Origin: Saprospiraceae bacterium
GTDB lineage: Bacteria > Bacteroidota > Bacteroidia > Chitinophagales > Saprospiraceae
Direction of reading: 5' to 3'
NCBI GenBank assembly: GCA_020436935.1
Contig: JAGQWX010000041.1
Coordinates: 1-45,901 of the forward strand
DNA length: 45,901 nucleotides
Below the pieces are notes generated by a model. It was given only the letters and a program-made list of their open reading frames with translations, did no database searches and had not been told where the DNA came from. The number at the start of each line of letters is the position of its first letter. The stretch's first letter is position 1. The translations under genes were made by a program, and so were the position numbers. This document shows, one piece after another, positions 1-45,901 of this stretch.

Positions 1-1
1 T

Positions 2-51
2 TAGGTTGTTTGATTATGAATTAGTGGTATAATACAAAGTTAAACAACCTA
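2..51. repeat. Inverted repeat at the left window edge
   Basis: TAGGTTGTTT (2-11) and AAACAACCTA (42-51) form a perfect 10-bp inverted repeat with a 30-nt spacer. It could be the terminator of a gene lying left of the window or an operator. The window edge prevents a decision. Confidence 0.35.
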
Positions 52-88
52 TTATGTATTTAATATAAATATATATAAATATTTAAGT

Positions 89-185
89 TGACGCCAATGC
101 CCATCCGGGGTTCAGGCCGAAGCAACCCAAGCACTATATATTAAGCGTCATTGAATATCATACACAGGAATGATATCGGATATCA
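89..185. other. Structured leader region upstream of the VIT1-like gene
   Basis: The leader before the first gene contains nested inverted repeats. TGACGC (89-94) pairs with GCGTCA (145-150), and inside it GGGTT (108-112) pairs with AACCC (124-128). A separate short palindrome, TGATAT-CGG-ATATCA, lies at 171-185. A weak -7-like box (TTACTTTG) is at 205-212. These could be a folded 5' leader or a regulator site for the metal-transport gene, but no known riboswitch class is recognised. Confidence 0.3.
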
Positions 186-239
186 AATTTTAGATTCGAA
201 ATCATTACTTTGTGATGGCATTTTATAAAACCGCTATTT

Positions 240-1334
240 ATGAAAAACATCAAAGAAATCATTCAAACCGAGATAGATGCTGCCTATATGTACAGAGAGT
301 TGGCAGCAATGCAGGAAGACGCCCAGATCAAGTCATTTTATGAAGAAATGGCAAAGATTGAGGAAGGACACAGAGATGATTTTTTCAGAGAAACCAAAGC
401 AAAAATGCCCTCCTTCAAATTGCCGGAGGTATCGAGAAGAGCAAAAATCCTGGTCTCTTTGTCCAAGAGATTTGGAGAAAATATTCTCATCAATGCATTG
501 TTGAATACGGAGTCCAGCATGGGTGCCGCCGAGATGACCAAAAAGCTCAAAACTGGCCACAAATTATCAGGGTCTGAAAACCGACACCTTGAAATTCTGA
601 AAAACATTCAGAAAATGAGTGGCTCAAGCATCGGCAAGGTAGAAACGCAACATAGAAATGTGGGTGGCAATGCCTTAAGGGCAGCAGTCCTGGGTGCCAA
701 TGATGGCCTGGTGTCCAATATGAGCCTTGTAATGGGGGTAGCCGGAGCAAGTCCTGAAGGAAATAGTGTTATTATTGCCGGTGTAGCCGGTTTGCTGGCC
801 GGGGCCATTTCAATGGCTCTGGGTGAGTGGATTTCGGTAAAGAGTTCACAAGAACTTTACGAAAGACAAATGGAGATCGAAAGATATGAAGTTGAAAGCA
901 AGCCCGAAGAAGAGAAAAGGGAATTGGTTTTGCTTTATAAAGCCAAAGGTCTAAATCCAGAAGCTGCAGAAAAATTGGCCGAGGAGGCTTTCAAAAACAA
1001 AGACAAGGCCCACATCATCCTGGTCAATGAGGAGTTGGGCATCAATTTGGAGGAGCTTAATAACTCTCCATGGGAAGCTGCTATTGCCTCTTTCATACTT
1101 TTTGTTGTAGGCGCCATCATCCCATTGTTTCCATTTTTTATTACAACCGGGTTTCAGGGCATACTATGGTCGATGATCTGTAGTACGATAGGACTCTTTG
1201 GAATTGGGGCAGCCATCACCCTGATCACAGCAAGATCTTGGGTCAAATCAGGCTTCAGACAAGTAATATTCGGACTTGCCGCAGCCGCTGTAACTTACGG
1301 TATAGGTAGGCTTGTGGGTGCTACCATCATCTGA
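240..1334 (+). CDS. Ferritin-like / VIT1 (CCC1) family metal transporter fusion
   Basis: Probable membrane iron/manganese transporter of 364 residues. Residues about 1-125 form a rubrerythrin/ferritin-like helical domain, with an E-E-G-H motif near 41-44 and an E-N-R-H motif near 112-115, as expected for a di-metal site. Residues about 140-364 are the VIT1/CCC1 domain: the typical N-A-L-R-A-A-V-L-G-A-N-D-G-L start, a charged cytoplasmic segment, and several hydrophobic helices to the C-terminus. Known relatives with this order (MbfA-like, erythrin-vacuolar iron transport) export iron or load vesicles, with the soluble domain sensing or delivering metal. The ATG at 240 keeps the ferritin-like domain complete. 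It stands alone, convergent with murB 17 bp away. Metal specificity cannot be read from sequence. Confidence 0.88.
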   Translation: MKNIKEIIQTEIDAAYMYRELAAMQEDAQIKSFYEEMAKIEEGHRDDFFRETKAKMPSFKLPEVSRRAKILVSLSKRFGENILINALLNTESSMGAAEMTKKLKTGHKLSGSENRHLEILKNIQKMSGSSIGKVETQHRNVGGNALRAAVLGANDGLVSNMSLVMGVAGASPEGNSVIIAGVAGLLAGAISMALGEWISVKSSQELYERQMEIERYEVESKPEEEKRELVLLYKAKGLNPEAAEKLAEEAFKNKDKAHIILVNEELGINLEELNNSPWEAAIASFILFVVGAIIPLFPFFITTGFQGILWSMICSTIGLFGIGAAITLITARSWVKSGFRQVIFGLAAAAVTYGIGRLVGATII

Positions 1335-1351
1335 CCAATAAAAAAATGTTA

Positions 1352-2350
1352 TTACCAGATGTTTACTTCCGGCTCAATCCTGATGTTGAATTTATCGAGT
1401 ACAGCCTGCTGAATCTCCTCTGAAAAGGCTTTGATTTCCTCACCGGTTGCACCTCCATAGTTAACAATAACCAATGCCTGATTCTTGTAAGTTCCGGTAT
1501 TTCCAACCCTTACCCCTTTATATCCACACTGATCTATGAGCCAGCCTGCTGCCAGTTTATAGGTACCATTGTCCAAGGGGTAAGATGGCATTTGCGGATA
1601 CATACCAGAAAGTACATCGATTGTTGTCTGATCAACAATTGGATTTTTGAAAAAGCTTCCTGCATTTCCGATTTCAGCCGGATCCGGCAGCTTTTGTCTT
1701 CTGATGTCAATGACTGCTGTGGCAACATCATTTGGTGTCGGATATTCAATTGCCCTACTGGCCAACCATTCACTCACATCTTTGTATGAAGTATTTGGAA
1801 CAGAGTTTTTACTTAGCCTGTAAGTAACAGAGGTGATAAAGAACTTGTCCTTTCCGGCATTTTTAAAATAAGAGTCTCTATAACCAAACATACATTCCAT
1901 GTTGGTAAAGATCCTTTCTTTGAGGCTTTCTTTATCAATTGCCTTCAGACTTACAAAGCTTTCCTTTTGTTCAACACCGTAAGCTCCAATGTTTTGAATT
2001 GGTGCAGCACCAACGGTGCCTGGGATGAGTGCCATGTTTTCAAGTCCACCCAAGTCGTGACTGACTGTCCACATGACAAAGTTGTGCCACATTTCACCTG
2101 CACCGACTTCAACGAAAATATCCTCGTCGGTTTCTCTTTGAATATTAATGCCTTTGATTTTGTTGATGAGGACGTCGCAATCAAGATCCGAGGTGAGCAG
2201 GACATTGGAACCACCACCCAGGATTTTATAATTCCGACCAGCATCCTGACCGGCATATTCAACGAAATCTTTTTTCGAGAATATGGATATTCTTTTGAGA
2301 CAACTGGCTTCAATGTGGAAGCTGTTGTACTTCTTCAATTTGTTTGGCAA
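1352..2350 (-). CDS. murB: UDP-N-acetylenolpyruvoylglucosamine reductase
   Basis: MurB reduces UDP-GlcNAc-enolpyruvate to UDP-MurNAc with NADPH and FAD in the cytoplasm, the second committed step of peptidoglycan synthesis. The 332 residues show the FAD-binding G-G-G-S-N-V-L-L segment, the P-G-T-V-G-A-A-P-I-Q-N-I-G-A-Y-G stretch, the Y-R-D-S-Y-F-K substrate loop, the G-S-F-F-K-N-P motif holding the catalytic serine, and a C-terminal I-E-P-E-V-N-I-W with the catalytic glutamate. The Y-R-x-S loop and length match the type I (E. coli-like) form. The gene stands alone, convergent with the VIT1-like gene and divergent from the esterase. Assignment is firm. Confidence 0.96.
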   Translation of the reverse strand: MPNKLKKYNSFHIEASCLKRISIFSKKDFVEYAGQDAGRNYKILGGGSNVLLTSDLDCDVLINKIKGINIQRETDEDIFVEVGAGEMWHNFVMWTVSHDLGGLENMALIPGTVGAAPIQNIGAYGVEQKESFVSLKAIDKESLKERIFTNMECMFGYRDSYFKNAGKDKFFITSVTYRLSKNSVPNTSYKDVSEWLASRAIEYPTPNDVATAVIDIRRQKLPDPAEIGNAGSFFKNPIVDQTTIDVLSGMYPQMPSYPLDNGTYKLAAGWLIDQCGYKGVRVGNTGTYKNQALVIVNYGGATGEEIKAFSEEIQQAVLDKFNIRIEPEVNIW

Positions 2351-2524
2351 AACTTATTATACATTTAGATGGTGCAAGGATAATAAATATTTTATTTTTC
2401 AATGAGCGCATATTTAATATTTTTTAAGGGAAAAGTTTGGAATTAGCCCGATATTCTGCTTTTGCACAAAAAAAACACTTAAAAAATTTCATAGTTTTTA
2501 ATAAAGTACATTCTTCCTTCAATT

Positions 2525-2532
2525 TACCTTTG
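2525..2532 (+). promoter_or_regulatory. Bacteroidota -7 box (TACCTTTG) abutting the esterase start
   Basis: TACCTTTG matches the Bacteroidota sigma-A -7 consensus TAnnTTTG exactly and ends only 4 nt before the ATG at 2537. Transcription would start at or beside the start codon, implying a leaderless or nearly leaderless mRNA. A clear -33 TTG/TTTG is not evident. Confidence 0.5.
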
Positions 2533-2536
2533 CGTT

Positions 2537-3292
2537 ATGATGAATACATATCCCATTATTGATATCATTGATGAGGCATTTGAGATACCTCAACTCAAAA
2601 GAAAGCGTAGGATATCAGTACTTCTCCCCTATGATTACCACCAAACGAATAAAGCCTATGCTGTCTTATATCTGCATGATGGACAAAATTTATTTGACGA
2701 TTATGCTCCATATGGAAACTGGGGTGTGGACAAAACTTTGGCAGCGCTTGCAGCTTTTGGCCTGAACGATCTCATTGTTGTTGCCATTGATCATGGAGGA
2801 GAATTGAGGATAAAAGAATTGCTCCCATTCCAAACCCCTAAATTCCGGGAAAGCGAGGGAGAGCTCTATCTTGATTTTATGATGAACAGTCTCAAACCCA
2901 TCATCGACACCCGATACAGAGTCAAAAAAGACAGAGCTTCAACAGGGATTGGCGGCAGTTCTCTTGGAGGTTTGATCAGCCTGTATGCAGGCATTCAATA
3001 CGACCATGTCTTTGGTAAACTGATGATTTTTTCTCCCAGTCTCTGGGTGTCCAAAGACATATTCAATGTAGCGCGCAAAAAGCATTTTGACCAGCAGACA
3101 GATATTTACCTCTATGCTGGAGGGATGGAAAGTCATGATCACCTGCCCAACGTGAGTGCCATGCATGCCCTTCTTGAAGAGAAATACAATCTGCGCCTTA
3201 AATTCACGACCAATCCTGAAGGAAAACATCAGGAATATTTCTGGGGTGAGCAATTTCCGATGGCGGCCAAATGGCTGTTTTATGGGGATTGA
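2537..3292 (+). CDS. Alpha/beta hydrolase, putative esterase (esterase D-like family)
   Basis: Cytoplasmic serine hydrolase of 251 residues with no signal peptide. A beta strand V-L-Y-L-H-D-G-Q-N-L-F (about 43-53) is typical of the putative-esterase family (PF00756). The nucleophile elbow G-G-S-S-L-G-G at 139-145 places the catalytic serine at 142, and a histidine near the C-terminus (E-G-K-H-Q-E) is a candidate triad member. Family members act on S-formylglutathione, enterobactin-type esters or feruloyl esters; the substrate here cannot be inferred. Two ATGs (2537 and 2540) are possible starts, and the -7 promoter box just upstream favours an almost leaderless transcript. Convergent with the helicase gene. 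Confidence 0.82.
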   Translation: MMNTYPIIDIIDEAFEIPQLKRKRRISVLLPYDYHQTNKAYAVLYLHDGQNLFDDYAPYGNWGVDKTLAALAAFGLNDLIVVAIDHGGELRIKELLPFQTPKFRESEGELYLDFMMNSLKPIIDTRYRVKKDRASTGIGGSSLGGLISLYAGIQYDHVFGKLMIFSPSLWVSKDIFNVARKKHFDQQTDIYLYAGGMESHDHLPNVSAMHALLEEKYNLRLKFTTNPEGKHQEYFWGEQFPMAAKWLFYGD

Positions 3293-3328
3293 TGTTCCTT
3301 TTATGCTGGCGATGCAAAGTATTTTGCT

Positions 3329-6292
3329 CTAACTTAATATTTCAGCCAAATCCGTACGGGTCAATTCTGGTACTTCCCCTACATCAATGAATTCGCCAGC
3401 AAGCTTGATTTTTGTCTGCTGTAATTTTAGGATTTTTTCTTCTATAGAGTCTTTTGCGATAAATCGCAAAACACTGACCTTATTTTTCTGTCCTATCCTG
3501 TGCGCTCTGCCAATGGCTTGCCTTTCCGCAAATGGATTCCACCAGGGATCCAATATTAACGCGTAGTGTGCATTGGTGAGGTTGAGCCCTACCCCACCGG
3601 CTTTGATGCTCATCAGAAAGACCATGCAATCTTCGTCTTCTGAAAATTTCTGCACTGCCTGTTCTCTTTCTTTTTGCGAGTTTTCTCCCGTCAACTTTGC
3701 ATAGCCGACGCCTTCTTTCTGCAGGTATTTCTCATAAATCTCAAGATGCTTTACAAAACTGGAGAATACAATGGTTTTATGCCGGGCAGCGACAATAGAA
3801 TCGAGGGTATTGGTTACATCCACGTATTTACCACTTGCTATTTGTGTGTGTTCATCCAGCAAAAGCGGGTGATTGGCAAGTTGTCGCAATCTCATCAGCG
3901 CATTGATGATTCTGATCTTATTGACCTCTTCGCCTTCTTCTGATCCAAAAAGCAATTCATTTCTGGCTTTAGATTTTTCCTTTTCGGACCATTTGAATTG
4001 CTCAGGACTCATTTCAGAATAGAAAATTTGTTCTTCGAGCTCCGGTAAATCGTCCAGCACTTGTTCCTTGGTTCTTCGGAGAATGAATGGCTTGACCAGG
4101 TCGCGCAGCTCCTCAATGGCTTGCGAGTCTTTTAGCTTTTCTATCGGGTCCTGGAAGTGTTTCTTGAAAAAGGGATAATTGCCCAGGATTTCCGGATTGA
4201 TGAACTGCATTTGCGACCATAGATCACTGAGCGAGTTTTCTATGGGCGTACCACTCAGTGAGACACGATGGTTGGTATTGAGCAAGGTGATTTTTTGAAA
4301 AACCTGGCTGTCTTTGTTTTTGATGTAATGGCTCTCGTCCAAAACGATGCATGAAAAGTTGATTTTCGAAAGCAGCTCAAAGTCCCTGACCATCGTCTGA
4401 TAGGTCGTGAGGATGATGTCATAGTGTTTAAGCCCATCGGGCGACTTCGCCCTTTCCGTGCCCAGGTGGCGGCTTACCATCAAAGAAGGGGCGAATTTTT
4501 TAATTTCATTTTCCCAGTTGAAGACCAGAGAAGCCGGAAGAACGATCAAAGCACAAAGCGCTGAGCGTTGCTCGGTATACGTTTCAAACAGGCTGAGTTG
4601 TCTTGGTGTATTGACCGAGGTTGTCGACTTGACCTTATCTTTGGCGTGCAATAAGACTGCCAGTGTCTGCACAGTCTTACCCAATCCCATATCGTCAGCC
4701 AGACAAGCCCCCAATCCATTCTCATGGTGGGAGATCAGCCATTTTGCCCCTTCCATCTGATAGGGTCGAAGTTCAGCCTTCAACAAATTCGATATGGATA
4801 TATCTGACCTTATTTCGCCGGTTTCATAAACTTTGAGGCTTGAAGTCTCGGCGAGCAGTTCCAATTTATCCAGAATAGAAAAATTGGATTTTGCCAGTCT
4901 CATCTCCTCTCCTTTATCTTCAATGAATCTTGCCAGCATTTCGTATTTTTCCATCCATTCCGCTGGAATAATAAAGACTGTCCCGTCCGGCAGAACAAAT
5001 GTTGGTTCGCCTCTTTTGATCTGACTGACGAGGTCTTTGAATGGCAAGTCAAAATCCCCTACCCTGATCTCAGCGCTAACGTCAAACCAATCGGGTTGTT
5101 CATTGGCCACGAGATGAATTGCATATCTGGATAGATTGACTTTTTTACCGCCAAATTCGGGTGACTTGATTTGAATATTGGCATTCAGCAAGGTTTCTTT
5201 TTGGTCAATGATGTGATGGAGGAAAGCAAATTTTCCACCGTTTTCAAAACCATACCTTCCATTGGCAAGCATTTCAATTCCCAGAGATTTCAATTGTTCA
5301 AGCAATTTCAACTCCGCTTCCAGGTCCCTCTTGATTCGAAATACAGATATTTTATTGTCAGGGCTGACTTCAATTTTGGTTTTTGCCCTCGCCTTGTCAG
5401 CAGAGGAAAACTTCATTTCACCATAATAAAAATGGAGCATGGCTTCAAAGTCTTCAGAAAGCCATGCATCTCCAAAACTCAACATGGCTGTCATGGGTAC
5501 CTCGAGGTCTTCATAATCGATGCCATTGATTTCTACATCTACTTTATTGAGCAGGTCACTGACAAAATTGGAGAAATATTGATAGGCAATTCTATCCGGA
5601 ATAAAGATGACTTCTTTTGCTAAAAACGGTTTGAGTTTTAAGGCTTCGATCTCTTCGACTTCAAACAAATCATAGCCCATCAAAATCCTGTTGGGCTGGT
5701 GCGAAAACAAACAACAATTGATGGTTGACGGAATAAACACTTTCTCACCACAAAGCAAATACAACGTATAATTGATGCCGGTAGCCGTTTTTTCAAACTT
5801 GAGTGATGGTTTTAATTTGACCTGTTGATTTCTGATCTCAATTTCAGGCAGGTAAATCTTTCTCTCAATGTGTTTGTAGATCGGAATCTGATTTTTCAAA
5901 CAAAGTTCGAGCACCCTATTGATGTTGAAATCAATTCTTTTCCTGATAGAACTGCCGATGACCTTGTCTTCCATCAAACTGGAAAAAGGAGAAGGTTTTT
6001 TCTTATTGGGACTGTATTGCCCCACCAAAAAATCGGGATGGGCATCGCTGCAATGACGTATCAACTGGCTGACCATTTGGTCTTTGGGATCAAAGCCGTA
6101 AGATGCAAGCACCTCCGGCAGTCCCAGTTTTTCGAAATAAGCAGGGACATTTTTTTGTTTGGAGGCTACAAAAACTTCAGGGTAAAATAAGTCCTTGACA
6201 TCCGAAAGTTCCTGAAAACCTACCACCAGACTGTAATCTTCCACACCAAAAATTTGAGGCGCAAAGGTAAATTTTTTCGCATCACAGGGCAT
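3329..6292 (-). CDS. SNF2-family DEAD/DEAH-box helicase
   Basis: Large 987-residue Swi2/Snf2-type ATPase, a double-stranded DNA translocase. The N-terminal ~490 residues are a poorly conserved bacterial extension. RecA-like lobe 1 follows, with Walker A (D-D-M-G-L-G-K-T, about 534) and a D-E-S-H Walker B box (about 652) followed by Y-I-K-N. Lobe 2 holds the V-F-S-S-F strand and motif VI (A-I-G-R-A-H-R-I-G-Q, about 931). Bacterial homologues (HepA/RapA-like and others) remodel protein-DNA complexes in transcription recycling, repair or defence. No defence genes are adjacent, so a housekeeping role is the simpler reading. It is divergent from the leucyl aminopeptidase gene with about 40 bp between starts, so their promoters must overlap. 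Confidence 0.92.
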   Translation of the reverse strand: MPCDAKKFTFAPQIFGVEDYSLVVGFQELSDVKDLFYPEVFVASKQKNVPAYFEKLGLPEVLASYGFDPKDQMVSQLIRHCSDAHPDFLVGQYSPNKKKPSPFSSLMEDKVIGSSIRKRIDFNINRVLELCLKNQIPIYKHIERKIYLPEIEIRNQQVKLKPSLKFEKTATGINYTLYLLCGEKVFIPSTINCCLFSHQPNRILMGYDLFEVEEIEALKLKPFLAKEVIFIPDRIAYQYFSNFVSDLLNKVDVEINGIDYEDLEVPMTAMLSFGDAWLSEDFEAMLHFYYGEMKFSSADKARAKTKIEVSPDNKISVFRIKRDLEAELKLLEQLKSLGIEMLANGRYGFENGGKFAFLHHIIDQKETLLNANIQIKSPEFGGKKVNLSRYAIHLVANEQPDWFDVSAEIRVGDFDLPFKDLVSQIKRGEPTFVLPDGTVFIIPAEWMEKYEMLARFIEDKGEEMRLAKSNFSILDKLELLAETSSLKVYETGEIRSDISISNLLKAELRPYQMEGAKWLISHHENGLGACLADDMGLGKTVQTLAVLLHAKDKVKSTTSVNTPRQLSLFETYTEQRSALCALIVLPASLVFNWENEIKKFAPSLMVSRHLGTERAKSPDGLKHYDIILTTYQTMVRDFELLSKINFSCIVLDESHYIKNKDSQVFQKITLLNTNHRVSLSGTPIENSLSDLWSQMQFINPEILGNYPFFKKHFQDPIEKLKDSQAIEELRDLVKPFILRRTKEQVLDDLPELEEQIFYSEMSPEQFKWSEKEKSKARNELLFGSEEGEEVNKIRIINALMRLRQLANHPLLLDEHTQIASGKYVDVTNTLDSIVAARHKTIVFSSFVKHLEIYEKYLQKEGVGYAKLTGENSQKEREQAVQKFSEDEDCMVFLMSIKAGGVGLNLTNAHYALILDPWWNPFAERQAIGRAHRIGQKNKVSVLRFIAKDSIEEKILKLQQTKIKLAGEFIDVGEVPELTRTDLAEILS

Positions 6293-6333
6293 AAAATGAC
6301 TAAAATACTATCTTGTGATGAAAATTGTACGGT

Positions 6334-7767
6334 ATGTCAGAGATGTTGGAGTCATGGGAGGGTGTTGCATCCTCAGCACATATTGTTGTTTGTGCTGCCG
6401 GAGAATTGTCTGAACAAAATCACCAAAGGTTAAAAGTAATTTCGGGTATGGAGGAGCTGCCTCAATTTCCCGGAAGAGCAGGTAATGTGGTTAGTTTTTT
6501 CGATGTATCGGGACTCAAAAAAATTTGTCTCCTGCATGTTTTTTCGGGCGATCAGGCATTCAAAAATCAGTCGACAGTCAGAACCATTTTATCAAAAAAT
6601 GAAATGTCTTCTATAGCCATTGTACTTGACCCAAGTCTTGGAGATCTTGCTGAAGACATAACATTAGCCGGCATGCTTTCTTCCTACAAAGTGGGCAGCT
6701 ATAAATCAGGCCAACAAAAACCTGCCATCGTCCCGGGAATTTTCGGTTTTCAAAGCGTTGCAAATTTTGAAAATGCCGCCAAAACAGCCAAGGCTATGAA
6801 ACTGGCCATGTTTCTGATTGACACTCCACCCAATATCAAAAATCCGGATTACATCGCACAAATGATAGGTGAACAGTTCAGGTTTTCTGGCATGGAGGTC
6901 CGGATACTCGACAAGCAAGAGCTCGAAGCCGGTGGATATGGCGCCATTCTTTCGGTTGGCCAGGCCAGTGAATATGGAAGTTATCTTGCATGCATTACCT
7001 ACAAAGGAGCCCTGGAAAAAGAAGGTATTGACCTGGCCATGGTAGGTAAGGGAGTAACTTTTGATACCGGTGGAATTTCATTGAAGGACCCTGCCAATAT
7101 GCATTATATGAAAAGTGATTTGGGCGGTGCGGCAGCAGTGTTGGGTGCGATGCATCTGATCGGTGACCTGGGCCTTGAAGTAAATGTAACAGCTTTGGTA
7201 CCCATCGTCGAAAACGCCATTGACTCCAGAGCAACGAGGCCGGGAGATGTCATCACAGCTTATGGAGGCAAAACCATAGAAATCATAGACACAGATGCAG
7301 AAGGCAGACTCATTCTTGCAGATGCCCTGCAACATGCGGTCAAGGAGCTCAATCCTGAATACCTGGTGGATCTGGCAACTTTGACCGGCAATTGCGTTGC
7401 TGCATTAGGCTACAGCGCGGCCGGATTGTTTGCCCCAAACCAGGGAATTGCTACATTGTGGCATGATGTGGGCAATGAAGTAGGCGAAAGGTGCTGGCCA
7501 ATGCCCATGTATGCAGAATATGGCGAAATGATGGAGTCAGATATTGCCGACATCAAAAACTTCCATGGCAAACCCATTGTGGGTGCCATTACTGCAGCAA
7601 AATTCCTGGAATTCTTTACTAACAAGCATCCAAAGTGGGCCCACCTTGACATTGCGGGTGTAGCTTTCGGTGATGTGCCCTATGCGAGAACCAAAGTAGC
7701 TACAGCTTTTGGAGTGAGGTTGCTCGTTAAATTTATAGAAAAACACATCTTAACCCATCATAACTGA
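6334..7767 (+). CDS. Leucyl aminopeptidase, peptidase family M17
   Basis: Cytoplasmic hexameric zinc/manganese aminopeptidase that releases N-terminal residues in peptide turnover. The catalytic domain shows the metal-binding V-G-K-G-V-T-F-D-T-G-G-I-S-L-K stretch, the K-S-D-L-G-G-A-A-A-V helix, and the M17 signature N/D-T-D-A-E-G-R-L (here D-T-D-A-E-G-R-L-I-L). The frame opens at a TTG (6325), but the ATG at 6334 (477 residues) is preferred; another ATG follows at 6343. The N-terminal ~150 residues are the usual divergent macro-like domain. The gene is followed 4 bp later by the ATP-grasp gene, so the two are probably co-transcribed. Confidence 0.93.
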   Translation: MSEMLESWEGVASSAHIVVCAAGELSEQNHQRLKVISGMEELPQFPGRAGNVVSFFDVSGLKKICLLHVFSGDQAFKNQSTVRTILSKNEMSSIAIVLDPSLGDLAEDITLAGMLSSYKVGSYKSGQQKPAIVPGIFGFQSVANFENAAKTAKAMKLAMFLIDTPPNIKNPDYIAQMIGEQFRFSGMEVRILDKQELEAGGYGAILSVGQASEYGSYLACITYKGALEKEGIDLAMVGKGVTFDTGGISLKDPANMHYMKSDLGGAAAVLGAMHLIGDLGLEVNVTALVPIVENAIDSRATRPGDVITAYGGKTIEIIDTDAEGRLILADALQHAVKELNPEYLVDLATLTGNCVAALGYSAAGLFAPNQGIATLWHDVGNEVGERCWPMPMYAEYGEMMESDIADIKNFHGKPIVGAITAAKFLEFFTNKHPKWAHLDIAGVAFGDVPYARTKVATAFGVRLLVKFIEKHILTHHN

Positions 7768-7771
7768 TCCA

Positions 7772-8971
7772 ATGAATATACTTTGCATTACACGATTTTT
7801 TAAAGGAGGTGAATTTATGCGGTCAGGCGCAAGGCTTGGCGCAAACATGTATCTCATCACATCTCTCAAACATAAAGATGAGGATTGGCCATACGATATC
7901 CTTACAGACAAGTATTACATGGAGGAGGATGCAGACGGAAACTGGGATAAAGAAGTTCTGGTCAAAGGGCTTGCAGCGACCATAAGGCACACCAGATTTG
8001 ATATCCTGGTTGCTTTGGATGATTTTGATGTGGAAATGGGGGCTTTTCTTCGCGAAACATTCAGGATACCAGGAATGGGTGAAACTACAGCACGGTATTT
8101 TCGGGATAAACTTGCCATGAGGATGAAAGCCCTGGAGCACCAATTGCCCAACCCAGATTTTGCACCCATTTTCCATGATCATGATGTGAATGCATTTTTT
8201 GAGCGAACGCCCGGCCCATATATGATCAAACCAAGGTCACAAGCATCGGCTACCGGCATCAAAAAGGTGCATACAGCCCATGATGCCTGGGAACAAATAC
8301 ACCTGCTTGGAGACCAAAGGCACGAATACCTCATCGAAGCTTTCAGACCCGGTCAAGTCTATCACGTAGACGCATTGATATGGAATGGGGAGGTCATATT
8401 CTCAAAATCAAGCAAATATCTGGATACTCCTTTTGAAGTTGCCCATGGAGGAGGAATCTTCAGATCTGTGACAATACATGACTCCGATGAAGATGCGATC
8501 GTCCTTGCGAAACAAAATGCAGATATACTCAAAGCTTTTGGCATTGTTTTCGGCGCCTCTCATTCAGAATACATCAAAACTACCGACGGCTCGTTTGTTT
8601 TTTTAGAGACTTCTTCCAGAGTGGGAGGGGCGAATCTTGCAGAAATGGTTGAGGCAGCCAGCGGCATCAATTTGTGGGCAGAATGGGCTGCCATAGAGAT
8701 TGCATCTAAAACCAGGTCGTCGTACCAATTGCCAAAACCGAGGCATGATATGGCCGGTATTGTGATCAGCTTGTCCCGATATGAGTGGCCAGACATTTCC
8801 AGTTTTCATGGAGAAGAAATTTACTGGAAGATGATCAAAAAACACCACATTGGATTCATTGTACGACATGCCGATGGTGTTGTGGTTAAACAACTATTGG
8901 ATACTTTTACAGACAGAATCAAAACCGAATTCCACGCATCTCTCCCTGCGCCAGACAGACCAACAAATTGA
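7772..8971 (+). CDS. ATP-grasp domain protein (carboxylate-amine ligase-like)
   Basis: 399-residue ATP-grasp enzyme, expected to activate a carboxylate as acyl-phosphate and join it to an amine or thiol. Visible features are a Rossmann-like pre-ATP-grasp domain (1-115), the ATP-binding lysine in Y-M-I-K-P-R-S-Q-A-S-A-T-G (about 150-163), an E-A-F-R-P-G-Q-V-Y-H-V-D segment (about 190-200), and the metal-binding F-L-E-T-S-S-R-V-G-G-A-N-L strand late in the fold. It resembles biotin-carboxylase-like ligases without a biotin or carboxyltransferase domain. It follows the leucyl aminopeptidase by 4 bp, which might link it to peptide or amino-acid metabolism, but the substrate is unknown. Confidence 0.8.
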   Translation: MNILCITRFFKGGEFMRSGARLGANMYLITSLKHKDEDWPYDILTDKYYMEEDADGNWDKEVLVKGLAATIRHTRFDILVALDDFDVEMGAFLRETFRIPGMGETTARYFRDKLAMRMKALEHQLPNPDFAPIFHDHDVNAFFERTPGPYMIKPRSQASATGIKKVHTAHDAWEQIHLLGDQRHEYLIEAFRPGQVYHVDALIWNGEVIFSKSSKYLDTPFEVAHGGGIFRSVTIHDSDEDAIVLAKQNADILKAFGIVFGASHSEYIKTTDGSFVFLETSSRVGGANLAEMVEAASGINLWAEWAAIEIASKTRSSYQLPKPRHDMAGIVISLSRYEWPDISSFHGEEIYWKMIKKHHIGFIVRHADGVVVKQLLDTFTDRIKTEFHASLPAPDRPTN

Positions 8972-9028
8972 TGAATTGCGGGAGAAAAGGATCGGAAGTA
9001 TTGATGACCCCATACATCCATAAATAAA

Positions 9029-11677
9029 ATGGGCCAATCAAGGCATATCAAAGACGACAAAAGCACAAATGGAGCAATATCGCGAATAAAGCTGCACCAC
9101 TCTATTGTCATAAGATTCGCCTTCTTTTTTACCCTGTTGTTGCTATTCGTTATTCTCATCGCCGGATACTTACTCAATCAAAAAAGTGAACAGTCTATAC
9201 GGGACTTTGCCAATGAACGTCTACAGCAATCTGCCAAAATTGCAGAAAATGCCTTTTACAATAAAGTGGAAGAAATCCGTGGTGATGGCGCTGCTTTACT
9301 TACTACCATTATGTCTTCCGATAGAAATATTCTTCAGCCATTTATCTTCAGTTCCGAGGAAAAAGACCTGCTTTCTTTGATGTCAGGTATGAAAGATCTT
9401 AAAGATTTGAAGGTTATTGGAAATGCAGGAGAAATCCGGTATCAGTATTCAAAAGACCAAAATGGGTCACCTTATGAAGTTAAAAACCCTGGTCCACTTG
9501 AACAAGACGATTTTATAAAGGAAGTACTGATCTTTGAAAATTATGACTACCATTTCTCAGACATTACCCTTAATTCAAGCTTTGGTGATGATAAGATCAT
9601 AAAATTTGCTGCCCCTTTGATTAGTGCCGGAGGAAGAAAAAATGGGCATTTGATTGCTCAGTTTTCACTCAAAAGTTTTTTTGATGAATTGAATATTCTG
9701 ACTTCCGATGACACCGAAGTGCTGCTAGTGGATGGCTATGGTCAATACGTGCTCGCAGATCAGGAAGAAAAAGAATTTGGCCTCATCAAAGGGACAGGCT
9801 TTCTTTTCAAAGATGAGTTCAGGCTCAATACAGAAATTTTAGACCTGGATGGAGAAAGTCTCAATAGCTTTACAGACACCAGCAACATAAATTACCTCAA
9901 CTACGTACGAAGTATTGACTATTCAAACGGCAGAAGGCGTATGTTTTTATTGCTGGTAAGTAAAGAGTCGGACGTACTTTTACCGGCAAAAAACATCAGA
10001 AAGGAAAGCATTGAAATCGTTCTGATTTTGAGCTTGCTTTCAATTCTTGCAGTATTCTTCTTTACCCGTTTTTTTGCAAAAAATATTCAACAAGTTACTG
10101 ATGCTATAAGCAATTTCGAAACTGGTAAAAATTCTTCCCTGGATAAGCTCCAATTAGAAAAGAATGAAATAGGGCTGCTGGCACGAAGCTTTAAACAAAT
10201 GCAGAATACCATTGACCTGACCATCGAACAGTTGCAAAACGCCCTCAAAAAAGAACAGCAGGCCAAGCAGGAGAAAGAAGAGTTTTTACAAAATATGAGC
10301 CATGAAATGCGGACTCCACTTCATGCCATTCTCGGCTTGACTTCAATTCTTAGGAAAAACAACCCATCGCAATCTCAGGAAGCCATCCTATCGTCACTTG
10401 AACGAAGCACCAAAAATCTCAGCGGTCTATTGTATGATGTTTTGGACTTCAGAAAGCTTAGTCATGGAGAACTGTCCCTCAGTTTTGAACCTACAAATGT
10501 CGTAGACTTAATAAAGGATGCCTATGATGTCATATATTATGAGGGAGTTGCGAAAGGCTTGAAAATGGAGCTGGATATTGATCCTTCCATCTTGCAATCA
10601 ACATTCGATACTGATGGCCTGAGGCTTTCTCAAATACTCAATAACATATTCATCAATGCCGTCAAATACACGGCTCAGGGATTTGTAAAGATTAGTGCTA
10701 AATACGAGGATAAGCTTTTGGTTACAGTAGAAGACAGCGGTATTGGCATTCAGGAGGAAAACCTTGAAAAACTCAATGAGCGATATTTCAGGGAGGACCA
10801 GCATCTGACCGGGAGATTTGGTGATTATGGTCTTGGGCTTGCAATCGTTAAACAATTGCTTGCACTGTTCAATGGTGAATTAAAGGTAGCTTCTGAAAAA
10901 GGAAGGGGATCCATTTTTAACATTACAGTACCAATGAGTCCTTCGAAGTTGAAGATTGAGGATAGAAAAACAAATTCTTCAGTTGATCAATACCCCACAC
11001 CTTACCTGAGACATGTACTGCTGATTGAGGACGATCCCATATCTAAAGAATTGGCACTTTTCACATTAAACGCATCAGGTTTTCATACCACACATATTGG
11101 CAATCTTGCTGACTTGTATCATTCAGATGCCATCGAGCTAACGGATCTTATAGTCACAGACATCCAGGTGGGCAACATCAGGATTACCGAGGAGAATGTT
11201 TGGGATAAAATAATAACAAAACCATTTATTGTCACCTCAGGATACTACCTGGATGACTCCCTTCACAATTTCGAATATGTTTTAACAAAACCATTCAGTG
11301 CCCAGGCTTTACTGGACAATGTTTATGCTTTGTCAGGTCAGGAAAAATACGGTCGGCCTGACTGGTCAAACCTATATCAAAATTATGATAACAATGCAGG
11401 TATGATCAGGAGGGTTCTGGGCTTGATTTTAGAAGAAATCAAAGTCTATCTGGCTGAAATATCGCTCATTTCAGACCGTTTTGATCTTCAAATCTGGCAT
11501 AGAATCAAGCACAAACTGATCACTCACGCCAGGGACATGAAGCTGAAACCAATGGTTGATATTCTGGAAACCGACGAATCCCAATTAAGTGCTTCAACCG
11601 CCAGTGATTTATCTGAAGCACTGAAACATTTGGCTTGTTTCATCAGAATAGAGCGCCAAAAACAAGGAGCAGAATGA
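9029..11677 (+). CDS. Hybrid sensor histidine kinase (HisKA-HATPase-REC-HPt)
   Basis: Membrane sensor kinase of 882 residues. A TM segment near 30-50 is followed by a periplasmic sensor region (about 50-325), a second TM (about 328-348), a HAMP-like linker, and a coiled coil. HisKA carries the phospho-accepting H425 in M-S-H-E-M-R-T-P-L-H. The HATPase domain has an N-box (N-N-I-F-I-N-A-V-K-Y), D-S-G-I-G-I and a G-D-Y-G-L-G-L-A G2 box. The C-terminal receiver keeps D-D, the acceptor D711, T/S and K-P but lacks the usual M-P-x-x-D-G loop. A helical HPt-like tail has H828 in H-K-L. This order suggests an internal phosphorelay of the ArcB/BarA kind. No dedicated output regulator is adjacent. It begins 57 bp after the ATP-grasp gene. 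Confidence 0.9.
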   Translation: MGQSRHIKDDKSTNGAISRIKLHHSIVIRFAFFFTLLLLFVILIAGYLLNQKSEQSIRDFANERLQQSAKIAENAFYNKVEEIRGDGAALLTTIMSSDRNILQPFIFSSEEKDLLSLMSGMKDLKDLKVIGNAGEIRYQYSKDQNGSPYEVKNPGPLEQDDFIKEVLIFENYDYHFSDITLNSSFGDDKIIKFAAPLISAGGRKNGHLIAQFSLKSFFDELNILTSDDTEVLLVDGYGQYVLADQEEKEFGLIKGTGFLFKDEFRLNTEILDLDGESLNSFTDTSNINYLNYVRSIDYSNGRRRMFLLLVSKESDVLLPAKNIRKESIEIVLILSLLSILAVFFFTRFFAKNIQQVTDAISNFETGKNSSLDKLQLEKNEIGLLARSFKQMQNTIDLTIEQLQNALKKEQQAKQEKEEFLQNMSHEMRTPLHAILGLTSILRKNNPSQSQEAILSSLERSTKNLSGLLYDVLDFRKLSHGELSLSFEPTNVVDLIKDAYDVIYYEGVAKGLKMELDIDPSILQSTFDTDGLRLSQILNNIFINAVKYTAQGFVKISAKYEDKLLVTVEDSGIGIQEENLEKLNERYFREDQHLTGRFGDYGLGLAIVKQLLALFNGELKVASEKGRGSIFNITVPMSPSKLKIEDRKTNSSVDQYPTPYLRHVLLIEDDPISKELALFTLNASGFHTTHIGNLADLYHSDAIELTDLIVTDIQVGNIRITEENVWDKIITKPFIVTSGYYLDDSLHNFEYVLTKPFSAQALLDNVYALSGQEKYGRPDWSNLYQNYDNNAGMIRRVLGLILEEIKVYLAEISLISDRFDLQIWHRIKHKLITHARDMKLKPMVDILETDESQLSASTASDLSEALKHLACFIRIERQKQGAE

Positions 11678-11882
11678 GTTATTAGCCACAAAAACTAAGA
11701 TTAAGCTACCCATAACAATTCAAGCTTTTCACTCTAAAAGCTGTGTTTTCAATTTTCTCAGGTAAAAATACCTTTCAAATAATCAAAGTTCTATTTCATC
11801 CTTGCATCGGGTCAATTCATCCATCTCAAAATGGCCTACTAATCTTCGGCATTACCTTAGCTGAAAGATCAATTCAATTCTT

Positions 11883-12866
11883 ATGTTCATTTTTAAAATT
11901 TTTATTCAAAACCAGAGGGCATTTTTGAGGTCTTCAAGTGCTTTTTTGCTGATTACATTGCTCATTTTTTTCATCAAACCTGTCCAGAGTCAAACTCCCT
12001 CCGACGCTATTATGATGAAAAAAATGGAATTTTGTGGATTGTTGTCCTATACCAATGGTCAGTTCAACCGATATTGGGAAGGCGACCTACTTAGAAAAAA
12101 CAAAACCATACAGACCGTACACAGACAGGGTGTAATGCCGATGGTGGCGTTTGGTGTCAACAAATGGCTGAATGTATACGCTGGACTCCCCTACATATGG
12201 ACCTATTCTTCTGTACCCAACGGCGGTTATTTTGCAGGTGCTTCCGGTTTTCAGGATTTTTCACTGGCTGTGAAAGCCTGGATTCTTGAAAAATCCAATG
12301 ACAAAGGCAGAATCAATCTGCTTTCCTCGCTCAGTCTCTCTACTCCGGCAACCAAATACCTGGGTGACTACCTGCCTTATAGCCTCGGACTTGGGGATCA
12401 ACAGATTTTACCTCGTCTTATCGCTGAAGGTGGTCTGGCAAAAGGACCCTATGTCAGAGCAAGTTGGGGCTATCAGTTTCGGGGTTATTCCAAGGCGGAG
12501 CGGGATTATCATTACAACAATGGAAGTGTTTATTCTTATTACATGGATGTACCCGGTGCATGGGTTTATGACCTGACTCTCGGCACATGGTTGTTTCAAA
12601 ATCAATTGAAATTTGAAGCAGCGTACATGGGAACCAAATCAACTTCCGGTGACGATATACGCCCATACAATGCTCCTCAGCCAACCAATAGAACAGAAAT
12701 AGATCAGTACAGCTTACTTGTCCATTTTTATCCTAAACAAGTAAAAGGCGCTGGCATCGTCGTACAATACAATGATGTGATCAGAGGAAGAAATGCAGCC
12801 AATATGACATCAATGTCTGTCGGTCTGACCTATCAATTTTCTATTTTAAAACAAGGAAACCAATAA
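11883..12866 (+). CDS. Outer-membrane beta-barrel protein of unknown function
   Basis: 327 residues. An N-terminal hydrophobic stretch ending in P-V-Q-S-Q looks like a Sec signal peptide preceded by about 15 basic/aromatic residues. The mature part is rich in alternating aromatic/polar strands (W-L-N-V-Y-A-G-L-P-Y-I-W, L-G-L-G-D-Q-Q-I-L-P-R) and ends in a strand closing Y-Q-F-S-I-L, as in transporter- or porin-like barrels. The predicted location is the outer membrane. The ATG at 11883 is the only ATG giving a complete signal peptide; a TTG about 45 nt downstream is an alternative. The next gene, a haloperoxidase/PAP2-like lipoprotein, starts 1 bp after the stop, so the two form an operon and may act on the same exported substrate. 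Confidence 0.75.
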   Translation: MFIFKIFIQNQRAFLRSSSAFLLITLLIFFIKPVQSQTPSDAIMMKKMEFCGLLSYTNGQFNRYWEGDLLRKNKTIQTVHRQGVMPMVAFGVNKWLNVYAGLPYIWTYSSVPNGGYFAGASGFQDFSLAVKAWILEKSNDKGRINLLSSLSLSTPATKYLGDYLPYSLGLGDQQILPRLIAEGGLAKGPYVRASWGYQFRGYSKAERDYHYNNGSVYSYYMDVPGAWVYDLTLGTWLFQNQLKFEAAYMGTKSTSGDDIRPYNAPQPTNRTEIDQYSLLVHFYPKQVKGAGIVVQYNDVIRGRNAANMTSMSVGLTYQFSILKQGNQ

Positions 12867-12867
12867 T

Positions 12868-14406
12868 ATGAAGAAGATACATTTACTAAACATCCTATTC
12901 ACCGCATCATTGCTCATCATTTCTTGTCAGGAGGATCTTCCATCTTTCAATGGATTTGAATCTTACACCTATAGCAAAGAAGACAAGAATGGTGGAGAAT
13001 GGAAAACCACACTGATTGCAAGCCCCAATGAAATTGCCATACCCGTTCCCGGAGAAGTGACGAGCAGTACATACCAGGCAGAATTAGAGGCAGCCATTAA
13101 GGCCAATGCAGAGGCCACGGAAGAGCAGAAGGAAGCTGTAAAATACTGGACCAACAACCCGGGTGTGCGATGGAATGAGATTGCTCTGGAGTTGATTGCC
13201 AAGTACAATCTGATTCCCGGACCAACGAGTGAAGATGTTTATATTTTGCCTGACCCTGCAAATCCGGACGGACCAAGCAAGTTTCCCTTTGCTCACCCTC
13301 CATATGCCGTGCGGGCTCTGGCCTATTTGAGTACTGCTCAATTTGATGGTTTGATTACGGCCTGGCATTATAAGTATTTGTACAACCGCCCTGCCGCCAG
13401 TACACTTACTCAACAAATGAAAACATTGTACGATGCTCAAAACATTCCTGCATACCCAAGCGAAGGTGCTGTAATTGCTGCCTCAGCACTTGATGTCCTA
13501 AAAGTTATGTTTCCGCTGGAGGCTGATTTCCTGACCGAAAAATACAATGATGCCATTGAAGCCCTCAATGTATCAGGCCACTATGTCAACAGTGACATTC
13601 AGGCAGGTGTAACCATAGGAAAAGCCATTGCAGCAAAAGCTTTAGCAAGAGCTTCAACAGATGGAATGAAATCTGCACAAACACCCAAACCCATTTCTGA
13701 TTCAATCAAACAGGCTGCTATTGACAGATTTGGATGGTACTGGGAAAATCTTGAATTACCAACGAGGCCTGTAGGATTGACTCCACTCTATGGGAAGGTA
13801 AAAATGTGGAATGTACCAAATGTCATTGACGTCAGACCCGGACCACCGCCTTCAATTGGGACAAAAGAACTTGATGATGACATCAAAAAACTCGAAGATA
13901 TTGCCAACTCAATGACGAGGGAGCGCCGTGCTATAGCCAATTTTTGGCAGGATGGTCTCGGAACTTATACTCCACCCGGTCATTGGAATAAAATTGCAAC
14001 GGATTTGATTGTTGCCAATAGATTGAATCCACTCCGAACAGCCCGAACATTTGCTTATCTTAATATGGCAATGATGGACGGAGGCATCGCATGCTGGGAT
14101 GCAAAGTACTATTATCACTATCCCAGACCTATACAGTTGATTCCGGGGTTCAGGACCATTGCCGGTACGCCCAATTTTCCAAGTTATACCTCTGGCCACA
14201 GTGTATTTTCTGCAGCAGGTGCAGAAATTCTGGCTTACGTATTTCCTGAGAAAGCAACTACCCTTCGCGAATGGGCTTTGGAAGCAGCTGTTTCAAGGGT
14301 ATATGGCGGAATCCATTGGTCGTTTGATGCAACTGTAGGTACATCACAGGGCATCAATGTGGCCAATTATACGTTGACGAAAGCTAAATCAGATGGCGCT
14401 GAGTAA
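12868..14406 (+). CDS. Vanadium-dependent haloperoxidase / PAP2-like lipoprotein with internal duplication
   Basis: 512-residue exported lipoprotein: signal peptide with lipobox L-I-I-S-C (C20). The C-terminal half carries the full acid-phosphatase/haloperoxidase site: K413 and R-P 420-421 in K-Y-Y-Y-H-Y-P-R-P, P-S-Y-T-S-G-H (H444), and S-R-V-Y-G-G-I-H-W-S-F-D (R477, H483). Such enzymes bind vanadate or phosphate and are haloperoxidases or phosphatases; which of the two cannot be told. The N-terminal half repeats the scaffold (K-Y-L-Y-N-R-P at 169-175, P-S-E-G at 197-200) but lacks the histidines, so only the second copy should be catalytic. It is co-transcribed with the preceding barrel protein and ends at a clear terminator hairpin. 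Confidence 0.83.
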   Translation: MKKIHLLNILFTASLLIISCQEDLPSFNGFESYTYSKEDKNGGEWKTTLIASPNEIAIPVPGEVTSSTYQAELEAAIKANAEATEEQKEAVKYWTNNPGVRWNEIALELIAKYNLIPGPTSEDVYILPDPANPDGPSKFPFAHPPYAVRALAYLSTAQFDGLITAWHYKYLYNRPAASTLTQQMKTLYDAQNIPAYPSEGAVIAASALDVLKVMFPLEADFLTEKYNDAIEALNVSGHYVNSDIQAGVTIGKAIAAKALARASTDGMKSAQTPKPISDSIKQAAIDRFGWYWENLELPTRPVGLTPLYGKVKMWNVPNVIDVRPGPPPSIGTKELDDDIKKLEDIANSMTRERRAIANFWQDGLGTYTPPGHWNKIATDLIVANRLNPLRTARTFAYLNMAMMDGGIACWDAKYYYHYPRPIQLIPGFRTIAGTPNFPSYTSGHSVFSAAGAEILAYVFPEKATTLREWALEAAVSRVYGGIHWSFDATVGTSQGINVANYTLTKAKSDGAE

Positions 14407-14427
14407 TTGATACGGTTTTAAATCTTT

Positions 14428-14470
14428 AATCTCCTGGATAGGTCAATGATCAATTCAGGAGATTTATTTT
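14428..14470 (+). terminator. Intrinsic terminator after the haloperoxidase-like gene
   Basis: AATCTCCTG (14428-14436) and CAGGAGATT (14456-14464) form a perfect 9-bp stem with a 19-nt loop, followed by a T-rich tract (TATTTTT). It lies just after the plus-strand stop at 14406 and overlaps the 3' end of the convergent LytTR gene. Confidence 0.7.
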
Positions 14471-15130
14471 TGACATCAGCGCTTTGTCGTAGGAGGCACT
14501 AATGGGCAGTGTCTCATTCCCTACAGTGCAGGATCCGGCTTCAATCGCTTCTATTTTATTGATGTTGACCACAAAAGATCGGTGGATGCGCTGAAAATTG
14601 GCCGGTATCTTAGCCTCGAGGTCCTTCATCGTCATCAAGGTCAGGATTTTTTTATCTTTCAAAACAACGGATATGTAGTTGGCCTCTGATTTAAAGAAAA
14701 GTACATCGTCCCATCTGACTTTTACCAACTTATTGCCATCCCTGAGGAAAATATCGGATGGCCCTGTTCTATTTCTGGAATGGTAGTCTTCAACATTGAC
14801 AATGGCTTTCTCAAATCGTTGAAAATCGATCGGTTTTACCAGGAAATCCACAATATTGGTATAGTTGTAGGATTCTGCAGCAAACTCTGTATGCGAGGTC
14901 ACCATGACGATAGCACTTGCCGGCTTTATAAGACTCGCCAGTTGTTTGCCTGTAAGATCCGGTAGATTGAAATCCAGGAATATCAAGTCATAATCACTTT
15001 GCCCGATAAGCTGTATGGCTTCAAACCCGGAATTTGCCTTGGCTATTGATCTGATTGAAGGCGTTTTGGAGCAAAAATGCGTAAGCAGTTCACAAATCAG
15101 ATTGTCGTCATCAATGATCAGGCAATGCAT
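14450..15130 (-). CDS. LytTR-family response regulator
   Basis: 226-residue cytoplasmic transcription regulator. The receiver domain (1-118) has the acidic pair (I-D-D-D), the acceptor aspartate in L-I-F-L-D-F-N-L-P-D (about 53), T/S in M-V-T-S, and K-P near 98. The LytTR DNA-binding domain (about 130-226) includes F-F-K-S-E-A-N-Y-I-S-V and F-Q-R-I-H-R-S-F-V-V-N motifs. LytTR regulators in Bacteroidota usually pair with a LytS/YehU-type histidine kinase, but none is adjacent. It reads away from a 675-bp divergent region holding a 13-bp perfect palindrome. Confidence in family is high; target genes are unknown. Confidence 0.93.
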   Translation of the reverse strand: MHCLIIDDDNLICELLTHFCSKTPSIRSIAKANSGFEAIQLIGQSDYDLIFLDFNLPDLTGKQLASLIKPASAIVMVTSHTEFAAESYNYTNIVDFLVKPIDFQRFEKAIVNVEDYHSRNRTGPSDIFLRDGNKLVKVRWDDVLFFKSEANYISVVLKDKKILTLMTMKDLEAKIPANFQRIHRSFVVNINKIEAIEAGSCTVGNETLPISASYDKALMSKINLLN

Positions 15131-15805
15131 TTCATGTATTTAAAAGCTGATTTCATCATCCGAAGTGTTCTATTCGTCCTTTTAGAAATTTCATTGCAAA
15201 ATAACAACTTACCTTGGCAATAGAAACCTATTAGAAAATAATAAAATTAAACGTTGCTTTGACAACTAAGTTCTTTGATGAAAATCGTGTTGAAAGGAAT
15301 CTTGAGCATCTGTCTGTCCAACAGATGCTCAAGACCTGCACGTTTTTATAAAATCTCTGATAAAAATTTCTGTTTTCAAAAAACTTTTACCCCAAATTAA
15401 AGTTAAGATTTCAATCTTGAATCCATTTGGTAATTTGGCTGAATAGCTATTCGACCAATTAGATTTAAAACACGCATTCAATACATTTTGGCACCTCGTG
15501 CCTATACATTTAGATTGGCGTCGGCAAAGTTACATTTGCAGGCGCTTTTTATTTTCAAGCACTTCATTTTCAAACAAAGTGCTCATTCATATTTCCTCAA
15601 TTTACCATCTTTATGATGGGTATTCAATCATTTTTGAAAAAAAGTCTCATAAATTCCAACCCGGACACGCATTCTATCGTGTATGTTGGTGTATGCAGTA
15701 TTTGATATTTTACCATTTGAAGTTTTAAAATATCAAAAGAACACATCCAACTACCGCGCGGCAAAATTTTTAAAAACCTCATTCAAAAATTAATACAAAA
15801 GAATT
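15131..15805. other. Long divergent intergenic region
   Basis: 675 bp between the LytTR regulator (minus) and the T9SS repeat protein (plus). It holds one strong 33-bp palindrome (15301-15333) and a possible promoter for the plus gene: TTG at 15686-15688 and TACCATTTG at 15711-15719, which is one base longer than the TAnnTTTG consensus. A 76-codon open frame at 15498-15728 lacks any recognisable protein character and is not called. Confidence 0.5.
15301..15333. repeat. Perfect 13-bp inverted repeat (hairpin or operator)
   Basis: CTTGAGCATCTGT (15301-15313) and ACAGATGCTCAAG (15321-15333) are exactly complementary with a 7-nt loop. It lies 170 bp upstream of the LytTR regulator start and about 470 bp upstream of the T9SS gene. 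A T-run follows only after about 10 nt on the plus strand, so it is a poor classical terminator. It could be an operator, or the terminator stem of a small RNA. Confidence 0.6.
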
Positions 15806-18259
15806 ATGGATAATCTTACTTATCATCATCCGCATAAATCTTTGAATTTTGCCCAATCTGCCATTAAAAAAGATGCAGAAATTTTATATTCTGATCATAA
15901 ACGGCCAAGGCTTCAAATCTGTTCAATAGTTCAGGGATTTGGTTCCTTAAAACCCTTGTGGATATTGCTTTTCATTGTATTTGCAAATGCCATGGCTGTT
16001 GCCCAAAGATGCAGCGTCAATATTCTCAAAGAGAAAACTGAAAATGGCTACATCCTATTCTTTAGAACAGAAAGTTCTTCAGCTGAAGCTATCATCAAAA
16101 GCATCAATTGGAGCACCGGCTCATCTGATGAAAAAATCAGAGTGAATACAAATGGCAAGTACTGTATCAGAATTGCCTTTGACAATGGCTGTGTAGCAGA
16201 AAAATGCCTGGAAATTGGCGACCTTGGCACTGAACCGACACGTTGTGGTATCGATTTCAAAAAGGAAGAGCAGAATGGTCGAGTTTTTATTTGCGTTTAC
16301 AGCACAAATCCCAATGATGAGATAAAAGAAGTCCGTTGGGCCAATGGTTCTAACGACAGATGCATCCCTTATTCTTCCATTGGTTCAGCGTCCTTTTGCG
16401 TGAAAGTCATCACCAAAAATGGATGTGAGTTGTCAAAATGCCTTGAAGGCGATCCTCCTGTGTGTAAGGTAGAAATTGAAAGGGTAATCAGGGATAATGG
16501 CGGGATATATCTACGTGCCAGCCCGGGTACTGAGGGGGTCAAGTCATTCCAATGGAGCAATGGCAGCACCGAAAGATGTATTCCCTTGCCTTCAGATTTA
16601 AAAGAAATATGTGTCAAGGCTTTCTTTGGCAATGGTTGTATTGCTTCAGATTGTGTACCTACAGGTGAGGCTTGCAGGCTTGAAATTGTCAGAAAAACTG
16701 ATGAAAGTGGCAACATCGTTTTGTGTGCAGAAACAAGTTCGGTGAGTCAAAATTACCGAATTAAATGGTCTACCGGTGACACGACCAAATGCATTAGGGT
16801 GCCAACGCAGCTCAAAGAGGTTTGCGCAGTCGCAGTTTTTGCGAATGGTTGTGAGATCAGAAAATGTATAACATTGGTCAACACCGACTGTAAAATTGAA
16901 ATTGTTAGAAAAACCGATGATGCAGGAAATGTGTTTTTGTGCGCTGTTGGAAATAGTTCAACGGCACCAGTGCGATACAAATGGTCCAACGGGGATACCA
17001 CTTCATGCATCAGATGGGATAAAAGTGTGGAGAAATACTGCATTACGGCGGAATTTCGCAACGGATGCATCGCTGAGGATTGCATCATGATCGACGTACC
17101 CGGCTGCGCTGTAAAGATCGTACGTTCAACTGATGAAAAAGGCAATATTGTGTTGTGTGCCGATACCGGTCCAACAGATGAACTCAAGCGATATTTCTGG
17201 TCTACAGGTGATTCAACGGCATGCATCAAAATAAGGCCGGAATTCAAGGGTGAATTGTGCGTAAAAGTCCTGGATTCGAATGGCTGCTGGGCCAGAGATT
17301 GTATCAACATCAGGCCGGAAGAATGTAAGATTGTCATCACCCAAAAAAGAGACGCTGAAGGTCTTACGTACTTGTGCGCCGGACCATTGAGCAACACCAA
17401 AATCCGAGTGGTCTGGAATACCGGAGATACTTCTGATTGCATAGTGGTCAAGGAAGATGGATATTATTGTGCCAAGGCATATTTCCCCAACGGCTGTGAA
17501 ACATCAGCATGCATCATGGTGGGTGAAGACACGTGCAAGGTTGGTATCAGACAGGCCAGGGTAGAAAATGGATTTTTGCTTTCCGCGACTGCACGCAAGG
17601 ATGCAAGCTTTAAATATATACAATGGTCAACCAATGAAAACACCCAAACCATTTTTGTAGATAAAACAGGCGAATATTGCGTAAAAGTAGAATTGGAAAA
17701 CGGTTGTGTTGCAACAGCATGTATCAAAGTTGAGCTCCCATCTTGTCAAGTTATTATTGTGAGGGAAGGGAACCGATTGTTCGCTAAAACTTCCGGAGAA
17801 GGAGACAAATATTTGGAATGGTCAACCGGTGAAACCACCAGGGAAATCCTTATCACCACTTTGACCAAGTATTGTGTAAAATATGTTGATGCCTCAGGTT
17901 GTGTTGCAGAAGCATGTATTGACCTCAGTCCAAGAGGTGTCAAAGACAACAATACAGGAGAAGGAAATAACAGCAGCAGCCAGGGTGATTTGAATACATT
18001 TGTAGAAGAAGGTATTGATGTATTCCCCAATCCTGTAAGTGACCGATTTTATCTCAGAGCCAATAACCTGCCGGCTGCCTCCTACCAATATCAGGTCATA
18101 TCTTCTGCAGGCCAATTGATAAGCCAAGGAAATATCGCATTAAATGATGCATATTCAATACCTTTGGAAATAGACACAAATTCATGGGATTCAGGAATTT
18201 ATATCATAAGAATGTGGAGTGCTGATCGTATATTTTACTCCAGATTTATGAAACAATAA
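15806..18259 (+). CDS. T9SS-secreted surface protein with nine cysteine-rich WSTG repeats
   Basis: 817 residues. After an unusually long N-region a hydrophobic signal (about 50-67) ends in A-M-A-V-A-Q. Nine tandem modules of about 65-72 residues follow (about 69-715), each starting with Cys, then a strand (K-I-E-I-V-R), W-S/N-T/N-G, and ending Y-C-V-K-x-x-x-x-N-G-C-x-x-x-x-C. Most have five or six cysteines; modules 8 and 9 have lost some. The C-terminal ~80 residues are a type IX secretion Por-type domain (V-F-P-N-P-V-S-D start, G-I-Y-I-I-R near the end). The protein should cross the outer membrane by T9SS and be surface-anchored or released, perhaps as an adhesin or structural protein. No enzymatic domain is seen. 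The repeats resemble Ig-like/SprB-type modules stabilised by disulfides. Confidence 0.82.
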   Translation: MDNLTYHHPHKSLNFAQSAIKKDAEILYSDHKRPRLQICSIVQGFGSLKPLWILLFIVFANAMAVAQRCSVNILKEKTENGYILFFRTESSSAEAIIKSINWSTGSSDEKIRVNTNGKYCIRIAFDNGCVAEKCLEIGDLGTEPTRCGIDFKKEEQNGRVFICVYSTNPNDEIKEVRWANGSNDRCIPYSSIGSASFCVKVITKNGCELSKCLEGDPPVCKVEIERVIRDNGGIYLRASPGTEGVKSFQWSNGSTERCIPLPSDLKEICVKAFFGNGCIASDCVPTGEACRLEIVRKTDESGNIVLCAETSSVSQNYRIKWSTGDTTKCIRVPTQLKEVCAVAVFANGCEIRKCITLVNTDCKIEIVRKTDDAGNVFLCAVGNSSTAPVRYKWSNGDTTSCIRWDKSVEKYCITAEFRNGCIAEDCIMIDVPGCAVKIVRSTDEKGNIVLCADTGPTDELKRYFWSTGDSTACIKIRPEFKGELCVKVLDSNGCWARDCINIRPEECKIVITQKRDAEGLTYLCAGPLSNTKIRVVWNTGDTSDCIVVKEDGYYCAKAYFPNGCETSACIMVGEDTCKVGIRQARVENGFLLSATARKDASFKYIQWSTNENTQTIFVDKTGEYCVKVELENGCVATACIKVELPSCQVIIVREGNRLFAKTSGEGDKYLEWSTGETTREILITTLTKYCVKYVDASGCVAEACIDLSPRGVKDNNTGEGNNSSSQGDLNTFVEEGIDVFPNPVSDRFYLRANNLPAASYQYQVISSAGQLISQGNIALNDAYSIPLEIDTNSWDSGIYIIRMWSADRIFYSRFMKQ

Positions 18260-18272
18260 AATTTAGCACATA

Positions 18273-18318
18273 GGAGCGTCTTTTCAAATCACGCAATTGT
18301 AAAGATGCTCCACTTTTT
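18273..18318 (+). terminator. Probable terminator/attenuator between T9SS gene and sigma operon
   Basis: GGAGCGTCTTT (18273-18283) pairs with AAAGATGCTCC (18301-18311) with one G-T wobble, followed by ACTTTTT. The right arm covers the upstream-most possible ATG (18305) of the sigma gene. This argues for the start at 18350 and for partial transcriptional separation from the T9SS gene. Confidence 0.6.
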
Positions 18319-18349
18319 AAAAAAAATCATTTTGGATATTACCAGGCAT

Positions 18350-18904
18350 ATGATTCACGCTTGTGTTGAGGGGAAACGCTCAGCACAATTTGAGTTATAT
18401 AAGCTTTGTTATCCATTCCTCAAAGGCATCTGCAGAAGGTATTCAAAAGATGATCATGACATAGGCAGTCTGCTCAATATGGGCTTTTTCAAAGTATTGA
18501 AAGGCTTGCAGAATTATTCCCATGATCAGCCATTTGAGCCATGGTGTAGAAAAATCATGATCAATCATATCATCGATGAGTTTCGGGCTTCAAAAAAGTG
18601 GCTCAACCTCACTGATATTGATGATCACATTGAAGACGAAAACATTTTCATCAATTGCAATGAAATGGATGAAATATTCAATGCAGAATCCTTGCTGATC
18701 ATCATCAGGCGATTGCCGGAACCCCTGCTCACGGCCTTCAACATGTTTGCCCTGGATGGATATAGCCATGAAGAAATTGCTGAGGTTTTAGCATGCAGTC
18801 CGGGTACTTCCAAGTGGTACGTCAACCAGGCCAGAAAAAAATTAAAAGAGATGCTGGCCGCAGAAAATGATTATTCAATTAAGTCAATTCAAGCTCATCA
18901 ATGA
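18350..18904 (+). CDS. ECF-type RNA polymerase sigma factor
   Basis: 184 residues from the ATG at 18350. An in-frame ATG at 18305 would give 199 but lies inside a terminator-like hairpin, and the conserved family start A-C-V-E-G-K-R-S-A-Q-F-E-L-Y follows 18350. Region 2 (about 10-80) includes C-R-R-Y and the D-x-x-x-x-x-L-x-x-G-F-F-K-V core; region 4 (about 120-175) has L-P-E-P-L-x-x-A-F and a helix-turn-helix Y-S-H-E-E-I-A-E-V-L. ECF factors redirect RNA polymerase to stress or surface genes. Its stop overlaps the start of the next gene (ATGA), whose N-terminus looks like an anti-sigma segment, so sigma and anti-sigma are translationally coupled. Confidence 0.88.
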   Translation: MIHACVEGKRSAQFELYKLCYPFLKGICRRYSKDDHDIGSLLNMGFFKVLKGLQNYSHDQPFEPWCRKIMINHIIDEFRASKKWLNLTDIDDHIEDENIFINCNEMDEIFNAESLLIIIRRLPEPLLTAFNMFALDGYSHEEIAEVLACSPGTSKWYVNQARKKLKEMLAAENDYSIKSIQAHQ

Positions 18905-20142
18905 AAAAGAGTATAAACATAGATGCCTTATTCAAAAGAAAGCTATCCAATGCTCCACAGGATTTTGTGGAATCCGATTGGCTGGAAATGGAAAAAATGC
19001 TCGATCAGGACAAGCGTAAAAAAAGAATATTCCTTCCATTCCACTGGCTGGCCATTGGTACTGCTGCGGCTCTGCTTTGTGGCTTTGTATTGTTTAAAAA
19101 AGAAAGCCAACAGTCCGCAAATCCAAATGCTGAGCCCTCAAAGATCGAAGAGACTTACGCAAAAAATGCAAAGGCATCTGATTCGGAATCCTTCAATTCT
19201 GAAAACTCCCAATCTACCTCCAAAAATCTATCTTTAAATGACCAAAAAATAAAAACACAGAATAACACTTCACTTGCAGGCTCCATTCCAGATGATGTCC
19301 TAAAATTGCAAAATAAAGATTCGGAAAAAACAACAGATACCCCTCTGGCAATCGAAGAACCAGCCATTGATTTGAATAAAAAAGTCGAAAAGGTAACAGA
19401 TACCCCTCCTAGAAAAGAGCAAAAGGTTACGTTTAATTACCTACAGGAACTAGCAAGATCAACTCAGGAATTAAGCTTTGAATCCCCTCAAATTCACTTC
19501 AAAAAAGAGTATCCGGTAAAATATTCAGAATTTGAGCCTCATCTTTCGTTGGGTTTGGGACTGGAAGCTTTTGCATCTCCATCGGGATTTGGGGCTTTAG
19601 GTGGCGGCATCCTCGCCAACTATCACATTACTGAGGAGTGGGCAATAACTACAGGATTTAAATACTTCAGACAGGCAAATGCCAATATCTACAGCCGATT
19701 GAGACAAGACGAGTCTTTTGGGTTTGGAAGCAGCACTGTGACCTATGGACTCCATGGAGATCAGATATCGTTTTTATCAGCTCCTCTTGGCATCAGCCAC
19801 AGAAGGGATAAGATGTTGTACGGTATTGGAATTTATACCGATTTCCTCCTCGGTGTCCAGGGAGAGGTAAGAGAGTTGGAACTGATGCCCTCTACAGAGA
19901 GAAGTAAAGTGAGAGAAATAGTACATGTTGTCAGCAGTGGGTGGCTCGATGTTTCGGGCTTCAGAAAAACCAATGGCAGGATCTATATGTCAGCCTCAAG
20001 AATCCTGGCTCCCGGGTTACAAGTTGGGATTGATGTCAATTACAGACCATGGGATGTCCTAAAAGACCAACCGGAATTGTTGGAGCGCCAATCCGCTGAT
20101 AGACTCTTTTTCGGGGTTAACCTTCAAATGTTTATGCCATGA
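18901..20142 (+). CDS. Anti-sigma-like membrane protein fused to an outer-membrane-barrel-like domain
   Basis: 413 residues. Residues 1-45 are a short cytoplasmic segment (D-F-V-E-S-D-W-L-E-M-E-K-M-L) like the N-terminus of Bacteroidota anti-sigma proteins. One TM follows (about 47-65, H-W-L-A-I-G-T-A-A-A-L-L-C-G-F-V-L-F), then a Ser/Lys/Thr-rich linker (about 70-180), and a C-terminal domain (about 205-413) with alternating strands typical of outer-membrane barrel proteins. Gene order and ATGA overlap with the ECF sigma factor support a sigma-sequestering role. How a one-TM inner-membrane protein carries a barrel-like domain is unclear: the domain may be a periplasmic beta sandwich, or the fusion could span the envelope. 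The stop overlaps the next start. Confidence 0.7.
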   Translation: MKKSINIDALFKRKLSNAPQDFVESDWLEMEKMLDQDKRKKRIFLPFHWLAIGTAAALLCGFVLFKKESQQSANPNAEPSKIEETYAKNAKASDSESFNSENSQSTSKNLSLNDQKIKTQNNTSLAGSIPDDVLKLQNKDSEKTTDTPLAIEEPAIDLNKKVEKVTDTPPRKEQKVTFNYLQELARSTQELSFESPQIHFKKEYPVKYSEFEPHLSLGLGLEAFASPSGFGALGGGILANYHITEEWAITTGFKYFRQANANIYSRLRQDESFGFGSSTVTYGLHGDQISFLSAPLGISHRRDKMLYGIGIYTDFLLGVQGEVRELELMPSTERSKVREIVHVVSSGWLDVSGFRKTNGRIYMSASRILAPGLQVGIDVNYRPWDVLKDQPELLERQSADRLFFGVNLQMFMP

Positions 20143-21215
20143 GGTGGATGATTTATATTTTTCTCAGCCTTGTAATGCTGTCATCATGTGAGATGGTCAC
20201 CTTCCCTGATCCTGTGGTAAGCGAACCGGTTTTTTACGCCAAAGGAAGTCTGGATGGCAAAAGTCTCGAATGGGTAGCTGGAAAAGATGGTTTTTATATG
20301 TTTACCGACAGGGTGGTAGAAAACGATAAAGTATATCTTGAAGGTAAATTGGCCCCAGATTCATGCATAGGACTTTGCAGGAATGCTTTGCGAATGAGGG
20401 TGCTGACAGACGGGCTGACGGACCAGGCAACGCAGTCTTTTGCATTGGGAGAAAAGCCCATCAACACCACAAAAGAAAGGGCCAAAATGCAAACGCAGGT
20501 TTCTGTCGCCAATAGAATTTCCGGAATATCTGAAAACAAATCCCAGATCATGCTGGATGGTGAAACATTGACCTCCGGCATTGCTACCACTACTTCACTG
20601 GGAGTTAAAACCCTCAACTATACGGCACAGTTTGGAGAAAAGTTGTTTGTGCAAATGCAGGGAAAGGTCAATCCAAGAGTGAGTAAGTCGCAATTTCCTG
20701 TAGTTTATATTGACGTTAGTGAAAAAAGCATTCGACTTAAAGTAGACAATACCAATCTAAAGGGATTGGAGTGGAGCAATGGATCGAACAGCAATATCAT
20801 TGAAGCGGCCAGTAATGCAGCCGGTAGATTTGTAGCCAATCTCACTTCAGTGGACGGTGACACCTTTACCTACATATTTGAATTCAAACTACCCACCAAC
20901 AATACTTCTTTTTCAGTCAGTATAGATCTTCAAACCGAAGTATTGCGCATCCTCGAACCTGAAAACCCGAGGCAAATACACAGCGTCATCATTGACTATG
21001 TTGATGAATTTGGTAATGTTTACACCAGCAAAGACATAGAACAGACCAAAGGAGCTTCCGTTTTATTCCAACAATCTGAAGATTATGCTAATGATGCAAC
21101 AGGCCGAAAGACCAGAAAAGTAGACGTCCTCATCAATTGCGCTCTTTGGAATGCAAAGCTAAATCGGGTGATTGCTGCAGAAAATCTGGAGGTGGTATTT
21201 GCGTTTGGGTATTGA
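20139..21215 (+). CDS. Surface/periplasmic lipoprotein, unknown function
   Basis: 358 residues. The signal peptide ends in lipobox L-S-S-C (C17), so it should be a lipoprotein. The rest is beta-rich with no family I recognise. A segment near residues 205-235 (L-E-W-S-N-G-S-N-S-N-I-I-E followed by G-R-F-V-A-N-L) resembles the W-S-N-G module of the T9SS repeat protein upstream in the locus, minus the cysteines. Its ATG overlaps the stop of the anti-sigma/barrel gene, making it the third gene of the sigma operon. A 10-bp hairpin follows the stop. A role in the same envelope structure as the T9SS protein is inferred from position and the shared module. Confidence 0.68.
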   Translation: MRWMIYIFLSLVMLSSCEMVTFPDPVVSEPVFYAKGSLDGKSLEWVAGKDGFYMFTDRVVENDKVYLEGKLAPDSCIGLCRNALRMRVLTDGLTDQATQSFALGEKPINTTKERAKMQTQVSVANRISGISENKSQIMLDGETLTSGIATTTSLGVKTLNYTAQFGEKLFVQMQGKVNPRVSKSQFPVVYIDVSEKSIRLKVDNTNLKGLEWSNGSNSNIIEAASNAAGRFVANLTSVDGDTFTYIFEFKLPTNNTSFSVSIDLQTEVLRILEPENPRQIHSVIIDYVDEFGNVYTSKDIEQTKGASVLFQQSEDYANDATGRKTRKVDVLINCALWNAKLNRVIAAENLEVVFAFGY

Positions 21216-21230
21216 CCTTTTCCGCAAAAG

Positions 21231-21265
21231 TGGTCAGACGGGCGTCTGACCAGTCGTTCATTTTT
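21231..21265 (+). terminator. Hairpin after the sigma-factor operon
   Basis: TGGTCAGACG (21231-21240) and CGTCTGACCA (21243-21252) form a perfect 10-bp stem, 15 nt after the lipoprotein stop. A T-run (CATTTTT) follows about 8 nt later, so it is an acceptable though not ideal intrinsic terminator. Confidence 0.55.
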
Positions 21266-21310
21266 AGGCGTTGATAACTTACATAATATACTGAATATCA
21301 ACAACATATC

Positions 21311-21355
21311 CGTTTATAAGCGTTTATAAACGTTTTTAAACGTTTATAAACGCTT
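21311..21355. repeat. Decamer repeats forming a 38-bp palindrome
   Basis: Four successive 10-bp units of CGTTTATAAA type (21311-21350) run into CGCTTAATCA. Because CGTTTATAAACG is self-complementary, the block also reads as a 15-bp perfect inverted repeat (21318-21332 with 21341-21355) around TTTTTAAA. It lies between two convergent genes and may be a bidirectional terminator, a bent-DNA site or a protein-binding array. Confidence 0.6.
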
Positions 21356-21387
21356 AATCAAATCAAGTGCTCTTTTCCGGTAAAAAA

Positions 21388-22857
21388 TCAACTCCACAAA
21401 CGATCCCAGCTTCGTATATTATCCCACTCTGGCGTTGGAGCAAAAAAGTTTTTATTTTCAGGAGCAAGGTGCTGCTTCAATTCTTCTTCCACCAATTCTA
21501 TACCCAGTCCTGGTGCTTCGGATATCTCTGCAAATCCATTTTCATAGAGAGGTTTGCCATCTACACGCTTGACAATTTTTGTCCAGTAGGGTACGTCAAT
21601 GGAGTGGTTTTCGAGTCCCATAAAATTGAGGGTCGCCGCCGCACAATGCACGTTGGCCATGAAGGATACCGGCAGTCCGGCAAAGTGCATGGCCATGGCT
21701 ATGCCTTTCTCCTCAGCATAGTCGCCTATCTTTTTGGTTTCCAATAGTCCTCCTGATGTTGCAAGGTCAGGATGGACTATATCGACAGCCTGCTGGTCAC
21801 ACAACTTGATGAATTCCTCTTTGAGATAAATGTCTTCACCGGTACAAAGTGGTGTCTCTATTGCTGTTTTGATTTCTTTGAGCTGAGGAGTCAAATGCCA
21901 TGGAATCATATCTTCGAGCCAAGCAAGGCGGTATTTTTCTACTGCCCTGCCCAGCCTGATGGCATTGTTGTTGTCAAAGTGTCCATAGTGATCCGAAGCA
22001 AGTGGAACTTCGTAACCTACTACATTTCTCACTTTCTCTACGTACTTACAAATTTCTTCAATACCCTTGTCGGTGAGTTGCACCTGTGTCAACGGATGCA
22101 GCATGGCGCCATAAGTCATTGGGTCGTTGGTCCATTGTCTTCCTACATCCCAAAAATTGGCATTTATGATTGTGCCGGGTATATCTTTGACGAGCTCTAT
22201 GCCAAAGTCCATCTTCAGGAAGGTAAAGCCCTTGTCTTTGAGCCTTATTCTCATTTTTTCTGCAAATTTATCTGGATCCCTTTCCTGAGGTGTATCTGCA
22301 TACAATCGGATCTTATCCCTAAACTTTCCTCCGATCAATTGATAGGCAGGTACATTATACGCCTTACCAGCCAAATCCCACAAGGCCATTTCAACGGCAC
22401 AAACACCCCCACCCTGTCTTGCGTGAAAACCAAATTGTTTGATCCTTTTAAAAATCAAATCAACGCTGGTTGGGTTCATACCTTTGATCCTGGACTTCAG
22501 AAATAGCGCATACCTCCAGTCTGCACCATCCCTGACTTCCCCAAGACCAGTTATTCCCTGATTGGTCTCAATCTTGATGATGGGACACCTCGCATTACCA
22601 TTCAAGGGAACAGCGAAAGTCATGTCTGTGATTTTCAATTCTGATGGTGCAGAATATTTGTTTACTCCAGACATCGAGTGTTCCAGGACTTCTTCAGGCC
22701 TGGATAAAATCATACTGCTTAACGTGATACCTCCGATTGACTTTTTGAGGAAGTCTCTGCGGGAATCTTTACCTTCTGCAGCTTTTTCTTCATTTTTGGT
22801 GGATTCCTGATCGTCATTGATGCCATGAGACAGCAAAAACTTTTGTGATGGATTCAT
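21388..22857 (-). CDS. Exported enolase-superfamily (mandelate racemase/sugar-acid dehydratase-like) enzyme
   Basis: 489 residues. The N-terminal ~30 are hydrophilic, followed by a Tat-type motif S-R-R-D-F-L-K-K-S and a moderately hydrophobic stretch, so export or at least a vestigial Tat signal is likely. The capping domain includes I-T-G-L-G-E-V-R. The barrel shows F-L-K-M-D, metal ligands in A-S-D-H, W-L-E-D-M-I-P-W and T-G-E-D, then H-P-D-L-A-T-S-G-G and a late A-M-H-F-A-G histidine. That pattern fits the mandelate racemase/sugar-acid dehydratase side of the superfamily rather than enolase. The substrate is probably an acid sugar but is not determinable. The RraA-like gene lies upstream on the same strand with 32 bp between. 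Confidence 0.8.
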   Translation of the reverse strand: MNPSQKFLLSHGINDDQESTKNEEKAAEGKDSRRDFLKKSIGGITLSSMILSRPEEVLEHSMSGVNKYSAPSELKITDMTFAVPLNGNARCPIIKIETNQGITGLGEVRDGADWRYALFLKSRIKGMNPTSVDLIFKRIKQFGFHARQGGGVCAVEMALWDLAGKAYNVPAYQLIGGKFRDKIRLYADTPQERDPDKFAEKMRIRLKDKGFTFLKMDFGIELVKDIPGTIINANFWDVGRQWTNDPMTYGAMLHPLTQVQLTDKGIEEICKYVEKVRNVVGYEVPLASDHYGHFDNNNAIRLGRAVEKYRLAWLEDMIPWHLTPQLKEIKTAIETPLCTGEDIYLKEEFIKLCDQQAVDIVHPDLATSGGLLETKKIGDYAEEKGIAMAMHFAGLPVSFMANVHCAAATLNFMGLENHSIDVPYWTKIVKRVDGKPLYENGFAEISEAPGLGIELVEEELKQHLAPENKNFFAPTPEWDNIRSWDRLWS

Positions 22858-22889
22858 ATTAATTGGCTTATAGTGATTTGAAAATGATC

Positions 22890-23801
22890 TTACCAGGTTC
22901 TTGATTTCATATATTCATCAAGCACTTTTCTTTCCATAGGTAGTTTTTGGGTATTGAGCCAGGCCAAAAAATCTTCTTTGATTTCATTGGTCCATTGCGT
23001 GTCTATCTGTCCGGGAGTATACTTTCCCTCACGCAACCTTTGATGACCAAATTTGTCCCTCAATTGGACAAATTCTGAATTGATGAGCAAATCCTGTAAC
23101 AAATGCGGGGGTATGAAAACTACCCCACCCTTCTTTGCCAACAGCACATCTCCCGGGAGGACAAAAGCTCTGCCCATCCTCAGTGGAACATTCAGTCCTG
23201 TGAGCATCATTTGTTGAATATAACTTGGATCGTGCCCTTTTGTAAATGCATTAAAACCATCAATGGATTCAAGCCCCTCGATATCGCGTACTGAACCATT
23301 GAATACAACTCCATTTTTTGATTTTGCATAAATCGCATTGCCAAGGTTATCACCTATAAGTGTGCCGTCGATAATTTTCCCATAAGAATCAGCAATGTAT
23401 ATATCTCCTTCGTGCAACACATCGATGGGCCAGGAATTCATAGCACCAATTCTGCCTTCATTTTTACCCGCTTCCTTCAATACAGCCTCAAGGTCTGGTC
23501 TTTGGGGAGCATATTGGGCGGTAACCACCCTGCCCGTCATAACAATGTCAGGCTTTAAGATGAACCAATCACCTTCATACTGATTTTGATACCCCTTGTT
23601 TCTCAAGTATCCCCAGGCTTCCTCGACAGAAATGTTTTTCAATCTTTCCAGCAAATCAGCTGTGACCTTTGGCCGACCGTCTTCACTTCTTTCTCCGGTC
23701 CAGAGCGGTGTGATTGATTTGATATATGCAGTTCCGGGGAATACTGACTGAGCTGAAGCCAAGATAGGCAACAGCAGAAAACAAAGAATGATTCTTCTCA
23801 T
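22890..23801 (-). CDS. RraA-family (aldolase/demethylmenaquinone methyltransferase-like) protein with signal peptide
   Basis: 303 residues from the ATG at 23801. The frame opens further upstream, but M-R-R-I-I-L-C-F-L-L-L-P-I-L-A-S-A-Q is a clean Sec signal peptide. The core (about 100-235) shows the RraA fold signature: a G-x-L-I-G-D-N-L-G glycine-rich segment, G-V-V-F-N-G-S-V-R-D with the catalytic R-D, and G-D-V-L-L-A-K-K-G-G-V-V-F-I-P. Family members are divalent-metal 4-hydroxy-4-methyl-2-oxoglutarate/oxaloacetate aldolases or RNase E inhibitors; an exported form should be enzymatic. It precedes the enolase-superfamily gene and probably forms an operon acting on a keto/sugar acid outside the cytoplasm. 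Confidence 0.8.
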   Translation of the reverse strand: MRRIILCFLLLPILASAQSVFPGTAYIKSITPLWTGERSEDGRPKVTADLLERLKNISVEEAWGYLRNKGYQNQYEGDWFILKPDIVMTGRVVTAQYAPQRPDLEAVLKEAGKNEGRIGAMNSWPIDVLHEGDIYIADSYGKIIDGTLIGDNLGNAIYAKSKNGVVFNGSVRDIEGLESIDGFNAFTKGHDPSYIQQMMLTGLNVPLRMGRAFVLPGDVLLAKKGGVVFIPPHLLQDLLINSEFVQLRDKFGHQRLREGKYTPGQIDTQWTNEIKEDFLAWLNTQKLPMERKVLDEYMKSRTW

Positions 23802-24104
23802 GTGGCGCGATTTATTAGTGTAAAATATACAGTATCCCGATATGTACAAAATAATCAAAAGATATATCAGAAAATTTATTTACACCTGAAGAAAATCTCA
23901 TTAAACTACACATTCATATTTTTTAAAACCAAGCAAAGATATCATAAACACAACCCGTGTATGTTTTCACAGTATTGTCATTTTTGAGAGAACTCTAGTC
24001 CTAAACATTTGTTATTTTAATCATCACATGGCTTATTATGATTAACTTTGTGGCCTCATTCAGCATTTAGGCTCAGCCACGCAAATTTTTTAAAAGTAAT
24101 CGCA
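23802..24104. other. Divergent promoter region between the RraA-like gene and ccmE
   Basis: 303 bp, AT-rich. The plus side has an exact -7 box (24043-24050). The minus side has TATATTTT-like sequence close to the RraA start, one mismatch from TAnnTTTG. No gene is seen. Confidence 0.5.
24043..24050 (+). promoter_or_regulatory. -7 box TAACTTTG of the ccmEF operon
   Basis: TAACTTTG matches TAnnTTTG exactly. Transcription would start near 24055, leaving a leader of about 50 nt before the ccmE ATG at 24105. No convincing -33 element is seen. Confidence 0.5.
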
Positions 24105-24497
24105 ATGAAAAGTAAATATATTCTTCCGCTGATCATGATTGTTGCCGCCATCTTTATCATTTCAAGTGCTACCAAAGATGTAAGCACTTACGGCAACTTT
24201 GATACGGCTTCCAGCACAGGAGACCGATTAAAGATCGTTGGTACCCTGGCCAAAGACAAGCCTATGAAGTACGATGCGGAAAACACACCCAATGAGTTTG
24301 CTTTTTATCTGAAAGATGAAAAAGGCGAAGTCAAACAAGTGGTCTTGCAAAAACCAAAACCCCAGGATTTCGAAAGATCAGAACAAATTGTACTTACAGG
24401 TAAAATGAAAGGCGAAACTTTTGTTGCTGATGAAATCCTCATGAAATGCCCCTCAAAGTACAAGAACGAAGAAATCGCAATCAAAAAAGAGTCCTAA
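24105..24497 (+). CDS. ccmE: Cytochrome c maturation haem chaperone CcmE (CxxxY type)
   Basis: 130-residue periplasmic haem chaperone anchored by one N-terminal TM (about 5-21). It carries haem from CcmC to the CcmF lyase. The OB-fold body includes V-G-T-L-A-K-D, F-Y-L-K-D-E-K-G-E-V, and V-L-T-G-K-M. In classical CcmE haem is bound covalently by a histidine in H-x-x-x-Y; here the site reads C-P-S-K-Y (C115, Y119), the cysteine variant described for CcmE in archaea and some bacteria. The frame opens earlier at 24048, but the ATG at 24105 starts the TM directly. CcmF starts 9 bp downstream, confirming identity. Confidence 0.88.
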   Translation: MKSKYILPLIMIVAAIFIISSATKDVSTYGNFDTASSTGDRLKIVGTLAKDKPMKYDAENTPNEFAFYLKDEKGEVKQVVLQKPKPQDFERSEQIVLTGKMKGETFVADEILMKCPSKYKNEEIAIKKES

Positions 24498-24506
24498 GCT
24501 ACAATT

Positions 24507-27308
24507 ATGTCGGAAATATCATATGTAGGCGAAACACTGTGGATCGGCTACGTTTGCAGGTTACTCATCATCACAGGATTTGTTTCTGCCTTGATGGCTG
24601 CCCTGGCATACCTCATGTCAGTACGAACCAAAGCAGATCTAAATAAATCGGATGCCTGGTCAAAACTTGGACATCTGGGATTCTGGGGCCATGGTCTTAG
24701 CGTAGTATCGCTGATCAGTCTTATTTTTTACGCTATGATCACGCGGAGATACGAATACAACTATGTGTTTGAACACGTATCGGATGATTTGCCATTGCGC
24801 TACATCCTGAGCGCATTTTGGGAAGGTCAGGAAGGTAGTTTCATGCTTTGGATGTTCTGGCACATTGTTCTCGGTGGCATCATATGGTTTACAGACAAAC
24901 GTTGGAGAGTACCAGTGCTTTCTGTTTTTATGCTGGTGGAAGTGTGTTTGAGTTCAATGTTGTTGGGCATTTATCTTCCATTTACTGCTGAAGATTTTAA
25001 GTTGGGGTCCAACCCAATGGTATTGATCAGAGAAAACCTTGAGGCTCCGATATTTAGCAATGCTCAGTATCTCTCCCTCATCAAAGGAAGGGGACTCAAC
25101 CCATTGCTCCAGAATTACTGGAATACCATCCATCCCCCAATGTTGTTCCTTGGTTTTGCTTCAACACTGGTTCCATTTGCTTACGCATTATCTGGTCTGA
25201 TGCTCAAAGAGCATCAGGAGTGGCTCAAACCTGGTTTCAGATGGGCTCTTTTTTCCGGCGGTGCATTGGGAGTGGGCATTACTATGGGAGCTTTATGGGC
25301 TTATGAGGCCTTGTCTTTTGGAGGTTACTGGGCCTGGGACCCTGTTGAAAATTCATCCCTGGTTCCCTGGATCATTATGGTCGCAGGAATTCACACCAAT
25401 CTTATTGCGAACAACGCCAACAAAGGTCTCAAATCGACTTATCTGTTTTATATTCTGTCTTTCCTGTTCATTTTATATTCAACATTGCTGACCCGTTCCG
25501 GAATTCTCGGTGACACATCGGCGCATGCTTTTACTGAAATGGGACTGGAATGGCAACTGACTTTTTTCCTGCTTTTGTTCCTAATCTCAAGTCTTGTTTT
25601 ATTCTTCTTCAGGCTCAAATCTATTCCTGAGAGCAACAGTGAAGAGTCTATGTGGAGCAGAGAATTTTGGCTCTATGTGGGAAGTCTGGTACTGGCATTT
25701 TCCGCTATTTTGATCATTGCAGCCACTTCATTACCTGTTTTCAATACCATCATCAAAGTTTTCGACCCATCATATGTAGGCATGGTCTTACAAGATCCCA
25801 TTGAGCATTACAACAGATATCAGCTTTGGATCGGGATTTTTATTGGCTTGCTTTCAGGATTTACAATATTTCTAAGATATCATTTGGGCAAACTTACCAA
25901 ATCCTTTTTGACTAGCCAGGCTATTTATTTGGCAATTGCAGGGCTGGCTACTTTCCTGATATCCCGTTGGGTTTCTTTACCTCAATGGCAGTTTGTATTG
26001 CTCACATTTTCTGCTGCTTATGTAGCAACTGCCAATATTGATTATTTGATAAGGATGGGCTCTAAAAATATAAAACTGGGAGCTGCTGCCTTTTCTCACC
26101 TTGGCTTTGGCCTCATGCTGATTGGCCTGGTCGCAAGTGGTAAAAATTCATACCACCTCAACAATCCATTCCTGTTTAGGGGCATGAGTGATGAAGAAGG
26201 ATTTGAAGAAAAATACATACAGCTCATTAAAGGTAAGCCTTTGCTGGTGAGAGGTCATATGGTGACTTATGAATCAGACACACTCATTGACAGAGAGCGT
26301 TTTTACACTTTGGATTTTAAAAAAATAGACAAGGATCTCAACGTCCTCGACAGCTTCAAGCTAAGGCCAAATGCCATGTATTCCAATGACTTTGCCAAAA
26401 TTGCAGCTTTCAATCCGGATACCCGACATTACATGGGCAAGGACATATTTACCTGTGTGGTCAACCTGCCGCCCCACCTGACCGATGCTGAATTGCTTCG
26501 CCAAATGGAGGACTCTATCGTGTATGAAACCATTGATGTAACGCTGGGTGACACCCTGGAATATAATGGTTTAAAATTTGTATTCTCAAATCCTAAGTTC
26601 GAATCCGATATCCCGGAAGTTCAAAAGACTGATCACGATTTTGCCATAGAAATCCCCTATCAGATGATCGATCAGAAAGGAGAGGTCATCAATCAAGGGG
26701 CTTCTGCCATCTCTATGAAGGGCTCGCTGGTTTACAAGTTTCCGGAAAAAATCGAATCAGAGGCCATGCGCATCAGGCCTTCGGAAAACACCATCGATCA
26801 ATTGATCACTCCTGAAAACGAACTGGAATATGAAACATTCGAACTCAAAAACGGAGAAAGGTTTTCATTTGCCGGTCATGTTATTGAGTTGACAGGTTTT
26901 GATAGAGACATCAAAAATGAAGCCTACGAATCTGAAGAAGGAGATCTGGCCATTGCAGCCATACTTACTGTGAATACGCCAAAAGGGGAAGAAGAACTCA
27001 AACCCATTTATATCATCAGAGGCAATCGTCCTTTTGGTTTGAAAGATTACAGCAGTGATCTGCGACTTCATGCTCGTCTGATCAGCATCAATCCTGCAGA
27101 AGAAACATTTACAGTCAAAATGGCTAAAGACAAGGCTCCTTCCCAGGTGATATCTATGGAATTGGCCAAGGATGTTCCGCGCTCAGATTATCTGATTCTT
27201 GAGGCCAAAGTATTCCCTGGAATCAACTTTTTCTGGGCTGGTTGTATTCTTATGATGTTTGGGTTGCTGATGGCGTGGTACTTTAAATTAAAAGAACGCA
27301 AAATCTGA
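24507..27308 (+). CDS. ccmF: Cytochrome c haem lyase subunit CcmF (extended form)
   Basis: 933-residue polytopic inner-membrane protein of the haem-handling superfamily, which attaches haem delivered by CcmE to apocytochrome c. The N-terminal ~530 residues have many TM helices and the tryptophan-rich WWD motif (W-A-W-D-P-V-E-N-S-S-L-V-P-W), followed by G-I-H-T-N and L-T-R-S-G-I-L-G. A large soluble, presumably periplasmic region (about 550-910) follows, ending in one TM (about 905-927). It is longer than the ~650 residues of E. coli CcmF. CcmA, B, C, G and H are not in the window, so those genes must lie elsewhere. Its stop overlaps the next start by one base. Confidence 0.93.
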   Translation: MSEISYVGETLWIGYVCRLLIITGFVSALMAALAYLMSVRTKADLNKSDAWSKLGHLGFWGHGLSVVSLISLIFYAMITRRYEYNYVFEHVSDDLPLRYILSAFWEGQEGSFMLWMFWHIVLGGIIWFTDKRWRVPVLSVFMLVEVCLSSMLLGIYLPFTAEDFKLGSNPMVLIRENLEAPIFSNAQYLSLIKGRGLNPLLQNYWNTIHPPMLFLGFASTLVPFAYALSGLMLKEHQEWLKPGFRWALFSGGALGVGITMGALWAYEALSFGGYWAWDPVENSSLVPWIIMVAGIHTNLIANNANKGLKSTYLFYILSFLFILYSTLLTRSGILGDTSAHAFTEMGLEWQLTFFLLLFLISSLVLFFFRLKSIPESNSEESMWSREFWLYVGSLVLAFSAILIIAATSLPVFNTIIKVFDPSYVGMVLQDPIEHYNRYQLWIGIFIGLLSGFTIFLRYHLGKLTKSFLTSQAIYLAIAGLATFLISRWVSLPQWQFVLLTFSAAYVATANIDYLIRMGSKNIKLGAAAFSHLGFGLMLIGLVASGKNSYHLNNPFLFRGMSDEEGFEEKYIQLIKGKPLLVRGHMVTYESDTLIDRERFYTLDFKKIDKDLNVLDSFKLRPNAMYSNDFAKIAAFNPDTRHYMGKDIFTCVVNLPPHLTDAELLRQMEDSIVYETIDVTLGDTLEYNGLKFVFSNPKFESDIPEVQKTDHDFAIEIPYQMIDQKGEVINQGASAISMKGSLVYKFPEKIESEAMRIRPSENTIDQLITPENELEYETFELKNGERFSFAGHVIELTGFDRDIKNEAYESEEGDLAIAAILTVNTPKGEEELKPIYIIRGNRPFGLKDYSSDLRLHARLISINPAEETFTVKMAKDKAPSQVISMELAKDVPRSDYLILEAKVFPGINFFWAGCILMMFGLLMAWYFKLKERKI

Positions 27309-28054
27309 TGTCTGTTTCCCTGGGCATCATAGGCACAGGCAATGTTGGCACGTCACTTTATAATGCCTTCACTGCAGCGAATGTCGAGGTCATATGGTAC
27401 AGCAGATCACCAAAAACCGCAGCCCAAAAACCGTATCAAGATACAACACTCAGCAGTGATGTCATCCTGCTTGCGGTTCCTGACGATCACATTGAAGCAG
27501 TCGCAAGGCAAATAAAGGTTCAAGATCACAGTATAGTATGTCATGTCTCAGGGGCAACTCCATTGGATACCATTCAAAATCTTTTTGGTAGAAAGGCAGG
27601 AGTTTTTTATCCGTTGCAGACCATCAGAAAAGATGCTGTTATGGATTGGAAAAACATCCCCATTTGTCTGGAGTGCAGTGATGAAGCGGTCTACCTCAAA
27701 CTGCAATACCTGGCGGGCCTGATATCAGAAAAAGTGTACAACATCAACACTGATCAAAGAATAAAGCTCCATCTGGCTGCTGTCATGCTCAACAACTTTG
27801 GCAATCATCTGGCAAGATTGACATGTGACTATTTGAAGGATGCATCAGTTGATTTTTCTTTGCTCAATGGCCTCATTGAAGAAAGTGCTGCTAAACTTTT
27901 GAAAGGGGATTTTGGTCAAACCGGACCAGCCATCAGAGGAGATATCAAAACATTGGAACGCCACAAGGCATTGTTATCTGATTACCCCGGCCTTAAAGAA
28001 CTATACGAAACCATTTCAAAAAATATTCAGGAATATTATAAAAACAAATCATGA
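27308..28054 (+). CDS. Rossmann-fold DUF2520 protein (NADP oxidoreductase-like)
   Basis: 248 residues. The N-terminal half is a dinucleotide-binding fold: G-I-I-G-T-G-N-V-G-T-S-L (about 6-17) and V-I-L-L-A-V-P-D-D-H-I (about 50-60). The C-terminal helical DUF2520 domain includes G-V-F-Y-P-L-Q-T. It resembles pyrroline-5-carboxylate reductase or ketopantoate-reductase-like enzymes, but the reaction is not established for this family. Its ATG overlaps the ccmF stop (TGATG), and its own stop overlaps the next start (ATGA), so it is translated as part of the ccmEF operon. This linkage may simply be operon packing. Confidence 0.82.
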   Translation: MSVSLGIIGTGNVGTSLYNAFTAANVEVIWYSRSPKTAAQKPYQDTTLSSDVILLAVPDDHIEAVARQIKVQDHSIVCHVSGATPLDTIQNLFGRKAGVFYPLQTIRKDAVMDWKNIPICLECSDEAVYLKLQYLAGLISEKVYNINTDQRIKLHLAAVMLNNFGNHLARLTCDYLKDASVDFSLLNGLIEESAAKLLKGDFGQTGPAIRGDIKTLERHKALLSDYPGLKELYETISKNIQEYYKNKS

Positions 28055-28329
28055 GGATCATTGCAGAGGCAGAAAAAGAAGGATTTAAAATAACTGTTTT
28101 TAAATATGAGGAAAAAGTTTCTATCAAATTTGAGAGAGACCAAATGGAATACCTGCACAAGTTCCGCCAGGGAGCTGTGATTTGTGATGCAACATCTGCG
28201 CTAAACTATGTGAATCATTTGTTTGAAAATGGATTTATGGAATCGCACATAAAATCCATTGAACAACAAATGAAAAGCCTCAGACTTTTAATTTCAACAC
28301 AGGAAGACCAATTCCCAAAAATCATTTAA
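28051..28329 (+). CDS. Small conserved-looking protein, unknown
   Basis: 92 residues, no signal peptide or TM. It opens with a short beta-like stretch (F-K-I-T-V-F-K-Y-E-E-K-V-S-I-K-F-E) and ends in an amphipathic helix (about 65-85). It starts within the stop of the DUF2520 gene (ATGA), which argues that it is real and translationally coupled. I recognise no family; a small regulatory or accessory protein is possible. Confidence 0.6.
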   Translation: MRIIAEAEKEGFKITVFKYEEKVSIKFERDQMEYLHKFRQGAVICDATSALNYVNHLFENGFMESHIKSIEQQMKSLRLLISTQEDQFPKII

Positions 28330-28485
28330 GGCCAACCAGCTTATTGAATGCTGTTGTGTTTTCAGAAGAAAATGAAGGTTTTAATCGCGAAATGAAAATT
28401 CGAAAAGATTGTATTAACGTTCGCGGCAACAAAATTGACAGATCTTTCTACGAATTATTTAACTTTATCAGGCAATGTTTTCATC

Positions 28486-28977
28486 ATGAAAGTTGAACTT
28501 TTAAAAACCGATCCAACACATCCTGATTTTATGAGATTAGTGGCTGAATTGGACAAGGATCTGGCCATAAGAGACGGGGACGACCATGCTTTTTATGCGC
28601 AATTCAATAAAACCGGGGCTATCAAAAATGCATTGGTTTTGTTTGTGAATGATGAAGCCGTAGGTTGTGGTGCTTTTAAATATTATGAGGAAGGCATTGC
28701 TGAGATCAAGAGGATGTATGTCAAGCCGGAGCACCGTGGTAACAGGTATGCCGTTTTGATTTTGAATGAATTGGAGCATTGGGCAAGTGCCGAAGGTTTT
28801 AGGGACGCTATTTTGGAAACAGGTGTCAATCAACCAGAGGCAATCAAAATGTACCATCGCACCGGATATACCGTAATCAGCAATTACGGTCAGTATGCAG
28901 GTGTAGCCACCAGCGTATGCTTTAAAAAAGCATTGAATACATCCGTGGACAACCATGAAAAATTGGTAAACTTTTGA
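28486..28977 (+). CDS. GNAT-family N-acetyltransferase
   Basis: 163 residues from the ATG at 28486; the frame opens at a TTG (28435), but M-K-V-E-L-L-K is the usual start. Acetyl-CoA-dependent transferase fold: N-terminal D-x-D (D-L-A-I-R-D-G-D-D-H), beta strands V-G-C-G-A-F-K-Y, the I-K-R-M-Y-V-K-P-E-H-R-G-N-R-Y motif A that binds the acetyl-CoA pyrophosphate, and I-L-E-T-G plus A-I-K-M-Y-H-R-T-G-Y typical of the C-terminal half. The substrate is unknown (amine or amino-acid type). It follows the ccmEF group after about 155 bp and precedes the CrtZ-like gene by 30 bp. Confidence 0.87.
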   Translation: MKVELLKTDPTHPDFMRLVAELDKDLAIRDGDDHAFYAQFNKTGAIKNALVLFVNDEAVGCGAFKYYEEGIAEIKRMYVKPEHRGNRYAVLILNELEHWASAEGFRDAILETGVNQPEAIKMYHRTGYTVISNYGQYAGVATSVCFKKALNTSVDNHEKLVNF

Positions 28978-29007
28978 ATTTTTTGATTGTTTAAAAAAAA
29001 ACTAGAA

Positions 29008-29475
29008 ATGCTGCTGAATATAGGAATTGTACTTTTATCTGTCCTGGGAATGGAATTTGTGGCCTGGTTTGCCCACAAATACCTCATGCATGGTTGGTTG
29101 TGGATATGGCATGAAGACCACCACAAACCTCATTTTGAAAAAGAAGGCTTTTTTGAAAAAAACGACTTGTTTTTCCTGGTTTTTGCCATTCCAAGTGCCG
29201 CAGCCTATATCTTGGGAAGTACGTATGATCAATTGGGCTGGCTGTTTTACGTAGGAATAGGCATATCTATTTATGGACTTATCTATTTTTTGATCCATGA
29301 TGTGTACATCCACCAGCGTTTTCGGTGGTTTCGCCAGTTGGACAGCAAATATTCCAGAGCCATTCTTAGAGCTCATGGTGCTCATCACGCCAAATCATCT
29401 AAAGAAGACTGTGAAAGTTTTGGTCTTTTGATTGTCAACCCTGACTATTTCAAAAAGAGAAAACTGACTGAGTAA
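29008..29475 (+). CDS. crtZ: Beta-carotene hydroxylase-like (CrtZ), fatty-acid hydroxylase superfamily
   Basis: 155 residues from the ATG at 29008; an in-frame TTG at 28987 is less likely. Non-haem di-iron membrane hydroxylase. Histidine clusters are all present: H-K-Y-L-M-H, H-E-D-H-H, H-D-V-Y-I-H-Q-R and H-G-A-H-H, with hydrophobic helices between them. CrtZ hydroxylates the beta-ionone ring at C3 (beta-carotene to zeaxanthin), consistent with pigmented Bacteroidota. No other carotenoid gene (crtB, crtI, crtY) is in the window, so the substrate is inferred from family. It may share a transcript with the GNAT gene. Confidence 0.85.
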   Translation: MLLNIGIVLLSVLGMEFVAWFAHKYLMHGWLWIWHEDHHKPHFEKEGFFEKNDLFFLVFAIPSAAAYILGSTYDQLGWLFYVGIGISIYGLIYFLIHDVYIHQRFRWFRQLDSKYSRAILRAHGAHHAKSSKEDCESFGLLIVNPDYFKKRKLTE

Positions 29476-29826
29476 ATCTACATGTGAGGATTCAAAATAA
29501 ATTGAGGCTTTACACATCTTTTGCATCATGGCTACATAAAGTACTGTTGATCAATTAATTAAATAAAACCATCAGTGAATTTTCTATTGATTATGCCCGA
29601 AAATTCTCCGACAGTTTTGAAAAGGTTCTACATGCTAGCTCATTCTTTTAACTCTACGTTAATCCCCCGAAAGCCTTAGGCGAAGCCATCAAACCACATT
29701 ACAAAATAGTTTCAATAATCAGAATCAACACTAAGTCTATAAAGTCTTACTTGTTTGGCTAAATGTCCCGAATAGGCATTACATTTACACTGCTAAACTA
29801 TCATTCATTTTCCAAAACTAAATCAG
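29476..29826. other. Intergenic region, nothing recognised
   Basis: 351 bp between the crtZ-like gene and the small membrane protein gene. TACATTTAC near 29780 is a near match to a -7 box. No coding frame, strong hairpin or repeat was seen. Confidence 0.5.
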
Positions 29827-30264
29827 ATGTATCAGGGACTTGTACACGCTCACTCAGGTATCAGATGGATATTATTGCTATTTCTCGTATTGTCAATTGT
29901 ATTTGCTCTGACCAAATGGATTGCTAAAAAACCATTCTGGGATGACCACAAAAAACTCGCCCTGTATACTTTCATAAGTGCACATACTCAATTATTGTTA
30001 GGACTTATCCTTTATGTAATTAGTCCAAAGGTTATTTTTAGTAGTGTAGCCATGAAAGACAGCGTGACAAGATTCTTCCTGGTAGAACATTTTGTCGGTA
30101 TGATCATTGCCATCATTGCCATCTCTATGGGATATATCCGGGCAAAGAAGCAGGGTCCTGAAAATAGTGCAAAAACCATTTTTGTATATTTTACCGTTGC
30201 CTTGCTCATCATCCTTGCGAGTATCCCATGGCCAGCAATGCCCTATGGTGCTAAGTGGTTCTAA
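29827..30264 (+). CDS. Four-helix membrane protein, cytochrome b-like
   Basis: 145 residues with four TM helices (about 11-31, 46-66, 83-104, 121-137). Histidines sit at helix edges: H7 and H9 in V-H-A-H-S-G-I-R-W, H53 in S-A-H-T-Q-L-L-L-G, and one near 88 in V-E-H-F-V-G-M. Homologous proteins in Bacteroidota are often labelled cytochrome b; these histidines could ligate haem, but that is inference. It is a single gene with no partner in sight. Confidence 0.65.
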   Translation: MYQGLVHAHSGIRWILLLFLVLSIVFALTKWIAKKPFWDDHKKLALYTFISAHTQLLLGLILYVISPKVIFSSVAMKDSVTRFFLVEHFVGMIIAIIAISMGYIRAKKQGPENSAKTIFVYFTVALLIILASIPWPAMPYGAKWF

Positions 30265-30666
30265 TGAAATAATGGGATTCCATCACGTCAATTGGCAACC
30301 GAATTGCTCACTTTGCCATAGCATTTCTTGTCATTGAATTTTGAACAAGACCTCCACCTCATGGTCACTTTGACTTCAGAGGCTAATGGGCAATGTGTCC
30401 GTCAGTCCAGAAGTGCGTACCTTTCGTTATTGATGAGCTTTTATGTCTGGCCATAATGGCTTTTACCTTCAACTTTATGATGTAGATGGTCATTCCTCTG
30501 ATGGACATGTAGATTTCCAGGGATATATATTCATCGAAATCAAAGATGATATCAATCAGCGAATTATCACATGTTCTTTGTCAAAATTCCAGAATTAAAT
30601 ATTAATTTGCAAGGAGTTGACATGCTATTATAATTTGAATAGCTTGTAACTCCAATTAGTATTGTA
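30265..30666. other. Intergenic region with a possible small ORF and promoter
   Basis: 402 bp. It holds a 51-codon plus-strand ORF (30443-30598) and, opposite it, an open minus-strand frame of similar length; neither matches a family I know. Just before the next gene, TTTG (30606-30609) and TATAATTTG (about 30629-30637) are spaced like -33 and -7 elements, although the second is one base longer than the consensus. Confidence 0.4.
30443..30598 (+). CDS. Possible 51-residue small protein
   Basis: ATG at 30443, stop TAA at 30596-30598. The product is aspartate/histidine-rich at the start (Y-D-V-D-G-H-S-S-D-G-H-V-D-F) and has a beta-like stretch (G-Y-I-F-I-E-I-K-D-D). An in-frame stop lies two codons upstream and the ribosome site is weak. 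It could be a small gene, the remnant of a larger one, or chance. Confidence 0.25.
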   Translation: MSGHNGFYLQLYDVDGHSSDGHVDFQGYIFIEIKDDINQRIITCSLSKFQN

Positions 30667-31557
30667 ATGAAAAAATTAATAGGAATAGCCATCTTCTTTT
30701 TCCTGATTTCTCTCTGCGAACGGGGCATGGCTCAAACCGTGGTGGAAAGAGACAGCACCTATATTTTTGAGATGAAAGATGGCAATGCCTACATCGGAAA
30801 AGTTGCGTTTTTTGAGGAAAATAAAGTTTACCAGGTCGAAACATCAGTTGGTCTTCTTACCCTGAGACAAGAAGATATTAAGTCAATCAAAAAAATTACA
30901 TTTTCAGATTTGAAAGGTGGCGAGTATTGGCTTCCAAGCCCACATTCGACAAGATATTTTTTTAGCCCCAGTGGCTATGGTCTTCGCAAGGGTGAGGCCT
31001 ATTATCAAAATGCCTGGATATTTTTTAATCAGGTTTCCTATGGCTTCTCTGATTATTTTACAGCCGGGGTCGGCATGATTCCGACCTTTCTATTCGGTGT
31101 TACTGATTTTCTGCCTGTTTGGGTCACACCCAAGTTCAATGTACCCTATAAAAATGGTCGTGGTGCTTTTGGTGCAGGAAGCTTGATTCTGGGCATTATA
31201 GGCGAAAGCGATGAGGTGGTTGGAATTGTTTATGGCTCCAATACATTCGGTGTCAGAGACAAACAATTCACCCTTGGTCTGGGTTGGGGCTATTCGACAG
31301 AAGGAGGATTCAGCAATTCCCCAACCATCAATGCGAGCGGACTGATACGCACCGGCAAAAACTGGGCATTTCTCACAGAAAATTATTTGTTCACAGCCCA
31401 GGATTTTACAGCAGGTATCATCAGTGGAGGCGCAAGATACATGGGAAAAAGATTTGCGATTGACTTCGGAGGTATATTGCCCATCACAGATGAGCTTGAC
31501 GGCTTTTACATCATTCCCTGGCTTAGTATTTCTGTACCATTCGGCAAAAAATATTAA
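30667..31557 (+). CDS. Exported outer-membrane protein, unknown function
   Basis: 296 residues with a Sec signal peptide (M-K-K-L-I-G-I-A-I-F-F-F-L-I-S-L, cleavage near M-A-Q). Residues about 25-75 form a small beta domain (M-K-D-G-N-A-Y-I-G-K-V, then L-L-T-L-R-Q-E-D-I-K-S-I-K-K-I) like the bead seen in many Bacteroidota barrel proteins. The rest (about 95-296) has glycine/aromatic alternating strands and ends in S-I-S-V-P-F-G-K-K-Y, consistent with an outer-membrane barrel. It is convergent with pyruvate carboxylase and has no informative neighbour. Confidence 0.72.
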   Translation: MKKLIGIAIFFFLISLCERGMAQTVVERDSTYIFEMKDGNAYIGKVAFFEENKVYQVETSVGLLTLRQEDIKSIKKITFSDLKGGEYWLPSPHSTRYFFSPSGYGLRKGEAYYQNAWIFFNQVSYGFSDYFTAGVGMIPTFLFGVTDFLPVWVTPKFNVPYKNGRGAFGAGSLILGIIGESDEVVGIVYGSNTFGVRDKQFTLGLGWGYSTEGGFSNSPTINASGLIRTGKNWAFLTENYLFTAQDFTAGIISGGARYMGKRFAIDFGGILPITDELDGFYIIPWLSISVPFGKKY

Positions 31558-31699
31558 TTCGAGCCATTGTGGCTGATTCCCCCAATGTTATCTCAACTCA
31601 CCAGCTCCAATAACAAAAGAACTTCAAATCCAGGTGCACGGAATCATCCAAATGCAAAATTCCTCAATAAAAGTATGCGGTTCAATTGATTTGCACCTA

Positions 31700-34600
31700 T
31701 CAGACTTCGGCTATCTCCAGCACCAGATCATCCTGAGCCACCAGACTCTTCTCTTTGAGGTAAATCTTTTTCACCACTCCGGCTTTTGAAGAAGTTACAG
31801 TGCTCTCCATTTTCATCGCTTCAATGATAAACAATGGTTGATTGACCTGGAGTTCCTGGCCTTCTTTCACCAATATCTTGGACAAACTTCCCTGCAAAGG
31901 AGACCCTACATGCTCAGGTGCGCTGACTTTTTGATTGGAAATGACCTCAATCTTAGCTTTTTTATCCTTGATGACAACACTTCGATCAGCCCCATTGACC
32001 CTGAAAATGACCATCCTGTTGCCGTGTGCATCCGGAGCATTGACGTTGAGAAACTGGATGAGTATGCTCTTACCTTTACTGATGTCTACCATGATCTCTT
32101 CGTTGTGGCTCAGGCCGAAAAAGAAATCTTTGGTCGGAAGGTGAGTGACTTCTCCAAATTGCTCCATGTGGTTGTAAAAACCCTCAAATACCTTGGGATA
32201 CAGCTGGTAGGACAAGAAGTTTTGATACTCCGCCATTTCGGGGAATTTTACACAGAAATCCTTGAACTCCTTTTCAAGGTCCAGAGATTCCAGGTATTCA
32301 TTTGGTCTGCGTTCATAGGGCTGCTCGCCTTTGAGTACTTTTTGTTGAAACTCCACCGGCCAACCCTCGTCCCTTTGTCCCAAATCACCCCTCATCATGG
32401 CAATCATGCTGTCGGGGAATGCTATCTGGTCACCTTTTTCAATCAAATCCTGGACGGTACAATTATTGGCAGTCATGAACATTGCCATATCACCGACGAC
32501 CTTGGAAGAAGGAGTCACCTTCACAATGCCCCCAAATAAGTCGTTGACGGCCTTGTAGTTGTCTTTGATCAAATCAAACTTATCTTCCAATCCCAGTGAC
32601 CTGGCCTGAGGTTTCAGGTTCGTGTATTGACCGCCGGGAATTTCATGTTCATACACATCCGCCGAACCGGCCTTCATTTCTGTCTCAAAGGGATAGTAAT
32701 ACGACCTCACCGCATCCCAATAATCAGAAAACTTATTGAGGGTATGGACATCAATAGGATTTTCCCGCTCATGGCCTTTGATCATTTCCACGATTGAATT
32801 GAAATTGGGCTGAGAAGTCAGGCCCGACATCGAACCAATGGCCACATCAATGACATCAACCCCTGCATCAACTGCTGCCAGATAGGTGGCTGCCTGGATG
32901 GACGAAGTGTCATGCGTATGGAGGTGAATTGGAATTTCCAAAGATGATTTAAGCGCCTCAATCAATGCTTTCGCTCCATTAGGTTTGAGCAAACCAGCCA
33001 TGTCTTTTATCGCCAAAATGTGCGCACCTTCATCCTCAATTCTGCGGGCCATATCCAGATAGTAATCCAGATTGTACTTAGGATGATTGAGGACATCGCC
33101 TGTGTAACACATGCACACCTCCGCCACCGAATCGGTCTCATTGATGACTGTTCTGATGGAAGTTTTCATGGCCTCCAGCCAGTTGAGTGAATCAAATATC
33201 CTGAAGACGTCAATCCCAGTTTTGGCTGATTCTATGATGAATGCTTCGATCAAATTGTCCGGATAAGCTTTATAACCAACGGCATTGCTGCCCCTCAAAA
33301 GCATTTGCAGCATGACATTGGGCATGAGTTCTCGAAGCATTTTGAGGCGCCTCCATGGAGATTCTTTGAGAAACCTCATAGAAACATCAAACGTAGCCCC
33401 ACCCCACACTTCCATGGAAAACACATCCTTACCATGATGGCGGGCAAAACTCTCCGCTATGGCTATCATGTCTTTGGTGCGCATTCTAGTTGCGAGCAAG
33501 GATTGATGGGCGTCTCTGAAAGTAGTATCCGTATATTGAATGGCCGATGTAGACTTGAGTCTTTCTACCACTCCTGCTGCCCCATATTCAGACAGGGTCT
33601 GTTTCCAGCCGTCTTCGAATTCTGCATTGCTGTCAAAAGGTACTATCACTGGTTTTGGAAATACCTTATTCGGATCAAAACTTTTGATCTCGGGCTGGCC
33701 ATTGACAATGACATCTCCAAGATAAGTGATCAGTTTTGTCGCCCGGTCCTTCCACTGAGGCGGAGTGAGCAGTTCCGGATGCTCGCCGATAAAGTTGACA
33801 GAAATATCACCCTTCCTGAAATCCGGATGGCCCAGGAGGTTGATGAGAAATGGAATATTGGATTTCACTCCCCGTATTCTGAACTCGCGCAACGCGCGGA
33901 GCAGCTTGTCGGCAGCTTCATTCCTGTTGCGCCCCCATGCTGTCACCTTAACCAGTAAGCTGTCAAAGAAGGGCGAAATGTTGGCTCCCGCATATGCATG
34001 ACCAGCGTCCAACCTGATGCCAAAACCACTTGCGCTGCGATACGCAACAAGCCTGCCATAATCGGGTTTGAATCCGTTACTTGGGTCTTCTGTGGTAATT
34101 CTACACTGTATAGCCACTCCCCTCATCTGTACATCAGACTGGGACTTGATGTCTATGGCCTCGTGGGACAATGGATGCCCCATGGCGATCAAAATCTGAG
34201 CCTTCACCAGGTCAATACCGGTGATGACCTCAGTGATGGTATGTTCGACCTGAATCCTGGTGTTGACTTCAATGAAATAAATGTTTTCATCTTTATCAAC
34301 CAGAAACTCTACGGTCCCTGCATTTTTATAACCTACCGCTGAAGTAATGTCTACCGCATATCTGTAAAGCTTGTCTTTTGTTGCCGCTGTGAGTGTAGTC
34401 GCCGGAGCAATTTCTACTACCTTCTGGAAACGTCGCTGTACGCTGCAGTCCCGCTCAAACAAATGGATAAGGTTGCCGTGGTGATCGCCCAGGATCTGGA
34501 CCTCGATGTGTCTTGGATTCTCTATGAATTTTTCAATGAAAACCGCTGCATTTCCAAAAGCAGTCTTTGCCTCCCCACTGGCTTCGTGGTAGAGTGTCTT

Positions 34601-35146
34601 GAAGTCTTCCTCCTTTCTGGCGACACGCATGCCTCTTCCCCCTCCACCTGTTGCGGCTTTGATCATCACAGGAAAACCTACCTGCTTAGCCACTACAAAC
34701 GCTTCTTCAAAATTGTCTATACTTCCTTCGGATGCAGATACTATGGGTACATTGACGCGCATGGCAATTTCCTTGGCCCTGATTTTATCACCCACTGCAA
34801 GCATGGCATCTGGGTCCGGACCAATCCAAATGATTCCCGCATCCTGACAACGGGAAGCAAAATGGTCATTTTCCGATAAAAAGCCATATCCTGGATGTAT
34901 GGCATCCACGTCATTTTCCAAAGCAACTCTGATGATCTCCTCAATGTCCAGATATGGTTTGAGCGGATCTTCATCAGCACCAATTTTATAAGCTTCATCG
35001 GCTTTATACCTGTGCAAACTATATCTGTCTTCATAGGTAAATATGGCTACCGTGCGAATGTTCAGTTCTGATGCAGCTCTAAATACTCTGATGGCAATTT
35101 CGCCCCGATTGGCTACAAGCAGTTTCCTTATTGGTCTGATGTTCAT
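31700..35146 (-). CDS. pyc: Pyruvate carboxylase
   Basis: 1148-residue single-chain biotin enzyme that makes oxaloacetate from pyruvate and bicarbonate with ATP (anaplerosis/gluconeogenesis), cytoplasmic. Order: biotin carboxylase (1-~460) with N-R-G-E-I-A-I-R-V, K-A-A-T-G-G-G-G-R-G-M-R and E-V-N-T-R-I-Q-V-E-H-T; carboxyltransferase (~530-830) opening D-T-T-F-R-D-A-H-Q-S-L-L-A-T-R and holding H-T-H-D-T; the PC-type allosteric/tetramerisation region; and a C-terminal BCCP with E-A-M-K-M-E-S (biotinyl lysine about 1111). The full length matches the alpha4 form. A one-mismatch -7 box (AAACTTTG on the minus strand) lies near 35190. It is monocistronic. Confidence 0.97.
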   Translation of the reverse strand: MNIRPIRKLLVANRGEIAIRVFRAASELNIRTVAIFTYEDRYSLHRYKADEAYKIGADEDPLKPYLDIEEIIRVALENDVDAIHPGYGFLSENDHFASRCQDAGIIWIGPDPDAMLAVGDKIRAKEIAMRVNVPIVSASEGSIDNFEEAFVVAKQVGFPVMIKAATGGGGRGMRVARKEEDFKTLYHEASGEAKTAFGNAAVFIEKFIENPRHIEVQILGDHHGNLIHLFERDCSVQRRFQKVVEIAPATTLTAATKDKLYRYAVDITSAVGYKNAGTVEFLVDKDENIYFIEVNTRIQVEHTITEVITGIDLVKAQILIAMGHPLSHEAIDIKSQSDVQMRGVAIQCRITTEDPSNGFKPDYGRLVAYRSASGFGIRLDAGHAYAGANISPFFDSLLVKVTAWGRNRNEAADKLLRALREFRIRGVKSNIPFLINLLGHPDFRKGDISVNFIGEHPELLTPPQWKDRATKLITYLGDVIVNGQPEIKSFDPNKVFPKPVIVPFDSNAEFEDGWKQTLSEYGAAGVVERLKSTSAIQYTDTTFRDAHQSLLATRMRTKDMIAIAESFARHHGKDVFSMEVWGGATFDVSMRFLKESPWRRLKMLRELMPNVMLQMLLRGSNAVGYKAYPDNLIEAFIIESAKTGIDVFRIFDSLNWLEAMKTSIRTVINETDSVAEVCMCYTGDVLNHPKYNLDYYLDMARRIEDEGAHILAIKDMAGLLKPNGAKALIEALKSSLEIPIHLHTHDTSSIQAATYLAAVDAGVDVIDVAIGSMSGLTSQPNFNSIVEMIKGHERENPIDVHTLNKFSDYWDAVRSYYYPFETEMKAGSADVYEHEIPGGQYTNLKPQARSLGLEDKFDLIKDNYKAVNDLFGGIVKVTPSSKVVGDMAMFMTANNCTVQDLIEKGDQIAFPDSMIAMMRGDLGQRDEGWPVEFQQKVLKGEQPYERRPNEYLESLDLEKEFKDFCVKFPEMAEYQNFLSYQLYPKVFEGFYNHMEQFGEVTHLPTKDFFFGLSHNEEIMVDISKGKSILIQFLNVNAPDAHGNRMVIFRVNGADRSVVIKDKKAKIEVISNQKVSAPEHVGSPLQGSLSKILVKEGQELQVNQPLFIIEAMKMESTVTSSKAGVVKKIYLKEKSLVAQDDLVLEIAEV

Positions 35147-35381
35147 ATGTTGGCGGTTTTAATTAACATGATCATTTGGTCTCCTACAAAGTTTGCAATT
35201 TTTTAACACTTTTTGGGCCGAGCTGACGTCTTAATTCTGATTATTTCAGATTAAAAACAAACTGTATATAATTTAACAATTTGTGAAAAAGATTGTTTTA
35301 TTAAATTTATTTTGGTTTAACTTTTCATTAAACACGACAATGACGAATTCTTCTAATATTTGTATCATATTATTAAAATTT

Positions 35382-35825
35382 ATGAAATCAAGATTTTTTC
35401 TTTTTGTGTTTTTTGCTGCCTTCTTTGCATCTCAATCTACACAGGCACAAACCATTTCCACACCTAAAACATCTGCCGGTGTCACTGCCAAAGTAAAAGG
35501 TCCACACATGACTTTCACAAAGGAGCTCATTGATCTCGGTAAGGTGAAACATGGTGAAAAGAGAAAATTCAAGTTTGAGTTCGTCAATGATGGTACCGAA
35601 CCTCTTGATTTTGAAATTGTTTCCGGATGCAGCTGTACGACCATTGACTGGCCACGCAATAAAGTGAAAGTTGGTGAAAAGGCCTACCTGGATGTAACAT
35701 TTGACAGCGAAGAAAAAGAACAGTCAGAAACTATTGACATCGACATCTACCTCAGAAATATTGATCCGAAGAACAACAGGCCTTTCTTCAAAATTGTGAA
35801 ATACAAGTTTGAATTGATCAAATAA
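35382..35825 (+). CDS. Exported DUF1573 protein
   Basis: 147 residues from the ATG at 35382; the frame opens with a GTG at 35283, but M-K-S-R-F-F-L-F-V-F-F starts a clean signal peptide ending A-Q-A-Q. The mature part is one Ig-like DUF1573 domain (about 45-140): a strand I-D-L-G-K-V-K-H-G-E-K, F-E-F-V-N-D-G-T-E-P-L, then S-G-C-S-C-T-T and a later P-x-N-K-V-K-V-G strand. DUF1573 domains are common exported modules in Bacteroidota; the fold resembles MSP/ASPM-SPD-2-Hydin Ig-like domains, and function is unknown. It lies just upstream of the palindrome array. Confidence 0.8.
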   Translation: MKSRFFLFVFFAAFFASQSTQAQTISTPKTSAGVTAKVKGPHMTFTKELIDLGKVKHGEKRKFKFEFVNDGTEPLDFEIVSGCSCTTIDWPRNKVKVGEKAYLDVTFDSEEKEQSETIDIDIYLRNIDPKNNRPFFKIVKYKFELIK

Positions 35826-36555
35826 TACGACTACTTTCTTATTCTATTTTTCAGGGGGCATGATTCCATCATCTTGAAAGAGTGAACTTCCGTGCAAATG
35901 CTTTAATACTAAGTATGACGTATATGTCACATTTACGGTAGCTAAATTCCTTTGTGCCTATATCTTCAACTAGCCAATCGTGACGTATATGTCACATTTA
36001 CTACTGCTATATTTCTCCATGTCCTTATACTCAACTACCCTATCATGACGTATATGTCACATTTACTACTGCTATATTTCTCCATGTCCTTATACTCAAC
36101 TACCCTATCATGACGTATATGTCACATTTACTACAGCATTTTACTTTCATTTTTAAACTTTAGACTGAGGTGACGTATATGTCACATTTACTACAACTCT
36201 TTACTTTCACCTTAAACCATTGGGCTTGAAGTGACGTATATGTCACATTTACTACAGCATTTTAATTTCATTTTAAAAACATCAGGGTGAGGTGACGTAT
36301 ATGTCACATTTACTACTGCTATATTTCTCCATGTCCTAATGCTCCAGCTACCCTATCGTGACGTATATGTCACATTTACGGCATTAATTAACCATCCTGA
36401 AATTCTTCGCCATAAATTCCCCGAGCCCAATTCCGCGACTCAATTACTGGTGTACTTTATAATTCCGGCTGTTTATGTTGCGTTTCATCTCTATTCCCCA
36501 GCAAAATTTTAAACCTTTTCATTCAATTAGACTCTAAAAGACAAACCAGTTGCAT
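35826..36555. other. Long intergenic region carrying the palindrome array
   Basis: 730 bp between the DUF1573 gene and the serine hydrolase. About 464 bp (35916-36379) is the eight-copy repeat array. The remaining ~177 bp before the hydrolase contains no clear promoter box or ORF. Confidence 0.8.
35916..36379. repeat. Eight-copy array of a 21-bp imperfect palindrome with two spacer families
   Basis: The core is TGACGTATATGTCA followed by CATTTAC (the two parts overlap at CA), 21 bp in all. It occurs identically at 35916, 35981, 36046, 36111, 36171, 36232, 36293 and 36359. Periods are 65, 65, 65, 60, 61, 61 and 66. The palindromic part GTGAC-N6-GTCAC is symmetric except for one wobble pair. 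Copies 2-7 extend by TAC; the two outermost copies do not. Spacers (39-45 bp) form family A (intervals 1, 2, 3, 7) and family B (4, 5, 6); spacers 2 and 3 are identical. This is not a CRISPR: the repeat is short, spacers are related, and no cas genes are present. Confidence 0.97.
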
Positions 36556-37620
36556 ATGAAAATCAGAACAATTCTCCCAATCCTCTTAATGCTTACCCTT
36601 TTTTCCTGTATGAAGGAGGACCCGATTGTTGAAAATGGATATTATTTTCCTCCCCTTCAGGGTAATTCATGGGATACCACTTCTATGGAAAGTCTGGGAT
36701 GGGACCGTTCTCAACTCCAAAATCTCAGGAATTATTTAAAGGACACCCATACCAAATCATTTATGATCCTGGTCAATGGCAGAATTGTTTTTGAAGAATA
36801 TTATGACGGCCACACCGCCACGACTCCTTGGCAATGGAACAGTGCCGGCAAGACCCTGGTGAGTTCTATCACCGGTATTGCTGAAGAAGACGGGCTTCTT
36901 AAAATCAATGAAAAAGTAAGCGATTATCTGGGTAAAAAATGGACTTCTGCTCCGGAAGCGAAAGAAGATCTCATCAATATACGTCACTTGCTGACCATGA
37001 CCTCAGGCATTGATGACGAAGAAAGTCAGCTCACCATTCCTTCTAAATTGTTGTATAAGGCCGATGCTGGTACCAGGTGGGCCTACCACAATATTTTCCA
37101 GAAATTGATGGATGTCGTTGCCAATGCATCGAACAAGACTTTTGATGATTATTTTAATGAAAAACTGGCAAGTCAAATAGGCATGGATGGCTTTTGGAGA
37201 CATGGCCTCATTTTCAGAATTTACCACAGTTCTGCAAGGTCCATGGCCCGGTTTGGTATACTGATCCAGAACGATGGCAAATGGATGGATAAAAAAATCG
37301 TTCCGAAAGATTTCCTGGATGATGCCCGCAATCCTTCACAGGACATCAATGCTTCTTATGGATATTTCTGGTGGCTCAATGGCAAAAGTCATTTTATGCT
37401 CCCGGGCACCCAGGAGGTTTTTCAGTCGACACTTATACCTACTGCTCCCTCTGACATGTACGCAGCAATGGGCGCAGAAGACCAAAGGCTGTACATAGTA
37501 CCCAGTAAAAAAATGATAGTAATCAGAATGGGGGATGCAGCTTTTCCGCTAAAACCATCATTTGCGGTGTCCGGGTTTGATGGAGAATTGTGGTCAAAAA
37601 TTATGCCCGTAATCCAATAA
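36556..37620 (+). CDS. Serine hydrolase, beta-lactamase (class C/penicillin-binding-like) lipoprotein
   Basis: 354 residues from the ATG at 36556 (a TTG 6 nt upstream is in frame). The lipobox L-F-S-C (C18) predicts a lipoprotein. The beta-lactamase/transpeptidase-like fold is shown by the nucleophile S-x-x-K in N-S-A-G-K-T-L (about 93-99), Y-x-N as W-A-Y-H-N (about 180), and the following helix. Members of this large group (PF00144) include esterases, D-aminopeptidases and class C beta-lactamases. A true antibiotic-hydrolysing role cannot be claimed. It stands alone downstream of the repeat array and is convergent with the cyclase gene. Confidence 0.82.
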   Translation: MKIRTILPILLMLTLFSCMKEDPIVENGYYFPPLQGNSWDTTSMESLGWDRSQLQNLRNYLKDTHTKSFMILVNGRIVFEEYYDGHTATTPWQWNSAGKTLVSSITGIAEEDGLLKINEKVSDYLGKKWTSAPEAKEDLINIRHLLTMTSGIDDEESQLTIPSKLLYKADAGTRWAYHNIFQKLMDVVANASNKTFDDYFNEKLASQIGMDGFWRHGLIFRIYHSSARSMARFGILIQNDGKWMDKKIVPKDFLDDARNPSQDINASYGYFWWLNGKSHFMLPGTQEVFQSTLIPTAPSDMYAAMGAEDQRLYIVPSKKMIVIRMGDAAFPLKPSFAVSGFDGELWSKIMPVIQ

Positions 37621-37633
37621 AAGGCTTTAATTC

Positions 37634-38665
37634 TTAACCCAGCACTTCATAAACTATCATTTCTTTGGTCTTGTTTTTGACCTCAAACGTGCCAATATGT
37701 TTACATTGGAATGACTGTTTGATGGATTCATAACATTCTTCATGGATATAAATCTGGTTCTCACCGGCTATGCCCTGGAGGCGTTGTGCTGTATTAACAG
37801 TGTCCCCTATAACGGTGTAGTCAAATCTCCTGAGCGCTGCTGAACCAATGTTGCCCGAAATCATTTCCCCACTATGTATACCAATTGATACCCGTGGAAG
37901 AAAAACTTGCTCATCGGTGAGCTTATTCAGCTGTTCTTTAATGGCCAGACTGGCATCAATGGCACGATCAATGTGGAAATCTCCCCTAAAAACCGCCATG
38001 ATGCAGTCACCAATGAATTTATCTATGATTCCACCCTGGTTGATGATTTCCTTGACCATGATGTCAAAGTACTTATTGAGCAGTGTGACAACTGTATCTG
38101 GTGATTCCTTCTCACTTACTGCTGTGAACCCGCAAATATCAATAAAAGCGACTGTCCCTTCTACAGTTTCATTTTCAGTCAGCGATTCTTCAAATTTTTT
38201 GGTGCCCATAAATTGGAGCACGTTTTCGTCGACATACATCCTCATGATGTTGTTCTCCTGGACAGCTCTGATGCTGTCTTTGATCTGATTGACCTGCTTG
38301 ATGGTTTTTTCTACGGTAAGGCTAAGGTCTTCAAAATTGATCGGTTTGGTGATGAAATCAAAAGCACCTTTATTCATCGCCGATCTGATGTTTTCCATAT
38401 CTCCATATGCAGAAACGATGACTGATTTCACCAGCGGCCATTCATCATTGAGTCTGCCAAGTAGGGTAAGACCATCCATCTCAGGCATATTGATGTCACT
38501 GAGTACAATATCTATATCTGAATGCGTAGTAATTTTTTCCAGCGCTGTAAGACCGTTTTCTGCAAAAACGAATTCATATGCACCCTCCCTGATTTTCTGA
38601 CGAAACTTCTGCCTGATCAATGTTTCCAGATCTGGTTCGTCATCGACAACCAAAATCTTTATCAT
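37634..38665 (-). CDS. Response regulator with class III adenylate cyclase output domain
   Basis: 343 residues. The receiver domain (1-~120) has V-D-D-E, acceptor aspartate in [15 protein letters not shown] and K-P. A linker helix follows, then a class III cyclase homology domain (about 165-343): first metal Asp in F-I-D-I-C-G-F-T, second in [10 protein letters not shown], the purine-reading Lys in D-K-F-I-G-D and Asp in R-F-D-Y-T-V-I-G-D, and the transition-state N/R in V-N-T-A-Q-R-L. These identities favour ATP, hence cAMP. Phosphorylation of the receiver should set cyclase activity. Its start overlaps the stop of the upstream single-domain receiver by 4 bp; it is the last of five genes. 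Confidence 0.9.
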
Positions 38666-39039
38666 AATGACATGGTTTTGAGTTTATTTTTTAATAATTG
38701 AAAATCCAAAGGTTTTGTAAGAAAATCATCTGCACCGAGTCGCATAGCTTCCTGATAGTTTTTTTGATCTCCATAAGCGGTGATCATCATGACTACAGGT
38801 GGCGGCACTTCATATTTCTCCTTGATCCATTTCAGCAATTCCAGGCCACTCATACCAGGCATGTTGATATCTGACAAGACCAACATAGAATTGACGTCGA
38901 TATCTTCCAGTAAATCCTGAGCCTCACGGGCATTGAATGCAAAGGAGAAATCAAACTCGCCTACCTTGATTTCCTTTCTAAATCTTTGTTCAAATAAATC
39001 TTTCACATCTCTTTCATCATCTACAACTAAGATATTCAT
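38662..39039 (-). CDS. Single-domain response regulator (CheY-like)
   Basis: 125 residues, one complete receiver domain: V-D-D-E, the acceptor aspartate in [13 protein letters not shown] (about 58), M-I-T-A-Y-G-D, and L-T-K-P. No output domain, so it acts through protein contact or as a phosphate sink/relay. It lies 9 bp after the 7TM-DISM kinase and overlaps the cyclase gene by 4 bp. Its opening and receiver features resemble those of the cyclase's own receiver (both start with V-D-D-E and carry the S-D-I-N-M-P motif), so both may be phosphorylated by the same kinase, or one may compete with the other. Confidence 0.92.
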
Positions 39040-39048
39040 ACTAATGGA

Positions 39049-41124
39049 TTAAATTTTTAGATTGATTATAAATGATGTTCCTTCTCCAATTTTAGTGTCT
39101 ATTTTGAGTTGGCCGTTGTGGCCTTTTGTGATGATATCATATGCCAATGACAAGCCAAGTCCTGTCCCTTGTCCGGTAGGTTTTGTCGTAAAAAATGGCT
39201 GCAGGATTTTATCCCTGATCTGATCAGGAATACCGGTTCCGTTGTCTTTTACAAAAAGTTCTATTTCATTTGCGACGAGCCTTGTGCCCACCCAAACAAA
39301 GGGTTTATACCCAACTTCACCGGTTTTGCTCCTTTCATTGACAGCATGGAAAGCATTGGTAATGAGATTGAGCAATACCCTACCCATCTCTTGAGGAATG
39401 ATTTCAATTTTGGGTATGTTGGGGTCGAAATCTGTCTCTAGCCCTGCATTAAAAGATTTGTCTTTTGCCCTGAGACCATGGTAGGCCAATCTCAGATATT
39501 CATCAGCCAGTGCATTCAGATCTGTCAATTCTTTTTGTCCTGAATGTGCGCGACTGTGCTGCAGCATGCTTTTTACAATGTCACCGGCTCTTTTGCCATG
39601 ATGGTTGATTTTTTGAAGATTTTGAGTTAGGTCATGGGTCAATTCCCTGACACCGGTCAAGTCGCCCTTGTCCAGGTATTCAGACATTTCATCAATCAAT
39701 TCTGTACTTACTTCACTGAAGTTATTGACAAAATTCAATGGGTTTTGAATTTCATGGGCTATACCGGCCGTCAATTCTCCAAGGCTCGCCATTTTCTCTG
39801 ATTGAATGAGTTGTGCCTGTGTTTGCTTCAGGTCTTCGAGGGATTGCTTTAGCTCGGCTGTTCTTTGATTTACTTCCTTTTCCAGCAAAATGTTTTGATC
39901 TTTGACAATGCGCTCATTTTCAAGGGTTTTTGTCACCAGCTTCTGCTGAGCTTCTTCCTTGGATAGAATGGCTGCTTTATTTTCCCAGTCGAGTCGTTTG
40001 GTAAGCAAGTAGGACAAAATGATCACCTCCAGCAAAAACGCAATGACTATATATCCAATGTCAAATAAATATTGAGGGGTGCCGTATCTGATATAACAAA
40101 TATCCAGAATGCCAAAGAGAAGCATCATCACATAAGCCAGCGCGAAATAATCCCCCATCTTATTTCCTCTTCGCCCTACCTGGTAGCCAATGGCAATCAT
40201 GGCTGTCATACCAATCACAGCGTTGAGTTGATTAACGGTTTGAACAAATGGTCTTCCGAAGAAAAAGTTTATAAAGCAGTAGGCAATCAGGTAATACAGC
40301 AAATATGTAGACCACTTTTTGATGCTTGGATGTTTGTCTACCTCTAAAAAAACCATGCAATAATACAAGCCCAAAGGCTGTAACATGATGGGTACATAGA
40401 TAAACCAATTCCAAAGATCTGGCTGGGGCAGTAGATAGATCAGATATCCAGACACCGTCAATGTGAAGGACAAATAGCCCAAGATCAAAACGGTATAAAG
40501 GAAATACTCCAGTCTTCTGATCGTGAAGAAAAGGAACAAATTGTAAATGATGACGAAAAACATAAAGCCAAGAATGCCTCCAAATACGATCCTGTTGATC
40601 AGTGTTTTATTCTCAAAACTGTCCCTGCTCCATAACTTCATGTCTATGGGAAGCATGGTGGTATTGGCTTTCAGATAAAACGAAGTGCATGTTTTGCAAA
40701 GATGGAAGTCCTGAAATTGGTTTTTTATTCCTTTGTCCTGCCAACGCTTTTTGTATCCGTTTGAGATTGATTGCCAGCTTCCATCTGGCAGCCTGGCATA
40801 CAATATTGCCTCGGGTAAAATCGCCTGGGAAATTTCTAAAACGAGGTCATCTTCAGTTGTATTTGTGATATCAAATTTAAACCAATAGTACCCCGGATCG
40901 AGGGCTTCGTTGAAGATTTTATTGTTATTGATTGTAAATTCTCCATTTTCAAAGGCCTTAATGGCGTCATCTATGGTGATGATATGACCATTGTCTTTCG
41001 CAACAGACACCTGGTTAAGGATTTGGAGACCTTGTTTTTGTTTAGACCATATCACCTGGCTCTGGCTCACCAGCGGTGAAGACGCCAACAAAAACAATAA
41101 GACTCCCAAAATATTTTTAATCAT
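39049..41124 (-). CDS. Sensor histidine kinase with 7TM-DISM receptor
   Basis: 691 residues. Signal peptide, then an extracytoplasmic 7TMR-DISMED2-like beta domain (about 25-170, with P-G-Y-Y-W-F-K-F-D-I-T-N), a seven-helix 7TMR-DISM membrane domain (about 180-390), a coiled coil (about 390-440), HisKA with H457 in G-I-A-H-E-I-Q-N-P-L-N-F, and HATPase (N-L-I-T-N-A-F-H-A-V, D-N-G-T-G-I-P, G-Q-G-T-G-L-G-L-S-L). DISM receptors are thought to bind carbohydrate or other small ligands. The second-to-last step, phosphotransfer, is likely to the adjacent receivers. It begins 3 bp after the multi-pass membrane protein gene. Confidence 0.9.
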   Translation of the reverse strand: MIKNILGVLLFLLASSPLVSQSQVIWSKQKQGLQILNQVSVAKDNGHIITIDDAIKAFENGEFTINNNKIFNEALDPGYYWFKFDITNTTEDDLVLEISQAILPEAILYARLPDGSWQSISNGYKKRWQDKGIKNQFQDFHLCKTCTSFYLKANTTMLPIDMKLWSRDSFENKTLINRIVFGGILGFMFFVIIYNLFLFFTIRRLEYFLYTVLILGYLSFTLTVSGYLIYLLPQPDLWNWFIYVPIMLQPLGLYYCMVFLEVDKHPSIKKWSTYLLYYLIAYCFINFFFGRPFVQTVNQLNAVIGMTAMIAIGYQVGRRGNKMGDYFALAYVMMLLFGILDICYIRYGTPQYLFDIGYIVIAFLLEVIILSYLLTKRLDWENKAAILSKEEAQQKLVTKTLENERIVKDQNILLEKEVNQRTAELKQSLEDLKQTQAQLIQSEKMASLGELTAGIAHEIQNPLNFVNNFSEVSTELIDEMSEYLDKGDLTGVRELTHDLTQNLQKINHHGKRAGDIVKSMLQHSRAHSGQKELTDLNALADEYLRLAYHGLRAKDKSFNAGLETDFDPNIPKIEIIPQEMGRVLLNLITNAFHAVNERSKTGEVGYKPFVWVGTRLVANEIELFVKDNGTGIPDQIRDKILQPFFTTKPTGQGTGLGLSLAYDIITKGHNGQLKIDTKIGEGTSFIINLKI

Positions 41125-41127
41125 GTA

Positions 41128-42327
41128 TTAATAACCTCTGTTTGCAAAGTCAGTTTTTACTCCTAGCATTGATGCAAAGAAGATCCACCATACCCCACAA
41201 TATACGCCAAAAGGCAAATATCCAAGAAATCCCAAAAGAGGCATTTCGAATATATGGAACTTGTCAACAAAAGGAATGCTGTAAACCCAATAAGAAGCAT
41301 TGTGGGTCATTTCCATGACTTGATGAACTTCACCACAATAATTGGGTGCTCCGGTGATATGTGTAGCACTGAGGTAATTCCAACCTTCGAGGCAAAACCC
41401 TAAAATGAGATAGGACAATGCCAGTAAGACCATATATGAATAATCTCCGTTTTTTATGGGTGTAAATGGGTTCCAAATTCCGCATCTATCAAGGACTATC
41501 GCCAACAGGGCCATCGGAGAAAACCACAATGCCCCGAATAATATGTCCGGGAAAAACGGTGCCAGGAACAGTGAAGCAACGGTGATGATGAGCAGTGTCC
41601 ATTCTACCCAGCGTGGCATGGTTATCTTTGGCCCCTTGGTGTACTTTACTGAAAGAGCCGGAAAGGTGCGCAAAAGGGCATAAATTTCTATACATGGTGG
41701 TATAAGCCCTGAAGATCCCAACACTGCATATATCACAAACTCATCGTCTGGAATCAATTCTCCCATAGGGTAATACCAAGATTCCAAAACGTAATTGTTC
41801 AGATATTCAAATATCAGCCAGCCTAAAATCGCCGAAACCCCAATGCCAAACATGGCTCTGGGATGGTCACCTATGATAGAATGTCCTCCTCTTCTTACAT
41901 ACACCCACCCATCCAACATAAGTGTAAAGCCCCAAAACAGAGGTAGATCGACCCAATTTACAAGCAATTTCGGACTGCTCCATTTAAAAACAAAGGATGC
42001 AATTGCAGCCCCCCACATGACAAGTCCTACCCAAAACCAGGAAGGAAGTGATACTTTCTCAACAACCGGCTCTACAGGCTTTTCTACTTTTTTAAAACCA
42101 AATAAGCCGGGAATTACAACAAATGCTGCCATGGCTGCACCTAGTAAACTTATACCAACGAAAACAGGCATGGAAAAACAATACTTATCTACAGCAGATA
42201 AGTGAGGAAATGCAAAATAATCCTGTGGAAATATACCATTATAAACAATATAAGCTCCAATATAAGGCACTGCAAATATTGCGGCAATTGCCAGTAATTG
42301 TATCGAAAGTTGTCTTTTCTCACTCAT
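41128..42327 (-). CDS. Multi-pass membrane protein of unknown function
   Basis: 399 residues with about nine or ten hydrophobic helices, no signal peptide, and no family I can name. Charged loops include K-K-V-E-K-P-V-E-P-V-V-E-K (about 80-92) and R-R-G-G-H-S-I-I-G-D-H-P-R (about 145-157), the latter a possible cytoplasmic motif. It is the second gene of the operon, followed after 3 bp by the 7TM-DISM kinase. A role as transporter-like co-sensor or integral partner of the kinase is possible from context only. It starts 15 bp after the upstream unknown gene. Confidence 0.75.
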   Translation of the reverse strand: MSEKRQLSIQLLAIAAIFAVPYIGAYIVYNGIFPQDYFAFPHLSAVDKYCFSMPVFVGISLLGAAMAAFVVIPGLFGFKKVEKPVEPVVEKVSLPSWFWVGLVMWGAAIASFVFKWSSPKLLVNWVDLPLFWGFTLMLDGWVYVRRGGHSIIGDHPRAMFGIGVSAILGWLIFEYLNNYVLESWYYPMGELIPDDEFVIYAVLGSSGLIPPCIEIYALLRTFPALSVKYTKGPKITMPRWVEWTLLIITVASLFLAPFFPDILFGALWFSPMALLAIVLDRCGIWNPFTPIKNGDYSYMVLLALSYLILGFCLEGWNYLSATHITGAPNYCGEVHQVMEMTHNASYWVYSIPFVDKFHIFEMPLLGFLGYLPFGVYCGVWWIFFASMLGVKTDFANRGY

Positions 42328-42342
42328 AATAAATAGATCTGG

Positions 42343-43434
42343 TTAAGCAATTGGTGATAATTCTTTTTCTTTTATAACTTCTCTTTTTAGGGCTTCAATG
42401 AAATTTATCAGAAGAGGTTTGGTTTTGAGTTGTTTTTGGTAAAATCCAAACCATACTGCAAGCGGCAACCATATGCTGTGGATTTTTTCATCAGTAACAC
42501 TGAAGACCTGAAATGAAGTTTCATTAAGCAATTGTTTTGAATAATACCTGGTCCAATTGGCCTCATTTGAAAATTTACCATCAGCATATTCTCCTAGTCC
42601 AACTGATTTACAGAAAATGGTAACTCTTTTTTTCCTAAAGGCGTTGTCCGTAAGGTAATAGTCTTTGAGTATGTCTGTGAATCGTTCGCCGTTCTCAGAT
42701 CCAACTTCATATGAATCCCTGATTACATAGGTGTCTATATTGCCCAATAGGTCGGAACCAGGATTATTCACGTCTATGTAATATTGTTGCATATTAATAT
42801 CGGCTGTCTTACTATTCAGCAAATAATAGAACAGAAAGTCACCTGAAGCACTACCAACATCTCCAAGCCATGTGGCCATGTCCATATTAAAACCAACATA
42901 TGGGAAGAGTTTATACATAAAGGATAAAAAACCCGGCAATGGAGTGACCACTTGAGGATGGTTGCAAGCATCAAGCCCGGCAAGGATGTGCGCAATATCG
43001 CAATAGTTACCATCGGGAAGCACAACTTCCTGATGATCATAAGAATATATAAAAGTTGGCTGGCCAGCCCTTGTATCTCCATAAACACGGTCGTTCTTTT
43101 TATAAACAACACTCCTGTGTTTAGGAGCATAATTGAACTGCTTGTATCTTTTGATTTCTTTGGTATGTTCAGTGCCGTCTTCAACAATAATAACATCATA
43201 TCTTCCCTCGATATGCGTAGCTCCCTTGATCAGTTCTGTATTCCAACCCCATTGATCATAGAATATTTTCCTAAGCCTGGAGATCATGAGTTTGGTATTG
43301 TGCTGTTCTCCAGGAAAATAATCTTCCTCTTCAACGAGCAAGTCAATAAACTGCTCCACCGTCAAAACATTTTTTAACTCATGGTTTGGCTCCGGATGAT
43401 TGGCGTATACTCTTTGGATAATTTGATTGGCCAT
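42343..43434 (-). CDS. Unknown soluble protein opening the signalling operon
   Basis: 363 residues, no signal peptide or TM segments, so cytoplasmic. Two motifs stand out: Y-C-D-I-A-H-I-L-A-G-L-D-A-x-x-H (about 144-159) and W-L-G-D-V-G-S-A-S-G-D-F (about 189-200). Their spaced Asp/His residues might bind metal, but I do not recognise the family. The C-terminal ~100 residues are helical with basic ends. It is the first of five closely packed minus-strand genes ending in the adenylate cyclase and is therefore likely part of the same signalling unit. The promoter must lie in 43435-43717. Confidence 0.65.
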   Translation of the reverse strand: MANQIIQRVYANHPEPNHELKNVLTVEQFIDLLVEEEDYFPGEQHNTKLMISRLRKIFYDQWGWNTELIKGATHIEGRYDVIIVEDGTEHTKEIKRYKQFNYAPKHRSVVYKKNDRVYGDTRAGQPTFIYSYDHQEVVLPDGNYCDIAHILAGLDACNHPQVVTPLPGFLSFMYKLFPYVGFNMDMATWLGDVGSASGDFLFYYLLNSKTADINMQQYYIDVNNPGSDLLGNIDTYVIRDSYEVGSENGERFTDILKDYYLTDNAFRKKRVTIFCKSVGLGEYADGKFSNEANWTRYYSKQLLNETSFQVFSVTDEKIHSIWLPLAVWFGFYQKQLKTKPLLINFIEALKREVIKEKELSPIA

Positions 43435-43693
43435 TATTACACTAATATGTTGCCAAATTAGCCAAATATTTCTCTAAATTTTACCTTTGAGTAAATATAT
43501 TTCTATTCTTAACCACAGACCATACTATAATTTTAAATTAAAATTATTTATAATATAATCTTTGGGACATGCCTGGATTTGTTTCAAAAGATTTCTAAGC
43601 GAGGCATTATTTGAAAAATGGATGGCAAGTAATATAGACTTCAGGAAAATATATAATTTGAAAAGGCAAGTTCAAATGGACTTGATATAATTC

Positions 43694-43701
43694 TATATTT
43701 G
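43694..43701 (+). promoter_or_regulatory. -7 box TATATTTG of the HipA-like gene
   Basis: TATATTTG fits TAnnTTTG exactly and ends 16 nt before the ATG at 43718, giving a leader of about 10 nt. A -33 element at the right distance is not obvious. Confidence 0.45.
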
Positions 43702-43717
43702 AGGCTTAATTCAACGT

Positions 43718-44491
43718 ATGATCCACCCCATTCGGCACGTAAATATTATAAGGTATCTGACTCCACTGAGAGAAGGAGGCTCTTTGCCTGCCATCACTGA
43801 GGCTGATGATGGTTTCTTGTATGTTACAAAATTCAGAGGTGCAGGCCAGGGAACAAAGGCTTTGGTTTCTGACTTCATTGGAGGCATGCTGGCAAAAGTT
43901 TCCGGATTTTATACCCCAGAACTTGTTTTTTGCTATCTCGACGAAAGTTTTGGCAGAACTGAACCTGATGAGGAAATACAGGATTTACTCAAATTTAGTA
44001 CGGGACTTAACCTGGGCGTACACTACCTGTCCGGGGCCATTACTTTCGATCCTGCCGCAACTGAGATCGAACCTCAAATTGCTTCAAGGATTGTTTGGTT
44101 GGATTATCTGCTGACCAACGTGGACCGCACTTACAAAAACACCAATATGTTGGTTTGGAAAGGCGATTTGTGGTTGATCGATCATGGCGCATCGCTTTAT
44201 TTCCACCACAACTGGGACAATAGGAAAGGTGCCAGTGAAAAAAGCTTCCCACTCATCAAGGACCATGTACTATTTAGTAAGCTTTCTGACATTGACCGGG
44301 CAAACGAATGGATGTTATCAAAGATTACTCCTGAAGTAATCGATGAAGTAGTAGGACTTTTGCCAGCTGACTGGCTTACCGCGTATAATGTCGAAGAGGG
44401 TCCTGACTCAATAAAAAGGGAGTATTCTGATTTCCTCAAGACTAGAATTCATTTGGTCGCAACTCACTTAAAATCGATGACCAATGGATAA
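43718..44491 (+). CDS. HipA-like protein kinase
   Basis: 257 residues, smaller than E. coli HipA (440), containing only a compact kinase core. ATP-site lysine K38 in L-Y-V-T-K-F-R-G-A-G-Q-G, catalytic loop N-V-D-R-T-Y-K-N-T-N (D136, N141, N143), and metal-binding D-H-G at 155-157, preceded by W-L-I. The family is related to HipA/PI-kinase-type Ser/Thr kinases; HipA itself phosphorylates glutamyl-tRNA synthetase and causes persistence, but substrates of this shorter family are unknown to me. No HipB-like helix-turn-helix gene is adjacent. The DUF3037 gene overlaps its end by 8 bp, so the two are translationally coupled. Confidence 0.82.
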   Translation: MIHPIRHVNIIRYLTPLREGGSLPAITEADDGFLYVTKFRGAGQGTKALVSDFIGGMLAKVSGFYTPELVFCYLDESFGRTEPDEEIQDLLKFSTGLNLGVHYLSGAITFDPAATEIEPQIASRIVWLDYLLTNVDRTYKNTNMLVWKGDLWLIDHGASLYFHHNWDNRKGASEKSFPLIKDHVLFSKLSDIDRANEWMLSKITPEVIDEVVGLLPADWLTAYNVEEGPDSIKREYSDFLKTRIHLVATHLKSMTNG

Positions 44492-44867
44492 GGGCTTTGT
44501 TTTTGAGTATGCTGTCATACGGATTGTTCCAAGGGTAGAAAAGGAAGAATTTATCAATGCGGGCGTCATTGTTTTTTGCAAAAGACCCGAATTTCTTGGG
44601 GTAAAAATTCATTTGCATAGCAACAAAGTACTGGCTTTAGATGCCGAAGCTGATTTGGTAGAAATCGAAAAGCACCTTAAAGCATTTGAACATATTGCGC
44701 ATGGCATCGACACGAAATCTCCCGTAGCTAGACTTGATGCTCCATCTCGTTTCCGATGGCTTGCAGCAAGAAGGAGCACCGTGGTACAGACCTCACCTAC
44801 CCACACAGGCATATGTTCAGAACCTCAGAAGTTGCTGGAAAAATTGTTTGAAATGTATGTTTTGTAA
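44484..44867 (+). CDS. DUF3037 protein, partner of the HipA-like kinase
   Basis: 127 residues, soluble. It shows the family's opening F-E-Y-A-V-I-R-I-V-P-R-V-E-K-E-E-F-I-N-A (about 5-24), G-V-I-V-F-C, and the C-terminal T-G-I-C-S-E-P with a final leucine-rich helix. DUF3037 genes commonly sit directly after HipA-like kinase genes, as here (8-bp overlap), which suggests a two-gene module. Whether it is a target, regulator or antitoxin is unknown. It is convergent with the IPTL-CTERM gene. Confidence 0.85.
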   Translation: MDKGFVFEYAVIRIVPRVEKEEFINAGVIVFCKRPEFLGVKIHLHSNKVLALDAEADLVEIEKHLKAFEHIAHGIDTKSPVARLDAPSRFRWLAARRSTVVQTSPTHTGICSEPQKLLEKLFEMYVL

Positions 44868-44900
44868 AAGGTACTATTTGAATTTGGGAACCAAAAACAC

Positions 44901-45602
44901 CTATTGACGGGCCAATATTTGATTTCTGGACTTAATAACCACCACTCCTATAACTGAGCTCATCAACAATAAAATCATCAATGCCCATTGTGACATGGTA
45001 GGAATTGGAGCTATCAATGATCCCTGGCAAAGGCACTGTTCGTTGTTGACAATCACATCATTTTCTGTTCCTGCATTGCCATCATTGCACTCAGATCCGA
45101 GTGGAGATTCAACATCTATTCCTTGCCTATTCTCAACACCAGGGCCAATTATTGTTCCACAATTCCCTGCAAAAACACCATTATTAATTATTGCCGGACC
45201 ATGCATGATGGTTCCATTATTGACAAGTAAACCACCAGTTACTATATCGATACCGGCGCTCATCAGATCCATCATACCTGCATTCACAAAAGTTCCTATG
45301 ATGGCTAAACCCTGATTGACTACGAATGTGCCATAATTGATCACCTTACCAATGGCAGCAATTCCTGCCCCTGACATATCCATGGTAAAAGACCCATAAA
45401 CAATTAATACACCTTGAATGGAGATTCCCGGCATAGTAGTGTTGACAATGACAGCAGATTCTTCAATAAAAACAGTGTCTCCCGGAGGAATTACGGTGCC
45501 CAAACTGTTCCACTGCATTTGTGTGGTCACAGAAGTATTGACTGCAAAAACATTCACTGAAAAAATGCACAAGAATGCAAATAGATACATCAACTTACTC
45601 AT
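44901..45602 (-). CDS. Surface protein with IPTL-CTERM-like sorting tail
   Basis: 233 residues from the ATG at 45602; the frame opens earlier at 45644, but M-S-K-L-M-Y-L-F-A-F starts a proper signal peptide ending V-F-A. The mature body is glycine/asparagine/valine-rich with repeated short strands (V-I-N-Y-G-T-F-V-V, I-I-G-T-F-V-N-A-G, L-V-N-N-G-T-I), suggesting a beta-helix-like stack. It has a short E-C-N-D-G-N-A-G-T-E-N-D-V-I motif. The tail is I-P-T-M-S-Q-W, a TM helix, then K-S-R-N-Q, the tripartite layout of IPTL-CTERM sorting signals. The processing enzyme is not in the window. Function is otherwise unknown. Confidence 0.75.
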   Translation of the reverse strand: MSKLMYLFAFLCIFSVNVFAVNTSVTTQMQWNSLGTVIPPGDTVFIEESAVIVNTTMPGISIQGVLIVYGSFTMDMSGAGIAAIGKVINYGTFVVNQGLAIIGTFVNAGMMDLMSAGIDIVTGGLLVNNGTIMHGPAIINNGVFAGNCGTIIGPGVENRQGIDVESPLGSECNDGNAGTENDVIVNNEQCLCQGSLIAPIPTMSQWALMILLLMSSVIGVVVIKSRNQILARQ

Positions 45603-45826
45603 GGGAAAGATTTTTTGGTTTAACCTGAACCCGAATATAATCAAAAATACTAAAATCGGGAATATTTTGACAAATACAAATGAATTCTAATGAGTAAGGC
45701 AGTAATTAACTTATAAAAAATGGCAAAATAAATTTGTTATAAAATCACTATAAAATACTATTTTATGGCAATTTATAAATACAAAAATTATTACATATAA
45801 TGAATTTCTCCTACTATACTGTTGAA
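45603..45826. other. AT-rich upstream region of the surface protein, 3' exon side of the intron
   Basis: 224 bp, very AT-rich, with no ORF of interest. It lies between the surface protein start and the group II intron end, so it is the sequence directly downstream of the intron insertion point on the minus strand. Confidence 0.5.
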
Positions 45827-45901
45827 ATCGAGTAGGTGACAAAGATAAATGACTTTAGATCAAATTTATCTTTGTCGACCTCTCACACCACCGTATGTAC
45901 T
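45827..45901 (-). mobile_element. 3' end of a group II intron (domain VI and part of domain V), cut by the window edge
   Basis: Read on the minus strand, 45901 to 45827 gives the 3' half of domain V (GTACATACGGTGGTG) and then domain VI. In domain VI, GAG pairs with CTC and AGGT with ACCT around a single unpaired A (45833), and GACAAAGATAAAT (45838-45850, complement at 45864-45876) makes a 13-bp upper stem. The RNA ends CTACTCGAT, with the bulged A seven nucleotides before the AT end, as required for branch-point splicing. The ribozyme core and any reverse-transcriptase ORF lie beyond the right edge. The element sits about 225 bp upstream of the surface protein gene. Confidence 0.8.

What the first reader, a model, noticed from the sequence alone, without database searches (positions are those of the whole stretch)
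35916..36379. Eight-copy palindromic repeat array with two alternating spacer families, not a CRISPR
A 21-bp core (imperfect palindrome GTGAC-N6-GTCAC followed by ATTTAC) is repeated eight times without a single change, while 39-45-bp spacers have diverged into two families in the order A-A-A-B-B-B-A. Spacers 2 and 3 are identical, showing recent unit duplication. The conserved core against drifting spacers implies selection on the core or continual homogenisation. Periods of 60-66 bp are near six helical turns, so palindromes could lie on roughly one face of DNA. It may be a multi-site operator, an RNA-hairpin array, a nucleoid/partition site, or a decayed mobile-element terminus (IS21-type elements carry multiple terminal repeats). 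No known family comes to mind.
Basis: partly seen in the sequence, partly recalled or inferred. Interest (0 to 1): 0.78.

Follow-up and report, generated by a model that had tools for sequence, protein, structure and literature searches.

The report
Genome-wide family of palindromic repeat arrays
The eight-copy repeat is one of fourteen arrays found in this genome that are built around the same 27-base imperfect palindrome, each with its own filler DNA; it resembles the poorly understood STAR and NIME repeats of other bacteria, so it is a clean new example of a known but unexplained kind of DNA.

Summary
The array is real: eight identical copies of TGACGTATATGTCACATTTAC at 35916-36379, none expected by chance. 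It belongs to a genome-wide family of about 140 cores (156 at <=3 mismatches, 13 in the control): 14 arrays and 11 smaller sites, 25 places, beside unrelated genes. Arrays share only a ~27-bp block, RTGACGTATATGTCACATYTACnnYAY, an odd-centred imperfect palindrome; spacers are locus-specific. Within arrays cores differ by 4.7% and spacers by 20%, and terminal cores are as intact as internal ones. The core was found in no other genome or collection validly searched. At ribE-priA the closest congener has the same gene order with about 25 bp, against 1.34 kb with an array here. No transposase, integrase or Cas family appears among 30 neighbour proteins, and neither Y1-transposase locus carries the core. 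The architecture matches Staphylococcus STAR elements. Best reading: a lineage-specific STAR-like repeat whose core is kept by sequence-specific recognition, with arrays grown by unequal exchange or slippage between cores. The recognising molecule is unknown.

The parts
35915..36379 (+). whole array: eight cores and seven spacers, starting and ending with a core
35915..35936 (+). core 1 (ATGACGTATATGTCACATTTAC), followed by GG
35937..35979 (+). spacer 1, family A, diverged
35980..36001 (+). core 2 (starts G)
36002..36044 (+). spacer 2, family A
36045..36066 (+). core 3 (starts A)
36067..36109 (+). spacer 3, family A, identical to spacer 2
36110..36131 (+). core 4 (starts A)
36132..36169 (+). 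spacer 4, family B
36170..36191 (+). core 5
36192..36230 (+). spacer 5, family B
36231..36252 (+). core 6
36253..36291 (+). spacer 6, family B
36292..36313 (+). core 7
36314..36357 (+). spacer 7, family A
36358..36379 (+). core 8, followed by GG and unrelated sequence
35283..35825 (+). upstream neighbour, DUF1573 protein (context, not part of the element)
   Evidence: 5 of 5 congeners have a relative, and the closest one (G005) has no array in the stretch read behind it
36550..37620 (+). downstream neighbour, serine-hydrolase (Pfam Beta-lactamase) family protein (context)

Best explanation
This is one locus of a lineage-specific, dispersed, intergenic repeat family of the STAR/NIME kind. The unit that matters is a ~27-bp imperfect palindrome (RTGACGTATATGTCACATYTACnnYAY). 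It is present at 25 places found here and at 14 of them has grown into arrays of the form core-X-core-X-core, where X is DNA peculiar to the locus. Shown here: genome-wide spread, locus-specific spacers, constraint on the core, absence from the relatives searched, and one locus where a congener has no array. Inferred: the arrays grew by unequal exchange or replication slippage between neighbouring same-strand cores, which would explain one, two or three spacer types per array; and the core stays intact because an unidentified protein recognises it as a two-fold-symmetric DNA site. That protein is most likely the one that moves or duplicates the core, or else a chromosome-organising binder. Regulation of the adjacent gene is probably not the shared role.
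For: 156 sites at <=3 mismatches in the own genome against 13 for the reversed-pattern control. 137 sites in 24 clusters examined, 14 of them arrays. Positions 2-22 nearly invariant, centre included; within-array divergence 0.047 core against 0.197 spacer, lower in 14 of 14 arrays. Terminal cores as intact as internal ones (mean mismatches 0.43, n=28, against 0.38, n=97, p=0.46). 27-bp dyad 10/13 or 11/13 pairs (shuffle p 4e-4 and 2.5e-5, centre chosen after seeing the sequence). Core orientation uniform within every array. Neighbours unrelated and tandem, divergent and convergent gene contexts all occupied. In 22 of the 25 places compared, no flank is shared except among loci with other dispersed repeats. 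G005 has the same ribE-priA order with about a 25-bp gap against 1.34 kb with an array here. STAR elements show the same architecture (PMC3532100, passages).
Against: No cognate protein was found. Only one locus gave a clean comparison with a site lacking an array; behind DUF1573 the window's next gene was not in the congener's fetched stretch; for a third locus only 40%-identical relatives turned up, whose surroundings I did not examine, and for a fourth nothing matched. The G005 gap cannot be polarised (ribE was not in the fetched priA loci of G002-G004; G001 gave no priA), so loss in G005 is possible. A preferred 45-48 bp period in 8 of 14 arrays is not predicted by plain slippage. Part of the core invariance could reflect recent spread, although the 20% spacer divergence speaks against that. 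In 7 of 14 arrays at least one flank resembles the spacer (p<=0.01), so those arrays do not end cleanly at a core; for L020 the resemblance is a spacer that runs up to an assembly gap. The flank comparison (E<=1e-4) would miss very short terminal repeats.
Confidence: 0.6

Rival explanations
1. The core is a recombination site of a tyrosine-type recombinase: two 11-bp inverted arms (RTGACGTATAT and ATYTACnnYAY) around 5 bp (GTCAC). The arrays would be gene-less, integron-like strings made by excision and integration at directly repeated sites.
For: 27-bp length and imperfect dyad with an asymmetric centre; all cores in an array point the same way, and in 7 of 14 arrays neither flank resembles the spacer, as if the array ended exactly at a core. 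The resemblance to dif-like anatomy is recalled, not tested.
Against: Only 5 PF00589 matches in the genome; four lie on contigs where no core was found and the fifth is about 69 kb from the nearest core. Uniform orientation also follows from plain tandem duplication.
Confidence: 0.15
2. The element acts as RNA: a chain of small hairpins in untranslated regions. GUGACG-UAUA-UGUCAC pairs with a G-U wobble on the core strand only, and neighbouring cores can pair with each other.
For: Core-strand folding is below shuffles in 13 of 13 arrays tested (L010 left out; at most the first 300 bases, 40 shuffles; z -2.3 to -6.6), and its z is lower than the other strand's in 12 of 13. In tandem-gene contexts the core is sense in 9 of 12.
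Against: Palindromes fold by construction; 9 of 12 is not significant (p=0.15); 6 of 25 sites lie between divergent genes; no Rfam match in the window or at the arrays of 12 loci; stem positions vary too little to test covariation.
Confidence: 0.15
3. REP-like elements moved by a RAYT (Y1 transposase).
For: Short intergenic palindromes; the genome has two Y1_Tnp matches.
Against: No core (<=4 mismatches) in the fetched loci of either Y1_Tnp gene. The one at C141 lies beside different palindromic repeats with GCTAAAGC stems. No conserved unpaired GTAG or CGTC tag next to the stem (profile).
Confidence: 0.05
4. Clustered operator sites for one transcription factor that controls a regulon of about 25 loci.
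For: Dyad symmetry, mostly intergenic location (24 of 25 sites are not contained in a called ORF of 100 aa or more), invariant core.
Against: 5 of 25 sites lie between convergent ORFs (one of these ORFs is unchecked), where no promoter is expected; neighbours are functionally unrelated; invariance of the central six bases and of the ATYTAC tail exceeds usual operator conservation (general knowledge).
Confidence: 0.12

Closest known systems
STAR elements (Staphylococcus aureus repeat), PMC3532100 (abstract start and passages seen)
   Same: Short conserved motif in direct repeat, separated by recurring spacers; intergenic; spacers distinct at each locus; two spacer types at one locus; positions differ between species; function and mode of spread unknown.
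   Different: 14-bp GC-rich motif T(G/A/T)TGTTG(G/T)GGCCC(C/A) with 40-44 bp spacers and a start signature at the locus described; here an AT-rich ~27-bp imperfect palindrome, spacers 23-196 bp, no shared start signature found. The two motifs look unrelated.
Neisserial intergenic mosaic elements (dRS3 + RS), PMC3898611 (passages seen)
   Same: 20-bp repeat with terminal inverted repeats alternating with longer units in intergenic arrays; dispersed through the genome.
   Different: dRS3 is ATTCCC-N8-GGGAAT, almost 700 copies, and one type is a phage integration site; here the centre is conserved, copies are about 140, and no phage or plasmid record searched matched the core.
REP elements with RAYT transposases, PMC3733652 (abstract and passages seen)
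   Same: Small palindromes in high copy, mostly outside genes.
   Different: No conserved GTAG or CGTC tag, no head-to-head or tail-to-tail dimers (cores point one way within each cluster), no core in either Y1_Tnp locus.
BrickBuilt MITE of Porphyromonas gingivalis, PMC4596501 (abstract and passages seen)
   Same: Tandem-repeat arrays dispersed in a genome of Bacteroidota.
   Different: 23-nt repeats without spacers, with leader, tail and small inverted-repeat ends; no shared ends found here.
CRISPR arrays (features recalled)
   Same: Repeat-spacer-repeat layout, palindromic repeat.
   Different: Spacers are near-copies of each other within an array, spacer length differs between arrays, many loci, no Cas family among the 30 neighbour proteins scanned.

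Membership tests
STAR-type elements (as an architectural class) | short conserved motif in direct repeat with recurring spacers | tested here: met
STAR-type elements (as an architectural class) | spacers distinct at each locus, sometimes two types in a locus | tested here: met
   (of 28 pairs among the eight short-spacer arrays, only L011 and L014 look related; L010 and L023 share another dispersed repeat)
STAR-type elements (as an architectural class) | intergenic, next to unrelated genes | tested here: met
   (24 of 25 sites not contained in a called ORF of 100 aa or more; at L015 the last core overlaps the called start of the next ORF)
STAR elements proper (S. aureus) | consensus T(G/A/T)TGTTG(G/T)GGCCC(C/A) | tested here: not met
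   by comparison of the core profile with the consensus printed in PMC3532100
STAR elements proper (S. aureus) | start signature before the first repeat | tested here: not met
   no upstream flank shared between array loci outside other dispersed repeats (22 of 25 places)
REP (RAYT-associated) | unpaired GTAG or CGTC tag at one end of the stem-loop | tested here: not met
   profile; definition from PMC3733652
REP (RAYT-associated) | RAYT gene flanked by the repeat | tested here: not met
   0 of 2 fetched Y1_Tnp loci carry the core
MITE | terminal inverted repeats shared between copies | tested here: not met
   (E<=1e-4, so very short ends could be missed)
MITE | target-site duplication | not tested
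   no empty site alignable at nucleotide level was in hand
CRISPR | spacers unrelated to each other within an array | tested here: not met
CRISPR | cas genes nearby | tested here: inconclusive
   no Cas family among 30 immediate neighbour proteins of 15 loci; genes further away and the rest of the genome were not scanned
NIME/dRS3 | 6-bp terminal inverted repeat with variable N8 centre | tested here: not met
   centre conserved; pattern from PMC3898611
Tyrosine-recombinase site | about 11-bp inverted arms around a short asymmetric centre (feature recalled) | tested here: inconclusive
   dyad present; the limits of arms and centre are inferred
Tyrosine-recombinase site | strand exchange at the core by a recombinase | not testable with these tools
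   needs biochemistry

The most novel reading that the evidence does not exclude
The 27-bp palindrome is itself the mobile and recombining unit: an unidentified recombinase or transposase recognises it, seeds it singly in intergenic DNA and builds core-X-core strings around captured DNA with a preferred step of 45-48 bp. That would make these arrays a gene-less, integron-like or STAR-generating machine whose enzyme is still unknown.
Probability: 0.2. Interest if true: 0.8.

Novelty: new variant of a known kind. Interest (0 to 1): 0.52.

Why it matters
STAR elements are described in the paper seen here (PMC3532100) as having no known function, origin or mode of spread. This genome has a compact, sharply bounded version: 14 arrays and 11 smaller sites with one nearly invariant core and otherwise mostly unrelated sequence, and one locus without an array in a congener. 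That makes two questions testable: what protein or RNA recognises the core, and how a 27-bp sequence reaches new places without its surroundings. If a recombinase proves to be responsible, it would suggest what kind of enzyme to look for behind STAR-type repeats elsewhere.

Tried and rejected
IS or MITE ends: no shared or inverted flanks outside other dispersed repeats (22 of 25 places, without L025a, L025b and L027). RAYT/REP: disfavoured. Polar chromosome motif such as KOPS: core orientation against local GC skew 13 of 25, random. Terminal degeneration expected from homogenisation: not seen. Phage or plasmid origin: no match of a 31-base core query in 72,556 plasmid or 50,697 phage records (no positive control run), none of the whole array in phages, none of the exact 21-mer in viral contigs. 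Rfam: nothing in the window or at the arrays of 12 loci (its three hits are a group II intron fragment and two tRNAs away from the arrays). Helical phasing: not supported by the range of periods.

Relatives: 0 of 59 other genomes at <=2 mismatches, including 5 congeners; with the looser arm pattern one hit in each of 14 of 149 other family genomes, against 10 control hits in 8 of them; two-core pattern in 0 of 394 other class genomes. The exact 22-mer in the genome-contig collection gave 0, but that collection may leave out this genome and its nearest kin. A second genome-contig scan used a pattern with a one-base register error, shown by the zero in the window control run in the same turn. 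A sample of about 220 kb, mostly from congener G005, showed no array of this architecture, but at the density seen here only about half an array would be expected there. One fetched stretch of the own genome (L042) held no core.

Literature: four spellings of the core occur in no paper of the held library; two word searches for such arrays gave no description of this family among the papers listed (15 of 56, 10 of 1,418).

Full report
What is there. The window holds eight exact copies of TGACGTATATGTCACATTTAC at 35916-36379, all on the + strand, with spacing 65, 65, 65, 60, 61, 61, 66 and spacer order A-A-A-B-B-B-A; spacers 2 and 3 are identical. None is expected by chance. The array lies between a DUF1573 gene and a serine-hydrolase gene, both on the + strand.

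It is a family. Searching the window's own genome (5.8 Mb, 181 contigs) with the core at <=3 mismatches gave 156 sites against 13 for the reversed-pattern control; only the first 100 places are listed. I fetched every place seen in the listings. With a cut of 5 mismatches per core and at least one core within one mismatch per cluster, these hold 137 sites in 24 clusters, 14 of them arrays of 4 to 18 cores. A 25th place (L027) has one core with 3 mismatches and was left out of that count. Cores within each array all point the same way. I scanned 30 immediate neighbour proteins of 15 loci (14 arrays and L024). They are unrelated: GH10, LysR, sulfatase, ribE and priA, GSDH pairs, PSD1, WYL and others; 4 of 30 match no Pfam family at E<=0.001; none matches a transposase, integrase or Cas family. 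With ORFs of at least 100 aa called mechanically, 24 of 25 sites are not contained in an ORF; one (L025a) lies in an unchecked 125-codon ORF, and at L015 the last core overlaps the called start of the next ORF. Contexts are tandem sense 9, tandem antisense 3, divergent 6, convergent 5 (L025a counted here because of that unchecked ORF), contig edge 2.

Anatomy of the core. Positions 2-22 are nearly invariant over 137 sites, the central six bases included (T2, A4, T11 and A21 never vary; position 19 is T in 115 and C in 19). Conservation continues more weakly to position 27, and the base before the core is C in 104 of 137. The consensus RTGACGTATATGTCACATYTACnnYAY is an odd-centred imperfect palindrome about C14: 10 of 13 pairs match in the common class and 11 of 13 in the GTTA class (L018, L020, L021); shuffles reach this at 4e-4 and 2.5e-5, with R/Y allowed at the outermost pair and the centre chosen after seeing the sequence. 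On RNA of the core strand the one mismatch of the 16-mer is a G-U wobble; on the other strand it is A-C. Core-strand folding was below shuffles in 13 of 13 arrays tested, and its z was lower than the other strand's in 12 of 13 (L010 not tested; at most 300 bases, 40 shuffles each).

Spacers. Nearly every array has its own spacer sequence. Median periods are 45-48 bp in 8 of 14 arrays; the others are 60-66 (window), 63-77 (L009), 67-85 (L013), mostly 75 (L018), 100-105 (L020) and about 215 bp (L010, with one short unit). Of 28 pairs among the eight short-spacer arrays, only L011 and L014 look related (z 2.8). Within arrays, mean pairwise divergence is 0.047 for cores and 0.197 for spacers, lower for cores in 14 of 14. 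Terminal cores are not more degenerate than internal ones (0.43 against 0.38 mismatches, p=0.46), so exchange between neighbouring units is not what keeps the core intact. In 7 of 14 arrays neither flank resembles the spacer at p<=0.01; in the other 7 at least one does. In the 22 places compared, shared flanks (E<=1e-4) were found only among L010, L017, L022, L023, L026, L028, L039 and L041, and L024's spacer also matches such flanks: these loci contain other dispersed repeats.

Distribution. The core (<=2 mismatches) is absent from 59 other genomes including 5 congeners. A two-core pattern gave 59 matches in this genome and none in 394 others of the class. The arm pattern gave one hit in each of 14 of 149 other family genomes, with 10 control hits. 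The exact core is absent from the genome-contig collection and viral contigs, and blastn found none in plasmids or phages. A further genome-contig scan was spoiled by my own pattern error. At ribE-priA the closest congener found, G005 (PriA 65-66% identical), has the same four-gene order with about 25 bp between the aligned ends of ribE and priA, where this genome has 1.34 kb with an array of at least 10 cores and an assembly gap. Gain here is the simpler reading, but no third species polarises it. G005 also has no array in the stretch read behind its DUF1573 gene, though the window's next gene is not there either.

How it most likely works. Shown: a dispersed short palindrome, constrained far beyond its spacers, in arrays half of which begin and end cleanly at a core. 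Inferred: nearby same-strand cores recombine or slip, multiplying the DNA between them, which would give arrays with one spacer type or with two or three types (window, L017, L020); and a sequence-specific binder keeps the core intact. Because sites occur between convergent, divergent and tandem genes alike, regulation of the neighbouring gene is unlikely to be the common role. I favour a protein that moves or duplicates the core, or a chromosome-organising binder. A recombinase site, an RNA-hairpin chain and a dispersed regulon remain open.

Comparison. The architecture matches STAR elements of staphylococci (PMC3532100, passages): conserved motif in direct repeat, recurring spacers that differ by locus, two spacer types in one locus, species-specific positions, unknown function and spread. 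It partly matches Neisseria NIME/dRS3 (PMC3898611, passages). It is not a member of either by sequence, nor does it meet the tests for a RAYT-type REP (PMC3733652, passages), a BrickBuilt MITE (PMC4596501, abstract and passages) or a CRISPR. I file it as a new variant of the STAR kind.

Confidence. That this is a genome-wide STAR-like family: about 0.9. That the core is held by a DNA-binding or recombining protein rather than an RNA role: about 0.6. That the core itself is a mobile recombination unit: about 0.2.

Noticed in passing
L022:5180-5520 and many places in the own genome: A second dispersed repeat, about 60 bp with GGCTGAGCGAAGCCGAAGCC, is common in this genome and lies beside several core copies (L010, L022, L023, L028); many matches end at the same boundary, about 20 bp from the core.
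   Followed up: partly
L047 (G000:C141, near 11784-12125): A Y1 transposase (RAYT-like) gene beside arrays of other palindromes with GCTAAAGC stems, period about 173-215 bp: probably its own REP family.
   Followed up: partly
L025:11082-11552 (G000:C137): A 97-bp tandem repeat, 4.7 copies, containing GGCGGCTCCCTTTTAGGGCTGGGGTAAACCGCC, next to a single core copy.
   Followed up: no
L009:9427-9597 (G000:C55): Rfam match to a group II intron D1-D4-3 domain close to the contig end.
   Followed up: no
L020 (G000:C126), run of N inside the ribE-priA array: An assembly gap inside an array; the spacer running up to the gap matches the first spacer at the other end exactly over 70 bases, so copy number and even the layout there are uncertain.
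   Followed up: no
window 21311-21356: A 10-bp tandem repeat (CGTTTATAAA, 4.6 copies), not examined.
   Followed up: no
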